A stretch of DNA of 64,000 nt from an uncultured Pelagibacteraceae bacterium (GTDB taxonomy: Bacteria; Pseudomonadota; Alphaproteobacteria; Pelagibacterales; Pelagibacteraceae): the NCBI GenBank assembly GCA_902566775.1, contig CACFKF010000003.1:1-64000 (forward strand), given 5' to 3'. Position numbers and translations under genes: made by a program. Below are positions 1-64,000 of this stretch, piece by piece (the stretch's first letter is position 1; the number at the start of each line of letters is the position of its first letter). Below the pieces are notes generated by a model. It had not been told where the DNA came from. It saw nothing but the letters and a program-made list of their open reading frames with translations, and did not search any database.

Positions 1-100
1 AAAAAACATCAAAATTTTCTTTTAAATGATCATAAAATGCAGTAGCTGGAATTACATGGCCACCCGAGCCACCAGTGCTTATCAAAATTTTTTTTTTCAT
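1..100 (-). CDS. murG: MurG N-terminal fragment (cut by window edge)
   Basis: The first 33 codons of undecaprenyl-PP-MurNAc-pentapeptide N-acetylglucosamine transferase, which adds GlcNAc to lipid I to make lipid II on the inner face of the cytoplasmic membrane. The fragment begins MKKKILISTGGSGGHVIPA; the glycine-rich GGSGGH loop near residue 10 is the family's hallmark N-terminal motif. The start codon directly follows the ftsW stop (TAA then ATG, no gap), and the gene is the last visible member of the dcw operon. The remainder lies outside the window, so only family membership can be judged. Confidence 0.85.
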   Translation of the reverse strand, partial: MKKKILISTGGSGGHVIPATAFYDHLKENFDVF

Positions 101-1234
101 TTAATAATCAACTCTTCTTTTTGTTAAATTTAAAATAATTCCTGATAAAATTGATGTACTAATAATAGAGGAGCCTCCATAACTTATGTAGGGAAGCGTC
201 ATTCCAGTTGTTGGTAATAATCTAATGTTCACCCCTATATGTATAAGAGTTTGCAACAATATAACTGATATAGATCCCACAAGAATTAACTTTGTTTGAT
301 TGCTATCTTCAGAATATAATTTCTTAAATACATGGTAAACAAAAAACAAAAAAACAATCATCAAAATAATTATAAATAAAACTCCAAACTCTTCGGAAAT
401 TACTGAAACTATATAATCAGTATGAGCTTCTGGCACACGATCTTTTAATGTTCCTTCGCCAATTCCTTTTCCAAAAAAACCTCCACTAATAATTGCCTCT
501 GAAGCTTTTTCTGATTGATAGTTATTTCCTGAACTTGGGTCAAAAAAAGACTTTAATCTGTTAAGAATATAACCAAACTTATTTGAAAAAATATATATTA
601 CTCCTAATAACGATAAACAAAGCAAAACAAAAAGTACAAAAAAAAATATTAAATTTATCCCAGAAATAAAAATTAAACTTAGCCATGTAAGAAAAGTTAA
701 TAAAGTTTGACCTACATCTGGCTGAATTACTAATAGCAAAATAATTGGTGTTAGTATTAAAAAACTTAAAAAAAACTTGTAGTAAATATTTTTGTTATTT
801 TTATAACTTAAAACAGAGGCAAGAATAACAATTAAAAAAGGTTTTAAAAGTTCTATCGGTTGAAATCTTGGTAAAAAAGGAATATCCATCCATCTCTTCG
901 ACCCTTTTACTTCAACTCCAAAAAATGGAACTAAAATTAAAAAAAATAAAAATAATATAAAAAAAAATGTAGATACTCTGGTTAAATCATCATTTTTCAA
1001 AGAGGAAAAAAAAATTATAAAAAAAACTCCGACAAATATAAAAAACAAATGCTTAATAAAAAAATAATAACTATTTGTATTTAGTTTATCAGAAGCAATT
1101 AACGAAGTAGATACAAGTGAAAAAAATAGGCCCAAACCAAACAAAACTATAATTAAAACCAAAACTGTTTTATTAATATTTTTCCACCAATTGTAATAAG
1201 TTTTATAAATTAAGTTATCTGGTAGCATTGACAA
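101..1234 (-). CDS. ftsW: Lipid II polymerase / cell division protein FtsW
   Basis: SEDS-family peptidoglycan glycosyltransferase of the divisome (377 aa), working with FtsI at the septum. About ten hydrophobic segments run through the protein. The C-terminal stretch LLPTTGMTLPYISYGGSS (around residues 340-358) is the strongly conserved SEDS signature. The start at 1234 overlaps the 3' end of murD by 20 bases, and the stop abuts the murG start. The order murD-ftsW-murG is the standard one for this cluster. It could be confused with RodA, but the position between murD and murG favours FtsW. Confidence 0.95.
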   Translation of the reverse strand: MSMLPDNLIYKTYYNWWKNINKTVLVLIIVLFGLGLFFSLVSTSLIASDKLNTNSYYFFIKHLFFIFVGVFFIIFFSSLKNDDLTRVSTFFFILFLFFLILVPFFGVEVKGSKRWMDIPFLPRFQPIELLKPFLIVILASVLSYKNNKNIYYKFFLSFLILTPIILLLVIQPDVGQTLLTFLTWLSLIFISGINLIFFFVLFVLLCLSLLGVIYIFSNKFGYILNRLKSFFDPSSGNNYQSEKASEAIISGGFFGKGIGEGTLKDRVPEAHTDYIVSVISEEFGVLFIIILMIVFLFFVYHVFKKLYSEDSNQTKLILVGSISVILLQTLIHIGVNIRLLPTTGMTLPYISYGGSSIISTSILSGIILNLTKRRVDY

Positions 1235-2540
1235 TCTCTTTAACTTTATACTTTTTTAAAAGAAAATTGAAGTACTTGCCGCGTTCTTCAAAATTTTTAA
1301 AACTATCAAAAGAAGCTGCTGCTGGACTAAACAAAACAGTTCTATGTAAATCATCTCTGGTGTTATTTATTTCCTTTAAAACTTGCTTAACTGCAGTATT
1401 TAGATCTTTAAAATAATAATATGATATTTTATTTTTGAATTTCTTAACGAAAAAATTTTTATTTTTTCCAAAAATATAGGCTTTAATATTTTTACACTCA
1501 TTTTTTTTTAGAGTAAATTTATCTCCTAATTTTCCGATCCCTCCAACTAGCCAATAAACTTTTTTTAAGACTTTAAGAATATTCATAGTTGATGCAAAAG
1601 TTGTTGCCTTGGAATCATTTATAAATGTAATTTTATTACTGTTGTAAATAATTTGTTGTCTATATTTTAAGCCTTTAAATTTATTAATTATTTTAAAAAT
1701 TTTATTTTCTTTTAATTTTAATTTTTTACTTATAGAAAAAATAAAAGATAAATTTTCTCTGTTTCCTTGTGAAAAAAAATAAGGATTTACAACTTTTTTA
1801 TTAAAACTATTTGTTAACTTGGGATTTACATTAATTAATTTAGAAAAAAATTTACTTTTATTAATTTTGTTTTTTAAATATCTGTCCTTACTATTTACAA
1901 AGGCAAAATCTTTTTTTGATTGATTTGTTATTAATTTAAATTTTGCACTAACATAATTTTTTATTGAACCATGTCTTTCTACATGATCTGGGGAAATGTT
2001 TAATATTACTGCATAATTAGTTTTAAATAATTTACTATAAGCTATTTGATAAGAAGAGGCTTCAACAACAAATAAAGTATTTTTTGATATTTTACTTTGA
2101 GACAAAATAGGATTTCCTATATTACCACACAATCTAGAGTCTTTTTTGTGATCTTTTAATATTAAATCTAAAAGTTTTGCTGTTGTCGATTTGCCATTGG
2201 TACCAGTAATTGTAATAATCCTGTTTTTTGGGTGATGACTATAAAATATATCTAAATCAGTAATGATTTTTTTTTGGTTTTTTTTAAGATAATTTTTTAA
2301 ATCACACTTATTGATATTTATACCTGGACTAATAAGTATAAAATCAAATTTACTTCTTTGTATTTTATTTCTGTCTAATAATAATTTTTTTAAATCTTTT
2401 TTAATAAAAATATTTTTATTATCATCATATAAATAAATTTGATTATTTTTTTTTAAATATTTATATCCTGAAATACCAGTTTTACCCATTCCATATATTA
2501 AAAATTTTTTTTTATAAAAAATCTTGTTGTAAAGATCCAT
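1215..2540 (-). CDS. murD: UDP-N-acetylmuramoyl-L-alanine--D-glutamate ligase
   Basis: Cytoplasmic Mur ligase adding D-Glu to UDP-MurNAc-L-Ala. The ATP-binding loop TGTNGKST is present in the first third, followed by the Mur ligase central and C-terminal domains. The reading frame is open up to an ATG at 2597, but I choose the internal ATG at 2540 (protein starting MDLYNKIFYKKK, 441 aa): it forms a TAATG stop-start overlap with mraY, and the 19 extra residues of the longer form would lie entirely within mraY and look unlike an N-terminus. The N-terminal Rossmann motif YGMGKTGISG then lies about 15 residues in, as expected. Confidence 0.92.
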   Translation of the reverse strand: MDLYNKIFYKKKFLIYGMGKTGISGYKYLKKNNQIYLYDDNKNIFIKKDLKKLLLDRNKIQRSKFDFILISPGININKCDLKNYLKKNQKKIITDLDIFYSHHPKNRIITITGTNGKSTTAKLLDLILKDHKKDSRLCGNIGNPILSQSKISKNTLFVVEASSYQIAYSKLFKTNYAVILNISPDHVERHGSIKNYVSAKFKLITNQSKKDFAFVNSKDRYLKNKINKSKFFSKLINVNPKLTNSFNKKVVNPYFFSQGNRENLSFIFSISKKLKLKENKIFKIINKFKGLKYRQQIIYNSNKITFINDSKATTFASTMNILKVLKKVYWLVGGIGKLGDKFTLKKNECKNIKAYIFGKNKNFFVKKFKNKISYYYFKDLNTAVKQVLKEINNTRDDLHRTVLFSPAAASFDSFKNFEERGKYFNFLLKKYKVKEIVNATR

Positions 2541-3625
2541 TATCTTAATTTTAAAGTAGCTAGACCAATCATTGCTAAAATAATTGAAATAATCCAAAAT
2601 CTAACCACTACTGTTGACTCGGCCCAGCCTTTTTTTTCAAAATGATGATGTATTGGAGCCATTTTAAAAACTCTTTTACCTGTTAATTTATAAGATAAAA
2701 CTTGAACAATAACTGACACTGCTTCTAACACAAATAATCCACCAGTAATCGCCAAAACTATTTCGTGCTTAGTGATAATGCCAACAGTTCCCAAAGATCC
2801 ACCTAGCGCCAAGGATCCTGTATCTCCCATAAAAATTTTAGCTGGAGGTGCATTAAACCATAAAAATCCAAGGCAAGCCCCAATTATTGATCCCAAAAAA
2901 ATAGCAACCTCCCCAACTCCTTCGATATATGGAATTTGAAGATATTCTGAAAAAACAATGTTACCTGTAATATAGCTTATAAAAGCAAAACATGAGGCTA
3001 CGAGAATAACTGGAACAGTGGCCAAGCCATCCAATCCATCAGTTAAATTAACTGCGTTAGAAGATCCAACAATTATAAAAGCGGCAAAAGGAATAAAAAA
3101 CCAACCAAGATTTATCAATAAATTTTTAAAAAATGGAAAATATAAATATTCTAAGTCAGGATGGTCTGAAAAATTAATTAATATAAGAATACCCAAAACA
3201 GCAATTAAAATTTGGATTATTATTTTAAAATAAAATGAGACACCAGATGAGTTATTATGCTTAATTTTTTTATAATCGTCATATGCTCCTAATAATCCAA
3301 ATCCAGCAACAACAAATATTAATGTCCAGATATATGGGTTAGATAAGTTGCACCACAAAAAAACACTGGAAAAAAGACCTATTAAAATTAAAACGCCTCC
3401 CATTGTCGGTGTTCCAATTTTTTTAATTATATGCTCACCAGGTCCGTCTTCTCTGATTGGGTTGGTAATATGTTTTGCAGAAAAAAAATTTATAAACGGT
3501 GTTCCTATTAAAAAAACTACAGCCATTGAAGTAAACATTGCCAATCCAGTTCTTACTGTTAAATATTTAAAAACATTAAGAAATGAAAAAATATCTACAT
3601 AATTTAAAATTAATTTATAAAGCAT
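2540..3625 (-). CDS. mraY: Phospho-N-acetylmuramoyl-pentapeptide transferase
   Basis: Integral membrane enzyme (361 aa) that transfers phospho-MurNAc-pentapeptide from UDP to undecaprenyl phosphate, making lipid I. Family signatures are visible: NLTDGLDGLA with its catalytic aspartates, FMGDTGSLALGG, and the histidine-rich loop PIHHHFEKKGW. Around ten hydrophobic segments are present, and the length is typical of the family. The start overlaps the murE-murF stop by 11 bases and the stop overlaps the murD start by one base, so translation of these genes is probably coupled. Confidence 0.96.
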   Translation of the reverse strand: MLYKLILNYVDIFSFLNVFKYLTVRTGLAMFTSMAVVFLIGTPFINFFSAKHITNPIREDGPGEHIIKKIGTPTMGGVLILIGLFSSVFLWCNLSNPYIWTLIFVVAGFGLLGAYDDYKKIKHNNSSGVSFYFKIIIQILIAVLGILILINFSDHPDLEYLYFPFFKNLLINLGWFFIPFAAFIIVGSSNAVNLTDGLDGLATVPVILVASCFAFISYITGNIVFSEYLQIPYIEGVGEVAIFLGSIIGACLGFLWFNAPPAKIFMGDTGSLALGGSLGTVGIITKHEIVLAITGGLFVLEAVSVIVQVLSYKLTGKRVFKMAPIHHHFEKKGWAESTVVVRFWIISIILAMIGLATLKLR

Positions 3626-6467
3626 TAAGATTTCCTTTTTTTAAATTATTTGCAAGATTGTGTAGTCCGGTTAAATTAGAACCTTTAATCATCAAGTAAT
3701 CATTATTATTAATATTATTTTTAATCAAACTAATAATTTGATTTTTATTTTTTAAAACTAAACCTCTTTTTTTTGGAATTATTTTATTAAAAGTATGTTT
3801 AATATTATTACCATAAACGTATACATTATCTATTTTTGATGTGTTTATGCACTTAGCTAAATCTTCATGTAATTTTTTTGAATGTTTTCCTAATTCCAAC
3901 ATATCGCTAAGTATTAAGTTTTTTTTATTTGAACCTTTTTGAATTAAATCAAAATTTTTAATTGCAGAACTTACCGATAATGGATTTGCATTATAACTTT
4001 CATCTATAAATTTAATAATTTTTCTTTTAATTTTTATTTCTGAAATATCACCTCTACCTTTTGGAATTTTATATTGATAAAAAATATTTTCATTTAATTT
4101 GTCTATATCTTTAAATAAAGAAATTACAGTCGTTGCAGCCAATATATTTTTAAGATTAGTTTCAAAAATAGATTTTACAAAAAAAACTTTTTCTTTTTTA
4201 TTTATATTTATTTTAATTTTAAATTTATTTTTTTCTTTGACAATTTTTTTTATATAAACATTTGCTGTTCTTTTATTTAAGCTAAATGAGTATATTTTTA
4301 ATTTTTTATGTATTGCCAATTTTTTATGTTTTTTAAAAAAACTATCATCTGCATTTAAAACTATTGATCCATTTTTATTAATATTTTTGATTATTTCGGC
4401 TTTAGCTTTTGCTATTTGATCTATGTTTTTAAAATTTTTAGCGTGAGCATATGAAATATTTGTTATTACTGCCAGATCTGGCTTAATAATATTGCTTAAA
4501 AAATCTATTTCTCCACCTTTATTCATTCCAACTTCAAAAATTCCAAAATCATCATTTTTATTTATATTAAATAAACTTAAAGGAACGCCATATTTATTAT
4601 TATAAGATTTAGGTGAGTAAGTTACTTTTCCAATTTTACTAATTGTATTGGCCAAAAGTTCTTTTAATGAAGTTTTTCCACAACTTCCAGTAATTGCAAT
4701 AATTTTTGCATTTGATAAAAGCCTTATTTTTTTTGAAATATTTGTTAAAGATTTTAAACTGTCTTTAACCAACAATTGTTTTGATCGAATTTTTGATTTA
4801 TCAATTCTATTTACAACTGCAAGTGAAGCACCTTTTTTAAAAGATTCGTTAATAAAAAAATTTCCATCTTTTTTTTTTCCTTTAATTGCAAAAAAAATAT
4901 CATTTTTTTTTATTTCTTTAGAATTTATTGAAGCTTTATTAATTTTAGAATTAATATTTATTTGGTTTTTAAATTCTTCATTTAAAATATTTATTTTCCA
5001 ATTTTTTGACAAATATTTATTTCTCCTTTTAATATATTTTAGAATAATTTTTTTATCTGAAAATTTTTTTATGTAATTGCCATAATCTTGATCTTCTTCG
5101 TGGCCTTTACCCGCAACCAACAATATTTCTCCTGAATTTAAACTTTCTATAGCAGTAAATATTGCTTTTTCTCTATTAAAAATTTCAAATAATTTTTCTT
5201 TTTTAATCGATTTTTTAATAGCTAATCTAATTGTTTTAGGGTTTTCAAATCTGGGGTTATCGTCAGTTAAATAAACTTTATTACAAAATTTATTTGCTAT
5301 TTTCCCCATCTGTGATCTTTTAGCCTTGTCTCTATTTCCTCCACAGCCAAATACAATTGAAATTTTTCTATTTGAAAATTGCTCTTGAATATTTTGCAAA
5401 CAATTTTTAAGAGCATCTGGGGTGTGAGCATAATCTAAAATTACTGTTGAGTTATTTTTTAATTGTCCTACTTTTTCAAATCTTCCATTTACATTTGTAA
5501 TTTTATCAATTATTTTAACTAGTTTTTCAAATTTTAAACCACTTTTTTCTGCAGCAATCATCGCCATTAAAATATTTTTTATTTGAGCTTTTCCAATTAA
5601 ATTGACGTTTATTAAGTAAATTTTATTTTTGTACTTAATTTGGAATATTTGTTTATCCTCTTTATATTTGTGTTGTATTAATTTTAAAGAACTATTAACT
5701 GATCCAATTGTAGTGATTTTTAATTTTTTTCTTTTTGTAATATTTTTTATATTTTTGTACTCAGGAATATTGATATCGGTTATTACATTTGAATTTTTTT
5801 TAAGTAAATTTTTGAATAAAAATAATTTTGAATTTAAATAATCTTTATATGACTTATGATAATCTAAATGGTCACGAGATAAATTTGTAAAAATACCTAT
5901 TTTGAAATTTAGCCCATCTAATCTATGCTGTTTTAAACCATGGCTAGAAGCCTCTAAAATTACATTATCAATCTCATGCCTTTTGAATTTTTGTAGATGT
6001 TTATTCAGCGAAATAGGATCTAAAGTAGTATTATTTATCTTTAAATTAGCATTATGAGTTTTCACACCAAGAGTTCCTAAAGATGCTACTTTTTTATTAT
6101 TTAATTTTAAAATTTGGAAATAAAAGTCAGCAACTGAAGATTTTCCATTTGTTCCTGTAACTGCTACTAAATTTTGTGGTTTATTTTTATAAAATTTTGA
6201 AGCAACTTCTGATAATAATTTTCTTGAATTATTCGTTTTTATATAAAGAATTCTATTCTTTTTTCCTTGCAAATTTAAATTAGAAACTATTGTAGTTGCT
6301 CCTTTTTTGATTGCTTCTTCAATGTATTGATTGGCATTTATACTGGTTCCCCTAATTGCAAAAAAAATATTATTTTTTTTCACGTTTTTGCTATTAAAAC
6401 TTAACCCAGAAAAAAAATGGTTTCTATTTTTTTGATTTACATTTTTAAAAAATTTTCCAACAAACAT
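3615..6467 (-). CDS. murEF: MurE-MurF fusion: meso-DAP-adding and D-Ala-D-Ala-adding ligase
   Basis: A single 950-residue reading frame that joins two successive Mur ligases. Residues 1 to about 480 are MurE: P-loop GTNGKSS at 105-111, the meso-diaminopimelate specificity motif DNPR at 403-406, and GKGHE at 453-457. Residues from about 490 onward are MurF: a second ligase N-domain, P-loop GSCGKTS at 594-600, and DESYNANP further on. The two halves are separated by a short lysine-rich linker with no stop or internal restart visible. The combined length equals two full ligases, so neither looks truncated. The fusion would perform steps 3 and 4 of UDP-MurNAc-pentapeptide synthesis. MurE-MurF fusions are known in some other proteobacteria. 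Confidence 0.95.
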   Translation of the reverse strand: MFVGKFFKNVNQKNRNHFFSGLSFNSKNVKKNNIFFAIRGTSINANQYIEEAIKKGATTIVSNLNLQGKKNRILYIKTNNSRKLLSEVASKFYKNKPQNLVAVTGTNGKSSVADFYFQILKLNNKKVASLGTLGVKTHNANLKINNTTLDPISLNKHLQKFKRHEIDNVILEASSHGLKQHRLDGLNFKIGIFTNLSRDHLDYHKSYKDYLNSKLFLFKNLLKKNSNVITDINIPEYKNIKNITKRKKLKITTIGSVNSSLKLIQHKYKEDKQIFQIKYKNKIYLINVNLIGKAQIKNILMAMIAAEKSGLKFEKLVKIIDKITNVNGRFEKVGQLKNNSTVILDYAHTPDALKNCLQNIQEQFSNRKISIVFGCGGNRDKAKRSQMGKIANKFCNKVYLTDDNPRFENPKTIRLAIKKSIKKEKLFEIFNREKAIFTAIESLNSGEILLVAGKGHEEDQDYGNYIKKFSDKKIILKYIKRRNKYLSKNWKINILNEEFKNQININSKINKASINSKEIKKNDIFFAIKGKKKDGNFFINESFKKGASLAVVNRIDKSKIRSKQLLVKDSLKSLTNISKKIRLLSNAKIIAITGSCGKTSLKELLANTISKIGKVTYSPKSYNNKYGVPLSLFNINKNDDFGIFEVGMNKGGEIDFLSNIIKPDLAVITNISYAHAKNFKNIDQIAKAKAEIIKNINKNGSIVLNADDSFFKKHKKLAIHKKLKIYSFSLNKRTANVYIKKIVKEKNKFKIKININKKEKVFFVKSIFETNLKNILAATTVISLFKDIDKLNENIFYQYKIPKGRGDISEIKIKRKIIKFIDESYNANPLSVSSAIKNFDLIQKGSNKKNLILSDMLELGKHSKKLHEDLAKCINTSKIDNVYVYGNNIKHTFNKIIPKKRGLVLKNKNQIISLIKNNINNNDYLMIKGSNLTGLHNLANNLKKGNLNAL

Positions 6468-6472
6468 AGACG

Positions 6473-8161
6473 CTAATTAAATTCTACGTATTTTGTGGCT
6501 AAAATTGGCCCAATTTTTTCTATGATTTTGCCTGCAATTTCAACTGATGTCCAACCAGCTGTATTTCTCCAATTTCCTTTGTAAGGAGACCTTCCATCTC
6601 TATAGTGATAAACATATTCTTTATTAGGCTTAGGTTCATCTAATAAAACAATTAAAACATATTTTGGCTTTGATGTTGGAAAAATTGCTGCAAATGTATT
6701 TACTTTGCTTTTTGAATAAACTCCATTAATTGATTTTTGAGCTGTACCAGTTTTGCCACCAACTTCATAACCAGTAACATTTGCAAATTCTGCCGTACCT
6801 TCTTTAGTAGATACTATTTTCCTTAAAATTTTATTTACTTTCTCAGAAACTCCTTCTTTTAATAATCTTTTTTTTTGTATTTTGCTGTCTATTGGCCTTT
6901 TAATTAATGTTGGTTTGATGTCATAACCGCCATTGACAACTATTGAATATCCTTTTGCCAATTGTAAAAGAGTAGTAGTAATGCCATGTCCAAAAGATGA
7001 TGTTGCAAGCTTACATTTTCCCCATTTAGAAGAAATTGGCTGACCAACTTCTTCAATATCAAATTCTATTTTATTTAGAACTCCAATACTTTCTAAAAAA
7101 AGTTTAAATTTTTCTATTCCTACTTTTTGTCCAATTCTTACGGATCCAATATTTCCAGATCTTATCAAAATTTGTTCTGCTGTTAAATTCGTAGGCATTT
7201 TATCATCATATTCTCCAATAGGTCTTCCTCCGCAATAAATTTTTTTTTTTAAATTTATAAATTTTGTTTCGGGTTCAACCTCTCCCTCATTTAAACCTGC
7301 TGCAAATGTAAAAGTTTTAAAGACTGAACCAAATTCATAAACTCCTTTGGTCACTCTGTTAATATAATTGACATCTTTAATATCTTGTCTTTTGTTAAGA
7401 TTAAAATCTGGCAATGAAACCATGGAAAGTATGTTTCCATTATTAACATCCATAAGAATTGAGGCACTTCCAATATTTTGAAATATTTCTTGAGCTTTAA
7501 TTAGTTCTTTTCTTATTAAAAATTGAATATCAGTATCAACAGTTAATTTTAATGGATCATGTATTTTTTTTAATTCATAGTCAAAAAATTTTTCAATTCC
7601 AGAAATACCATTGTTGTCATCATCGATTTGACCAATAATATGGCTGAACAAGTTTTTTTGAGGATATATTCTTGTTATTTGTTCTTCAAATTCTATGGAT
7701 TTATCACCTAAGTTTCGTAATCTTTCAATTTGATCTTGCCTAAGTTCTTTTTGAATTCGAAAATATTTTTTTTTTTTAATTCTTTTTTTTATATTGCTAA
7801 AATCTTTATCTGGAAAAATTAGTTGTAAATTAATTAAAAGTTTTTTTTCATGAATAATTAAATTAGGACGAATACCAACTGTTAAAGTATTAACAGTTTT
7901 AGCAATAAAATTTTCATTTCTATCTACTATATCGGCTCTAAAATTTGTTTGAGCTAGATTTATTTTTTTATGTAAAATTTTTGAACTTAAAGAACCTAAA
8001 TAAAAAACTTTTATTGAATAAATTAAACAAATCATTAAAAAAATGAAAAAAATGAAAGCAATTCTGTTAAATGAAATATTTAAATTAGATTTATTTTCTT
8101 TAAATGAAAATTCATTTTCATAACTTTCTAAAGTTAAATTCTCTATATCTTTTTTATTCAT
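6473..8161 (-). CDS. ftsI: Septal peptidoglycan transpeptidase FtsI (PBP3)
   Basis: Class B penicillin-binding protein (562 aa) cross-linking peptidoglycan at the division septum. A short cytoplasmic N-terminus precedes one membrane anchor (about residues 33-50), then a dimerisation domain and the transpeptidase domain. Active-site motifs: S279-V-F-K282, an SGN triad near residue 336, and KTGT in GGKTGTAQ. The start overlaps ftsL by 8 bases and the stop lies 5 bases upstream of the murE-murF start. Position and motifs agree fully with FtsI. Confidence 0.95.
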   Translation of the reverse strand: MNKKDIENLTLESYENEFSFKENKSNLNISFNRIAFIFFIFLMICLIYSIKVFYLGSLSSKILHKKINLAQTNFRADIVDRNENFIAKTVNTLTVGIRPNLIIHEKKLLINLQLIFPDKDFSNIKKRIKKKKYFRIQKELRQDQIERLRNLGDKSIEFEEQITRIYPQKNLFSHIIGQIDDDNNGISGIEKFFDYELKKIHDPLKLTVDTDIQFLIRKELIKAQEIFQNIGSASILMDVNNGNILSMVSLPDFNLNKRQDIKDVNYINRVTKGVYEFGSVFKTFTFAAGLNEGEVEPETKFINLKKKIYCGGRPIGEYDDKMPTNLTAEQILIRSGNIGSVRIGQKVGIEKFKLFLESIGVLNKIEFDIEEVGQPISSKWGKCKLATSSFGHGITTTLLQLAKGYSIVVNGGYDIKPTLIKRPIDSKIQKKRLLKEGVSEKVNKILRKIVSTKEGTAEFANVTGYEVGGKTGTAQKSINGVYSKSKVNTFAAIFPTSKPKYVLIVLLDEPKPNKEYVYHYRDGRSPYKGNWRNTAGWTSVEIAGKIIEKIGPILATKYVEFN

Positions 8162-8462
8162 TCTTGAAATCTATAAACTGTTTAACTTGAATCTCATCTT
8201 CAACTAAAGTTATTTTCTTTAAATCTTTAATATCAACCTCTTTTAACTCGTTTTCAAAATACGTTGACTGATATTCCATTAGTTTTTCTGGCGAACTTAA
8301 ATAATTAAAATCCAACAAAACCATTTCATATTTTTGTTCTAATATTCTCAAATTTTCATTTATATCATAGATTTGTTTTTCCATATCCTTAGTAGAATTT
8401 TTAGTTATAGTTGTAAAAATTAATAACAAAAAAATTGATAAAATAAGAATTAATTTTTTCAT
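8154..8462 (-). CDS. ftsL: Cell division protein FtsL-like
   Basis: Small bitopic membrane protein (102 aa) between rsmH and ftsI, the usual location of ftsL. One N-terminal transmembrane segment (about residues 3-19, [17 protein letters not shown]) is followed by a predicted coiled coil (about 28-60) ending in a conserved-looking SPEKLMEYQ segment. FtsL proteins are poorly conserved in sequence, so the call rests on size, topology and position. In the divisome FtsL bridges FtsB/FtsQ and the FtsW-FtsI pair. Its start overlaps the rsmH stop by 4 bases. Confidence 0.8.
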
Positions 8463-9469
8463 AACTTTCTAGAAAAATTTTCAATTTCTAATAAATAATT
8501 AAATTTTTTCAAAATCTCTTTTTCAAAATTAAGTACATTTTTTTCTTTAATAGCAAATCTTAATTTGGCTGACCTAGATAGAACATTTTCTTCCAATTCC
8601 TTATTAGAAGGAATAATTGGTTTTCTATTTATTATTTTAAATAAATTATCTTCTTCATTTATTTTAGGCATATATCTTGAAATGCTCCTCTTTTCTGACA
8701 AACTTTTGAAGAAAAATTTTACAATTTTATCTTCTAAAGAATGAAAAGTCACAACTACAATTTTTCCTCCTGGCTTTAAAATTTTTGTTGCATTTATCAG
8801 GCCAAAAATTAATTCACTTATTTCTTTGTTAACAAAAATTCTTAAGGATTGAAAAATTTTCGTTGCAACATGTATTTTATAATATTTTGTTTTTTTTGAA
8901 GATTTAATTATTCTTACTAGTTCTTGTGTGTCTATTTTTTTTTTTTCTCTATTTTTTATAATTTTAGAAGCTATTTTTTTACTATCTTTTTCTTCTCCAA
9001 AAAATTTAAATACTTTTTCAAGCTCATTTTTATCTAATTTGTGTATCACATCTTTTGCCGAAAAATCGTTTATACCCATTTTCATATTTAAATCTCCATG
9101 GCTATTAAAAGAAAGACCTTTGTTCATGTCCTTAATTTGTGTGTGCGAGTACCCAAGATCGAATATTATGCTATTAATATCTTCTTTATCTAATTCCATT
9201 TTTTCTAAAAAACTAAATTTTTTATTTTTAAAATAAAATCTTTTTCCAAATTTTTTTTCTAATGTTGAAGAAATTTTTATAGATTCTGGATCTCTGTCTA
9301 GAGCTATTACTTTAGTTTTTGGATATTCTAAAATTCTTTTTGTGTAACCGCCCTGTCCAAATGTACAATCGATAAACGTGCCACCATATTGAGGGGTAAT
9401 AATACTAATTATTTCATTGATCAGAACCGGATAATGTTTTTTTTTTTCCGGAAATATGGTGGCATTCAT
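8459..9469 (-). CDS. rsmH: 16S rRNA (cytosine1402-N4)-methyltransferase
   Basis: SAM-dependent methyltransferase (336 aa, formerly MraW) that modifies C1402 in the 16S rRNA decoding site. The SAM-binding motif [12 protein letters not shown] lies near residues 33-44, and HYPVLINEI near the N-terminus is typical of the family. Also visible are [10 protein letters not shown] and the C-terminal [12 protein letters not shown] block. It sits between ftsZ (upstream, 18 bases away) and ftsL (4-base overlap). In most bacteria it follows mraZ directly; here ftsZ intervenes. Confidence 0.95.
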
Positions 9470-9487
9470 TTATTTTTTCGAAGATCA

Positions 9488-10927
9488 TTAATTTTTTTGT
9501 CTTCTTAAAAATGCTGGTATTTCAAGCTCATCTTCATCTTCTCTTTGTTCTTTGGCAAAAGATGAAAACTCTTGTTCCTTATTCTCTGTTTCTAATACAT
9601 TTTCTGATTCAAACAAATCTAGAGTATCGTCTTCTAACTGAAAATTTTCCAATCCATTAGAAGTTTCTTTTTCTTCCTTATATTCATTTTCAAGTATAAG
9701 ACTGTTGTTTTTTTCTTCCTCTTTGTTTTCCAATACTACTTCTTGGGTCTGTGTAGCTAGTTCTTCAGAAACGTTTGTTGAAATTGTTTCTTGGTTAGTT
9801 TCTGGAGAAATTTCACTTTCAAGCTTTAGGGCATTTGCACCTTCAACAGCTCCATTAAAATTAAATGAGGAAGGAACATTTACTTGTGAAAAATCAGAAT
9901 AACCAGTATTTCTATTCTGTATCCTATGAACCATATTAATCACAGACTTAGATTCTGGTTCTTGACCATCTAGTGCTGTTGCAACTATTGAAACACGAAT
10001 TTTTCCTTCTAGTTTCGTGTCAATAATTGATCCATTAATTATTTCAGCCTCTGGGTCAACTTGATCTCTTATCTTGTTGACTATTTCATCTACTTCAAAA
10101 AGAGTTAGATCTTCACCTCCGGTGATATTTATTAATAAACCTTTTGCTCCTTTAAGAGAATAATCGTCAATCAAAGGATTGTTAAGAGCCATATCGGTTG
10201 CTTTCGCTGCTCTACCTTCTCCTTCAGCTTCGCCTGTTCCCATCATTGCTTTACCCATTGAATTCATAACTGTTTCAACATCTGCAAAATCTAGATTTAC
10301 CAATCCATCCTTAACCATTAAATCAGTTACGCTTTGAACACCGTGTCTTAAAACACTATTAGATAATTGAAATGATTCTTTATAAGTTGTTTTTTCATTT
10401 GCAATTTTAAATAAATTTTGATTTGGAATTACAATTATTGTATCAACATGTTTTCTTAATTCTTCAAGACCTTGTTGTGCTCTTCTCATTCTAGATGGTG
10501 CCTCGTATAAAAAAGGTAGAGTAACAACGCCAACGGTAAGTATATTTAATTCTTTAGCTGCTCGTGCAATAACATGGGCAGCACCAGTTCCTGTTCCGCC
10601 CCCCATACCGGCGGTAATGAAAACCATATTTGCACCTTTCAGCAAGTCAATAATATCATTTAAAGACTCATCAGCTGCTGCTTGACCAATTTCATGTTTT
10701 GCGCCGGCCCCTAGCCCTTTTGTAATGTTTAAACCTATTTGTATTCTTGTATGTGCTTTGCTTGTTTTTAAATCTTGTGCATCAGTATTTACTGCAATAA
10801 ATTCAACTCCTTCAACTCCCGATTCAATCATTTCATTTATTGCATTTCCTCCTGCTCCTCCAACTCCTAGAACTAATATTCTTGGCTTCAACTCTCTTAT
10901 TTCTGGTGCTTTAAAATTAATTGTCAT
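9488..10927 (-). CDS. ftsZ: Cell division GTPase FtsZ
   Basis: Tubulin-like GTPase (479 aa) that forms the cytokinetic ring. GVGGAGGN at 21-28 and the tubulin signature GGGTGTG at 109-115 mark the GTPase domain. The C-terminal linker (about residues 330-465) is acidic and glutamate-rich, and the protein ends with a typical membrane-tether-binding tail, [17 protein letters not shown]-like Shine-Dalgarno stretch precedes the ATG. Its position directly after mraZ is unusual: ftsZ normally ends the dcw cluster after ftsQ and ftsA. Confidence 0.97.
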
Positions 10928-10941
10928 TTCTCTCCCCGCTA

Positions 10942-11397
10942 TTATTTGTTAAGTTTCTGCTCCCATTTAAGGCTGTTTCTATATAAGTTAGATTTTTTTC
11001 TAGATTGTGCCCTAAATTTTTCAAATGCTGTTGGCTCCCAAATTTGAAATGTTTTTCCTTGTCCAACAAATAACATGCTATTTTTAATTTTCGCATGTTT
11101 TAATAATTTTGCTGTTAATGAAATCCTTCCTTCGCTGTCAAACTGTAAATTAATACTTTCAGATAATATTGATGTGGCAAAATAATCTTTTTTCTCTTCA
11201 AACGGATTTAAAGCTTCAATTGTATTTGAAATTTTTTCTATTCTATCTTGTGGCCAAGCCTCTATACATTGATTGTTAAATGATGGATAACAGATAACAC
11301 CATTGTATCCTAGATTTGAAAGGTGTGATCTAAAACTTGCAGGCACTGACACCCTTCCTTTTTTGTCTAATTTGTTTTCGTAAGTAGATAAAAACAT
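10942..11397 (-). CDS. mraZ: Transcriptional regulator MraZ
   Basis: AbrB-fold DNA-binding protein (151 aa) with two tandem MraZ repeats; the first contains [15 protein letters not shown] (about residues 9-23) and the second [13 protein letters not shown] (about 86-98). MraZ autoregulates the dcw operon by binding TGGG repeats in its own promoter, and three such repeats lie just upstream here. It is the first gene of the dcw cluster and is followed after 14 bases by ftsZ. Confidence 0.95.
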
Positions 11398-11416
11398 AAT
11401 TCATAATTACCCTATT

Positions 11417-11459
11417 TGGGAATATTTGGGATAGTATGGGTTTTCAACCTATGCGTCAA
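11417..11459 (-). promoter_or_regulatory. dcw operon promoter with MraZ operator repeats
   Basis: On the minus strand a TTGACG -35 box (11454-11459) is separated by exactly 17 bases from a TACTAT -10 box (11431-11436). On the plus strand three TGGG units lie at 11417-11420, 11427-11430 and 11437-11440, i.e. TGGGN-N5-TGGGN-N5-TGGGN with perfect 10-base spacing. This matches the known MraZ-binding repeats of mra promoters, although the repeats are on the strand opposite to mraZ. They flank the -10 box and cover the expected transcription start (about 11424), a layout suited to repression. The stretch 11460-11630 upstream shows nothing recognisable. Confidence 0.8.
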
Positions 11460-11630
11460 TAACTAATTTTTGGCCATTTACAGGCAATAATTTAATATTT
11501 ACAAGATATTGTCTGAATAATTATATTTTTAATAAAACCAACTCATTAGAGAAAAAAGAGAACAGAAATGACTCAATAATGAATCAAATGAAGAACATTT
11601 ATCGCTATATTTATGAGTCTGTTAATAAGT

Positions 11631-11988
11631 TTGCCAGATAAAATGTAAGCCGGGTTCTGTCATTTAAACTTACCATTTGTCTAGACCTTAAGTCTCCTTA
11701 AGGCTCAAGCAACTAACCCTGATGACTAGCCAAAGACTGCTTTTAGTTTCACAACAATGTCATCTCTACTTAGTCTTGCTCCCGGTGGGGTTTTCCATGC
11801 GCCTATTGTTACCAATAAAGCCGGTGTGCTCTTACCACACCTTTTCACCCTTGCCTTGATAAGGCGGTTTATTTTCTGTGGCACTATCCCTAGGGTCGCC
11901 CCCGCCAGGTATTACCTGGCACCGTGTCTCTGTAGAGCCCGGACTTTCCTCTTTAAAAAAATTAAAGCGATAAGTCTTTTATCTGGCA
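11631..11988 (-). ncRNA. rnpB: RNase P RNA (M1 RNA, bacterial type A)
   Basis: Catalytic RNA of RNase P, which removes 5' leaders from pre-tRNAs. Conserved core elements are readable on the minus strand: GAGGAAAGTCCGGGCTC near the 5' end (about 11937-11953) and ACAGAACCCGGCTTA near the 3' end (about 11646-11660), which together form helix P4. The termini pair over about 12 bases (11632-11643 with 11977-11988), giving helix P1 and fixing the ends to within a few bases. Length is about 358 nt, normal for type A. It lies 40 bases downstream of the amidase gene on the same strand. Confidence 0.95.
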
Positions 11989-12028
11989 GGCTCAAAATAT
12001 TCATTAAATTTGTAATTTCAAGTAAATA

Positions 12029-12772
12029 TTATGCTTTAATACTAGCTATTTTATTCATTATTAGGAGACATTCTTTATCAATATTTCCATTAATTAGCTC
12101 TGGCCTAAATCTCCTTTGAAAAGCTTTAATTAATATTCTGCTGTATTGTTTTTTGTTTTTAACAACAATGCCTTTATTAGAATATCCAAATTTTCTTAAA
12201 TTTTTCATAAACAAAGTTAATTCCTTTAAAGAAATAGATTTTCCTCTTAAAGAAATTAGTATTTTGTTGTTTAAATCATGCCAAATACCTATTTTATTTT
12301 TATACAAAATTTTCCATGGAAATTTTTCTCCGGGGTCTTTTTTTCTGTTGGGAGCAATATCAGAATGTCCCAATATATTATTTTTTTTAATTTTATATTT
12401 TTTGATTAATGTTTTTGTTAATTTCATTAAACTTTTAATTTGTTTTTTTGAAAAATTAAGATAACCAAATTGATGACCTGGATTTGAGATTTCAATACCA
12501 ATTGAATATTTATTTAGAAAGCTATATTTGCCCCAGTGTGAAATTCCTGCATGCCATGCTTTATATAAATCTGGTACCATTCTTATAATTTCGCCATTTC
12601 TTTTAACAAAATAATGAGCACCAACCTCAGATTGTATTTTGACTAACTTTCGAATTGCTGCTTTTTCTTTTTTCATCCCCGTATAGTGAAATATTAAGAA
12701 TCGTATATTTTTTTTTTTTCTAGGTCTCGAATCAAAGTTAGGCGAGTAAATTTCCCTTATTTTTTGCGCCAT
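12029..12772 (-). CDS. N-acetylmuramoyl-L-alanine amidase, AmpD/AmiD family
   Basis: Zinc amidase (247 aa) cleaving the bond between MurNAc and L-Ala in muropeptides or peptidoglycan. Expected metal ligands are present: H29 in FHYTG, H136 in LGHSD, and D146 in KKDPG; E93 in IGIEI matches the catalytic glutamate. WHAG at 73-76 is also conserved. The C-terminal 70 residues resemble a degenerate peptidoglycan-binding helical domain (FQRRFRPELINGNID), as in AmiD. No clear signal peptide is seen, so a cytoplasmic recycling role like AmpD is possible; the choice between AmpD and AmiD is not settled. Confidence 0.88.
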   Translation of the reverse strand: MAQKIREIYSPNFDSRPRKKKNIRFLIFHYTGMKKEKAAIRKLVKIQSEVGAHYFVKRNGEIIRMVPDLYKAWHAGISHWGKYSFLNKYSIGIEISNPGHQFGYLNFSKKQIKSLMKLTKTLIKKYKIKKNNILGHSDIAPNRKKDPGEKFPWKILYKNKIGIWHDLNNKILISLRGKSISLKELTLFMKNLRKFGYSNKGIVVKNKKQYSRILIKAFQRRFRPELINGNIDKECLLIMNKIASIKA

Positions 12773-12784
12773 AATTATGCTTTC

Positions 12785-12790
12785 ATTATA
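12785..12790 (-). promoter_or_regulatory. Possible -10 box of the amidase gene
   Basis: A perfect TATAAT on the minus strand ends 12 bases before the amidase ATG (12772), which would give an almost leaderless mRNA. No good -35 box is seen at the matching distance, and the region is AT-rich, so chance is a real alternative. Confidence 0.3.
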
Positions 12791-12835
12791 AAATAACTAA
12801 TTTACATTGATATAAGATATATTATATAGGGCAAA

Positions 12836-13624
12836 ATGAGAAAAATAATATTAATATTTTTTTTATCGGTTTTATGTTCTGTTTCAGCAAATGCTGGATC
12901 GGATGGTGAGAATTCACTAAAAGCAAAAAATCAACCTGAAGAAGTTAAAGATTGTTTTGAAAAAGTGAACAGAGGTGTTTTTGCGTTTAATCAAGCTTTG
13001 GATACAGCAATTTTTGAACCTGTTGCTAAAGGATATAGGTACATTCCATCACCTATTAGAACCGGGACAAGCAATGTTTTAACAAATTTGTCAAATTTAA
13101 TTACAGTTCCAAATAATTTGCTTCAAGGTGATATTAAAACTGCAGGCATTAATACTGCAAGATTTGTGGTTAATACAACAGTAGGAATTTTGGGCATATT
13201 TGATCCGGCCAATGCTTTAGGATTAGAAAAAAAAGAAAAAGAAGATTATGGACAAACACTTGGCAGATGGGGGATGGGTCCTGGATGTTACTTGGTTCTT
13301 CCTATACTTGGACCGTCTACTGTAAGAGATACTGCCGGTACAGTTGCAAATTTTGTTGGTGGTGATCCTTGGTTCAACGTTACAGTAAGAAATGATACAA
13401 ATTACGTTAATGAGAGTGATTATTATACAACCAGAATTACAGGCGGAGTTGATTTTAGAGCTAAAAATATAGATTCATTTGATAATCTTGAAAAAAATTC
13501 AATTGACTTTTACGCTTCAATAAGAAGTTTATACTTACAGGACAGACAGCAAAAGATTCTAAATTCAGAAAAAGTTACCGACACTATGGATGATAGTGAT
13601 TGGGAAGAAATAGAAACTAATTAA
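12836..13624 (+). CDS. mlaA: MlaA/VacJ-family outer-membrane lipid transport protein
   Basis: Component of the Mla system (262 aa) that removes mislocalised phospholipids from the outer leaflet of the outer membrane. A signal peptide (residues 1 to about 21, ending SANAG) leads into the family core: VNRGVFAFNQALDTAI, VARFVVNTTVGI-like helices, and DYGQTLGRWGMGPGCYLVLPILGPS with the diagnostic G-rich motif. A clear lipobox cysteine is not evident, although most MlaA proteins are lipoproteins. mlaC follows after 15 bases, supporting the assignment; mlaFEDB are not in the window. Confidence 0.93.
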   Translation: MRKIILIFFLSVLCSVSANAGSDGENSLKAKNQPEEVKDCFEKVNRGVFAFNQALDTAIFEPVAKGYRYIPSPIRTGTSNVLTNLSNLITVPNNLLQGDIKTAGINTARFVVNTTVGILGIFDPANALGLEKKEKEDYGQTLGRWGMGPGCYLVLPILGPSTVRDTAGTVANFVGGDPWFNVTVRNDTNYVNESDYYTTRITGGVDFRAKNIDSFDNLEKNSIDFYASIRSLYLQDRQQKILNSEKVTDTMDDSDWEEIETN

Positions 13625-13639
13625 CAAGTCTAATTTTTA

Positions 13640-14242
13640 ATGAAATTAAGAAAATATTTTATTAAATTTTCTTTAATCTTATTTCTATTATTCTTACCAA
13701 GTGAAAAATCTTTTTCCATTGAACCTGGTAAATTCATTCAGTCCATTGCTGACGAAGCATCTAAAGTTCTTGTGGAAAATTTTTCTAAAGAAGAAAAAAT
13801 AGAAAAATTAAAAGCTATTGCTTTAAAATCTGTAGATATAAAAGGTGTAGGTTTGTATTCACTTGGCTCTCATAGAAAAAGTTTATCAGATAGCCAAAAA
13901 GAACAATATAATGAGTTATTTAAAAAATACTTTTTAAAAAGCTTTTCAAGCAGGCTTAGTGACTATACCAATCCAAAAATTAACGTAATATCTTCGGAAA
14001 AATTAAATGATAAGTACTCGATAGTATCTAGTGTTTTAGTAGCTACTGAAAAAAATCCAGAAGTTAAAATAAATTGGAGGGTTTATACCAAAGATCCCAC
14101 CAATCCATTAATAAGAGATCTAATCATTGAAGGACTAAGTCTAGCAAGAACTCAAAAAGAAGAATTTAATTCAGTAATACAAAGTAATGATGGTAATATT
14201 AACGCACTATTTACCAATCTAACAGAATTCATAAACAAGTAA
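13640..14242 (+). CDS. mlaC: MlaC/Ttg2D-family periplasmic phospholipid-binding protein
   Basis: Periplasmic lipid shuttle (200 aa) between outer-membrane MlaA and the inner-membrane MlaFEDB transporter. N-terminal signal peptide (about residues 1-27), followed by the Tol_Tol_Ttg2 domain with FIQSIADEASKVL, LGSHRKSLSDSQKEQYNELF and NWRVYTKDPTNPLIRDLIIEGLSLA; the last segment is typical of the C-terminal lipid-binding half. It is co-directional with and 15 bases downstream of mlaA, and its stop codon is followed without a gap by the next start. Confidence 0.93.
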   Translation: MKLRKYFIKFSLILFLLFLPSEKSFSIEPGKFIQSIADEASKVLVENFSKEEKIEKLKAIALKSVDIKGVGLYSLGSHRKSLSDSQKEQYNELFKKYFLKSFSSRLSDYTNPKINVISSEKLNDKYSIVSSVLVATEKNPEVKINWRVYTKDPTNPLIRDLIIEGLSLARTQKEEFNSVIQSNDGNINALFTNLTEFINK

Positions 14243-14953
14243 TTGAAAACTAAATTAACCTTAATCCTACTTGCTCACAACGAAGAAAAGACAATATTGG
14301 ATGATATAAAAAATATACACAAAATAATATTAAAAAAAATTAAAAATACTGAATTTATTATTTGTCAAGATGGAAGTTTAGACAAAACGCATAAAATAAT
14401 TTCTTCGGTAAAAAAAAAATATAATATCAACTACATTCATTCAGCTAAAAGATTGGGAGTGCATAAAGCACTTTTATTATCATTAAAAAAATCTAAAGGT
14501 GAATTTATTTTTTTTGTAGATAGTGGAAATAAATTTAATTATAGAGAATTTTGGAAGTTGTACAAATACAGAAAAAAATATGAAATTGTTTCTGGATTAA
14601 GGGTAAACAGAAAAGATCAAGTTTATAGGATATTATTAACTTATTTTTTTAACGTATTTTTGAGAATTTTCACAATTAGTAAATTTAGAGATATAGACTC
14701 TGGTTTTAAAATGTTTAGTAAAAAATCTGCAAAAAGAGCAATTTTACTAAAAAAACAAAATTCACATTTTTTTATGTCAGAAATCTGTTTAAAGATAATT
14801 TATATGGGTTATCTTTTTAAAGAAGTAAATGTAAATTATTTTCAAAGGCCTTCAAAATCTAGAGCAACGTCTCTTACCAAAATACCTTTAATGATCAGTT
14901 CTTTTTTAATAAATTTTATAAGATTAAAAAATCAATTAAATAAGATTAAGTAG
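14243..14953 (+). CDS. Family 2 glycosyltransferase (dolichol-P-sugar synthase-like)
   Basis: GT-A fold glycosyltransferase (236 aa). The N-terminus LTLILLAHNEEKTI, the nucleotide-binding segment ICQDGSLDKT and FFVDSGNKF at the usual metal-motif position resemble polyprenyl-phosphate mannosyl/glucosyl transferases. DIDSGFKMF followed by the acidic SEICLK region is also family-like. The usual DDGS reads QDGS, and the DxD position reads DSG, so metal binding may be altered. Translation starts at a TTG directly after the mlaC stop. Neighbouring heptose genes suggest a surface polysaccharide or lipid-linked sugar role, but the substrate cannot be read from sequence. Confidence 0.8.
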   Translation: MKTKLTLILLAHNEEKTILDDIKNIHKIILKKIKNTEFIICQDGSLDKTHKIISSVKKKYNINYIHSAKRLGVHKALLLSLKKSKGEFIFFVDSGNKFNYREFWKLYKYRKKYEIVSGLRVNRKDQVYRILLTYFFNVFLRIFTISKFRDIDSGFKMFSKKSAKRAILLKKQNSHFFMSEICLKIIYMGYLFKEVNVNYFQRPSKSRATSLTKIPLMISSFLINFIRLKNQLNKIK

Positions 14954-15908
14954 AAATTTTTACTTCTCTTGCTCCCAAATTATCAAATTTTATATTTAAA
15001 AAATTTTTTTTAAAAATTTTTTTTAATTTTTTTTTTTGATGTTGATTTGATATCACACAATAATATCCACCAGAACCAGCACCTAAAAGTTTATAACCAA
15101 AAACGCCTATTCTATTTAGTTTTTTTTCTATTAAACTAAATTTTTTTAAATAAACATTATCATCTAATTTTTTTTTTAAATTCCAATTTTCTTTTATAAT
15201 ATTTCCACATTTTTTTATGTCATTATTTTTTAATGCTAATAAAAATTTAGGAACTAATTTTCTTATTTCGTGATAGATATGTTTATTCTTTTTTGCTTTT
15301 TTTGATTGTTTTTTCAAAATTTTACTAGCACTTCTTATTATGCCAGTATTTATTAGAGATATAGATTTTTCAAAATTTAGAATTTTTTTTTTTTGAATAT
15401 TAATTTTTTTTACAAAAACACTATTTTTTCTAAAAATTATATGACAAAGTCCACCATAAGCAGAAATATATTGGTCTTGTTTTCCTATTGGATCTTTTAA
15501 TTTTTTAATTTCAATATCGCAGGCGCTTTTAGCTAATTTTTTTTTATTTATATTTTTCCCTTTAAATTTTTCAAGAGCACCAATTAAGGCTACTGTAAAA
15601 CTAGAAGATGAACCTAAACCTGCACGATTTGGTAGATCTGCAATAAAGTTTATATCAAGACCACTAAAATTATAATTTTTCATAATCTCTTTTATTAAAC
15701 GATGTTTTATTTTTTTTTTATTATCTACTAATTCAGATTTTGAATACTTTAAAAGTAAATTTTTGCTTTGCCATTTATTTATAAGCACCCAAGTGTATTT
15801 ATTTATTGCTGTTGTGATTACCTCCCCTTTATATTTATTATAATAAAAAGGCATGTCTGTACCTCCGCCAACAAAACTTATTCTTAGGGGTGATATAAAT
15901 CCTTTCAT
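14946..15908 (-). CDS. hddA: GHMP-family sugar kinase, HddA-like heptose-7-phosphate kinase
   Basis: GHMP kinase (320 aa) resembling D-glycero-D-manno-heptose-7-phosphate kinase of the GDP-heptose pathway. The N-terminus has SPLRISFVGGGTDMPFYY, the substrate-binding start typical of HddA-like kinases, and NRAGLGSSSSF (94-104) is the ATP-binding GHMP motif 2. LLGAGSGGYYCVI near the C-terminus is motif 3. The start overlaps the downstream end of the nucleotidyltransferase-phosphatase gene by 4 bases, so the two are co-translated. A fucokinase-like activity is an alternative; the GmhB-like domain next door favours heptose. Very AT-rich, with long T runs. Confidence 0.82.
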   Translation of the reverse strand: MKGFISPLRISFVGGGTDMPFYYNKYKGEVITTAINKYTWVLINKWQSKNLLLKYSKSELVDNKKKIKHRLIKEIMKNYNFSGLDINFIADLPNRAGLGSSSSFTVALIGALEKFKGKNINKKKLAKSACDIEIKKLKDPIGKQDQYISAYGGLCHIIFRKNSVFVKKINIQKKKILNFEKSISLINTGIIRSASKILKKQSKKAKKNKHIYHEIRKLVPKFLLALKNNDIKKCGNIIKENWNLKKKLDDNVYLKKFSLIEKKLNRIGVFGYKLLGAGSGGYYCVISNQHQKKKLKKIFKKNFLNIKFDNLGAREVKIST

Positions 15909-17137
15909 TTTAATTTTGATATAAGATTTTCATAACTTAGTTCAATATATTTTTTTGTATAATAAATATTTTTTTTATTTTCTGATAATAAAAAATTTTT
16001 CTTTATTCCAGCGCTATATCCAGCAAGCATATCACTTTTAGTATTGCCAATGTTATAAATATTTTTTTTATCTAGATTGAAATCATTTATTGCTTTTAAA
16101 AATAATCCTGGTTTTGGTTTTCTACATTTGCAAATTATTTTTAATTTTTTTATTTCTTTTTTATAACCACCTATTGGATAATGTGGACAATGATAATATC
16201 TATCAATAAAAGTTCCTGTTTTTTTGTACATTATACTGTTTAATTTAGAATGTATTTTTTCTAATTTTTTTTCAGAAATAAAACCTTTTGCAATGCCAGA
16301 TTGGTTAGTAATACATATTAATATTATATTTTTTTTATTAATTCTTTTAATTAGTTTATAAAACTTTTTAAAAACTTTTAATTTTCTAGTAGAGTTAACA
16401 AATTTTTTTTCACTTATAATAGTTCCGTCCCTGTCAAAAATAACTGCAATTTTTTTTTGATTTGATTGGAAATTTTTTTTTAATTTTTTATATCTATCAT
16501 GAGTTCCGAAGTCAAAAAATTTTTCATTAGAAAAATATGAATAAAATTTAGTCTTATTTAACTTCTTTAATATTAAATCTGCTAAATCAATTTTTTTATT
16601 TGTTTTATATAAAAAATTTTTTTTTAAAAAAAAAATTCCAGATATAGAAGTGTTTGATAAAATTTTTTTATTTGTTTTTTTTTTGATAATTTTCTTTATA
16701 ATATTTTTTTTATCGACAATAACTACATCACTATCAAATTTGTGTGATGTTTTGTGAGAAAATATTTTATTTTCATTTTTATATTTTCTTAAAAACTTTG
16801 GAAAGTTTATATCAAAAAAAATATCTGAATAAATTAATATAAAAGTTTTTTCTAATAATTTAATATTTCTTAACAAAGAACCTCCGGATCCAAGGCCAGG
16901 TTTTTCTGAAATTATTTTTGGCTTATATTTTTTATTATTAAAATATCTTTGAAAATGATGAACATGATTTTCATTTGAGATTATGACTAATTTTTTATGA
17001 AGATTATATTTTTTTAAATTTTTATATTGATAGTCTATTATTGGTTTGCCATTTAATTTAAGAAAACACTTAGGCTTATCAACTGTAAAAGGATATAGAC
17101 GAGATCCAACTCCACCAGACTGAAGTACGACTTGCAT
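15905..17137 (-). CDS. Fusion of sugar-1-P nucleotidyltransferase (HddC-like) and heptose-bisphosphate phosphatase (GmhB-like)
   Basis: Two-domain enzyme (410 aa). Residues 1 to about 220 are a nucleotidyltransferase: LQSGGVGSRLYPFTVDKPK (5-23) is the signature loop, with D105 in the metal region, resembling HddC, which makes GDP-heptose. Residues about 228-410 are a HAD phosphatase of the GmhB type: D235-R-D237-G-T motif I and the GmhB zinc-loop ligands C317-P-H319 and C336-K-C338. HAD motif IV reads GNxxxD (N365, D369) instead of GDxxxD. Together with the HddA-like kinase this covers three of the four GDP-D-glycero-D-manno-heptose steps; the isomerase GmhA is not in the window. Confidence 0.85.
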   Translation of the reverse strand: MQVVLQSGGVGSRLYPFTVDKPKCFLKLNGKPIIDYQYKNLKKYNLHKKLVIISNENHVHHFQRYFNNKKYKPKIISEKPGLGSGGSLLRNIKLLEKTFILIYSDIFFDINFPKFLRKYKNENKIFSHKTSHKFDSDVVIVDKKNIIKKIIKKKTNKKILSNTSISGIFFLKKNFLYKTNKKIDLADLILKKLNKTKFYSYFSNEKFFDFGTHDRYKKLKKNFQSNQKKIAVIFDRDGTIISEKKFVNSTRKLKVFKKFYKLIKRINKKNIILICITNQSGIAKGFISEKKLEKIHSKLNSIMYKKTGTFIDRYYHCPHYPIGGYKKEIKKLKIICKCRKPKPGLFLKAINDFNLDKKNIYNIGNTKSDMLAGYSAGIKKNFLLSENKKNIYYTKKYIELSYENLISKLK

Positions 17138-17218
17138 TATTATTAGTTTATACTATTGATTTACCAACTAAAAAGAAATTTTAAATCATTATTTTAATAA
17201 AAAAATGTGCTTTAAAAT

Positions 17219-17295
17219 TGGTGGGCCCGCCAGGACTCGAACCTGGGACCAATACATTATGAGTGTACTGCTCTAACCAACTGAGCTACAGGCCC
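17219..17295 (-). tRNA. tRNA with CAT anticodon, probably tRNA-Ile2 (lysidine type)
   Basis: Canonical 77-nt cloverleaf with encoded CCA. Acceptor GGGCCTG pairs with CGGGCCC, the D arm holds AGTTGGTTA, the anticodon loop is CTCATAA (CAT), and the T arm has TTCGAGT. The anticodon CAT fits elongator Met, initiator Met or Ile2. The first base pair is intact (G-C), so it is not an initiator. The overall sequence, especially the TTGGTC variable region, resembles bacterial tRNA-Ile2, which TilS modifies to read AUA, more than elongator Met. This is my judgement from remembered families. Confidence 0.9.
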
Positions 17296-17355
17296 AAAAT
17301 TTAATATTTAATTATATCATTTTTAAATAGTTATCAATTAAAGTTAAAAATTTGA

Positions 17356-17430
17356 TGGTGGGCCGTGTTGGTTACGCTCCAACTACCCCTGCAATGTCAA
17401 TGCAGTACTCTACTATTGAGCTAACGGCCC
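17356..17430 (-). tRNA. tRNA-Val (GAC) with atypical D and T loops
   Basis: 75-nt cloverleaf with encoded CCA. All four stems are intact: GGGCCGT with ACGGCCC, GCTC with GAGT, CTGCA with TGCAG and GTTGG with CCAAC. The anticodon loop TTGACAT gives GAC (valine). The T loop reads AGCGTAA rather than TTCRANY, and the D loop reads AATAGTA, lacking the G18-G19 pair. Perfect stems and the CCA end argue against a decayed gene. It lies 60 bases from the preceding tRNA and 22 bases downstream of rpoD on the same strand. Confidence 0.85.
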
Positions 17431-17452
17431 GAAAATTTTATTTAAAATTAAA

Positions 17453-19294
17453 TTAACTCTCAAGAAAGCTTTTTAATTGTTTAGATCTGCTTGGGTGTTT
17501 TAATTTTCTAAGTGCTTTAGCTTCAATTTGTCTTATTCTTTCTCTAGTTACTGAAAATTGAAGTCCCACCTCCTCTAAAGTATGGTCAGTATTCATTCCA
17601 ACTCCAAACCTCATTCTTAACACTCTTTCTTCTCTTGGTGTCAAAGTTGATAATATTTTTGTTGTTGCTTCGCTTAAATTAGATTTTATTGCCTGTTCTA
17701 ATGGCGCAAGAGCTTTTGTATCTTCTATAAAGTCTCCCAAGCTACTATCTTCTTCATCTCCAACTGGTTTTTCTAGAGAAACAGGCTCTTTAGAAATTTT
17801 AAGAACTTTTCTAACTTTATCTAAGGGCATTCTTAATTTTTTTGCAAGTTCCTCAGGAGTAGCTTCCCTGCCAAATTCACTCAGGATTAATCTTTGAGTT
17901 CTTACTATCTTATTTATTGTTTCAATCATATGTACGGGAATTCTTATTGTTCTAGCTTGGTCTGCTATAGATCTTGTAATAGCTTGCCTAATCCACCAAG
18001 TAGCATATGTAGAAAATTTGTAGCCTCTTCTATATTCAAACTTATCTACAGCTTTCATTAAACCTATGTTTCCTTCTTGAATAAGATCTAAAAATTGTAA
18101 GCCTCTATTGGTATACTTTTTAGCAATTGAAATAACGAGTCTAAGGTTAGCTTCAACCATTTCTTTTTTGGCAATCCTTGACTCTTTCTCTCCTTTTTGA
18201 ATTCTGCTTACTAATTTTTTAAAATCAGTAACAGAAATTCCAAGCTTATTACTAATTTCCACTAATCTCTCTCTTATATTTTTAAACTCTACTTTATTTT
18301 TTTGAAAAAACTGTTTCCAAGTAGAGTTGGTATCTAAAAAATTTTTTAAGTTCGGATTAATCTCGTTGCCAACATAAAACTTTATAAACTCACTTCTAGA
18401 AATATTATTTTTTAAAGCCAATCTTAGTAAATTACCTTCTAGAGATATAATTTTTTTGTTATCAATGTAATGTTTTTGCACCAATTCTTCTAATACTGCA
18501 GGAGATAACTGTAATGATTTTATTTTTGTTAATATTTCTTTAATAATTTTTTGGCTACTTTTTTCTTTTGCTGGAGAAAAATTAACGGAACTTAATATAC
18601 ATTGTAACTTTTCTTTTTGATATCTAATGAGTTTATTATAGTCCTTACTTAATTTTGAAACCGTTTGTAAAACTTTTGGTTTAATCTCGCTTTCCATCGC
18701 CGCAAGAGTAGGATTAAATTCATCTTCATTTTCTTCTGAGTTTTCTGATTTATCATTCTGTTTTTCCTTTGAATCTTCGGATGTTTTTTTCTCTTTGTCA
18801 TTATCTTCTGCATTATCGTACTCCATGTAGTTTGTATCGATATCAATGATTTCTCTAACTAAAATCTCATCCTTCTGTAGTTTATTATCCCATTCAAAAA
18901 ATTGTTGTGCTGTAATTGGGCTTTGGGACAATGCATTAAGCATGACATCTTTTCCTGCTTCAATTCTTTTTGCTATTGCAATTTCGCCTTCTCTAGATAA
19001 AAGTTCAACACCACCCATTTCTCTTAAGTACATTCTTATAGGGTCGTCACTCTTTTCTATTGTCTTACCTTCATCTTTTAAAGAGTTATCTTTTTTTCTT
19101 AAAACTTTATAATCAGATTTTTTTTCAACTAAGGATATTTTGTCATTTAAAATATGAATGAATGCTTGCGTAAGATTTTCTTGGCTAAGATTTCTTTTTC
19201 CCAAAGATTTGCTAAGTTCTTCATGGGTGATGAAGCCTCTATGGACGCCTCTACCCATTAATCTTGCAAATGATTTTGTAATTATTCTTTCCAC
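17453..19294 (-). CDS. rpoD: RNA polymerase primary sigma factor (sigma-70)
   Basis: Housekeeping sigma factor (613 aa). Region 1.2 ([21 protein letters not shown]) starts near residue 85. An acidic, glutamate- and lysine-rich non-conserved segment lies around 155-195. Regions 2 ([28 protein letters not shown], then [12 protein letters not shown]), 3 and 4 ([13 protein letters not shown] and [17 protein letters not shown]) follow. It is transcribed in the same direction as the upstream dnaG, 66 bases away, an arrangement common in proteobacteria. Confidence 0.97.
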
Positions 19295-19360
19295 AGTAAT
19301 AAAGCCCGGAAGATGTATATAATGACTAATTTATAAAAATCTATAATTAATTTATTTAAT

Positions 19361-21136
19361 TTAGTTGATATTTTGCAATTTTTTCAACTCTTTAATTTCA
19401 TTAAAAGTATTTTCACTAAAATCTTGAGCAAATTTAGATTCTAACTCTTCTATTCTAGTCTCTAGTTCATAATTTTTTAAATCTCTCTTTATCTCTTGCA
19501 ATAAATCAAATATTTTCTCTTGATCATGTTGATAATTTTCTAAGATATACTTAATTGATGAAAATTTAATAATTCTATCGATCAACTGTTTATCTATTGA
19601 AAGATCATCTATGGTCAATTTATTACCACTCTTTAACTTAGATATAACTGCATCAAAAACTAACTTATTTTCATTTGTAAACAATCTCATTTTTTCAATT
19701 AAATGAATATTTTCCTGAAAAATATCTAAATTATTTATAATTAAATATAATAACGAAAATTCTTTTACTTCAATTTGACTTAGAGACTTACTTTCTTGAA
19801 AATATCTTTGAGTGGCCTTTAAAGAACTAGCTTTCTTTCTTCTATATTGCTTTTTATTATTATTTGTATGTGGTGTAAGAGAAGATATTTGTTCCAAAAA
19901 GTATTCTAAAATATATTTTTTAATAAATTTATCTTTAATTGTGTTTGCTATTTCTCTTAATTTTTTTTCAAAAATAGCCATCGATGATGGGTTATTGTCA
20001 GTTTCTTTTTTATAATGCTCAAATATAAACTGGTGAATAAAAATTTTATTCTTCTTGCTAAAATCAATAAAAGAATCTTTTCCATTTTTATTTGCAAAAC
20101 TATCAGGATCCTCATTGTCTGGCAGAAATAAGAAAGAAATTTGTTTTTCTGGCAGTAATTCTTTAATTGAATTTTCAGCAGCTCGTAATGCTGCTCTATA
20201 GCCACTATCATCACCATCAAAACATATAATAACATCATCAAAGAATTGATTTAAAATTAAAATTTGCCTATCTGTTAATGAAGTTCCAAGATTAGCAACA
20301 ACATTTTCAATTCCATTTTTACTTAAGCCAACAACATCCATATATCCTTCAACTAAATAAACATGGTCTATTTTATTAGAAAATTTTCTTGCAATATCTA
20401 AATTATATAAATTTGATCCTTTTTTAAAAAAAGGTGTTTCTGGTGAGTTTATGTATTTTGCTAAATAATTATTTTCCCGAATTGTTCTTCCGCCTAAACC
20501 AATGGGCTTTCCTGAAATACTGTTAATTGGAAAAATAATTCTATCTCTAAATCTTTCAACATAAACATTTTTCTTTTCATCTAAATAGAAAAGGCCAGTT
20601 GTAATTAAAGTTTTTTCATCAAATTCTTTTATTAATTTTTTATAAAAATTGGGATTTTTTTCTACATATCCAATTTTAAATTTATTAACTTCTTCTTTTG
20701 ATAACTTTCTATTTTTTAAATATTCTCTAGCAATATTTGAATTTTCATTTATTAAAAGGTTTTCATGATAGAATTGAACATATTGATTAAAAATTAAAGA
20801 ATAATTTTGCCAGGCTTTTTCTCTTTCAAGATCTTTTTTTGAAAAAGTATATGGTTGTAAGCCCGCTAAATTAGCAAGAAATTTTACAGCTTCTCCAAAT
20901 TTTAAATTTTGAGTTTTCATAACAAAATCAAAAATATTCCCGTGCTCGGATGTGCTAAAACAATGATAAAAACCTTTTTCATCATTGACCGTAAAAGATG
21001 GTGTTTTTTCTGTTTTAAAAGGGGATAGTCCCACAAACTCTTTGCCTCTTTTTTTTAGTTGAACTGTTTTTGATACAACGCTCGAGACTTTTAACCGTGT
21101 TTTTATTTCTTCTAAATATTCTTTGGGATATTTCAT
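19361..21136 (-). CDS. dnaG: DNA primase DnaG with degenerate zinc-binding domain
   Basis: Replicative primase (591 aa) making RNA primers at the fork. The N-terminal CHC2 domain is recognisable (SPFKTEKTPSFTV and GFYHCFSTSEHG), but the four zinc ligands of E. coli DnaG (C40, H43, C61, C64) appear as S38, K41, C59 and T62, so only one remains. The TOPRIM core is intact, with VEGYMDVVGL and FDGDDSGYRAALRA, and a helicase-binding C-terminal domain follows. The start overlaps the GatB/YqeY gene by 4 bases. I recall similar zinc-ligand loss in other alphaproteobacterial primases. Confidence 0.95.
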   Translation of the reverse strand: MKYPKEYLEEIKTRLKVSSVVSKTVQLKKRGKEFVGLSPFKTEKTPSFTVNDEKGFYHCFSTSEHGNIFDFVMKTQNLKFGEAVKFLANLAGLQPYTFSKKDLEREKAWQNYSLIFNQYVQFYHENLLINENSNIAREYLKNRKLSKEEVNKFKIGYVEKNPNFYKKLIKEFDEKTLITTGLFYLDEKKNVYVERFRDRIIFPINSISGKPIGLGGRTIRENNYLAKYINSPETPFFKKGSNLYNLDIARKFSNKIDHVYLVEGYMDVVGLSKNGIENVVANLGTSLTDRQILILNQFFDDVIICFDGDDSGYRAALRAAENSIKELLPEKQISFLFLPDNEDPDSFANKNGKDSFIDFSKKNKIFIHQFIFEHYKKETDNNPSSMAIFEKKLREIANTIKDKFIKKYILEYFLEQISSLTPHTNNNKKQYRRKKASSLKATQRYFQESKSLSQIEVKEFSLLYLIINNLDIFQENIHLIEKMRLFTNENKLVFDAVISKLKSGNKLTIDDLSIDKQLIDRIIKFSSIKYILENYQHDQEKIFDLLQEIKRDLKNYELETRIEELESKFAQDFSENTFNEIKELKKLQNIN

Positions 21137-21597
21137 TTTTTATTCAGTACCTCTTTTAAGTAAGAGCCTGCTTTTGAAAAATCTATATTATTTGAATAAT
21201 CCTTTTTTAAAGCTCCCATTACTTTTCCCATATCCTTAATCGAAGATGCATTTAATTTTTTAATTATCTCATTGCAAATATTTTTTGTTTCTTCTGTGCC
21301 TAATTGTTTTGGCAAAAAAGCCGATATTATTTCATGCTCTTTTTGCTCAACTGCCAACAAATCCTGTCTGTTATTTTTTTTATATATTTCTATTGATTCG
21401 TCTCTTTGTTTTATCATTTTTTTTAAAATCTTTTTTATATCTTCATCATCAGTTTCCTTTTTATTTGGCCCTGATCTATTCGCTATATCAAGGTCTTTAA
21501 TGGCAGACAAAATTAACCTATAGGTTGATATTTGAACCCTATCTTTAGATTTTACAGAATTATTATAATTAGTTTCAATTTTTTCTTTTAAAGACAT
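21133..21597 (-). CDS. GatB/YqeY domain-containing protein
   Basis: Small cytoplasmic protein (154 aa) of the YqeY family, related to the tail domain of the GatB amidotransferase subunit. It is alpha-helical throughout: an N-terminal LKEKIETNYNNSVKSKDRVQISTYRLILSAIK block, a lysine-rich middle, then EIISAFLPKQL and the C-terminal MGKVMGALKKDY. The family is often encoded between carA and dnaG in alphaproteobacteria, exactly as here. Its molecular role is not established; a tRNA-related function is only inferred from the homology to GatB. Confidence 0.9.
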   Translation of the reverse strand: MSLKEKIETNYNNSVKSKDRVQISTYRLILSAIKDLDIANRSGPNKKETDDEDIKKILKKMIKQRDESIEIYKKNNRQDLLAVEQKEHEIISAFLPKQLGTEETKNICNEIIKKLNASSIKDMGKVMGALKKDYSNNIDFSKAGSYLKEVLNKK

Positions 21598-21716
21598 TTT
21601 TTTAATCTACTGCAAAGATAATATTCTTCAAAAGAAAAATTTTTTTAAATTTTTTTATTAGAGATGTTGCAGTAATTAAGGTTTTATTGTATTAACCTTT
21701 AACTTATGAGTTGTAA

Positions 21717-22913
21717 TTGATCAAAAAAGCAAAAGAGACTAGCTCAAAAAAAATCACTCATTTTCCTACAGGCGTTTTAGTTCTTGAAAACAAGGTTATT
21801 TTTAAAGGAATTGGTATTGGCCACCAGGGATCCGCAACAGGCGAAGTTTGTTTCAATACGTCGTTAACGGGATATCAAGAAATTATTTCTGATCCTTCTT
21901 ATGCTGGGCAAATTATTAATTTTACTTTTCCGCATATTGGAAATGTTGGTACAAATAAAGAAGATCATGAGTCAGATAATATTTGGACCAAGGGAGTTAT
22001 TTTTAATACGGAAATAACTAATCCATCAAATTACAGGTCTTTAAAAAAACTAGATGCTTGGCTAAAAAAAAATAAAATTGTAGGTTTAACAGGATTAGAT
22101 ACTAGGAGCTTAACTAATTTTATTAGAGATAAAGGGGCGCCTAAAGGCACAATTTCTAACAACAATAAAGGTAATTTTAATTTAAAAAAATTAACTAACG
22201 ATTCTATTAAATGGTCTGGATTAAATGGACTTGATTTGGCTAAGACAGTTACAACCAAAAAAAAATACACATGGAAAGGTTTTAAAACATGGAAAAAAGA
22301 GAAAGGTTTTGAAAAAAACAAAAAAAAAATACATAAAATTGTTGCAATTGATTATGGAATAAAAAAAAATATTTTAAGATATTTTTCAAATTTTAATTGT
22401 GAGGTAATTGTTGTTCCTTGTAACCTTGAATCTAAAGAGATCATTAAATTAAAACCTGACGGAATTTTTTTATCAAATGGTCCTGGGGACCCCGCTGCAA
22501 CTGGAAAATATGCAATAAATATAATTCAAAAATTAATTAAAACAAATATTCCAATATTCGGAATATGTCTTGGGCACCAATTATTAGCTTTAGCGCTCAA
22601 AGCAAAAACAAAAAAAATGAAATTGGGCCATAGAGGCGCCAATCACCCAGTAAAAAATCTAATTAATAATAAAGTTGAGATAACAAGTCAAAATCATGGA
22701 TTTGAAATAGTTAAAGAAAGCTTACCAAAAAATGTTGAAGTGACTCATAAATCTTTATTCGATAATTGTGTGGAAGGAATAAAATTAAAAAATAGACCTG
22801 TGTTTTCTGTTCAATATCATCCTGAATCAAACCCTGGTCCTCAAGATAGTCATTATTTATTTAATCAATTCATTAACGAAGTAAAAAAAAATGCCAAAAA
22901 GAAAAGACATTAA
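21717..22913 (+). CDS. carA: Carbamoyl-phosphate synthase small subunit
   Basis: Glutaminase subunit (398 aa) that supplies ammonia to CarB for carbamoyl phosphate, the precursor of pyrimidines and arginine. The N-terminal CPSase domain has [24 protein letters not shown]-like sequence, and the C-terminal class I amidotransferase domain has the nucleophile in [10 protein letters not shown] and the His-Glu pair in YHPESNPGP. Translation starts at TTG (21717), since the nearby upstream ATG runs into a stop. The 3' end overlaps carB by 23 bases. A 6-bp inverted repeat (21678-21683 with 21694-21699) lies just upstream; whether it matters is unknown. Confidence 0.96.
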
Positions 22914-25900
22914 AAAAATTTTAGTAGTAGGAGCAGGTCCAATAATTATTGGCCAAGCATGTGAATTTGATTACTCTGGAACACAAGCCTGTAAGGCGCT
23001 AAAAGATGAAGGTTATAAAGTAATATTAATTAATTCAAATCCCGCAACAATTATGACTGATCCAGGTGTTGCTGATAAAACTTACATTGAACCCATTACA
23101 ATAGAAATTTTAGAAAAAATTTTAATAAAAGAAAAACCTGACGCTATTTTACCAACTATGGGAGGACAAACTGCCCTAAATTTAGCTATTAAAGCAGAAA
23201 AAATTGGTTTGCTAAAAAAATATAAAATTGAACTAATTGGAGCAAATTCAAAAGCTATTTCTAACGCAGAAGATAGAAAAAAATTCAGAAAAAATATGAG
23301 TGATATTGGATTAAATCTTCCAAAATCAGAAATCGTTAGCAATATTAAAAAAATCAAAAAATGTTTAAAAAAAGTTGGATTACCTGCAATAATCAGACCA
23401 GCATTTACTCTTGGTGGACTTGGAAGTGGTATAGCAAAAAATAAAAAAGATTTTTTCAAACGCGTTAAAGAAGGCCTTGAAGCATCACCAGTAAATCAAG
23501 TTCTAGTAGAAGAATGTTTGGAGGGTTGGAAAGAGTTTGAAATGGAAGTTGTTAGAGACAAAAAAGATAACTGCATCATCATATGTTCAATTGAAAATTT
23601 AGATCCTATGGGAGTACACACAGGAGACTCTATTACAATAGCACCTGCCCTAACTCTTACAGACAAAGAATATCAGGTTATGAGAAATGCTTCTATTGCG
23701 TGCTTAAGAAAAATTGGGGTTGAAACTGGAGGTTCCAATGTCCAGTTCGCTATTAATCCAAAAAATGGAAGAATGGTTATTATAGAAATGAATCCTAGAG
23801 TTTCTAGATCTTCTGCACTTGCATCGAAAGCAACTGGTTTTCCAATTGCAAAAATTGCTGCCAAACTAGCTGTTGGCTACACACTTGACGAATTAAAAAA
23901 TGAAATTACAAAAATTACGCCAGCATCTTTTGAGCCAACAATAGATTATGTGGTTACTAAAATTCCAAGATTTACTTTTGAAAAATTTTCTAATTCTCCT
24001 GCAGTACTAGGTACCTCAATGAAATCAGTTGGGGAAGCTATGGCAATTGGCAGAAATTTTAAAGAAGCTCTTCAAAAAGCTTTGGTATCCTTGGAAGTTG
24101 GTTTTTCAGGCTTAGACAGAATTTTTAATCTAAATAAAAGTGAAATTGAAAAAAAATTGAAGATTAATATACCAAATAAAATTTTACTAATTGCTGAAGC
24201 AATACGTAAAAAAATTAATCTCAAAAAAATATATAAATTATCTAAAGTAGATCCATGGTTTTTGGAACAAATTAAAGAAATTGTAGATGAGGAAAATAAA
24301 ATATCTAAAAAAGGTTTACCTAAAAATTTTAATGAATTTAATAGAATTAAATCAATAGGATTTTCTGATAAAAAATTATCTCAACTGACTAATTTAGAAG
24401 AAAAAATAGTCAGACAAAAAAGGATAGCTTTAAAAGTTTTGCCTGTATTTAAAAAAGTTGATACGTGCGCTGCTGAGTTTAAATCTTTCACTCCTTATAT
24501 GTATTCTACATATCAAAGAAATTTTTCAATAAATACTGAATGTGAGGCCAATCCTAATGCAAAAGATAAAATTGTTATTTTAGGTGGTGGACCAAATAGA
24601 ATAGGCCAAGGAATTGAATTTGATTACTGCTGCTGCCAAGCAAGCTACTCTTTAAAAGAAGCTGGTTTTGAAACAATAATGATCAACTGTAATCCAGAAA
24701 CCGTTTCAACCGATTACGATACAAGTGACAGATTATATTTTGAACCTTTAATTGAAGAGTACGTCCATAGCATAATTTTAAAAGAAAAATCAAAAGGGAA
24801 TTTAATAGGAATAATAGCCCAGTTTGGAGGTCAAACTCCTATTAAATTAGCAAAATTTCTTAATGATAACTCTTTGCCAATTATAGGTACCCAATATTCA
24901 TCAATTGATTTGGCTGAAGACAGAGAAAGGTTTAGGAAACTTTTAATTAAATTAAAATTAAAACAAGCAGATAGTGGAATAGCCAAAACATACAATGAAG
25001 CTATAAAAATAGCTTCTGATATTGGTTTGCCGCTTGTTGTGCGACCTTCCTATGTGTTGGGAGGCAGAGCCATGGAAATAGTTCATGAAAAAGATCAACT
25101 AAAAGATTTTGTTGAAGAAGCATTTAAGGCCGCAGAAAATAATCCAATTTTAATTGATAGATTTATTAATAATGCAATGGAAGTAGATGTTGATGCAATA
25201 TCTGATGGTAAAGATGTTTTTATTGCAGGAGTTATGCAGCACATTGAAGAAGCTGGAATTCATTCAGGAGATTCGGCTTGTTGTATGCCTCCAGTTGCCA
25301 TTAAGAAAGAATTAATCAATGAAATTAATAACCAAACAAAAAAATTAGCATTAGCTTTAAAAGTAAAAGGTTTTATGAATGTGCAATTTGCGATTAAAAA
25401 TGATGAAATTTACATTATTGAAGTTAACCCAAGAGCCAGTAGAACTGTACCTTTTGTTTCTAAAGCTAAAGGAATTCCTCTAGCCAAAATTGCTTCAAGA
25501 ATAATGGCAGGGGAAAAATTAAAAAAATTTAATTTAAAAAATAAAAATCAAAATATGTTTGCTGTTAAAGAAGCTGTTTTCCCATTTAATAAATTTCCAA
25601 ATGTTGATGTTTTGTTGGGTCCTGAAATGAAATCAACAGGAGAAGTAATGGGAATTGATAAAGACTTCGGTTTAGCATACGCTAAAAGTCAAATCGCATC
25701 ACAAAATTCCTTACCAACAAAGGGATTAGCATTTATTTCTTTAAAAGATAGACATAAAAACGAAGGAGTAGATTTAGCAAAACAATTAGTAAAATTAGGT
25801 TTTGCATTATGTGGTACTGAAGGTACCGCAAATAGGATTATTAAAAATGGTATTAAGTGCAAAAAAATAAATAAAGTTAGTGGAGGCTCTCCACACATCA

Positions 25901-26115
25901 TTGATATATTAAATGCAAAAAAAATTGCATTAGTGATTAATACTGGAGGTGGAAAACGTAAATATCGTATTAAAGACTCTACATCTTTAAGAAGATCAAC
26001 CTTAATAAATAAAGTTCCTTATTGTACAAATATGTCAACTGCTTATGCCTGTTTAGAAGCTATTAAATCATTGAAAACAAAAAAAATAGAAGTCAAGCCT
26101 TTACAAGAAATTTAG
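22891..26115 (+). CDS. carB: Carbamoyl-phosphate synthase large subunit
   Basis: Synthetase subunit (1074 aa), two homologous ATP-grasp halves. The first half has [18 protein letters not shown] and [10 protein letters not shown], and the second has [18 protein letters not shown] and [11 protein letters not shown]. Both contain the conserved [16 protein letters not shown] metal-binding segments. The C-terminal allosteric MGS-like domain is present ([10 protein letters not shown] and LVINTGGG). Length is normal. The start lies within the end of carA, suggesting translational coupling; the stop shares four bases with the convergent downstream gene. Confidence 0.97.
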
Positions 26116-26777
26116 CCTTCTACCTTCCAGTCAGTTTTAAATGTAACATAATTTACTTGAAGACAACGTCTTTCTTTTACAATTTCTTTTTTTTCCATTC
26201 CATGCCAAGTATTTGGCCCGCTTGAAAAGAAATATCCATAGTTATCTCTATAAGGAAGGGTTTTGATTTTTTTTAATTCACTATCATAAAAATCAGTACC
26301 CAAATCCTCATTTTCATTAAATTTATTTACGAAAAGCAAGCATGAAATAAGCTTTTCCTTTATATCGCAATGTGGTTTAAGCCAAAAACCTTTTCTATCA
26401 CATATAACTTCAACTCTAACATAACTGTTGGATAAATCTTTTCCAATGAGACTTGAAATTTTTTCATAAGTTTTTTTATTTTGAAGTTCTTTAATAAAAT
26501 TTATTAAATTTGGAAATTTATTTGAATTCTCTTTAGTTATAAAACATCTAAATTTTAAAGCCTTACCTCCATCAGAAATTCCTTCTCTAAATTTCCCTTC
26601 GCCACCATCAATTGCTCTTGTGCCATCATAATTCAAATTATTTTCAATTGGATTAGCTATATCTGCATTAATTATTTCATTTATTTGTTCAGCAGTTAAT
26701 GGTTTATTTAGTTCCCAATGAACAAAAGGATTGTCAAATCTTTTTGAATTATTAGTTATTGAATCTAAAAACGACAT
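26112..26777 (-). CDS. Putative 2-oxoglutarate/Fe(II)-dependent oxygenase
   Basis: Soluble 221-residue protein with a plausible 2OG-Fe(II) oxygenase facial triad: H136-x-D138 in KPHCDIKEK and H192 in NTWHGMEKK, followed about 11 residues later by R203/R204, suited to bind the 2-oxoglutarate carboxylate. The fold looks like the prolyl-hydroxylase-type double-stranded beta helix. The substrate is unknown. It abuts the ELM1-family gene, with its start just after that gene's stop, so the two form a two-gene operon. Family-level confidence is moderate, from motif spacing rather than overall similarity. Confidence 0.65.
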
Positions 26778-27716
26778 TTATTTTAACTGTTCCTTAATTT
26801 TTGAAGCTACTCTGCTAGTTTCATCCAGGCTTTTATAGCTCCAAGTGGTTAATTCATTTCCTAGTTCTTTTATAATGTTTAATTCTTCAAATAAACTTCT
26901 AAATTTCTTGAATCTTTTATCATTTCTCTTTGGTTGTATCATTGCGATATAAACAGGTTTTCCTGTTAATGCCGCTTCTGAAATCATTGAACTAGAATCA
27001 CATGTCACAACTATGTATTTTGATAAAGCTAGGGAGGACAAGTAAGCCTTTTTATCAACAGTTTCTATTATTAAACGGTTTTTGTTAAAATATTCTTTTG
27101 CAAAAGTAATCATGTCTTTTGGTGTTCTATTAGAAGGAATCAAGATTAATTGTAAATTATTTTCGATTAAATGCTTATTTACTTTGGAAAATATTTCTAT
27201 GATATTTTCATTGTTATAGTCATAGTACTTTGTTGGCCCACCTAAAATTAAGGCAATTATATCTTTATCTTTATCTAATTTATTTTCTAAATAATTCTTT
27301 TCATTATTTATTTCATTTAAGGTTAAATAGTGAATGGCACCTTTTGAATTTATGACATTTGCTCCGCTAAGGCCATCATGTTCTGGGGAAACTACATAGT
27401 CAAAGTTTTCTAGCGACACGAGGGGATTTTGAATATGAATATTTATTATTTTTTTTTTAGAGTTTTTTTTTAAATATATTGAAGGAACAACGCTTTTTCT
27501 GCCACAAGAAATAATTATATCAAATTCTTTATTTATTTTATTTTTGAAAATAAATTTACTTACTGGTGTAAGACTTGGTGGAATTAAATTCCAAAAATTA
27601 TTCAATTCAACTTTTTCGTGAAAATAATCTAGTTCTAAAGCTTTAGCCAACCCTTCAACTTGGCTAATCATGCCGTGTAATCCTTCTGTTAACAATAACC
27701 CTTTTAATTTGCCCAT
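26778..27716 (-). CDS. ELM1/GtrOC1 family protein (DUF1022), glycosyltransferase-like
   Basis: 312-residue protein of the family related to plant mitochondrial fission factor ELM1, common in alphaproteobacteria. It opens with LLTEGLHGMISQVEGLAKAL and shows DIIISCGRKSVVPSIYLKK, VVSPEHDGLSG-like and LILGGPTKYY segments; VVTCDSSSMISEAALTGKPVYI near the C-terminus resembles the sugar-nucleotide site of GT-B glycosyltransferases. The bacterial function is not well established; a role in envelope glycan or nucleoside-diphosphate-sugar handling is inferred. It diverges from trxB with only 21 bases between the start codons. Confidence 0.85.
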   Translation of the reverse strand: MGKLKGLLLTEGLHGMISQVEGLAKALELDYFHEKVELNNFWNLIPPSLTPVSKFIFKNKINKEFDIIISCGRKSVVPSIYLKKNSKKKIINIHIQNPLVSLENFDYVVSPEHDGLSGANVINSKGAIHYLTLNEINNEKNYLENKLDKDKDIIALILGGPTKYYDYNNENIIEIFSKVNKHLIENNLQLILIPSNRTPKDMITFAKEYFNKNRLIIETVDKKAYLSSLALSKYIVVTCDSSSMISEAALTGKPVYIAMIQPKRNDKRFKKFRSLFEELNIIKELGNELTTWSYKSLDETSRVASKIKEQLK

Positions 27717-27737
27717 TAATTACTATATAGCTTTGAT

Positions 27738-28688
27738 ATGAATCAAAATCCAACTAAACACACAAAAGTGTTAATAATTGGATCAGGACCGGCAGGATAT
27801 ACGGCTGCAGTTTATGCTGCTAGAGCAATGCTGAAACCAATAATGGTTTCTGGAATGGAGCCAGGAGGTCAATTAACAACTACAACTGATGTTGAAAATT
27901 ATCCTGGTTTTGCAGAGGTAATTCAAGGACCGTGGCTGATGGAACAAATGCGAGATCAAGCTAAAGCTGTTGGTACAGAAATGATTGAAGATCATATTGC
28001 TTCGGTAAATTTAAAATCTAAACCATTTGAAGCTGTTGGAGACAGCGGTCAGAAATATACTGCTGATTCAATTATCATTTCTACAGGTGCTCAAGCTAGA
28101 TGGTTAAATATTCAGTCTGAACAAAAATTTAGAGGTTTTGGAGTTTCTGCATGCGCAACTTGTGATGGTTTTTTCTTTAAAAATAAAACAGTAGCAGTAG
28201 TAGGTGGGGGCAATGCTGCTGTAGAAGAAGCTATGTTTCTTACGAAATTTGCAACTAAAGTAAAATTAATTCATAGAAGAGATGCTTTGAGGGCTGAAAA
28301 AATGCTTCAAAGTAAATTAATGGCTAATAAAAAGATTGAAATTATTTGGGATAGTGTAGTTCAAGAAGTAATAGGAGATGACGAACCAAAAAATGTCAAA
28401 GGACTAAAAATAAAAAATGTCAAAACAAATAAAGTCGAAGAATTAAAGGTAGATGGTTTGTTTATCGCAATTGGACACGATCCTGCTACTCAACTATTCA
28501 AAGATCAATTAAATATGGATAAAGAAGGTTATTTAATAACAAAACCAGACTCAACAGAAACAAACATACCAGGAGTTTTCGCTGCTGGAGATGTAAAAGA
28601 CAAAGTTTTTAGACAAGCTGTTACTGCAGCTGGAATGGGCTGCATGTCTGCGCTTGAAGCTGAAAAATTTCTATCATCAAAAAATTAA
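27738..28688 (+). CDS. trxB: Thioredoxin-disulfide reductase
   Basis: FAD/NADPH flavoenzyme (316 aa) keeping thioredoxin reduced in the cytoplasm. FAD-binding IGSGPAGYTAAVYAARA (about residues 13-29), the redox-active disulfide CATCDG (about 143-148), the NADPH-binding VVGGGNAAVEEA and the C-terminal FAD motif GVFAAGDVKDK are all intact. Length is standard for the low-molecular-weight class. It is monocistronic here: the next gene is convergent, separated by one base. Confidence 0.97.
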   Translation: MNQNPTKHTKVLIIGSGPAGYTAAVYAARAMLKPIMVSGMEPGGQLTTTTDVENYPGFAEVIQGPWLMEQMRDQAKAVGTEMIEDHIASVNLKSKPFEAVGDSGQKYTADSIIISTGAQARWLNIQSEQKFRGFGVSACATCDGFFFKNKTVAVVGGGNAAVEEAMFLTKFATKVKLIHRRDALRAEKMLQSKLMANKKIEIIWDSVVQEVIGDDEPKNVKGLKIKNVKTNKVEELKVDGLFIAIGHDPATQLFKDQLNMDKEGYLITKPDSTETNIPGVFAAGDVKDKVFRQAVTAAGMGCMSALEAEKFLSSKN

Positions 28689-28689
28689 A

Positions 28690-29887
<1,198 letters not shown>

Positions 29888-29914
29888 TTATTATTCTAAT
29901 ACCTTGTTTACTTT

Positions 29915-32086
29915 ATGCAAAATAGTTATCAAGATTTAATTACAGATATTCAAAGTAAAAATCCAGAAATAAGTGGAAAACTTGAAGGCGGAAAAAAATT
30001 TAAACTTATAACTGATTTTAAGCCTGCTGGGGACCAGCCAGAAGCAATAAAAAAATTAGTTAATAGTGCAAATAAAGGTGAGTTTAACCAGGTTCTACTA
30101 GGAGTAACAGGTTCTGGAAAAACTTTTACAATGGCAAAAGTAATAGAACAAACTAATAGACCATCTCTAATCTTGGCTCCTAATAAAACCTTGGCTGCTC
30201 AGCTTTATGGAGAAATGAAAACCTTTTTTCCAGAAAATGCTGTTGAATATTTTGTTTCTTATTATGATTATTATACACCTGAAGCATATGTCCCTAGGTC
30301 AGACACTTATATTGAAAAAGAAGCTTCAATAAATGAACAAATAGATCGAATGAGACATTCGGCAACAAGATCATTATTGGAAAGAGATGATGTTTTAATT
30401 GTTGCAAGCGTATCATGTATTTATGGATTGGGCTCAGTCGAAGCTTATAGTAAAATGACCATAACCCTTCAAAAAAATTCTGAATATAATAGAGAACAAA
30501 TTATAAAATCATTAGTTAACTTACAATATAAGAGGAATGATCAAAATTTTTACAGAGGAACTTTTAGAGCTCGAGGAGAGTATTTAGAAATTTTTCCTTC
30601 ACATTTAGAAGATCGTGCTTGGAGACTAAGTTTATTTGATAATAAATTAGAAAAAATTGAAGAGTTTGATCCTTTAACTGGAGATAAAGTGAAAGATTTA
30701 AAATTAATTAAAATATACGCTAATAGTCACTACATAACACCAAAACCTACTATAGAACAAGCAATAATAAATATAAGAAAAGAGTTAGAAATCACTCTTA
30801 AAAAGCACAAAGAAAAAAATAAATTGCTCGAAGCACAGCGTTTAGAAGAAAGAACAAAGTTTGATTTGGAAATGATTGAAGCGACAGGATCTTGTGCTGG
30901 AATTGAAAACTATTCTAGATTTTTATCCGGCAGAAAACCAGGAGAACCACCTCCTACTCTATTTGAGTATTTTCCAGATAATACTCTAGTATTCGTAGAT
31001 GAATGCCATGTAACCGTTCCTCAGCTTAATGGAATGTTCAAAGGTGACAGATCTAGAAAAAGTACACTTGCAGAATATGGTTTTAGATTACCTTCTTGCA
31101 TGGATAACAGGCCGCTTAAATTTGAAGAATGGAATATGATGAGAACTCAAACAATTTTTGTGTCTGCAACTCCAGGGCCATGGGAGTTAGAACAGGTAAA
31201 AGGAAAATATATTGACCAAGTTATTAGGCCTACCGGACTAATTGATCCTACCGTAGAAGTAAGGCCCGCAAAAAATCAAGTGGATGATTTAATGCACGAA
31301 TGTAAAAAAACCATTGAAAAGAATTATAGAGTTCTAGTTACAACTTTAACAAAGAGAATGGCAGAAGATCTAACCGAATATCTTCATGAAAATGGAATTA
31401 AAGTTAGATATATGCACTCAGATATCGATACACTTGAAAGAATTGAAATTATGAGAGATTTGAGAATGGGTGTGTTTGATGTTCTTGTTGGCATCAATCT
31501 ATTAAGAGAAGGATTAGATATACCTGAATGTGCGCTAGTTGCAATATTAGATGCTGATAAAGAAGGATTTTTAAGATCAGAAAGATCTTTAATTCAAACA
31601 ATTGGCAGGGCAGCAAGAAACTTGGATGGTAAAGTTATTTTATATGCAGATAAAAAAACTGGTAGTATTAATAAAGCAATTGAAGAAACCAATAGAAGAA
31701 GAGCCATTCAATTAAAATACAATAAAAAAAATAATATTAGCGCAACAACAATAAAAAAAGAAATAAGCGACGTATTAGAAAGTGTTTATGAAAAAGATTA
31801 TGTAAAAGTAGGAGCTGACGAAAATATTGGAGGGAATCTAAAAAAACATTTAAAAGCTTTAAATAAAAAAATGAAGGAATCTGCATCAAATTTAGAGTTT
31901 GAAGAGGCTGCAAAAATTAGGGATGAGATTAGAAAACTTGAAAGTACTGAATTAGAGATTACACTTAACCCTAAAGTAAAACAGTACAGCCTGAATAATA
32001 AAATTTATCCTAAAGGAAGATCAACTATGGGTATGCCGGGGACAAGGGCAAAAAAAGGAAAGAAAAAGTGGAAGCAAATAAAATAA
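29915..32086 (+). CDS. uvrB: Excinuclease ABC subunit B
   Basis: Damage-verification helicase of nucleotide excision repair (723 aa). Walker A is [13 protein letters not shown]. The beta-hairpin region [21 protein letters not shown], the [17 protein letters not shown] box and helicase motifs [13 protein letters not shown] and QTIGRAARN all match UvrB. The C-terminal UVR motif ([15 protein letters not shown]) that binds UvrC is present. The ORF overlaps the following SDR gene by 19 bases. uvrC lies two genes downstream on the same strand. Confidence 0.97.
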
Positions 32087-32823
32087 TTATAACTGGTGGT
32101 GCTACAAGAATTGGGGCCGCAATTGCAAATAAACTATCTGGTCCTGGAGTGGAAATTGTAATTCATTATAATAAATCAAAATTAAATGCTGAAAAATTAA
32201 AAAAAAAATTATCAAAAAATTTAACAAAAGTATATTTGATCAAAGGAGACTTGAGTAAAGAAACTGATTTAAAAAAAATAGTAAAATTTTGTAAAAAAAA
32301 ATTAAAATATTTTGACTGTTTAATAAACAATGCTTCATTGTTTGAAAATGATAAATTAGAAAATTTTACTACTGACAGCTGGGGAAAACATTTAAGAACA
32401 AACTTAAGAGCTCCAGCATTATTATCAAAAGAATTTGCAAAAAATGTTAAAGGTAAAAATAACAATATTATAAACATCATTGACCAGAGAGTTTTTAAAT
32501 TAACTCCATTCTTCTTTTCATACACAATAAGTAAAACTGGCCTTTATACTATGACAAAAACTAGCGCTATAAGCTTAGCTCCAAGAATAAGGGTAAATGG
32601 GATTGCCCCAGGACCAACTCTTAAAAATAGACGACAAAGTGAAAAACATTTTAAAAAACAATATTTAGCCACTCCTTTAAAAAGACAAGTTAATGTATCA
32701 GAAATTTGTAATGCAGTTGACTTTTTTATTAAAAATAAGTCAATTACTGGACAGGTGCTTGCAGTTGATAGTGGACAAAATTTAAACTGGCAAACTCCAG
32801 ATATTATAGGAACTAAAGAATGA
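32068..32823 (+). CDS. Short-chain dehydrogenase, pteridine reductase / FolM-like
   Basis: NAD(P)H-dependent SDR (251 aa). [12 protein letters not shown] (about residues 9-20) is the nucleotide-binding motif, with the arginine typical of pteridine reductases, and NNASLFEND is the NNAG-equivalent. YTISK (about 152-156) holds the catalytic Tyr and Lys. [11 protein letters not shown] follows. It sits directly upstream of folB with a 4-base overlap, which supports a role in dihydropterin or folate metabolism similar to FolM/PTR1. It could stand in for a dihydrofolate reductase; that is inference. Confidence 0.8.
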
Positions 32824-33245
32824 AAAAAAATAATCTAAAAGTTGTTAGAATAGATAAAAGCAAAAGCTTATTTAATTATGAGAAAAAAATCCTTATTAAA
32901 GAGCTTACTTTAAATTTGAAGCTAGGTTATTTCGATTTTGAAAAAGATAAACCACAGAAAGTAAAATTTACATTAGAAATTGACTACAAGGATAAAAAGC
33001 CAACGAATGATAAAGATTTAAAATCAATAGTTAATTATGACAAAATAGTAAAACTAATAAAAAAATTAGTAAAAAATAAACATTACAACTTTCTTGAAAC
33101 ATTGGCCGAAGATGTTTTTGATGAGCTATTTAAAGATAAAAGAATTGATAAAATAAATCTTCAAATAGAAAAATTAGAAATTATGAAAGACTGCTCATCA
33201 GTTGGAATACAAATTTCTAAAAAAAGAAGCCATGAAAAGTTCTGA
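32820..33245 (+). CDS. folB: Dihydroneopterin aldolase-like protein
   Basis: Folate-pathway enzyme (141 aa) converting dihydroneopterin to hydroxymethyl-dihydropterin. After a 25-residue leader the FolB fold is readable: [22 protein letters not shown], then [30 protein letters not shown] and a closing beta strand pair. FLETLAE holds the glutamate that anchors the pterin. Standard FolB proteins are about 120 residues, so only the N-terminus is extended. The gene overlaps the SDR gene and uvrC on either side. Confidence 0.85.
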
Positions 33246-35067
33246 TCTTGGAAAAGAAATAATCAAAAAAGAACTCTCTTTAATACCTAAAAGCCCTGGG
33301 GTCTATAGAATGATAAACTATAAAGGAGACGTTCATTATATTGGAAAAGCAAAAAACTTACCTGATAGACTTAAGAGTTATGTTTCTGAAAAAAACCATA
33401 TAATTAGAACAGAAAGAATGTTGGCGCAAACTCATAAAATAGAAATCACAACAACTTCTAATGAAAGTGAAGCTTTACTTTTGGAGGCAAATTTAATAAA
33501 AAAATTTAGACCAAAGTTCAATATTTTACTTAAAGACGATAAATCATTTCCATTTATATACATTGGCAAGAAAGATAAGTGGCCTCAACTAATTAAACAT
33601 AGGGGAAAAAAAGATAAAGATGGTTTTTATTTTGGTCCATTTGCATCTGCTGGCTCTGCAAATTGGACAATTAAAATGCTTCAAAAAATATTTCAAATCA
33701 GAGTTTGTGATGAAGGCACATTTAAAAATAGAAAACGTCCATGTATTTTATACCAAATCAAAAGATGCTCTGCGCCATGTGTGGGATATATAGATGAAGT
33801 TGAATATAAAAACTCCGTTCAAGATGCAATAAAATTTGTTTCAGGAAAATCAAGAGAAATTCAAAAAAATTTATCCAAACAAATGGAAGAAGCAAGTGAA
33901 AAACTAGATTTTGAAAAAGCTTCAATACTTAGAGATAAAATTAAATCGCTAAATATAATTCAATCTTCTCAAAAAATTAATGAAGCCAACTTAGTAGATG
34001 CTGATGTAATTGCAGCATACAAAGAATCTGGCAAAACTTGTATTCAAGTATTTTTCTACAGATCTAAACAAAATTGGGGAAATCAGTCCTATTTTCCTAA
34101 ACATGATCCCGATCAAAATATTTCAGAAATAATGTCTTCATTTATAATGCAGTTTTATGAAAATAAAAATGTTCCAAAATTAGTTATTTTAAATCATGAT
34201 ATCAAAGATAAAAAGTTAATTGAAAAAACATTAAGTTCAAAAGAAGATAAAAATATTTCTATTACAATTGCAAAAAAAGGATCTAAAGCAATTGTTGTTT
34301 CTCTTGCAGAAAAAAATGCAAAAGAATCTTTAAATAGAAAACTTTACGAAACAAACAATAATAAAAATTTATTTGAAGCAATAAATAAAAAATTCAATAT
34401 TAAAAATAATATTAATTTAATTGAAGTTTATGATAACAGTCATATACAGGGCTCACATAGTGTTGGTGCCATGATCACTTTCGGCGAAGAAGGATTTATA
34501 AAAAAAAGGTATAGAAAATTTGATATAAAATCAAAAAGTTCAGAGCAAGATGATTATAGAATGATTAGAGAAGTTTTAAAAAGAAGATTCAAAAGAGCAA
34601 TACTTGAAAAAGGCAACTATTTATCTTTGCCTGATTTAATTTTAATTGATGGTGGAAAAGGACAATATTCAACTGCAAAAGAAGTATTAAATGAGTTTGG
34701 ATTACACGATTTGCAAATGATAGCTATTGCAAAAGGAAAGTTTAGAAATAGTGGAAACGAAACCTTTTTTTGTAATAGAAAATCATATAAATTTGAGAGA
34801 AACGATCCTGTTCTTTTTCTACTTCAAAGACTTAGAGATGAAGCTCATAGATTTGCAATAAGTGCGCATAGAGCAAAAAGAAAAAAAAGTATAAGCAAAT
34901 CATTATTGGATCAAATTGGAGGTGTTGGATCTATAAGAAAAAGAGCATTATTAAATCATTTTGGTTCAGCAAGAGCAGTTGGGTCTGCTAGTTTTGAAGA
35001 AATAAAATCTGTTGAAGGAGTTGAAGAAAAAGTAGCAAAAAAGATATATAATTTTTTTCACGAATGA
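33232..35067 (+). CDS. uvrC: Excinuclease ABC subunit C
   Basis: Dual-incision nuclease of nucleotide excision repair. The N-terminal GIY-YIG domain has SPGVYRM and [21 protein letters not shown] motif ([17 protein letters not shown]) lies near residue 210. The C-terminal RNase H-like nuclease contains [17 protein letters not shown] and [12 protein letters not shown], followed by a helix-hairpin-helix pair ([21 protein letters not shown]). I start at ATG 33232 (MKSSDLGK, 611 aa) rather than the in-frame start at 33202, because the former leaves a 14-base overlap with folB and fits the family N-terminus. Confidence 0.95.
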
Positions 35068-35648
35068 AAATAAAAATACCAAATTATTTAACAATTGGCA
35101 GAATTATAATAGTGCCTATTTTTGTTATTTCATTTTATCTACCAGGATTTTATGGAGATATTATTCCATTTGCTTTATTTATTATTGCTTCATTCACTGA
35201 TTTTTTAGATGGATTATTGGCTAGAATGTATAAAGAAGAATCAAAGCTTGGGGAGCTCTTAGATCCGATCGCTGACAAGATTCTTGTGGCCACTGCTTTA
35301 ATTTTATTGGTGATGGATGGCACAATTAGAAATTATGAAGTTATAGCTGCAATAATAATTTTAACTAGAGAAATATTAATATCAGGTTTAAGAGAATTTT
35401 TAGCAAAAGGAAAAATAAAACTTCCTGTCTCAAGCTTAGCAAAACTTAAAACTTTTTTGCAAATGTTTTCAATATCAATTTTGCTAACTGGCGAAACTGG
35501 AAATAAAATAATAAACTTTCAAGATTATAACGCTCAAACCATTGGGATAATAATATTATGGTTTTCTGCTTTTTTAACTTTATATACTGGGTATGACTAC
35601 CTAAGAAAAGGTATTGACCATGCTATATCTGAAGATGAAAAAAATTAG
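35064..35648 (+). CDS. pgsA: CDP-diacylglycerol--glycerol-3-phosphate 3-phosphatidyltransferase
   Basis: Membrane enzyme (194 aa) making phosphatidylglycerol phosphate. The CDP-alcohol phosphatidyltransferase motif is intact in [20 protein letters not shown] followed by ELLDPIADK, with all its aspartates. The N-terminus [16 protein letters not shown] is characteristic of PgsA, and five to six hydrophobic helices follow. It overlaps uvrC by 4 bases; the uvrC-pgsA pairing is common in proteobacteria. Its stop shares the tetranucleotide TTAG with the convergent ilvE stop. Confidence 0.95.
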
Positions 35649-36526
35649 GCAGCTTTTCTTTTTCTAACTAATTTATCATAACTAGCTGATAAATCTAAAA
35701 TGAGGTTGCAAACTTTATAAGTATGTTCGGCAATTTTTGAAATTGGAGTAACTTCTGCCGCTGTCCCAGTTAAAAAACATCCAACAAAGCTAGGGAGTTC
35801 GTTTGGTGAAATTTTTCTTTCATTCACTTTTATATTTTTAGATTTTGCTATCTCTATTATTGTTCTTCTAGTAATCCCATCTAAAAAACAATCTGGCGTT
35901 GGTGTGTGCAAATGTCCATTTTTATCTTTAAAAAAAATATTCGCCCCTGTAGCTTCAGCAACATTACCTTCATGATCAAGCATTAGTGAATCTGAATATC
36001 CTTGTCTTTCTGCTTCATGTTTTGAAAGTGTGCAGATCATATATAGTCCTGATGCTTTTGTATCCCAAGGAATTGTGTTAGGAGCTGGTCTTCTCCACTT
36101 AGAAATATTTAGCTTAATTCCCTCTGTTTTTAATTTTGGATCAAAATATGTTCCCCACTCCCAAGTTGCTATGGCTACATGTATTTTTGTTTGTTGTGCT
36201 GAAACAGCCATCATTTCACTTCCTCTCCAAACAAAAGGCCTAACGTATCCATTTTTTACATTCTGAGATAAAACAATTTTTTTTGTAGCACTGTTTAGCT
36301 CTTCTTTTGAATATGGAATTTCAATATCCATTCTTTTTGATGAATGATAAAGTCTTTCAGTATGTTCTTCTAATTTAAATATCAATCCATCATAAACTCT
36401 TAATCCTTCAAACACACAGCTAGCATAATGCAATCCATGACTAAGAACATGTAGCCTGACATCTTGCCAGTCCACAAGATCGTTATTGTACCAAATTTTG
36501 CCTTCTCTTTTATCGTAGGGTATCAT
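35645..36526 (-). CDS. ilvE: Branched-chain amino acid aminotransferase
   Basis: Fold type IV PLP aminotransferase (293 aa) for the last step of Ile, Leu and Val synthesis. The N-terminal IWYNNDLVDWQDVRLHVLSHGLHY-like region, FEGLRVYDG, the lysine in WDTKASGLYM, and EATGANIFF are all typical. The C-terminal TGTAAEVTPI marks the phosphate-binding loop. D-amino acid aminotransferase and aminodeoxychorismate lyase share the fold, but the length and these motifs favour IlvE. It is divergent from the MarR-family gene. Confidence 0.93.
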   Translation of the reverse strand: MIPYDKREGKIWYNNDLVDWQDVRLHVLSHGLHYASCVFEGLRVYDGLIFKLEEHTERLYHSSKRMDIEIPYSKEELNSATKKIVLSQNVKNGYVRPFVWRGSEMMAVSAQQTKIHVAIATWEWGTYFDPKLKTEGIKLNISKWRRPAPNTIPWDTKASGLYMICTLSKHEAERQGYSDSLMLDHEGNVAEATGANIFFKDKNGHLHTPTPDCFLDGITRRTIIEIAKSKNIKVNERKISPNELPSFVGCFLTGTAAEVTPISKIAEHTYKVCNLILDLSASYDKLVRKRKAA

Positions 36527-36535
36527 TAGATTTTT

Positions 36536-36565
36536 TTTACAAAAAAATATCTTTGTATATATAAT
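36536..36565 (+). promoter_or_regulatory. Putative promoter of the marR-ompR-envZ operon
   Basis: TTTACA (36536-36541) and a perfect TATAAT (36560-36565) are separated by 18 bases, and the marR ATG is at 36587, giving a leader of about 15 bases. The whole ilvE-marR divergent gap is 60 bases, so both promoters must lie here. AT richness makes TATAAT matches common, but the paired boxes are better than chance alone. Confidence 0.45.
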
Positions 36566-36586
36566 ATGTCAATATAACTTACCAAT

Positions 36587-37030
36587 ATGAATGAACTTTT
36601 ATATTTAAAAGATGAGCAGATAAAAGAATTTGTCCAAAAAATCTTTATTGCTTATAGAGAATCCTTCTCTGACACAAAGAACATACTAAATAAACATTCA
36701 ATAGGCCTAGCTCATCACAAAGTAATTCTTCTTCTTTCTATGTATAATGGCATCACTATTTCTGAATTACTAAAAAAATTAAAAATAACTAAACAAAGTT
36801 TAAACAGAGTTATTAATGATTTAGAAAAAAATAAGTGTATTTTTTTTGAAAGAGACAAAAAAGATACTAGATTAAAACATATTTATCTCACCGAGACTGG
36901 AAAAAAATTATTTGATGAAATATTTTCTATACAAAAAAAAAGAATTCATAAGGCATTGTTAAACTCAAGCTCTAAAGAAGTTTTACACTTCAATAATGTA
37001 ATAAGTAGAATCATTAATGAAAAAATTTAA
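36587..37030 (+). CDS. MarR-family transcriptional regulator
   Basis: Winged-helix regulator (147 aa). The DNA-binding core runs from about residue 45 to 110: ISELLKKLKITKQSLNRVINDLEKNKCIFFERDKKDTRLKHIYLTETG; the wing has the typical DKKDTR turn (short segment quoted in parts). The flanking helices would form the dimer interface. Its last 14 bases overlap the start of the response regulator gene, so the three genes are likely one transcript. The effector and target genes are unknown; local autoregulation is plausible. Confidence 0.88.
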   Translation: MNELLYLKDEQIKEFVQKIFIAYRESFSDTKNILNKHSIGLAHHKVILLLSMYNGITISELLKKLKITKQSLNRVINDLEKNKCIFFERDKKDTRLKHIYLTETGKKLFDEIFSIQKKRIHKALLNSSSKEVLHFNNVISRIINEKI

Positions 37031-37694
37031 AGCGCACATATTAATTGTCGACGACGATGATAGAATTAGAGAACTAGTTAAACAGTATCTTAATGATAAT
37101 GATTATCTTGTAACAACTGCAAATAGTGCAGAAGATGCAAAAAAGAAAGTGGATATTATAAAATTTGATCTAATCGTACTAGACATTATGATGCCTGGAC
37201 AAAGTGGGCTTGAATTTACCAATGAATACAAACAAAAAATTGAAACACCAATTATATTATTAACTGCAAAAGGTGAAGCAAGCGATAGAGTTGAGGGACT
37301 AGAAATAGGAGCAGATGATTACTTGGCAAAACCTTTTGAGCCCAAAGAATTAGTTCTAAGAATAAAAAATATATTGGAAAAAACCAAAAGCAAAAGTCAA
37401 AAAAGAGTAGTAAATTTTAGCAATATAAACATCGATTTAAACAAGTTATTAATAATTAATAATAATCTAGAATTTAAGATTAATAATACTGAAAAAATTA
37501 TACTTGAAAAAATGATCAATTCTCCAGGACAAACATTTACCAGAGAAGAAATAGGCAAATTAATAAATTTAGATAAAGAAAGATCTATAGATGTAATAAT
37601 AACAAGATTAAGAAAAAAAATTGAAAAAGATCCCAAAAATCCAAAATTTTTGCAAACTATAAGAGGAACAGGCTATGTTTTATGGATTGAGTAG
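37017..37694 (+). CDS. OmpR-family response regulator
   Basis: Two-component response regulator (225 aa). Receiver domain: acidic pocket VDDDD (11-15), phosphorylation site D56 in LIVLDIMMPG, and the conserved lysine in LAKPFEPKEL. The C-terminal winged-helix (Trans_reg_C) domain ends RSIDVIITRLRKKIEKDP then LQTIRGTGYVL, typical of the OmpR subfamily. It overlaps both neighbours (14 and 20 bases). The membrane kinase downstream is presumably its partner. Osmotic or envelope sensing, as for OmpR-EnvZ, is only inferred. Confidence 0.93.
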   Translation: MKKFKAHILIVDDDDRIRELVKQYLNDNDYLVTTANSAEDAKKKVDIIKFDLIVLDIMMPGQSGLEFTNEYKQKIETPIILLTAKGEASDRVEGLEIGADDYLAKPFEPKELVLRIKNILEKTKSKSQKRVVNFSNINIDLNKLLIINNNLEFKINNTEKIILEKMINSPGQTFTREEIGKLINLDKERSIDVIITRLRKKIEKDPKNPKFLQTIRGTGYVLWIE

Positions 37695-38994
37695 ATACTT
37701 AAAAAAGATTCTACCTAAGCAATTATTTTATAGAAGCTTAATAATTGTTGCTGCTCCAATTATTATTATGCAAATTACAATTTCAATTGTATTTTTTGAC
37801 AGTTTGTGGATTAAAACTAACAAAGGAATGACTAGAGCATTGGTAAATGAAATTAGTACTTTTGTAGAAGCTTATAATAATGATAATTATGATAAAGTAG
37901 AAATTACTAATCTATTTTCAATTTACCAAGATTTAAATATTGAATTCATTCAAGATGAAAAATTTAATTATGATTTTAATGAAAGATGGTTTAGCCCAAT
38001 TGACAGAACACTTAGAAGAGAATTAAAATCAAGATTTGGCTCTGAAGAATTTTGGTTTAATACAACAAGTTATAAAGAATTAATCGATTTGAGAATTAAA
38101 TATAAATCTGGATATTTCAAATTTTTAGTACCTAGAGATAGAGTAACAAGTTCGTCAGCAAGAATATTTGCACTTTGGATAACTTTGCCTGCCGCTCTAG
38201 TAATTTTTATTGCTATATTATTTTTAAAAAACCAAACTCGACCAATAGTAAAACTAGCTAGAGCTTCTGAAAAATTTGGCAGAGGGGAAGATGTTGAGGA
38301 TTTTGTACCTTCTGGCGCTTTAGAAATCAGGCAAGCAGGATATGAATTCGATAAAATGAGAAAAAGGATAATACGTCATTTAAATCAAAGATCTGAGATG
38401 CTATCAGGTATTAGCCACGACTTAAGAACACCTTTAACAAGAATGAAGTTACAGTTAGCATTTATTAAAGATCAAAAAATTTCAAAAAAATTATCGGATG
38501 ATATTATAGAAATGGAAAAAATGCTTAATGAATATTTGCAATTTGCTAGTTCGCGATCTTTGGAGAAAACAGAAAAATTTGATCTTTCTGAACTTTTGCT
38601 AACTACAATAAAAAAATACGAAAAAAAAGAAATTACTTCTGATATTTCTGAAAAAATTTTTTTCAATGGAAGAAAAAATTTAATACAAAGATGTCTAAAT
38701 AATCTTATTGATAATTCAATTAAGTACAGCAATAATATTGCAGTTTCTGTAATAAAATCATCAAATAATATAAAAATCACCATAGACGATGATGGTCCAG
38801 GAATACCCGAAAACGAAAGAGAAAACGTTTTTAAACCTTTTTATAAAATTAATAAAAGTAGAGGTGACTCCAAATCAAGTGTCGGTTTAGGATTATCAAT
38901 AGCCTCTGACATTATAAGGTCGCATGGTGGAAATATTCAATTAGAAAATTCCCCTAATAATGGATTAAGAGCTAGTATTTTTTTACCTTTTTAG
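37675..38994 (+). CDS. EnvZ-like sensor histidine kinase
   Basis: Inner-membrane sensor kinase (439 aa). TM1 is at about residues 20-42, a periplasmic sensor domain of about 120 residues follows, TM2 at about 164-184, then HAMP, the HisKA dimerisation helix with phospho-acceptor H248 in GISHDLRTPLTR, and a HATPase domain (N box CLNNLIDNSIKYS, G1 box DDDGPGIP, and GLGLSIASDI). Architecture and size match EnvZ. It overlaps the response regulator by 20 bases and converges on ubiK with a 23-base overlap. Confidence 0.93.
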   Translation: MFYGLSRYLKKILPKQLFYRSLIIVAAPIIIMQITISIVFFDSLWIKTNKGMTRALVNEISTFVEAYNNDNYDKVEITNLFSIYQDLNIEFIQDEKFNYDFNERWFSPIDRTLRRELKSRFGSEEFWFNTTSYKELIDLRIKYKSGYFKFLVPRDRVTSSSARIFALWITLPAALVIFIAILFLKNQTRPIVKLARASEKFGRGEDVEDFVPSGALEIRQAGYEFDKMRKRIIRHLNQRSEMLSGISHDLRTPLTRMKLQLAFIKDQKISKKLSDDIIEMEKMLNEYLQFASSRSLEKTEKFDLSELLLTTIKKYEKKEITSDISEKIFFNGRKNLIQRCLNNLIDNSIKYSNNIAVSVIKSSNNIKITIDDDGPGIPENERENVFKPFYKINKSRGDSKSSVGLGLSIASDIIRSHGGNIQLENSPNNGLRASIFLPF

Positions 38995-39226
38995 GATTTT
39001 TTTTATTTCTTTTTTTTTCTAGTTTTTCAATTTTTTTTTCAATTTTTTCAATACGTTGGAGCAATATTGCTGTTTCCTCTTTGCTTGTTAATTTCATTTT
39101 AAAAACAATATCATCTCTTTGAGATCTTAAAATGTTTGTTATTTCTGAACTTAAATCCTTGTATGATATAAGGCTCTGTTCAAATAGTTTAGCAAATTTA
39201 TCAATTATAAATTTCGATTTTGACAT
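38972..39226 (-). CDS. ubiK: UbiK-family (BMFP) accessory protein
   Basis: Small coiled-coil protein of the BMFP/UbiK family, a ubiquinone biosynthesis accessory factor in proteobacteria. It shows FIIDKFAKLFEQSLISYKDL at the start and a C-terminal coiled coil of Glu/Lys heptads (ILLQRIEKIEKKIEKLEKK). I choose the ATG at 39226 (84 aa, MSKSKFIID), because the in-frame extension to 39310 would overlap lgt by 36 bases and lacks family similarity. Lysine-rich C-terminus. It is convergent with the kinase gene. Confidence 0.8.
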   Translation of the reverse strand: MSKSKFIIDKFAKLFEQSLISYKDLSSEITNILRSQRDDIVFKMKLTSKEETAILLQRIEKIEKKIEKLEKKRNKKNPKKVKKY

Positions 39227-39274
39227 ATATTCAATTTTTAAAATAATATACTCTATTATATTTATTTTTTTAAT

Positions 39275-40051
39275 ATGTTTATTAACAATTTTGATCCTGT
39301 GGCAATTCAAATTTTTTCTCTAGAAATAAGATGGTATTCATTAGCTTATATCTTTGGAATATTATTTGCTTGGATATATTGTAAAAAAATACTTATTAAA
39401 GATAAAAATATATCAAAATTATTTGATGATTTAATTTCATATTTAATAATTGGAATAATCTTAGGTGGAAGATTGGGTTATGTATTATTTTATAATATAA
39501 AATATTATTTAAGTAATCCGATTGAAATTTTAATGATTTGGCAAGGTGGTATGTCATTCCATGGTGGTTTGCTAGGAATATTTATTGCAACTACAATTTT
39601 TGCAAAAAAAAATAATATAAATAGTTATATTTTTTTAGATTTAATTGCAGCTTCTGCTCCAATTGGAATTTTTCTAGGAAGAATTTCGAATTTTATTAAT
39701 TCTGAACTTTATGGAAAAAAAACAGATGTTTTATGGTCTGTTGTATTCACAAGAATTGATAATATATCTAGACATCCCTCACAAATATATGAAGCTGTTC
39801 TTGAGGGCTTAGTATTGTTTTTTTTAATGTACCTATTTATAAAAAAAAATTACCTAAATAAACCTGGTTTAATTTCATCTTTTTTTTTAATATTCTATTC
39901 AACATTTAGATTTTTTATAGAGTTTTATAGAGTGCCAGACGAACAATTAGGTTTTATTTTCCTAAATTTAACAATGGGTCAAATTATAAGTTTAGTTTTT
40001 TTATGCTTAGGGTTTTACATATTTTCTAAAAAGAAAAATGAAAACAAATAA
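39275..40051 (+). CDS. lgt: Phosphatidylglycerol--prolipoprotein diacylglyceryl transferase
   Basis: Inner-membrane enzyme (258 aa) that attaches diacylglycerol to the lipobox cysteine of prolipoproteins. IRWYSLAYIFG at the N-terminus, GGRLGYVLFYN, WQGGMSFHGGLLG and the Lgt signature GRISNFINSELYG are all present, with RHPSQIYEA further on. Seven hydrophobic helices are expected and visible. The gene shares 14 bases with the following methyltransferase gene and is divergent from ubiK with a 48-base gap. Confidence 0.96.
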   Translation: MFINNFDPVAIQIFSLEIRWYSLAYIFGILFAWIYCKKILIKDKNISKLFDDLISYLIIGIILGGRLGYVLFYNIKYYLSNPIEILMIWQGGMSFHGGLLGIFIATTIFAKKNNINSYIFLDLIAASAPIGIFLGRISNFINSELYGKKTDVLWSVVFTRIDNISRHPSQIYEAVLEGLVLFFLMYLFIKKNYLNKPGLISSFFLIFYSTFRFFIEFYRVPDEQLGFIFLNLTMGQIISLVFLCLGFYIFSKKKNENK

Positions 40052-41091
40052 CAACAAAAATATTTCTCTAGATAAATTTATTAATAAAGCACTTTACGAT
40101 AAAAAAAATGGATATTATATGCGCAATAATCCATTCGGGGAAAAAGGTGATTTCATTACAGCTCCAAATATTTCCATCTTATTCTCTGAAATAATAGCCA
40201 TCTGGTGTATAGCTTTCTGGGAAAACCTTGGATGTCCAAAAAAAATTAATATTGTTGAATTGGGCGCTGGCAATGGTGAAATGATGCATCAAATGACAAA
40301 AGTTTTTAAAAAATTCGAAAAATTTTTAAAAGCAAGCAAATTTTTTATTTTTGAAAAAAGTCATTTTTTAAAAAAAATTCAGAAAAAAAAAATAACTTCC
40401 TTCAATGTATCATGGATCAATTCGCTGGATAATTTAAAAAGTGGACCTAATATTTTTTTGGCAAATGAATTTTTTGATGCTTTGCCGGTAAAACAATTTA
40501 TAAAAAAAAACAATAAATGGTTTGAAAAAAAAGTAAAAGTTTTAAGTAAAAATAATTTTGAATTAGTTAACGAACCAACAAATATAAATAAATTTGAAAA
40601 AAAAATTGGGATTAATTTAAAAAATAATCAAAAAGTCATTGAATTTTCTCCAATGGCTTATAAATATTTGAATACAATTTCAAAAAAAATTAATGCTTTT
40701 CAGGGTGGACTATTGATTATTGACTATGGATATTTTGAAGAAGAAATGAGAAATAGTTTACAATCTGTTCGAAAACATAAATTTAGTAATATTTTAGAAA
40801 GTTTCGGCAACTCAGATATTACATATAACATTAGCTTTTTTTTTGCTAGAAAAAATCTTAAAAAAACTAAAACTAAAAGTAGTGGGTACCACTACTCAAA
40901 AAAAATTTTTAACAAAACTTGGCATTATTCAACGTGCAGAAATATTGTCTAGGAATTTAAAATTTTCAAAAAAAGCTAATATTTATTACAGGTTAAATCG
41001 CTTAATGGACAATAAATTTATGGGCAATTTGTTTAAAGTGATGTTTGCTACAAAAAAAAATAATAAATTTAAAATAGGATTTGAAAATTGA
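40038..41091 (+). pseudogene. MidA/DUF185-family SAM methyltransferase, frameshifted at a T9 run
   Basis: Homologue of MidA (NDUFAF7), a class I SAM methyltransferase linked to respiratory complex I in mitochondria. The first frame (from 40038) has GYYMRNNPFGEKGDFITAP, the SAM motif VELGAGNGEMM, NEFFDALPVKQF and LIIDYGY. The frame changes at nine T residues (40836-40844): reading eight gives NISFFLLEKILKK and continues into the +1 frame with TQKKFLTKLGIIQRAEIL and MGNLFKVMF, the family's true C-terminus, ending at 41091. Unshifted, the frame runs to 40952 with an unrelated tail. The corrected length is about 350 aa, as in the family. Confidence 0.82.
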
Positions 41092-41846
41092 TTGTTTCAA
41101 AAAAGTTAAAAAAATTTAAAAATATAGAGCATGGTTTTTTTAATCGAAAAGGAGGTGTTTCTACTGGAATATATAAAAGTCTAAATTGCGGAAGTGGATC
41201 TCATGATAAAAAAAAAAATGTATCAAACAATCTAAAAATAGTTTCTAAAAAAATTGGATGCGAACAAAAAAAACTCATACTATTACACCAAACGCATAGT
41301 GATAAATTTATTTATATTGGAAGAAATTATAAATTTAATAAAAAAAAAATAAAAGCAGATGCCTTAATAACAAATACCAAAAAAGTTGCTATTGGTATTT
41401 TAACTGCGGACTGCGCCCCTATATTGTTTTATGATAGTAAAAAAAAAATAATAGGAGCAATACACGCTGGATGGCGAGGAGCCTACAAAAAAATTCTTTC
41501 AAAAATTGTTAAATATCTATTAAAAAAAGATTCCATTTTAAGCAACTTGTATTTCGTAATAGGTCCGTCCATTGCTCAAAGAAACTATGAGGTTGGAATT
41601 GAATTTAAAAAAAAATTTCTTAAACAAAACAAAAAAAACATGAAGTATTTTAAATATATAAAAAATAGAATCTTTTTTAGCCTATCTGACTATATTAAAG
41701 GACAATTGAAAGATTTGGGAATAAAAAATATTGAAATAATAAAAAAAGATACGTATAATAATAAAAATAACTTTTTTAGTTCTAGAAGATCCAAAAAAAA
41801 TAATCATGATTATGGTAGAAATATATCTGTAATTATGATTAAATAA
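41088..41846 (+). CDS. pgeF: Purine nucleoside phosphorylase / laccase-domain protein YfiH (PgeF)
   Basis: Cytoplasmic metalloenzyme (252 aa) of the YfiH/PgeF family, with adenosine phosphorylase/deaminase activity reported for relatives and a link to peptidoglycan editing in E. coli. The His/Cys zinc-site motifs are intact: LHQTHSD, LTADCAPILF and the signature IHAGWRGAYKKI. Translation starts at TTG 41088, overlapping the preceding TGA stop by three bases. An internal AGGAGG lies early in the coding region, but no ATG follows it suitably. Confidence 0.92.
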   Translation: MIVSKKLKKFKNIEHGFFNRKGGVSTGIYKSLNCGSGSHDKKKNVSNNLKIVSKKIGCEQKKLILLHQTHSDKFIYIGRNYKFNKKKIKADALITNTKKVAIGILTADCAPILFYDSKKKIIGAIHAGWRGAYKKILSKIVKYLLKKDSILSNLYFVIGPSIAQRNYEVGIEFKKKFLKQNKKNMKYFKYIKNRIFFSLSDYIKGQLKDLGIKNIEIIKKDTYNNKNNFFSSRRSKKNNHDYGRNISVIMIK

Positions 41847-41858
41847 GATTTTCACAAA

Positions 41859-42791
41859 ATGAAGCTTCTTACAGGAAACAGTAATAAAAGCCTCAGTCAA
41901 AAAATATCGAAGCATTTAAAAACAAAACTAGTGCATTCTAGTATAAGAAAATTTGCTGATGGTGAAATTTACATAGAAATTAATGAAAACATTAGGGGCA
42001 ATAGTATTTTTTTAATTCAATCAAGTTCTGCGCCAGCTAATGATAATTTAATGGAACTTTTATTATGTATTGATGCACTAAAAAGATCTTCAGCAAAAAA
42101 TATTACTGCTGTAATTCCTTACTTTGGATATGCAAGGCAAGATAGAAAAGTTGCTCCAAGAACTTCTATATCGGCAAAACTAGTTTCTAATTTGATAACT
42201 AAAGCTGGAGCAGATAGAGTTGTTACCGTTGATTTGCATGCAGGTCAAATACAAGGTTTTTTTGATCTTCCAGTTGACAACCTTTTTGCAACTCCAATTT
42301 TTGCAAGACATGTTAAAAAGAATTTAAATAAAAAAAACTTAATTTGTGTATCTCCTGATGTTGGAGGTGTTGAAAGAACAAGAGCACTTGCTAGAAAATT
42401 AGATGTTGGAATAGCTATAATAGATAAAAGAAGACCTTCCCCAGGTAAATCTCAAGTAATGAATGTTATAGGAAATGTAAACAGTAAAACTTGTATAATT
42501 ATCGATGATATTATTGACTCGGGCGGAACAATAGTAAATGCAGCACAAGCACTAATAAATAGAGGAGCTAAAGAAGTTCACGTTTATATAACTCATGGAG
42601 TTTTAAGTGGTGAGGCAGTTGATAAAATTAAAAAATCCAGAATAAAAAAATTAGTTATTACAGATACAATTGACAACTCTGATAAGATAAAAAAGGCTAA
42701 GAATATAGAAGTATTAACTATATCCAATTTATTAGCTGAAGCAATTAAGAGGATTTCTAATTCAACTTCGGTTTCTGATCTATTTAAATAA
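41859..42791 (+). CDS. prs: Ribose-phosphate pyrophosphokinase
   Basis: PRPP synthetase (310 aa), feeding nucleotide, histidine and NAD synthesis. Family landmarks: [37 protein letters not shown] in parts, [18 protein letters not shown], and the PRPP-binding loop [12 protein letters not shown]. The length is normal for the class I enzyme. It follows pgeF after 12 bases and precedes rplY by 44 bases. Confidence 0.97.
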
Positions 42792-42835
42792 TTTGCTTGA
42801 GTTATTAAAAACATGTGTTACAAAGCTTTGTTTTT

Positions 42836-43585
42836 ATGAGCATAATTGAAGCAACTATAAGAAATACAAAAACTAAAGGTGATATAAATTCGTTAAGAAT
42901 TAAAGGAGACATTCCCGCAATTATTTATGGTGGATCAGAGAAAAATCAAAAAATCTCATTGAGAAAAAAAAATGTTAAAAATCTTATAGAAAAAGAAAAT
43001 TTTTTATCAAACATAATTTCCATAAATTTAGATGGTAAATCAGAAAATGTATTGCCAAAAGAACTTGCATGGGATCCTATAACTGATGAACCAATTCATA
43101 TAGATTTTTTAAGAATTGTTAAAGGGTCAACGGTAGTCTTAGAAATACCTGTAAAATTTATTAACAATGATAAATCCCCAGGTCTAAAAAGAGGCGGAGT
43201 TTTAAACATTGTTAGAAGAAAAGTTGAATTGAAATGTCCAGCAGAAAACATACCGAAAGAACTTATTGTAGATTTAGATAACCTAGATATAGGTTCTAGT
43301 ATTAAAATTTCTTCAATTAAACTTCCTGAAAATGTTGTGCCAACTATTCAGGGAAGAGACTTTGTTGTAGCAACAGTTGCGGCACCAACAATAATAAAAG
43401 AGCCTGAAAAACCAGCTGAAGAAACTACTGAAGAAGGCGCCGAAGGAGTATCGGAAAGTGCTGAGGGAGAAGCAAAAGCTGCTGAGGGTGAAAAAGAAGG
43501 TGAAAAAAAGGAAACAGTCAAAGAAGCTGATAAAAAAGAAGCTGATAAAAAAGAAGATAAAAAAACACCTGCTGAAAAGAAATAA
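42836..43585 (+). CDS. rplY: 50S ribosomal protein L25 (Ctc form)
   Basis: 5S rRNA-binding ribosomal protein of the long, general-stress Ctc type. The N-terminal L25 domain (RNTKTKGDINSLRIKGDIPAII) and the C-terminal TL5 beta domain (DFLRI, VPVKFIN, GGVLNIVRR, ELKCPAENIP) are intact up to about residue 180. A charged tail of about 65 residues follows, rich in Glu, Ala and Lys, with a repeated KKEAD unit. I start at ATG 42836 (MSIIEATIRN); an in-frame GTG at 42815 is possible but adds residues atypical of the family. prs-rplY-pth-ychF is a common order. Confidence 0.93.
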   Translation: MSIIEATIRNTKTKGDINSLRIKGDIPAIIYGGSEKNQKISLRKKNVKNLIEKENFLSNIISINLDGKSENVLPKELAWDPITDEPIHIDFLRIVKGSTVVLEIPVKFINNDKSPGLKRGGVLNIVRRKVELKCPAENIPKELIVDLDNLDIGSSIKISSIKLPENVVPTIQGRDFVVATVAAPTIIKEPEKPAEETTEEGAEGVSESAEGEAKAAEGEKEGEKKETVKEADKKEADKKEDKKTPAEKK

Positions 43586-43621
43586 TTTTAGTGCAAAAAA
43601 TTCCAAAATTTAATTTATAAA

Positions 43622-44182
43622 ATGATTTTATTTGTAGGTTTAGGAAACCCAAGTCCAGATAATGAAAACAATAGACATAATATTGGTTTTAAAATAATTG
43701 ATGCAATTAATAAAAAATTTAGCTTATCAAAACAAAAACCAAAATTTAAGGGTTTGCTAACAACTGGCAATATAGGAAATAAAAAAGTTTATGCTATAAA
43801 ACCTTTAACCTTCATGAATAACTCTGGAATTTGCATAAGAGAACTTATTGAATATTTTAAAATTGAAGCAGAAAATGTAATAGTTTTTCATGATGATCTA
43901 GATGTTGATTTTGGTAAGATTAAAACTAAATTTGGAGGCTCTAGTGCTGGACACAATGGAATTGAGTCCATAGATAAATTTATTGGTAAAGATTATTCAA
44001 GAGTTAGAATTGGAATTGGCAAACCAAATGGAAGTGCCGATGTAACCAATCATGTATTAAAAGATTTTGATGAAGAAGAAAAAGTTGAATTGGAAAATAT
44101 AACAAGTAATATAACTAGTTCTATTCCAATTTTATTAGATAAAAAATTAGACTTATTTTCAAGTACCGTAAATAATAAATAA
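43622..44182 (+). CDS. pth: Peptidyl-tRNA hydrolase
   Basis: Releases peptides from prematurely dissociated peptidyl-tRNAs (186 aa). VGLGNPSPDNENNRHNIGF holds the catalytic histidine near residue 20. PLTFMNNSG, FHDDLDVDFGKIK and GGSSAGHNGIESI are the remaining conserved blocks, all with expected active-site residues (Asn, Asp, His, Asn). Length is typical. The gene ends one base before the ychF start and belongs to the prs-rplY-pth-ychF string. Confidence 0.97.
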   Translation: MILFVGLGNPSPDNENNRHNIGFKIIDAINKKFSLSKQKPKFKGLLTTGNIGNKKVYAIKPLTFMNNSGICIRELIEYFKIEAENVIVFHDDLDVDFGKIKTKFGGSSAGHNGIESIDKFIGKDYSRVRIGIGKPNGSADVTNHVLKDFDEEEKVELENITSNITSSIPILLDKKLDLFSSTVNNK

Positions 44183-44183
44183 T

Positions 44184-45257
44184 ATGAGTTTCCGTTGTGG
44201 CATAGTGGGCTTGCCTAATGTCGGCAAATCTACACTATTTAATGCTTTGACAAACTCAAGTAAAGCGCAAGCGGAAAATTTTCCTTTTTGTACAATCGAT
44301 CCAAACGAGGGCGTAGTACCAGTACCAGATGAAAGATTGGATAAATTAGCAAAAATATCATCATCTAAAAAAAAAATAAACACAACTATATCGTTTGTTG
44401 ATATTGCTGGCTTGGTAAAAGGAGCTTCGAAAGGAGAAGGTCTTGGAAATAAATTTTTATCTCACATAAGAGAAGTAGATGCAATAATACATATGATTAG
44501 ATGTTTTGATTCTGATAATATTCAAAATGTTAACCCAAATGTTGACCCTGTAAGAGATCTAGAAATTATTGAAACTGAAATGTTGATTGCAGATCTAGAG
44601 TCAATTCAAAAAAGATTAGAAAAAAAGAAAAAAAAAACATTAGACATTAAACAGCTAGAAATTCTTGAAAATGCTTTAAAACTTATAAATAACAATCAAA
44701 ATCTAGATGCTCTTATTGATAAGTTTGAAAAAAAAATTTTAAAACAAACAGGTCTTCTTTCTGTTAAGCCAAAGATATTTGTTTGTAATGTCGATGAACA
44801 TAGTATTAAAAATGGAAACAAATATACTAAGACGTTTGTAGATAAATATGGAGAAAATAATACAATCATTGCTTCTGCTGACATAGAAAATCAAATAAAT
44901 CAATTAGATCATGAAGAGAAAGTTAATTACATGAAAATGGCCGATATAAATGAAACAGGTTTAGATTTAATTATAAGAAAAGGATATGAAATATTGCAAC
45001 TAGAAACTTTTTTTACATCTGGGCCAGAAGAATCTAGAGCATGGACAATTCCAAAAAATTGCCCAGCTCCTAAAGCCGCAGGAGTCATCCATACTGACTT
45101 TGAAAAAGGTTTTATTAGATCAGAAACTGTTAGCTTTAAAGATTTTGTAGATAACAATGGGTGGGCAAATTCTAAGGCCAGAGGAAAAATGAGATTAGAA
45201 GGTAAAGATTATATTGTAAAAGATGGCGATGTATTAAACATCAGGTTCAATGCGTGA
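44184..45257 (+). CDS. ychF: Redox-regulated ATPase YchF (Obg-like)
   Basis: Obg-family P-loop NTPase (357 aa), ribosome-associated and preferring ATP. G1 is GLPNVGKSTLFNAL, followed by FPFCTIDPNEGVV (G2 region) and DIAGLVKGASKGEGLGN (G3 and the Obg glycine stretch). A coiled coil (about 130-200) and the C-terminal TGS domain (FFTSGPEESRAWTI, then DYIVKDGDVLNIRF) complete it. The stop lies 24 bases inside the convergent petC gene. Confidence 0.96.
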   Translation: MSFRCGIVGLPNVGKSTLFNALTNSSKAQAENFPFCTIDPNEGVVPVPDERLDKLAKISSSKKKINTTISFVDIAGLVKGASKGEGLGNKFLSHIREVDAIIHMIRCFDSDNIQNVNPNVDPVRDLEIIETEMLIADLESIQKRLEKKKKKTLDIKQLEILENALKLINNNQNLDALIDKFEKKILKQTGLLSVKPKIFVCNVDEHSIKNGNKYTKTFVDKYGENNTIIASADIENQINQLDHEEKVNYMKMADINETGLDLIIRKGYEILQLETFFTSGPEESRAWTIPKNCPAPKAAGVIHTDFEKGFIRSETVSFKDFVDNNGWANSKARGKMRLEGKDYIVKDGDVLNIRFNA

Positions 45258-46016
45258 CCAAAGCCTTCTCATGCTTAGGTAGACTAATATGCTTATAATA
45301 ATTAAATATATTATTACTTTAAAACCAATTTTGTGTCTTGCTTCAAGATGAGGTTCGGCTGCCCAAGCCAGAAAATTTGTAACGTCCTTTGCCATTTGCT
45401 CCTCAGTTGCTTCTGTCCCATCATAATATTCCAATTGGCCATCAGATAATGGCTTTGGCATTTTGATATTATTTCCATACATATAAGCATTATAATAAAC
45501 GCCACTATCTAGGATTGTGTCACTAGGTGGATCATCATAACCTAATAAAAGCGAATAAATATAATCTGCACCTCCACCTCTTGCCTTAACTATAACAGAC
45601 AGGTCAGGTGGGTATGCACCTCCATTTGAAGCCATTGCTTCTTTATCATTTTGATATGGATTAACAAATTTATCTGAAAGTTTTGCTGGTCTTGTAAACA
45701 TTTCTCCATCATCATTTGGTCCATCTATTACTTCAAAACTTGCAGCTATAGCCTTTGCTTGTTCTGCAGAAAATTCTGGTCCTCCCTCTTCTGCCAAATT
45801 TCTATAGCTTAAATAACTTATTGAATGACATGAGGCGCAAACCTCTGCATATACCTGGTATCCTCTTTGCAATGAAGCTCTATCAAATTTTCCAAAATAT
45901 CCTTTAAAACTCCAATCAGTATTTAATAATTTTTTTTTCTCTTCAGAAAAAACATTTTGACTTATAAAAATTAGAAACAAAAATAAAAAAGAAATTGACT
46001 TGGTTATATGTTTCAT
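45234..46016 (-). CDS. petC: Cytochrome c1 of the bc1 complex
   Basis: Membrane-anchored haem c subunit (260 aa) passing electrons from the Rieske protein to cytochrome c. A signal peptide (ISFLFLFLIFISQNVFS) is followed by the haem-binding CASCH motif, the axial-ligand region around MYGNNIKMPKPL, and a C-terminal transmembrane anchor (FKVIIYLIIISILVYLSM). I start at ATG 46016 (MKHITKSI), because the frame's upstream extension to 46127 lies inside petB and precedes the signal peptide. Third gene of petABC, 4 bases after petB. Confidence 0.95.
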   Translation of the reverse strand: MKHITKSISFLFLFLIFISQNVFSEEKKKLLNTDWSFKGYFGKFDRASLQRGYQVYAEVCASCHSISYLSYRNLAEEGGPEFSAEQAKAIAASFEVIDGPNDDGEMFTRPAKLSDKFVNPYQNDKEAMASNGGAYPPDLSVIVKARGGGADYIYSLLLGYDDPPSDTILDSGVYYNAYMYGNNIKMPKPLSDGQLEYYDGTEATEEQMAKDVTNFLAWAAEPHLEARHKIGFKVIIYLIIISILVYLSMRRLWSRIEPDV

Positions 46017-46020
46017 AAAA

Positions 46021-47280
46021 TTAGCTATAAAGTTCTTTTTTCTTAATTGTATTTGGATTTGGAGAACCTCCCAATACTGGTTCCATAATGCTCGATGGAA
46101 CTGGTAGTGTTTTTTCTTTTTTACCAAGAACTGGTAAAATAATTAAAAAGTGAACAAAATAATAAGTAGTAGCTACTCTTGCTATCAACAGGTAAGTTCC
46201 TTCGGCTGGCATTGCTCCCATATAACCTAATACAAGAACATCTAAAACAAGTATCCAATAAAACTGTTTGTATAAAGGTCTAAAAATTGCAGATTTAACT
46301 TTTGAAGTATCAAGCCATGGCAATATTACCAAAACAAAAATTGATGCAAACATTGCAATTACTCCTAAAAGTTTATCTGGCACAGATCTTAATATTGCAT
46401 AAAAAGGTAACAAGTACCATTCGGGAACTATATGGTTTGGAGTGACCATCGGATTTGCTTCGATATAATTGTCAGCATGTCCCAATATATTCGGAGCATA
46501 AAAAACAAAAAAAGCAAATACAATTAAAAAAAGTAGTAATGCAAATAAATCCTTAATCACTATATAAGGATGAAAAGGAACAGTATCCTTTGAAGGTTTT
46601 TTTAATTCAATTCCAATTGGATTGTTATTCCCTGGAACATGCAAAGCCCAAATGTGTAATATCACTAAACCAAAAATTAAAAATGGAAGCAGATAGTGTA
46701 AAGCATAAAATCGAGTTAAAGTTGGATTGTCAACTGCAAAACCTCCCCATAACCAATTAGTAATTGACTCCCCTATTAAAGGCACTGCGCTAAATAAATT
46801 AGTAATTACGGTAGCGGCCCAAAAACTCATCTGTCCCCATGGCAAAACATATCCCATAAAAGCCGTCATCATCATCAAAAAATATATTATCATTCCAATA
46901 ATCCAAATAACCTCTCTTGGAGATTTGTAAGACCCATAATACAGAGCTCTAAAAATGTGAACGTAAACTGCTAAAAAAAACATCGATGCTCCGTTTGCAT
47001 GAAAGTATCTTAATAGCCATCCGTAATTCACATCTCTCATTATATGTTCTACACTTGCAAAAGCTAAATCTGTATGAGCTACATAATGCATTGCCAATAC
47101 AATTCCTGTAACAATCTGGGTAATCAAACAAAAAGTTAATATACCTCCAAAAGTCCACCAGTAATTTAGATTTTTTGGTGTTGGATATTCTCTTAAATGT
47201 GCACTTAGCGACAATAAAGGAAGTCTATCATTAAACCACTTAGCCAGTTTAGTTGACGGAACATAATTATGATCACTCAT
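46021..47280 (-). CDS. petB: Cytochrome b of the bc1 complex
   Basis: Core quinol-oxidising subunit (419 aa) with two b-type haems. Eight transmembrane helices are visible. [28 protein letters not shown] contains one haem-ligand pair (quoted in part), and [12 protein letters not shown] with LHIWALH the other. The Qo-site [14 protein letters not shown] motif is intact. An AGGA Shine-Dalgarno precedes the ATG. It lies 9 bases downstream of petA and is continuous with petC. Confidence 0.97.
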
Positions 47281-47289
47281 ATTTATCCT

Positions 47290-47802
47290 TTAACCTATTA
47301 TAATGGTATTGCTATTAACAAATTCATATTTTGGTATTTCTAAATTTGTTGGAGCAGGTCCTTTTCTTATCCTTCCAGAGGTATCATAATGTGAGCCGTG
47401 ACATGGACAAAACCATCCATTATATTCTCCCTTGTCCCCTAAAGGCACACATCCAAGATGAGTACAAACCCCGAGCATTACTAGCCACTCAGGATCTTTT
47501 GCTCTGTCTTCATCTTTTTCAGGATGCTTAAGGTCATCTAATTTTACTGCTCTCGCTTCTTCTATTTCTTGTTGCGTTCTTCTTTTTATAAAAACTGGCT
47601 TACCTCTCCATAGAACTGTTATTGATTTTCCAGGTTCTATTGAACTAACATCAACTTCTGTGCTAGCTAAAGCTTTCACAGATTTATCTGGGTTCATTTG
47701 GTCTACTAAGGGCCAAATTGATGCGCCAACACCAACTGCACCTATCGCATACGAGGCTGTAAATAGAAAATCTCTTCTTTTAGGTTTTTTTTGATCTGAC
47801 AT
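47290..47802 (-). CDS. petA: Rieske iron-sulfur protein of the bc1 complex
   Basis: 2Fe-2S subunit (170 aa). The N-terminus has a twin-arginine-like motif (KRRDFLF) leading into an uncleaved membrane anchor. The cluster-binding boxes CTHLGC and CPCHGSHYD supply two Cys and two His plus the disulfide cysteines, and [14 protein letters not shown] follows in the Pro loop region. First gene of petABC, divergent from trmL with a 75-base gap holding both promoters. Paired with the ATP synthase genes at the end of the window, it marks aerobic respiration. Confidence 0.96.
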
Positions 47803-47877
47803 TTTATAAAACTATGTTTATTCTAATCACTAATATATGATTTCATATAGGAAAAAAGTTATTTATCTGCGACAACA

Positions 47878-48357
47878 ATGACATCAAAAAAGATGATTTT
47901 AAGACCAAAAATTGCACTTTATGAACCTGACATTCCTCAAAACACTGCTGCAATCATTCGAACTTGCTCTTGTCTAGATGTCATGATTGAAATTATTGAG
48001 CCTTGCGGTTTTATGATAAATGATAAACGTTTTAAAAGAGTTGTTATGGATTATCTCGAAGAAGAAAAGATAAAATTTTACAAAAATTATGATGATTTTT
48101 TTCAAACTAAGAAAAAAGAAAAAGGAAGAATTGTACTTATGACTACAAAAGCTAATACTTCTTATACAAAATTTAAATTTAAGCTAACAGATACTATACT
48201 ATTTGGAAGAGAAAGTGCTGGTGTGCCAGAAAAAATACATAAACTAGCAAATAATAGATTAAAGATACCTTTGTCTCTTAAAAAGAGATCTTTAAATTTA
48301 GCCTCGTCTGTTGCTATAACTCTTGCTGAAAGTCTCAGGCAAAATAGACTAATTTAA
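47878..48357 (+). CDS. trmL: tRNA (cytidine/uridine-2'-O-)-methyltransferase TrmL
   Basis: SPOUT-class enzyme (159 aa) that methylates the wobble ribose of tRNA-Leu isoacceptors. The N-terminus IALYEPDIPQNTAAIIRTC, the mid-region DYLEEEKIKFY, and the C-terminal knot LFGRESAGVPEKIH and RSLNLASSVAITLAE are all characteristic. Length is typical of TrmL. It is followed after 5 bases by hemF. Confidence 0.94.
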   Translation: MTSKKMILRPKIALYEPDIPQNTAAIIRTCSCLDVMIEIIEPCGFMINDKRFKRVVMDYLEEEKIKFYKNYDDFFQTKKKEKGRIVLMTTKANTSYTKFKFKLTDTILFGRESAGVPEKIHKLANNRLKIPLSLKKRSLNLASSVAITLAESLRQNRLI

Positions 48358-48362
48358 AAAAA

Positions 48363-49172
48363 ATGAAAATTAAAAAAAAACAACGAATGGCAAAAAGATG
48401 GTTTTTAAAATTACAAAAATTAATTTGTAAAAATATTGAAGAATTAGAAAAAACATATGGATCAAAAAAAAAATTTAAAAAAAACAAGTGGAAACATGGC
48501 GAATTTAGAATAATTGAGGGTGAAGTAATTGAAAAAGGAGGTGTCGCTTTTTCAAACGTCATTGGAAAATTTCCAAAAAAATTTGCAAAAAAAATTCCAG
48601 GGACTAGTAACAATAATAAATTTTGGTCCTCAGGAGTTTCTGTGGTGTTACATCCAAAAAATCCTAAAATTCCTGTAATGCATTTTAATACTAGATTTAT
48701 TTGTACTCAAAAAGCTTGGTTTGGCGGAGGTATAGATTTAACTCCATGTATCAAAGATAACAGTGAAAGAAAATATTTTCATAACGAATTAAAAAAAATG
48801 TGCGATCTTCATGACAAAAAATATTACACAAAATACAAAAAATGGTGTGATGAATATTTTTATTTACCTCATAGAAAAGAAAAAAGAGGTATAGGTGGTA
48901 TTTTTTTTGATTACAAAATGTATAATTGGGAAAAGGATTTTTTATTTGTTCAAGATGTAGGTAAAACTTTTGCTTATCTTATAAAAAAAATTATAAGAAA
49001 AAAAATGTTCTTAAAATGTACAAAAAAAGATAAGGAGATTCAGTTATTAAAAAGAGGACGTTATGTTGAATTTAATTTATTATACGATAGAGGAACAAAA
49101 TTTGGTTTAAATAGTGGTGGCAACCCAAAAGCAATATTAATGTCTATGCCTCCAACAGCAAAATGGAAATAA
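48363..49172 (+). CDS. hemF: Oxygen-dependent coproporphyrinogen III oxidase
   Basis: Haem pathway enzyme (269 aa) that oxidatively decarboxylates coproporphyrinogen III using O2. The family blocks are GGVAFSNVIGKFP-like near residue 60, FNTRFICTQKAWFGGGIDLTPC in parts, the YLPHRKEKRGIGGIFFD signature, and GRYVEFNLLYDRGTKFGL near the C-terminus. At 269 residues it is somewhat shorter than E. coli HemF (299), the loss being mostly at the N-terminus. Aerobic lifestyle is implied. Confidence 0.95.
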   Translation: MKIKKKQRMAKRWFLKLQKLICKNIEELEKTYGSKKKFKKNKWKHGEFRIIEGEVIEKGGVAFSNVIGKFPKKFAKKIPGTSNNNKFWSSGVSVVLHPKNPKIPVMHFNTRFICTQKAWFGGGIDLTPCIKDNSERKYFHNELKKMCDLHDKKYYTKYKKWCDEYFYLPHRKEKRGIGGIFFDYKMYNWEKDFLFVQDVGKTFAYLIKKIIRKKMFLKCTKKDKEIQLLKRGRYVEFNLLYDRGTKFGLNSGGNPKAILMSMPPTAKWK

Positions 49173-49173
49173 A

Positions 49174-49650
49174 ATGGAAAAAGAACCAATCACAGTTAAT
49201 GGTCTAAATAAATTAAAAGAAGAATTAATTTATTTAAAAGAAAAAAAGAGACCTGAAATAGTTGCTGCAATATCTGAAGCTAGGTCCCATGGTGATCTAA
49301 AAGAAAATGCTGAATATCACGCAGCAAAAGAACAACAATCTTATAATGAAGGCAGAATTGAGGAGATAAATGATATTGTTGCTAGAGCTAATGTAATTGA
49401 TGTAACAAAATTTTCTAATGATGGTAAAATTATATTTGGATCTACAGTGGATTTAGAAAATTTGGACACTGGTGAAAGTCTAGAATATAAAATTGTTGGA
49501 AAAGATGAGGCAGATTTAAAAAAAAAATTAATTTATTATAAATCTCCAATAGGTAAAGGATTAATAGGAAAGAACAAAAATGATCTTGTGGAAATCAATA
49601 CACCCGCAGGAATAAAAAACTTTGAAATTAAGAATGTAAAATATATTTAA
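49174..49650 (+). CDS. greA: Transcription elongation factor GreA
   Basis: RNA polymerase secondary-channel factor (158 aa) that stimulates cleavage of backtracked transcripts. The N-terminal coiled coil contains SHGDLKENAEYHAAKE, with the acidic tip residues that chelate the catalytic metal, and the C-terminal FKBP-like domain ends with SPIGKGLIGK. One base separates it from hemF. Its stop shares TTAA with the convergent cca stop. Confidence 0.96.
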   Translation: MEKEPITVNGLNKLKEELIYLKEKKRPEIVAAISEARSHGDLKENAEYHAAKEQQSYNEGRIEEINDIVARANVIDVTKFSNDGKIIFGSTVDLENLDTGESLEYKIVGKDEADLKKKLIYYKSPIGKGLIGKNKNDLVEINTPAGIKNFEIKNVKYI

Positions 49651-50921
49651 CCTTCTATAACTTGAGCAACTTCTTTTTCTGAAACTTCAAAGTTATTATT
49701 AACCCATTTTGCTTCTATTTTTTTCAATTTGATACCTAATAATTTTCCTTCAGAAATATTATATTTTTCCATTAAATTTTTTGCTTTTATTGGAAAAATT
49801 GGAATTTCCTTATCTTCAAAAAAATCTATTAAATTTATTAATTTTTTACTATTTTTTTTTGTTTTAAAAATTTCAAAATAAAGCAAATCACTAAGAGCTT
49901 GTTTTCCATTGTAGTATAGAATTTTCCATAAATTTTTTTCTGAAAAAGAGTCTTTATTAATTGCCTGCTCATAAAATTTTTTTAAAAATAAAATTCTTTT
50001 TTTTTCGACATTAGAAACATTAAATTTAAAAAGAAAGTAATCAACATTATCCGTGTCATCCATAATCATTAAACAAATCAATAAAATATAATCGACCTTT
50101 TTAATATTTTTTTTTGCAAGGTTGTTTAGTCTTTTAAAAATTTCAAAATTCTTCAATTGTGGGAAAATTAACCTAATAACTTCCTCGCAAAAAGGGTCTT
50201 TAAATAATTTTAAAAAATTTTTTGATAAAATTATTTTTTTTAACTCAAGCAGCAATCTTTCAGAAGATATATTTGATATTCCACTTATATTTTGTTTAAT
50301 TATCTTTTTAATTTTATCGTCATGCTCTTGCTTGCTATAATTAATAAAAAATCTTATGTATCTTAATATTCTCAAATAGTCTTCTTTAATTCTTTTTTCT
50401 ACATCTCCTATGAATTGAACTTTGCCTAATTCAAGATCTTTTTTTCCATTGAACGGATCGTATAGATTTCCATCAATATCTGAATAAATGGAATTTACTG
50501 AAAAATCTCTTCTTGAAGCATCCTCAAACCAATTATCTGAGAATTCTACTTTAGCATGTCTTCCATCGGTCAAAATATCTTTTCTTAAGGAAGTTATTTC
50601 GTATTTATTTTTTCCTATTATTGCTGTAATCGTTCCATGTTCAATGCCAGTTTCATAGTATTTAATATTATGTTTTCTTAGCGCATCTATACATTCATTG
50701 GGTTTTAGGTTAACTGCAAAATCAATATCATCTATAATTTCATCACTTAATATTTTTCTTATACATCCTCCCACATATCTTATTTCACTATTTTCAGAAT
50801 AATCTTCTATGGCTGAAAATAATAATGAAGTAGATTTTTCATTTTTTAAATACTCAAAAAAATATTTTTTTTGATTCAAATTTTTTGAAAAAGAGAAAAT
50901 TTTGTTTATCAAACTTGTCAT
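49647..50921 (-). CDS. cca: CCA tRNA nucleotidyltransferase
   Basis: Class II nucleotidyltransferase (424 aa) that repairs or adds the 3' CCA of tRNAs. The head domain has YVGGCIRKILSDEIIDDIDFAV, with the metal-binding DxD, followed by TDGRHAKVEFSDNWFEDASRRDFSVNSIY, whose RRDF turn is diagnostic (quoted in part), and DPFNGKKDLELG. The C-terminal half is helical, as in alphaproteobacterial CCA enzymes. Poly(A) polymerase is the alternative. A tRNA-Gln gene ends three bases upstream of the start codon, leaving no space for a Shine-Dalgarno. Confidence 0.9.
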   Translation of the reverse strand: MTSLINKIFSFSKNLNQKKYFFEYLKNEKSTSLLFSAIEDYSENSEIRYVGGCIRKILSDEIIDDIDFAVNLKPNECIDALRKHNIKYYETGIEHGTITAIIGKNKYEITSLRKDILTDGRHAKVEFSDNWFEDASRRDFSVNSIYSDIDGNLYDPFNGKKDLELGKVQFIGDVEKRIKEDYLRILRYIRFFINYSKQEHDDKIKKIIKQNISGISNISSERLLLELKKIILSKNFLKLFKDPFCEEVIRLIFPQLKNFEIFKRLNNLAKKNIKKVDYILLICLMIMDDTDNVDYFLFKFNVSNVEKKRILFLKKFYEQAINKDSFSEKNLWKILYYNGKQALSDLLYFEIFKTKKNSKKLINLIDFFEDKEIPIFPIKAKNLMEKYNISEGKLLGIKLKKIEAKWVNNNFEVSEKEVAQVIEG

Positions 50922-50924
50922 AAT

Positions 50925-50998
50925 TGGCTGGGGTGCTAGGATTCGAACCTAGGATGGCGGTACCAAAAACCGCTGCCTTACCGCTTGGCTACACCCCA
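50925..50998 (-). tRNA. tRNA-Gln (TTG)
   Basis: 74-nt cloverleaf with encoded CCA. Acceptor TGGGGTG pairs with CACCCCA, discriminator G. D arm GCCAAGCGGTAAGGC, anticodon loop TTTTGGT (anticodon TTG), T arm with TTCGAAT. The U1-A72 first pair is typical of tRNA-Gln. It lies on the same strand as, and directly upstream of, the CCA-adding enzyme gene. Confidence 0.96.
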
Positions 50999-51030
50999 AA
51001 ATTAAATTCATATATCACAAAAAAAATAAA

Positions 51031-51879
51031 TTATATAGTTTTTGATATAATGTACCAATAACTCTTATATTTGCTTTTAAAAAATTTTTCTGCTTTTTTC
51101 GCTGCATTTTTAGATTTAAAATATGCCACCACTGCCGATCCTGTGCCAGTCATTCTAGTAAAAACAACATTTGGCAAGTTTGAAAGAAAATATTTTAAAT
51201 TTTTAATAATTGAATATTTTTTAAATACAATATTCTCTAGGTCGTTATTTGATTGAATCAAATTATTTGTTTTAAAAAAAATTTTATTTTTATTAAAATA
51301 CAAGGGCTTTGAAAATGTCCTGACCCTTGAAAAAATATCCTTAGTAGAACATCCGATTCTTGGAATGGCAATTAAAACATGAAAATTCAGTTTGTTATCC
51401 AATCGAATTACATTTCCATTGCTTAACAAAATTGAATTTTTTTTTTCTAAACCCAAAACAACGTCAGAGCCAATTTTACAAGCCATCTCTTTTGCTTTTT
51501 TTAGAGAAATATTGACTATTTTTTTTTTCATTAAATATTTTAATATACAAGCAGCATTCATTGATCCTCCTCCCATGCCTGATTTTTGAGGAATATTTTT
51601 TTTAACTTTAATTTCAAACTTTTTTTTTTTAATTAATTTTTTTTTTTCTAATAAATTTAAAAGTCTAACAATAGTATTATTTTTATTTATTCCTTTTGAA
51701 AATTTTCCCGAAAAAGAAACTTTATTTTTTGGTTTATTTATTTTTCTAATTTTTATTTCATCTGATAATTGAATAAAAGTAAACAAACTTTCAATCTGAT
51801 GGTAGTTATTAGGTAAACGTTTAATTACATTAAGTGAAAGATTAACCTTGGCGCAGGAATTTAATTTTGTAAAATTCAT
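51031..51879 (-). CDS. ispE: 4-diphosphocytidyl-2-C-methyl-D-erythritol kinase
   Basis: GHMP kinase of the MEP isoprenoid pathway (282 aa). N-terminal SCAKVNLSLNV holds the conserved substrate lysine, PQKSGMGGGSMNAA is the ATP loop, and GSDVVLGL has the catalytic Asp region. C-terminal TGTGSAVVAYF is the third GHMP motif. The ATP loop carries Met-Asn where Ser-Asp is common (usual GGGSSDAA), a modest deviation. It starts two bases after the TPR gene's stop and is transcribed towards tRNA-Gln. Confidence 0.92.
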   Translation of the reverse strand: MNFTKLNSCAKVNLSLNVIKRLPNNYHQIESLFTFIQLSDEIKIRKINKPKNKVSFSGKFSKGINKNNTIVRLLNLLEKKKLIKKKKFEIKVKKNIPQKSGMGGGSMNAACILKYLMKKKIVNISLKKAKEMACKIGSDVVLGLEKKNSILLSNGNVIRLDNKLNFHVLIAIPRIGCSTKDIFSRVRTFSKPLYFNKNKIFFKTNNLIQSNNDLENIVFKKYSIIKNLKYFLSNLPNVVFTRMTGTGSAVVAYFKSKNAAKKAEKFFKSKYKSYWYIISKTI

Positions 51880-51881
51880 AT

Positions 51882-53561
51882 TTACAAATTTTTCGGACCC
51901 TTTAAAAGTTTATAAAAAATATCTTCTTTCATTTTTTCTTCAACACCTTCAAAAGTTAAAATATTTTTCCAAAAATAATTTGCTTGAATTTTTTTACCTA
52001 ACTTCCAAAGTATATCTCCATAGTGATCGTTAACAATTGGGTCTGTTGGCATAATTTTAACTGCTTCTCTAAGCAACTTTTCTGCTTCAACATAATCGCC
52101 TACTAAATAATATGCCCATCCAATGGAGTCGATTATGTAAGGATCGTCTTCACGTTGAGCATAAGCTTTTTCTAACATATCTATTGCTAAATCAATTTGG
52201 TAATTTCTTTCTAACCATGAATAAGCTAAATAATTTAATACATGTGGTTCATCTGGATTGATCTTTAGTGACTTTAACAAATCTTCATCTGCTTTTTTTT
52301 CGTTATCAATTCTTTCATAGCTCCCTCCTCTTCGATACAAAACGTCAGCAAACATAATTGATGTGGGATCTAATTTGGATAAAACTTCTGTATAATATTT
52401 TATTGATAAATCATACTTTTGCAAACTCTTAACAACATTTCCCATTTCATAAATAACTTTCAAAGAAGGTTTTTCAATTTCATCAAATTTCACTTTAATA
52501 TATTCGAATGATTTATTTTGATCTGTTTCATTCCTAATAATTTGAGCAGTTTTTTTAACTCTATGCCAATAATAAATCTCATTTTTTTTGTTAAATTTTT
52601 TCAAAATTTTTTTTGCTTTACTAAATTCTTCTTTTTGAAGATAATTGTCTACCAGCAATACAAAATTAAATTTAAATTTTGGATTTAGAAAACTGGATAA
52701 ATTAAAATAAAAATTGGAATTTTCCATTTCATATTCCATCGAATATAAATTTGAAATTATATAAAGAAATTCTCCAATAATATCATTTGAATTTTTACAT
52801 GAAAAAATACTATTAAAATTAGAATAATTTTCTTTATCTATCCATTTTTTAGCTTGACCAATTAACAAAGAACTATTTATTGGATCTATATCTTTAAAAA
52901 TTTCTTTGGTTTTTAAATAATTTTTTTGAGTTAATAAATAATTAGCATAAAAAAATAAATATCTTGAATTACCTTCTGCTTCATAATTTGTTAAATTTTC
53001 AAAAAAAGTTTCTGTGTCCTGGAGACCTAAATAACATTTTTGAAAAGTTCTGTTAATTAAACCCAATTTTCCAAATTTACTTTGTAAATTTGATTTAATT
53101 TGCTTGTTTTTAAATAAATAAACGTACTCTTCTAAAAAATTAGAAACAATTAATTGGAAAGTTCCTTCTTCCTCGTGCTTTTTGAGATTGTTTATATAAT
53201 CAAGGGTTTTTTTGTAGTCTTTTTTTTTTATACTATCCAATACAAGTAATAAGTGTGCTTCAAAAAAATCAACCAACTTTTTGTCTTTTGTTGTCTTAAT
53301 TTCACTTATAGCCTTGTCAATTTTTCCTCCAAGAACTAATGCAAACAGATATTTTTTAATATATGTTGGATGTGATTCCTTTAATTCTTTAGAAGAGTTA
53401 AAATAATTTAATGATTCTATGCTTTTATTTTTTTCAAGTGAAATAAGTGCAGAAAAGTAGTTATGCAAATTTTTTTCATCAAAATTTTTTGGATATGCAA
53501 TATTTTGATAAAAAAAAACTAATAATAATGAAAGAGTAATTTTATAAATTTTTGATAACAT
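51882..53561 (-). CDS. Tetratricopeptide-repeat protein, probably exported
   Basis: 559-residue protein with an N-terminal signal peptide or anchor (IYKITLSLLLVFFYQNIAYP). Several TPR-like helix pairs are seen, clearest in the C-terminal third: SIKYYTEVLSKLDP, ADEDLLKSLKINPDEPHVLNYLAY in parts, AIDMLEKAYAQREDDPYIIDSIGWAYY in parts, and AEKLLREAVKIMPTDPIVNDHYGDIL. This C-terminal part resembles periplasmic TPR proteins widespread in alphaproteobacteria. No enzyme domain is visible; a scaffold role in the envelope is a guess. Its start lies within the upstream region of the divergent UDG gene. Confidence 0.8.
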   Translation of the reverse strand: MLSKIYKITLSLLLVFFYQNIAYPKNFDEKNLHNYFSALISLEKNKSIESLNYFNSSKELKESHPTYIKKYLFALVLGGKIDKAISEIKTTKDKKLVDFFEAHLLLVLDSIKKKDYKKTLDYINNLKKHEEEGTFQLIVSNFLEEYVYLFKNKQIKSNLQSKFGKLGLINRTFQKCYLGLQDTETFFENLTNYEAEGNSRYLFFYANYLLTQKNYLKTKEIFKDIDPINSSLLIGQAKKWIDKENYSNFNSIFSCKNSNDIIGEFLYIISNLYSMEYEMENSNFYFNLSSFLNPKFKFNFVLLVDNYLQKEEFSKAKKILKKFNKKNEIYYWHRVKKTAQIIRNETDQNKSFEYIKVKFDEIEKPSLKVIYEMGNVVKSLQKYDLSIKYYTEVLSKLDPTSIMFADVLYRRGGSYERIDNEKKADEDLLKSLKINPDEPHVLNYLAYSWLERNYQIDLAIDMLEKAYAQREDDPYIIDSIGWAYYLVGDYVEAEKLLREAVKIMPTDPIVNDHYGDILWKLGKKIQANYFWKNILTFEGVEEKMKEDIFYKLLKGPKNL

Positions 53562-53572
53562 ATGTTTATTCT

Positions 53573-54277
53573 ATGATTAAAAAAGATATAAATCAAAATG
53601 ACATTTTAAACTCAGAATTATTGAATATTATTGATTATAATTATATATTTGATGAAAATCCAATAAAGCGAATAATAACTAAACCTGTATTAGAAAATTC
53701 TAAATCCAGATTAGAAACCTTAAAGAAAAAGATTCAAACTATTGAAAATTGTAATTTAAAAAAAAATGCATCAAAGATTGTGTTTGCAGATGGAAATATA
53801 GAAAGCTCAATAATGATAGTTGGGGAAGGTCCTGGACAAAAAGAAGATGAACTGGGAAAACCCTTTGTTGGTGATGCTGGAAGTTTGCTAAATAAAATGC
53901 TCAGAGCAATAAATATTGAAAGAGACAAAATTTATATAACTAATGTGGTTAATTATAGACCCCCAAATAACAGAAAACCAGAATCTAAAGAGATAAATAA
54001 ATATTCTGAATTTCTTAAAGAACATATATCAATTATAGACCCTAAAATATTAATACTTATGGGCAGCACTGCAATGGAGGCAATATTGGGAAGCAACAAA
54101 AGAATATCTAAAGAAAGAGGTCAATGGAAAGATGTAATAATCAAACAAAAAAACTACAAGACAATCGTTACTTTTCATCCGGCTTATCTATTAAGAAAAC
54201 CAGAGCAAAAAAAGTTTTCTTGGGAAGATCTAAAAATTATTCGAAAAGAGATTGATAAAAAAAATATCTCCATATGA
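53573..54277 (+). CDS. Uracil-DNA glycosylase, family 4-like, lacking Fe-S cysteines
   Basis: Base-excision repair glycosylase (234 aa from the chosen ATG; an in-frame start at 53552 would overlap the divergent gene). Motif 1 is GEGPGQKEDELGKPFVGDAG, and motif 2 is FHPAYLLRKPEQ. ITNVVNYRPPNNRKPE lies between. Family 4 enzymes normally bind a 4Fe-4S cluster through four cysteines; this protein has a single cysteine, and the cysteine usually found before RPPxNR is tyrosine. It therefore resembles alphaproteobacterial members without the cluster. The stop overlaps rnhB by 4 bases. Confidence 0.87.
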   Translation: MIKKDINQNDILNSELLNIIDYNYIFDENPIKRIITKPVLENSKSRLETLKKKIQTIENCNLKKNASKIVFADGNIESSIMIVGEGPGQKEDELGKPFVGDAGSLLNKMLRAINIERDKIYITNVVNYRPPNNRKPESKEINKYSEFLKEHISIIDPKILILMGSTAMEAILGSNKRISKERGQWKDVIIKQKNYKTIVTFHPAYLLRKPEQKKFSWEDLKIIRKEIDKKNISI

Positions 54278-54846
54278 GAAAAATTATTGCAGGCGTAGAT
54301 GAAGTAGGCAGAGGAAGTTTAGTGGGCCCCGTTTATGCTGCAGCAGTAATTTTGAAAAAAAGTATTGATAAGAAAAAATTAAAAGATTCAAAAAAATTAT
54401 CAAAAAAAAATAGGGAGATATTGGATGTTTATATAAAAAATAATAGTATATGGGCTATTGGCTCTGCTTCGCTTAAAGAAATTGAAAAAAAAAATATTTT
54501 AAATGCAAGCTTATTAGCCATGAAAAGAGCTATAAAAAAATTGATAAAAAAACCACAATTAGTTCTTATCGATGGAAATAAATTACCAAAAATTGATAAT
54601 TATAATTTGAAGAACATAGTCAAAGGTGATCAAAAAATTCCTGAAATATCTGCAGCATCCATTATTGCAAAGGTCTCTAGAGACCGCTTGGTACATAAAA
54701 TATCAAAAAAATTTAAAAAATACCTTTGGGATAAAAATTCTGGATACGGAACCAAAGATCACATCCATGCAATTAAAAAATTCGGTATAACAAAATATCA
54801 TCGAAAAACCTTTCGACCAGTCCACAACATATTGAGTCTGAGATAA
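54274..54846 (+). CDS. rnhB: Ribonuclease HII
   Basis: Removes RNA from RNA-DNA hybrids and single ribonucleotides (190 aa). AGVDEVGRGSLVGPVYAAAV holds the first two acidic residues (DE) and the GRG substrate motif. LIDGNKLP contributes the third Asp, and ASIIAKVSRD the fourth. SGYGTKDHIHAI is also conserved. Length is typical. It overlaps the UDG gene by 4 bases. Confidence 0.96.
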   Translation: MRKIIAGVDEVGRGSLVGPVYAAAVILKKSIDKKKLKDSKKLSKKNREILDVYIKNNSIWAIGSASLKEIEKKNILNASLLAMKRAIKKLIKKPQLVLIDGNKLPKIDNYNLKNIVKGDQKIPEISAASIIAKVSRDRLVHKISKKFKKYLWDKNSGYGTKDHIHAIKKFGITKYHRKTFRPVHNILSLR

Positions 54847-54926
54847 CCCTTAGCACAAATAGACTCAAATAAATTCAATCATAGGTTGACGAGGACTCGA
54901 AGCTGGAGTCTAATCGTTTTTTAAAA
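54834..54926 (+). promoter_or_regulatory. ccrM upstream region with four GANTC sites and a putative promoter
   Basis: Four GANTC sites, the target of CcrM itself, lie within 77 bases: 54834-54838 (inside the end of rnhB), 54862-54866, 54894-54898 and 54906-54910. A possible promoter, TTGACG (54886-54891), a 17-base spacer and TCTAAT (54909-54914), overlaps the last two sites. The ATG at 54927 would leave a leader of only a few bases. In Caulobacter, methylation of GANTC sites in the ccrM promoter region helps silence it; a similar loop is inferred here. Confidence 0.55.
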
Positions 54927-56000
54927 ATGATTAATTGTAATTTAAAAAATAAAATTATAAACGGTGATAGCATAAAGGAATTAAAAAAAATTCCGGACGA
55001 AAGTTTTGATTTAATTTTTGCAGATCCTCCCTACAATCTTCAATTAAGAAATCAATTGGTTAGACCTGATAGATCTAAAGTTAATGCTGTAAATGACAAA
55101 TGGGATCAATTTGAAAGCTTTACGACCTATGATAATTTTACTTTAAATTGGTTGACACAATGTAAAAGAGTTTTAAAAAAAAATGGAAGCATTTGGGTTA
55201 TTGGAAGCTATCATAATATTTTTAGGGTTGGCGCTATAATTCAAGATTTGGGATTCTGGATATTAAATGATGTAGTTTGGAATAAAAGTAATCCTATGCC
55301 AAATTTTAGAGGCACACGATTTACAAATGCCCACGAAACTTTAATTTGGGCTTCAAAAAATGAAAATTCAAAATATACTTTTAACTATCAATCCCTTAAA
55401 TGTTTAAATGATGATCTGCAAATGAGATCTACATGGAACCTTCCAATTTGTAGTGGAAAAGAAAGGTTGAAAAATAATGGAAAAAAAATTCATTCTACTC
55501 AAAAACCTGAAGCATTACTTCACAGAATATTATTAGCTTCTTCAAATAAAAATGACCTTGTATTAGATCCTTTTTTAGGATCAGGAACAACTGCCGTTGT
55601 ATCAAAAAAACTTGCAAGATTTTTTCATGGCATTGAAAAAGATAAAAAATATTTCGAAGCAGCAAAAAAAAGAATAAAAAATGCTAAACCTATAGAAGAT
55701 GATTATCTAGATACTTTGCAAAATAACAGATCCAAACAAAGAATTCCTTTTGGCTCTTTAGTGGAAATGGGAGTTATTAAACCAGGCACTGAAATATATG
55801 ATCAAAAGAAAAAATTTAATGCAAAAATTATGGTTGATGGGAGTATTAAATATCAACAATCTGAGGGATCTATCCATAAAGTTGCTGCAAAAATATTAGG
55901 TGCAGAAAGTTGTAATGGTTGGACATATTGGCATTATTTATCTGGAAGTATATTGAGACCAATAGATGAATTAAGACAAAGACTAAGATCAAATAACTAG
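54927..56000 (+). CDS. ccrM: Cell-cycle DNA adenine methyltransferase CcrM (GANTC)
   Basis: Orphan beta-class N6-adenine methyltransferase (357 aa). The catalytic DPPYNLQL and the SAM motif [13 protein letters not shown] appear in the order of the beta class. [14 protein letters not shown] precedes the SAM motif. The C-terminal about 85 residues form the RAMA-type domain seen in CcrM ([19 protein letters not shown], then GWTYWHYL). This domain separates CcrM from ordinary restriction methyltransferases, and no restriction enzyme is adjacent. Its stop shares CTAG with the convergent monooxygenase gene. Confidence 0.95.
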
Positions 56001-57115
56001 CTTCTGTATATATTGCCTAAATAACTATCTAAAAATTTATTATTTTTAACTAATATTTTTAAGATAGAATTCCTAAACATAGAAAATATGGGATTAGATA
56101 AATGAAAAGAAAAATAGTTTAATTTAGATCTCCAATTTACAGAGTTTATTTTTTTTATTCTATTTTTATAGTAATCGTCTGTGTTATTTTGAATTTGATC
56201 AAATAATTCCTTTGAAGATTCAATTGATTGGGAAGCCCCTTGTGCAAAAGATGGGGGCGTTGCAAAAAGAGCATCTCCCACGAAAAAAATATTTTTTTTA
56301 TCTGAAATCTCTATTTTTTCACTTATATAAATTGGAAAAGATTTTATATTATGTAATTTGTCATCTAATTTTACTTCAGTTTTTGTATATAATTCTTGAG
56401 TTATATGTTTTAAAAAATTTTTATCTTCATACATTTTTTGTTCCAATAATTTTTTTTTAATTAAAAAAATAAAATTAAATTCTTTTTTTTGATTAACTGG
56501 ATAAATTACAAAATGAAAATTTGATCCAAAAAACATCGAAATATCTCCATGTGGATAGTCATCAATATTACCTCTCAGGGCTAATGAATTAAAATATTTA
56601 GGTTTTATATCTTTTTTCAATATTATTGATTTTGTGTTAGAAAAAACACCATCAGAAACAATTAAATAATCAAATTCTTCAACATAATTTTCACTAAAAG
56701 ATAAAGTTAATTTTTTTTCATTGGTTAAGCTTTTTAATTGAGCATTCAATTTAATTTTGTTTTTTGGAATATCGTTTAATAAGAATTTTAATAAAGTAGA
56801 TCTTTTAAGAGTTGTATACTGGTTATTTGCATAATTAAATTTTGATATATCTAAATCACAAATTTTTTCATTATTTTTGGCATTAATGAAATTGATTTTT
56901 TTTGGATTGTAAATTTGAGTTTTGTCTATATTGCTAAAACCAATTTCATTAAGTAATTTTATGCTATTAACAGAAAGTTGAATACCATAACCATCCTCTA
57001 AACCAATCAATTTTTTTTTTTCAAAGACAGTAAAATCGTAGTCTGCATTATTTTTTAAAAGGTTTGCAAAAAATAATCCTGAAATGCCAGCTCCAATGAT
57101 AGCTATTTTTTTCAT
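55997..57115 (-). CDS. FAD-dependent monooxygenase, UbiH/salicylate-hydroxylase type
   Basis: Flavoprotein aromatic hydroxylase family member (372 aa). The N-terminal Rossmann motif is [17 protein letters not shown], followed by [12 protein letters not shown] (DG motif region) and the FAD ribityl-binding [20 protein letters not shown]. These match group A monooxygenases such as UbiH, UbiF or salicylate hydroxylases. Substrate cannot be assigned; ubiquinone ring hydroxylation is one possibility. It overlaps mutY by 4 bases. Confidence 0.85.
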
Positions 57116-58104
57116 AAATAGTTTGAAATTGAGTTAAAAATTTTTTTTGTAAATGATGGCAATATTTGATCTTTAATATTTTTTTTATCTAAAAGGGAAC
57201 TATTTTTAATTTTAATAAATTTACTTTTTTTATTTAAAACAATTTTCATATCCATGTTTGACATTTTAATATTAATTTTTTTGTTAACAGAAATGTCAAA
57301 TTTATTTTTTTTAATTTCTTTCATAGGGAAAATTAACAAATTTTTTAAAAATTTAAATTTTTTATTTTTAATTAATAAATATTTATTTTGATTTCGATAA
57401 ATATTTGCTTCAAAATATTTTATTTTGTTAAATTTATTTTTTGATTTCAATCTAAAATCATTTCTTTTAAATGATTTACAACTTTTTGAAATTGGACATT
57501 CGTAGCATAATGGATTTGTTGGTTTGCATAACAAAGCTCCAATCTCCATAATGGCTTGAGCATAAGCACCTGCTCTGTTTGAACTTCCAAAAAAAGATTT
57601 TTTTTTATTTATATTATGTTTGGTGATTTCACTGTTTTCTTTTAAGAAAAAAATTCTTTTTAAAACTCTTTCAACATTACCATCTAAAGGAATAATCGAT
57701 TTATTAAATACTATTGCCATAATTGCTCTTGATGTGTAGTCCCCTATACCAGGAAGTGTTTTGAGTTCTTCAATAGTGCTTGGCAAATTTCCGCTGAATT
57801 CTTCAATAATTTTCTTTGCTGTTCGCTTTAAATTTTTTGCTCTTGAATAATATCCAAGTCCTTCCCAGCATTTCAATAATTTTGCCTCATTAACAGTTGA
57901 AAGTTTTTTTAAATTTGGAATTTTATTTATAAAATTATTAAAATAAGGAATCACAGTTTTAACTTGGGTTTGTTGCAACATAAATTCACTAACTAGTGTA
58001 AAATACTGCATTTGTTTTTTAGAAACTTGTTTTCTCCAAGGTAATACTCTCTTATTATTATCGTACCAATGTAGAATTTTTTTTGGTATGTTTTGGTTTT
58101 TCAT
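57112..58104 (-). CDS. mutY: A/G-specific adenine glycosylase
   Basis: Removes adenine mispaired with 8-oxoguanine. After the start (MKNQNIPKKILHWYDNNKR), LPWR, the helix-hairpin-helix LPGIGDYTSRAIMAI and PLDGNVERVLKRI with its catalytic Asp are clear. The 4Fe-4S ligands follow C-x6-C-x2-C-x5-C in LCKPTNPLCYECPISKSC. The C-terminal NUDIX-like domain is present but weak. I choose ATG 58104 (330 aa); the longer frame to 58149 would overlap the divergent dciA coding sequence. The two start codons abut as CATATG. Confidence 0.93.
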   Translation of the reverse strand: MKNQNIPKKILHWYDNNKRVLPWRKQVSKKQMQYFTLVSEFMLQQTQVKTVIPYFNNFINKIPNLKKLSTVNEAKLLKCWEGLGYYSRAKNLKRTAKKIIEEFSGNLPSTIEELKTLPGIGDYTSRAIMAIVFNKSIIPLDGNVERVLKRIFFLKENSEITKHNINKKKSFFGSSNRAGAYAQAIMEIGALLCKPTNPLCYECPISKSCKSFKRNDFRLKSKNKFNKIKYFEANIYRNQNKYLLIKNKKFKFLKNLLIFPMKEIKKNKFDISVNKKINIKMSNMDMKIVLNKKSKFIKIKNSSLLDKKNIKDQILPSFTKKIFNSISNYL

Positions 58105-58587
58105 ATGGAATTTAAACACAATACTAAGCAGAGAACCAAAACCATTCAAGGATTAAGATCTTTTAAAGATACCTTGCCCAAAAAAATAAAAAAAATCCTT
58201 AATAAAAAGGGACATATTTATTCTGAAACATTAGAAAATTGGAGATACATAGTTGGAAATGAATTATTTGATGTTTGTTATCCAAAGTCTTTTAAAAATT
58301 CAAATAAACTTAGAGTAAGCTGTTTGAATGTAATGGTCAAAAGGGGTCATGAAGTAGATGTAGAGTATTCTAAAAAATCAATTATCAATAAAATGAATAG
58401 TTTTTTTGGATACAATGTTGTTGAAAAAATAAAGTTAATTTCTTTTGAAAGAGAACATAAAAAAACTAAGGAAAATAATAGTTCGGATGTGACAAAAAAC
58501 CAACACATAAATAAAATATTAACCATAAAAAATGATAAAATTAAAAATTCACTTTTTGAACTAAACAGACTATATAAAAAAAAATGA
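58105..58587 (+). CDS. dciA: DciA-family (DUF721) replicative helicase loader/operator
   Basis: DUF721 protein (160 aa from the ATG at 58105). The N-terminal domain contains IKKILNKKGHIYSETLENWRYIVG (quoted in part), with the W-R-x-I-V-G motif typical of the family, then LRVSCLNVMV and FFGYNVVEKIKLI. The C-terminal tail is lysine-rich and probably disordered. DciA is the ancestral loader of the DnaB helicase where DnaC/DnaI are absent, as in most alphaproteobacteria. It starts back-to-back with mutY and overlaps the next gene by 4 bases. Confidence 0.85.
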   Translation: MEFKHNTKQRTKTIQGLRSFKDTLPKKIKKILNKKGHIYSETLENWRYIVGNELFDVCYPKSFKNSNKLRVSCLNVMVKRGHEVDVEYSKKSIINKMNSFFGYNVVEKIKLISFEREHKKTKENNSSDVTKNQHINKILTIKNDKIKNSLFELNRLYKKK

Positions 58588-59165
58588 AAAAAACTATATT
58601 GGCAATATTTTGTATAATATTTTTTTCAACTTCAGTTTTTTCGGACACTAAAATAAATCCAATTTACGAAGGAAATCTTGATGCAAAAATTCAACTTATC
58701 ATTTACGAGTCTCTCACCTGTAGTCACTGTGCTGATTTTCATAATGAAGTTTATCCTGAATTAAAAAAAGATTTTATCAATAAAGGTTTCGTAAAAATTG
58801 AATTCAGAAGTTTCCCCTTAGATTTGGCAGCATTAAATGCTTCAAAAATTGCTCATTGTAGAAATGATGGCAAATCTGACATTTTACATTTTCTATTTAA
58901 AAACCAAAAAAAATGGGCCAAAGGTAGCACGATTGATGAAATAAATTTAAAACTTAAAAAAATATTAGATAATGAAAAATTTAGAATAGATATAGATAAA
59001 TGCATTAATAACAAAAAAATAGAAGATCATATTTTGGAAGATCGAATCGAAGCAGTAAAAAAATTTAAACTGAATGCTACTCCTACTTTAATAATCAACA
59101 ACAAAAAGTTTGATAAAACATTAAACTATAAAAATTTAAAAAAAACTCTTGAAAAAATGATATAA
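58584..59165 (+). CDS. DsbA-like periplasmic thiol-disulfide protein
   Basis: Thioredoxin-fold protein (193 aa) with a signal peptide (KTILAIFCIIFFSTSVFS). The redox motif is CSHC in YESLTCSHCADFH, and a cis-proline loop is in ATPTLIINN. The inserted helical domain contains AALNASKIAHC. It matches the DsbA/Thioredoxin_4 group common in alphaproteobacteria. Likely an oxidase or isomerase for exported proteins; a DsbB partner is not in the window. Overlaps dciA by 4 bases. Confidence 0.9.
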   Translation: MKKTILAIFCIIFFSTSVFSDTKINPIYEGNLDAKIQLIIYESLTCSHCADFHNEVYPELKKDFINKGFVKIEFRSFPLDLAALNASKIAHCRNDGKSDILHFLFKNQKKWAKGSTIDEINLKLKKILDNEKFRIDIDKCINNKKIEDHILEDRIEAVKKFKLNATPTLIINNKKFDKTLNYKNLKKTLEKMI

Positions 59166-59172
59166 TTTGTTG

Positions 59173-61569
59173 ATGGAATTTAAAAAAATTCAACTTATCG
59201 GCTTTAAGTCATTTGCTGAAAAAACTGACTTTCTTATTGAGGAAGGTCTTACGGGTATCGTTGGTCCTAATGGCTGTGGAAAATCAAACATAGTAGAATC
59301 TCTTAGATGGTGTATGGGAGAAACCTCAGCAAAAAGTATGCGAGGTTCAGGAATGGAAGATGTTATTTTTTCTGGGACTTCAAACAAACCCTCAAAAAAT
59401 ATGGCAGAAGTTTCAATAACTTTAACCAACCAAGATAAAGATGGTCCGCACCAATATAAGAACTTAGATCTTATAGAAATCAAAAGAAAAATTGAAAAAG
59501 ATAAAGGTTCAAAGTTTTACATAAATAATAAAGAGACCAGAGCTAAAGATGCTCAAATGTTTTTTGCTGATTTATCCACAGGAGCTCATTCTCCTTCGCT
59601 AATTAGTCAAGGACGTATTGGGGCATTGGTAACAGCAAAGCCAGTAGACCGCAGAACCATATTAGAAGAAGCTGCTGGAATTGCTGGTCTGCATGTTCGT
59701 AGACATGAGGCTGAACTGAGACTGGAAGCTGCAGAAAACAATTTAAAAAGAGCCGACGAATTAAGAAGACAACAAGAAAGGCAACTGGCAAATCTTCAAA
59801 AACAAGCCGAGGAAGCAACCAAATATAAAATAATTTCTGAAGAAATTAAAAAAATTGAATCTGGTTTATATTTTTTAAGATTAAAAGATTTAGATCAAGA
59901 AATAAAACTAGAAAATGAAATAAATAATGAAGCAGAAAATGAAGTAAAAAAATTTAATGAAAAAATTGAAGATATTGAAAAAAATATAAAAATAGAAACT
60001 GAAAAAGTAGAGCCTATAAGAGAAAAAAACATAGAAAACTTATCTAAAATTCAAAGATTAAACTTAGAATTAAAGGGTTTAGACGAAGAAAATGAAAGAA
60101 TTCAAATTGAAATCGAAAATGTTAAAAAATCATTAAAAACCATTGAAGAAGATACTGATAGAGAAAAAAGTATTGTCATAGATGCAAACTCTAATGAGAA
60201 AAGACTTAAAGAAGAAAAAAATGAATTAATTGAGATAGACTCAAAATACTACGATACAGAAAAAAAATCTAACGAAGACTTGGGTACTACAAAAAATAGA
60301 CTAAATGATGAAATAGATAAAGTTAAAGAATTGATAAAGACTCAGAAAAATGAAGAAGCAATAACTATTCTTGATAACTGCAAAATAATCATAGAAGCGT
60401 ACGCGGACAGTTATAGTAAAAATCAAAATATAAAAAATGAGTCAATAAAAAGAAAAGAAAGAATTAATATAATTAAAACAGAAATAGAAAGCTGGAAAAA
60501 TTTACTAATTAATTCAGAAAAAATGGTAGATGAGCTTTTGGAAAGAAAAAATAAATTTTTATCTCAACTTAACGATTTAGAAAAACAACCACAATCACAA
60601 GCAGAAAAAAAAGGACAAATTTCTGAAAGTCTAAGATTAGCTGAAAAAGAAAAACAAGAAAACCAAACCGTTATAGACCAGATTGATAACAAAATTGTTG
60701 AACTTAGAAATGAATTAAATTCTACAAAAGAAAGTTCGATTGAAATAAGAGAAAGAAAAGCTAGTGCTGGTGCAACAATAGATGGTTTAAACAAAAGAAA
60801 AGATGACTTGCTTGAAAGAGTTCAAACTGAACTTGGTTTAAATGAAAATAATATTCTTGATTATTCAAATCTAGAAGAGAATGAAGAGTTTCCAGATGCC
60901 GTAACACAGGAAGAATTGCTAGATGCAAAAAAAAGGGATAGGGAAAAATTAGGATCTGTGAATCTTAGAGCTGATGAAGAAACAAATAAATATGTACAAG
61001 AAATAAAAAAAATGGAAGAAGATAGACAAGATTTGGTCAATGCCATAATTAAACTTAAAGAAAGTATAAACGAGCTTAATCAAAAAGGAAGAGAAAGACT
61101 TTTAGAAGCTTTTGAGAAAGTAAATCGTAAATTTAATGAAGTTTACACAAAACTTTTTAACGGAGGAAATGCAAAACTTGAATTAGTAGACTCTGACGAT
61201 CCTCTTGAAGCTGGATTAGAATTGTTGGTAAGTCCACCAGGCAAAAGATTACAATCTATAACTTTGCTCTCTGGCGGGGAACAAGCGTTAACAGCCCTTT
61301 CCTTAATTTTTGCTGTTTTTTTAACTAACCCCTCTCCTATATGTGTGTTAGATGAAGTTGATGCACCCTTAGATGATGCAAATGTTACTAGATTTTGCAA
61401 TTTATTAGATGAACTAACTAAAATTACTAGTACTCGCTTCATTATTGTTACTCATCATGCTCTTACAATGTCTAAAATGGATAGACTTTATGGTGTAACC
61501 ATGCCAGAAAAAGGCATTAGTCAGCTCGTAGCTGTTGATCTACAAAAAGCTGAAAGTATGGTAGCCTAG
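59173..61569 (+). CDS. smc: Short SMC-type chromosome segregation ATPase
   Basis: SMC-family protein of about 800 residues (ordinary bacterial SMC is about 1150-1190). Numbering from a TTG at 59167, Walker A is GPNGCGKS (33-40), the signature motif LSGGEQ lies at 701-706 and Walker B CVLDEVD at 726-732. I prefer the ATG at 59173, which begins MEFKKIQLIGFKSFAEK. Between the heads, residues about 170-600 are almost wholly Lys/Glu-rich coiled coil, with no roughly 150-residue glycine-containing hinge. Only about 385-415 looks non-helical. Conserved C-head lead-in LGSVNLRADEE is present. It follows the DsbA-like gene directly. Confidence 0.9.
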   Translation: MEFKKIQLIGFKSFAEKTDFLIEEGLTGIVGPNGCGKSNIVESLRWCMGETSAKSMRGSGMEDVIFSGTSNKPSKNMAEVSITLTNQDKDGPHQYKNLDLIEIKRKIEKDKGSKFYINNKETRAKDAQMFFADLSTGAHSPSLISQGRIGALVTAKPVDRRTILEEAAGIAGLHVRRHEAELRLEAAENNLKRADELRRQQERQLANLQKQAEEATKYKIISEEIKKIESGLYFLRLKDLDQEIKLENEINNEAENEVKKFNEKIEDIEKNIKIETEKVEPIREKNIENLSKIQRLNLELKGLDEENERIQIEIENVKKSLKTIEEDTDREKSIVIDANSNEKRLKEEKNELIEIDSKYYDTEKKSNEDLGTTKNRLNDEIDKVKELIKTQKNEEAITILDNCKIIIEAYADSYSKNQNIKNESIKRKERINIIKTEIESWKNLLINSEKMVDELLERKNKFLSQLNDLEKQPQSQAEKKGQISESLRLAEKEKQENQTVIDQIDNKIVELRNELNSTKESSIEIRERKASAGATIDGLNKRKDDLLERVQTELGLNENNILDYSNLEENEEFPDAVTQEELLDAKKRDREKLGSVNLRADEETNKYVQEIKKMEEDRQDLVNAIIKLKESINELNQKGRERLLEAFEKVNRKFNEVYTKLFNGGNAKLELVDSDDPLEAGLELLVSPPGKRLQSITLLSGGEQALTALSLIFAVFLTNPSPICVLDEVDAPLDDANVTRFCNLLDELTKITSTRFIIVTHHALTMSKMDRLYGVTMPEKGISQLVAVDLQKAESMVA

Positions 61570-61575
61570 CCTTGA

Positions 61576-61854
61576 ATGCCAAAAGACCAGTTTAATACTC
61601 GCTTAGAAATTGCAAAAAAAAAAATATCAAAGAGGTCAAAGGTTTCTGAAGAAGTTTCCTCTTCAAAATTAGGAATTGCGTTCAAAATGAGCACCGAAAT
61701 GGTCGCAGCAGTAGTTGTTGGGACAATTATTGGGTTTATTTTGGACAATTGGTTTGGTACTAAGCCATGGTTAATATTAATATTTTTTTTTATAGGAGTA
61801 GCCGCGGGTATTCTTAATGTGGTTAAATCTGCAAAAAAAATGCAAAATAAATAG
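61576..61854 (+). CDS. atpI: ATP synthase protein I (AtpI/AtpZ-like)
   Basis: Small membrane protein (92 aa) encoded ahead of the Fo genes, associated with c-ring assembly and Mg transport in relatives. A charged N-terminus of about 37 residues precedes two transmembrane helices: MVAAVVVGTIIGFILDNWFG and LILIFFFIGVAAGILNVV. The GxxxGxxxDxxFG-like turn in the first helix is the family's signature. It precedes atpB by 9 bases. Confidence 0.9.
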   Translation: MPKDQFNTRLEIAKKKISKRSKVSEEVSSSKLGIAFKMSTEMVAAVVVGTIIGFILDNWFGTKPWLILIFFFIGVAAGILNVVKSAKKMQNK

Positions 61855-61863
61855 AGATTAAAA

Positions 61864-62598
61864 ATGGCAACTAACCCAATGCACCAGTTCAATGTATATA
61901 GAATTGGTCCAGAAATTAAAGTAGGTGCAATTGATATATCTTTCACAAATGCAAGCCTATTTATGCTTATAAGTTCATTGGCAATTTTAGTATTACTAAA
62001 TATTGGAACAAAAAAAAATTCATTAATACCAAGTAAAATGCAACTGCTTGCCGAGCTTAGCTATAGTTTTGTATCAAAAATGATTAGCGATACCGCAGGC
62101 AGCAAAGCTAAACCTTATTTTGCATTTATTTTTTCACTTTTTATGTTTGTTTTATTTTGCAACATGTTTGGAATGATACCTTATTCATTTACTGTCACTA
62201 GTCACATAATCGTTACTTTTGTATTGGCAGCATTTATTTTTATTGGTGTTACAATTATAGGATTTATCAAACATGGTATTGGATATTTAAAATTATTTGT
62301 GCCAAGTGGCGTGCCTATGCTTCTATTGCCGCTTATAGTTGTAATAGAAATTATTTCTTATTTAAGTAGACCTGTTAGTCTATCAGTAAGGCTTTTTGCA
62401 AACATGATGGCAGGTCACACAATGATGAAAGTATTTGGAGGCTTTGTAATAAGTCTTGGAATTATTGGTGGATGGCTTCCGCTAAGTTTTTCAGTTGCAT
62501 TAACAGGTTTGGAGATATTAGTTGCTTTTCTTCAAGCGTATGTTTTTGCAATTTTAACATGCATATATTTAAATGATGCATTAAATTTACACCATTAA
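61864..62598 (+). CDS. atpB: ATP synthase Fo subunit a
   Basis: Proton-channel subunit (244 aa). The conserved arginine helix is in PVSLSVRLFANMMAGHTMMK, and the C-terminal LTGLEILVAFLQAYVFAILTCIYLND (quoted in part) contains the glutamate and glutamine facing the half-channels. PYSFTVTSHI is typical of the N-terminal half. Five to six membrane helices. Order atpI-atpB-atpE-b'-b is the alphaproteobacterial Fo operon, separate from the F1 genes. Confidence 0.97.
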   Translation: MATNPMHQFNVYRIGPEIKVGAIDISFTNASLFMLISSLAILVLLNIGTKKNSLIPSKMQLLAELSYSFVSKMISDTAGSKAKPYFAFIFSLFMFVLFCNMFGMIPYSFTVTSHIIVTFVLAAFIFIGVTIIGFIKHGIGYLKLFVPSGVPMLLLPLIVVIEIISYLSRPVSLSVRLFANMMAGHTMMKVFGGFVISLGIIGGWLPLSFSVALTGLEILVAFLQAYVFAILTCIYLNDALNLHH

Positions 62599-62602
62599 CA
62601 CA

Positions 62603-62610
62603 AAGGAGGA
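62603..62610 (+). promoter_or_regulatory. Strong Shine-Dalgarno of atpE
   Basis: AAGGAGGA ends 4 bases before the atpE ATG (62615). It is an almost perfect anti-16S complement, whereas most starts in this window have weak or no Shine-Dalgarno. Subunit c is needed in many copies per complex, so high initiation here fits its stoichiometry. Confidence 0.85.
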
Positions 62611-62614
62611 TACA

Positions 62615-62842
62615 ATGGAACTAGAAGCAGCAAAAATGATAGGAGCAGGCTTAGCAGCTATAGCTCTTGCTGGAGCAGGTGTCGGGATTGGTATTATTTT
62701 TGGTAATTACCTTTCTGGGGCAATGAGAAATCCCTCAGCGGCTCAAAAACAATTTCCAAATTTACTTTTAGGTTTTGCTTTAGCAGAAGCTACTGGTTTG
62801 TTTGGTTTGGTTGTTGCATTAATTATATTATTTGCTTTCTAA
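62615..62842 (+). CDS. atpE: ATP synthase Fo subunit c
   Basis: c-ring proteolipid (75 aa). Two transmembrane helices flank the polar loop RNPSAAQKQ. The proton-binding acidic residue is the glutamate in FALAEATGLFGLVVAL in helix 2. The first helix has the glycine-alanine repeat AGAGVGIGIIFGN. The protein begins MELEAAKMIGAG. Ion specificity looks proton-type (no Na-binding Gln-Ser-Thr pattern seen). Directly follows atpB. Confidence 0.97.
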   Translation: MELEAAKMIGAGLAAIALAGAGVGIGIIFGNYLSGAMRNPSAAQKQFPNLLLGFALAEATGLFGLVVALIILFAF

Positions 62843-62847
62843 TATTG

Positions 62848-63435
62848 ATGCTAAAAAAGATTGTTTTTAATTTGATTCTATTTAGCTTTCTCAATTATGG
62901 GAAAGCTTTGGCGTCTGAAGAAGGTATGCCTCAATTAAATCCGGAGTTTTGGATTTCTCAAATTTTCTGGCTAACTTTAGTATTTGGATCTTTATATATA
63001 TTGCTCTCAAAATTTATACTTCCTAAAATAAGTAATAATTTGGAGGCAAGAAAATCTCAAATAACAGAAAATATAGAGGCAGCTGAAAGACAAAGAAACG
63101 AGAGTGATGAAAAATTAAATGATTACGAAAAAAAAATAAATGACGCTAAAAATGAAGCTAAAAATATATTTAATCAAGCTAGGGAAAAAATTTTAAGAGA
63201 TATAAATAATAAAAAAGAAATCCTTGAAAAAGAAATAAATGAGGAAGTTAATAAAGCTGAAAAAGAAATATTAGATTTTAAAAAAGAGTCTCCTGAAAAA
63301 ATAAATAAAATTGCAATTGAAACTTCAGCTATTTTGATAAAGCAAATTATTGGAGCCGAAGTAAATAATAGTAATATTTCTGCAATTGTTAAGGATATTT
63401 CAAAAAAAAATGAAGGAAAAAATTATGGTAATTGA
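62848..63435 (+). CDS. atpG: ATP synthase Fo subunit b'
   Basis: One of two peripheral-stalk b-type subunits (195 aa from ATG 62848; a TTG one codon earlier is less likely). It has a leader-like first hydrophobic segment, then a membrane helix (FWISQIFWLTLVFGSLYILLS, quoted to show the Trp-rich start in part), followed by a long Glu/Lys coiled coil with the QITENIEAAERQRNESDEKL-type heptads. Its N-terminal hydrophobic extension distinguishes b' from b. It overlaps the b gene by 11 bases. Confidence 0.92.
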   Translation: MLKKIVFNLILFSFLNYGKALASEEGMPQLNPEFWISQIFWLTLVFGSLYILLSKFILPKISNNLEARKSQITENIEAAERQRNESDEKLNDYEKKINDAKNEAKNIFNQAREKILRDINNKKEILEKEINEEVNKAEKEILDFKKESPEKINKIAIETSAILIKQIIGAEVNNSNISAIVKDISKKNEGKNYGN

Positions 63436-63922
63436 TGCAACTTTTTGGGTGGGTGTTTCTTTTATACTTTTTTTTGTAGGCTTAATTTATCTAAAAGTTC
63501 CTCAAAAAATAAATGACCTTCTAAACAAATTAATCATTGATATAAAAAACGAAATTGATGAAAGTGAAAAATTAAGATTAGAAGCTAAAACTTTATTAAA
63601 TAGCTCTCAATTAAAGTTAGAAAGTGCACAAGAAGAAAGTAAGAAAATTATAGAACAAGCAAAAAAAGAGAGTGAAAGTTTGGTTATAGAAATGAATGAT
63701 AAGTTTCACAGGTCTTCGGAAATTAAAAAACAACTTGCAGAAAGTAAAATTTCTCAAATGAAAGAAGCGGCTCTTAAAGAAATTAAGGATAATTCAATAA
63801 AATTAGCTATGGAATCTGTAAAAAAAATAATCTCTACCTCGATTGACAAAACTAAATTAGATAATCTTTTTGAAAGAAATTTAAAAGAATCAAAAATAGC
63901 AATAAAAGAAATCAAAACTTAA
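63425..63922 (+). CDS. atpF: ATP synthase Fo subunit b
   Basis: Second peripheral-stalk subunit (165 aa). A single N-terminal helix (ATFWVGVSFILFFVGLIYL) leads into KVPQKINDLLNKL and a long coiled coil rich in Glu, Lys and Ser, ending KLDNLFERNLKESK. I start at ATG 63425 (MVIDATFW), because the longer frame from 63386 lies within b' and lacks family character. With b' it forms a heterodimeric stalk, as in other alphaproteobacteria and chloroplasts. Confidence 0.93.
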   Translation: MVIDATFWVGVSFILFFVGLIYLKVPQKINDLLNKLIIDIKNEIDESEKLRLEAKTLLNSSQLKLESAQEESKKIIEQAKKESESLVIEMNDKFHRSSEIKKQLAESKISQMKEAALKEIKDNSIKLAMESVKKIISTSIDKTKLDNLFERNLKESKIAIKEIKT

Positions 63923-64000
63923 TATTAATTAACATTAAATTTAAAATATTAAATTTTCAATGTATATTGTTTAAATATCTTTGAAAAAATGAGTAACAAT
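63923..64000 (+). other. AT-rich non-coding end of the Fo operon
   Basis: No gene is visible in these 78 bases. The first 35 bases hold AT-only partial inverted repeats (TAAATTTAAAATATTAAATTT-like, quoted in essence) without a T-tract typical of a strong terminator. An ATG at 63989 opens four codons to the window edge and might be the start of the next gene. Confidence 0.4.

Follow-up and report, generated by a model that had tools for sequence, protein, structure and literature searches.

The smc gene of the window (the whole stretch of DNA analysed here, 64,000 nucleotides) lies on the plus strand directly downstream of a dsbA-like gene, and encodes a protein of 798 amino acids in which the two halves of the ATPase head are connected by a predicted helical hairpin. 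The features of the locus are as follows, with the evidence for each in brackets.

58584..59165, plus strand: dsbA-like gene, 5' of smc in a conserved gene order (tblastn with the window neighbours)
59173..61569, plus strand: smc, hinge-less SMC of 798 amino acids (open reading frame from ATG; TIGR02168, 659 bits)
59173..59688, plus strand: N-terminal half of the head, residues 1–172, with Walker A at 31–39 (PF02463 and PF13476 matches, AlphaFold2, motif)
59689..60339, plus strand: predicted ascending arm helix, residues 173–389, with the landmark E331 at 60163–60165 (AlphaFold2, heptad periodicity)
60340..60348, plus strand: predicted hairpin turn, residues 390–392, where the hinge would be (AlphaFold2, local pLDDT ~81–85; no hinge by HMM or hhalign)
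60349..60834, plus strand: predicted descending arm helix, residues 393–554, with the landmarks W441 and P473 (AlphaFold2)
60970..61569, plus strand: C-terminal half of the head together with the adjoining end of the arm, residues 600–798 and the stop codon (signature 699–704, Walker B 724–735, AlphaFold2, head structures)

A TTG at 59167 is a possible alternative start of smc. The upstream gene is presumably dsbA, a name given here from general knowledge.

The protein scores 659 bits against the SMC_prok_B equivalog model TIGR02168, above the cut-off of 567.35. Both ATPase heads were described as complete in the initial annotation, and all three motifs are indeed present: Walker A (GPNGCGKSN, residues 31–39), the signature LSGGEQ (residues 699–704) and Walker B (CVLDEVDAPLDD, residues 724–735). 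The same motifs recur in a set of 98 hinge-less loci, Walker A in 98, the signature in 96 and Walker B in 97, with some of the loci ending at contig edges. This set comprises 93 distinct sequences, some of them from one genome entered twice, and includes two MarineAlpha6-type loci of undetermined order; its members were presorted, before any hinge profile was run, by a length below 900 amino acids and the lack of a W.WDG motif. The nearest solved chains to the window protein, by sequence and by fold, are bacterial SMC heads. In comparison with the MukB/MksB class its best models and best structures are those of SMC, and the scores of Rad50 models are far under their cut-off. The closest named relative, with 88% identity, comes from an uncultured Pelagibacteraceae genome (locus L104).

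The gene order around smc was compared by tblastn at 36 loci, hinged ones included. A DsbA-like match is located within ~0.5 kb upstream of smc at all 36, a MutY-like match further upstream at 32, and a DUF721-like match at 19. All 11 short forms have AtpI and AtpB 3' of smc; at full-length loci the two are found inside the retrieved stretch in 8 of 25 cases. In a tree based on the heads only, which contains 88 of 159 rows after near-identical ones were dropped, the 37 rows of Pelagibacterales (SAR11) form a single clade with an SH-aLRT support of 98; the trees do not include L156 and L157, on account of their run-on frames. The score above cut-off, the SMC heads as nearest neighbours and the shared gene order identify an ordinary smc by descent and by place, and by score, synteny and tree the window gene is an ordinary alphaproteobacterial smc.

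Two further observations concern the upstream part of the window. The DUF721-like and mutY-like frames overlap head to head at 58093–58149 if their listed TTG starts are used. A DNA methyltransferase is encoded at 54927–56000, which we take to be CcrM-like.

The region between the heads

The distance from head to head in the window SMC is ~450 residues. In 55 full-length alphaproteobacterial SMCs the corresponding medians are 336 residues of arm, 129 of hinge and 338 of arm, the head borders being placed by fixed offsets, so that the much shortened inter-head region reported in the initial annotation is borne out. Its further estimate of arms of half length is correct as to the direction only, as ~225 residues against ~337 amounts to about two thirds. 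Across the hinge-less forms, half of the head-to-head length is 225–266 residues.

AlphaFold2 predicts a single long helical hairpin for the window SMC (38 sequences; mean pLDDT 77, pTM 0.48). For an 857-residue form from the same genus (34 sequences) the mean pLDDT is 70 and the pTM 0.32, and both models are thus only moderate in confidence. The long antiparallel coiled coil that is typical of SMC-ScpAB arms is provided by the predicted hairpin, which is shorter than usual. The heptad periodicity supports a coiled coil to both sides of the tip; it becomes weak in windows across 353–436 and once more at ~521–618. A break in the coil that had been suspected at about 385–415 corresponds to the predicted turn at 390–392, inside the stretch of weak register. 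Among the best 50 matches listed by the structure search, only SMC or SMC-like chains were found and no separate fold for the tip.

The Pfam hinge model SMC_hinge (PF06470) gave no match in the window protein or elsewhere in its own genome. This model is nevertheless a weak test here: at E ≤ 1 it matches 19 of the 38 members of set A2, of which 23 carry a hinge (which 19 match is not resolved), and it does not match the Caulobacter SMC either. Some genuine alphaproteobacterial hinges, that of Caulobacter among them, appear to escape it, and surveys relying on PF06470 may therefore overcount hinge loss. For this reason a clade-specific profile was built from the hinges of 57 full-length alphaproteobacterial SMCs. 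It recovers its own rows (57/57, by construction) and all six short-armed hinged loci that lie outside it (E 1e-21 to 1e-30), but none of the 98 hinge-less loci, for which the best E value is 0.57. Likewise, when profiles of the middle regions are compared by hhalign, the short hinged group reaches a probability of 99.7, while none of six hinge-less groups (87 of the 98 loci) exceeds 0.2. Residues 350–450 of the window SMC match the hinge family neither with the Pfam model nor with the clade profile or hhalign, and the absence of a recognisable hinge, inferred earlier from the sequence, is upheld. The alternative of a mini-hinge finds no support in fold or sequence, since the tip is predicted to be a plain helical turn.

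With a 23-row hinge alignment as query, 36 genomes were searched over their whole length. No hinge was detected in any of the 26 Pelagibacterales genomes, 11 of which are single contigs, and no second, hinged SMC was found in them, while all ten genomes of other alphaproteobacteria used as positive controls matched. Six of the ten controls had contributed rows to the query; the remaining four (G301, G280, G277 and G326) had not, yet matched. A hidden hinge is rejected, as Pfam, the clade profile, hhalign and the whole-genome search are all negative, and the loss of the hinge from the housekeeping SMC is real across the sampled order.

Two other candidates for the middle region were also dismissed. 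The tip sequence VEGYDD..NW of the f2 family resembles a hinge remnant by eye, but its hhalign probability of 0.2 and HMM domain scores around or below zero leave this unsupported. A zinc hook is rejected, as CxxC occurs in the middle of none of the 98 loci.

Three residues serve as landmarks along the arms. All 98 hinge-less and all 6 short hinged loci have E331 and W441; among the 55 full-length loci, E331 is conserved in 52 and W441 in 50. P473 is present in all 98 hinge-less loci. The retention of E331 and W441 indicates that the proximal arm has been retained. The span from E331 to W441 has a median of 463 residues in full-length SMCs (178 of arm, 129 of hinge and 156 of arm), 178–185 residues in the short hinged SMCs (medians 40, 114 and 26), and 110 residues, without a hinge, in the window SMC. 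The loss of distal arm per side is ~130–140 residues in the short hinged lineage and ~110 net in the window. Both short lineages thus have a trimmed distal arm, and just one of them has also lost the hinge. R430, E437 and W441 form a strongly conserved site on the descending arm (residues 430–441; 60460–60495); W441 is located mid-arm in full-length SMCs and ~50 residues from the tip in the window SMC.

The tree based on heads joins the short lineages with the long-branched full-length row G277 (support 91, unstarred, drawn open). This grouping may be caused by long branches or by letter make-up, and whether the arm shortening is shared or parallel in the two short lineages remains open, as the tree does not resolve it. 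The two MarineAlpha6-type loci (L140:6001-8451 and L141:6001-8451) encode a hinge-less SMC of 817 amino acids, which sits on a long branch and whose tip is distinct, and their placement relative to Pelagibacterales is unsure.

Spread, integrity and length forms

Matches to TIGR02168 were found in 234 of 248 genomes of the order, 226 strong and 8 weak (E above 1e-6); no smc is thus reported for 22 genomes, 14 without a match and 8 with a weak one only. Among the frames listed for the order, none exceeds 891 amino acids. Of 31 genomes from the genus, 27 contain a match to the query, and the frames that cover the whole of it have 799–864 amino acids; the remaining frames are cut at contig ends, apart from those of G014 and G015 (L007 and L008), in which stops occur within the smc match as a result of sequencing error or decay. 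In the class, 95 of 143 genomes score above the TIGR02168 cut-off and many others have weak matches only. Most of the intact frames listed there have 1100–1530 amino acids, and the short ones among those listed are the window, G031 from its own family, G292 and G389, the last two being hinged. From these listed frames, the short form seems to be fixed across the order. Nor do the frames listed for close relatives include a full-length SMC, so that neither of the two refuting conditions set in the initial annotation, a hinge-family match in residues 350–450 or full-length SMCs in close relatives, is fulfilled.

A local deletion, a mis-assembly or a decaying gene could in principle produce such a protein, and the stops inside the matched frame in 2 of the 31 genus genomes are what this explanation can draw on. 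It is hardly tenable in view of the agreement of separate assemblies on the short smc, of 18 distinct sequences of exactly 798 amino acids, and of the occurrence of the short form in the listed frames across the whole order. In addition, pN is lower than pS in every region in seven comparisons, although pS is near saturation in most of them. The reading frame of the window gene is intact, and the gene is not broken, as had been stated at the outset.

Two exact lengths recur, with 27 loci at 857 and 18 at 798 amino acids. In the alignment of the two forms the offset is 0 up to residue ~378, +29 for residues ~379–398 and +59 thereafter, the 857-residue form being longer by 29 residues on the first arm helix and by a matching 30 on the second. 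The placement of the tip hairpin is best at +29, with a score of 44.8 against 23.8 for the next best at 0 (mean −17, sd 11.6). The predicted turn likewise shifts from 390–392 to 419–421, exactly +29, and the agreement between the alignment and both models points to an antiparallel hairpin with one homologous tip. As judged from the alignment, 29 and 30 residues flanking this tip appear to have been removed or added, with the direction unset. In the model of the 857-residue form, which has kinks at 390–392 and 448–449, the tip sits on an additional pair of helices (393–418 and 422–447) beyond the kinks.

The tip lies at ~60307–60366 of the window, and the length forms switch repeatedly within one genus. 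A quick tree of 45 genus rows, calculated without the tip columns, requires a minimum of four changes between 798 and 857 residues, two to three of which are forced by starred branches. Recombination between strains would account for this switching no less well than repeated deletion. Of all regions of the 798-residue forms, the tip is the least conserved (64% identity, compared with 75% and 68% in the arms); in the closest pair its pS is 0.42 and its pN 0.06. By these substitution counts the tip is under purifying selection, though less conserved than the arms. By eye, the tip of the 798- and 857-residue forms is not shared with the 812–814- and 864-residue forms of other genera.

These data bear on the idea that the hairpin tip is a new dimerization element, two tips forming a small helical bundle that closes the ring. 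The coiled-coil tip of RecN and the hook of Rad50 are parallels for such a dimerizer. The presence of the homologous tip hairpin (~379–398) in both forms, despite their differing flanks, and its position on the additional helical pair of the 857-residue form are in keeping with this role, which is nevertheless doubtful, if far from negligible: the tip is not common to the forms of other genera, it is the least conserved part of the 798-residue forms, and no CxxC is present in the middle region of any of the 98 loci.

Partner proteins and pairing of the arms

Of 118 genomes from the order, 106 have a match to ScpA and 105 one to ScpB; wherever positions are listed for both genes, as in G037 and G029, these are adjacent. 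ScpB is likewise missing from all 12 genomes that lack ScpA; eleven of the 12 have a completeness of 91–97%, and there the missing genes are likely to be gaps. A search for ParB was positive in each of 18 genomes, 15 of which belong to Pelagibacterales; the genome of the window is one of the 18.

The assembly from which the window comes is 79% complete, and neither ScpA nor ScpB was detected in it. The genes flanking scpAB in G029 are presumably argS and serS. In the window assembly the argS query yielded only a 35% match over residues 81–166 (E 1.5e-5) and the serS query no match, both without a positive control. Because argS and serS seem to be missing too, an assembly gap is the more likely cause; the absence of ScpAB looks like a gap, and the loss of ScpAB in this species is disfavoured.

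That the SAR11 SMCs pair in another way than through a hinge is an inference; there are no data that the protein dimerizes. The reading preferred here, held with no more than even confidence, is that of the housekeeping SMC of SMC-ScpAB which has lost its hinge and whose arms are paired by the heads, ScpAB and zipping. By descent, the hinge has been lost, each arm has been shortened by ~110 residues net and the helices are joined by a short turn; the absence of a hinge, its spread through the sampled order and the retained partners of relatives are observed and the hairpin is predicted, whereas the mode of pairing is inferred. At their head end, two SMCs might be connected through ScpA and the dimer of ScpB, and through engagement of the heads driven by ATP. 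The arms would zip along their length into a rod, with the hairpin tips side by side, and DNA would be kept in the compartment formed by the heads and the kleisin. The arms would act as a rod, or as a clamp whose tip can open, and no stable gate would exist at a hinge.

The SMCs might also meet through the heads, ScpA and ScpB only, the arms remaining free prongs of an open clamp that never closes into a ring. Neither AlphaFold2 nor hhalign reveals a dimerization fold at the tip, and ScpAB is kept in most genomes of the order, as expected for such a clamp. It is considered unlikely, as the arm lengths cluster at exact values (857 and 798) and the arms are under purifying selection, which together suggest that arm geometry matters. 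Another protein could instead supply a hinge or clip the tips in trans. No such partner was found and a protein of unrelated fold is not excluded, but hinge-family sequence was found in none of the 26 Pelagibacterales genomes, 11 of them single-contig, which makes this very improbable. The results do not separate the tip bundle, the open clamp and the partner in trans from one another.

Relation to known systems

The window SMC has the same head motifs, proximal landmarks and gene neighbourhood as the SMC of bacterial SMC-ScpAB (~1150 residues in alphaproteobacteria), and ScpA, ScpB and ParB are found in the order. It differs in lacking the hinge and in its arms of ~225 instead of ~337 residues.

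A clade of hinge-less SMCs in marine Actinobacteria was reported in 2025 (PMC12153180), and SMCs of this kind are therefore not wholly new. As far as the available text of that report goes, these proteins share with the window SMC an SMC head, an antiparallel coiled coil, the lack of a hinge or CxxC hook and a marine origin, and according to its authors they were not found beside a regular SMC. They belong, however, to another phylum, while the SAR11 loss is tied to the order, its partners and the landmarks, and the window-type rows share their neighbourhood and landmarks with the alphaproteobacterial SMC. The words SAR11 and Pelagibacter are absent from the main text of PMC12153180. The retrieval described there required 80% mutual coverage with the seed, and this rule, by inference from the portion available, could drop proteins of ~800 residues against seeds of ~1150. 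Among the titles and abstracts listed for the literature searched, none reports a hinge-less SMC in SAR11.

Two engineered or distant systems are of relevance to pairing without an SMC hinge. B. subtilis Smc(Zh), in which the Rad50 zinc hook replaces the hinge, is described in the accessible part of PMC5344682 as growing normally on rich medium. Like the window protein it is an SMC without an SMC hinge, but it is artificial and contains another, known dimerizer, and because the chimera still had a dimerizer the precedent is limited. Rad50/SbcC similarly combines an ABC head with a long helical hairpin and no SMC hinge; it is distinguished by the mid-region CxxC, which all 98 window-type loci lack, and by the Rad50 scores mentioned above.

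Dimerization through the hinge is treated as central to SMC rings. SAR11 is a very abundant ocean lineage of which cultured strains exist. It is proposed, tentatively and with less than even confidence, that Pelagibacterales run SMC-ScpAB without a hinge or a tip dimerizer, that the hinge and its gate are dispensable in nature, and that the hinge was lost after or together with the trimming of the distal arm, separately from Actinobacteria. The hinge has been named as a gate for obstacle bypass in a 2025 article, so far as its accessible part indicates (PMC12647877). With ScpA, ScpB and ParB kept in the absence of a hinge, SAR11 represents a natural deletion experiment on the hinge-dependent steps of SMC action, for which the short-armed hinged SMCs of other alphaproteobacteria provide a natural comparison.

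The latter SMCs (L091, L092, L144, L145, L147 and L151; 864–881 amino acids) are a natural "mini-SMC" of other alphaproteobacteria, and their genomes, such as G292, are presumably of the HIMB59 type. Their distal arm is likewise cut between the same landmarks, but they keep the hinge, and their relation to Pelagibacterales in the tree is unresolved. For prokaryotic SMCs, arm-length modes of 238, 341 and 515 residues are given in the part of PMC5344682 that was available. The full-length alphaproteobacterial arm of ~337 residues fits the mode at 341, and the 225–266 residues of the hinge-less forms lie near that at 238.
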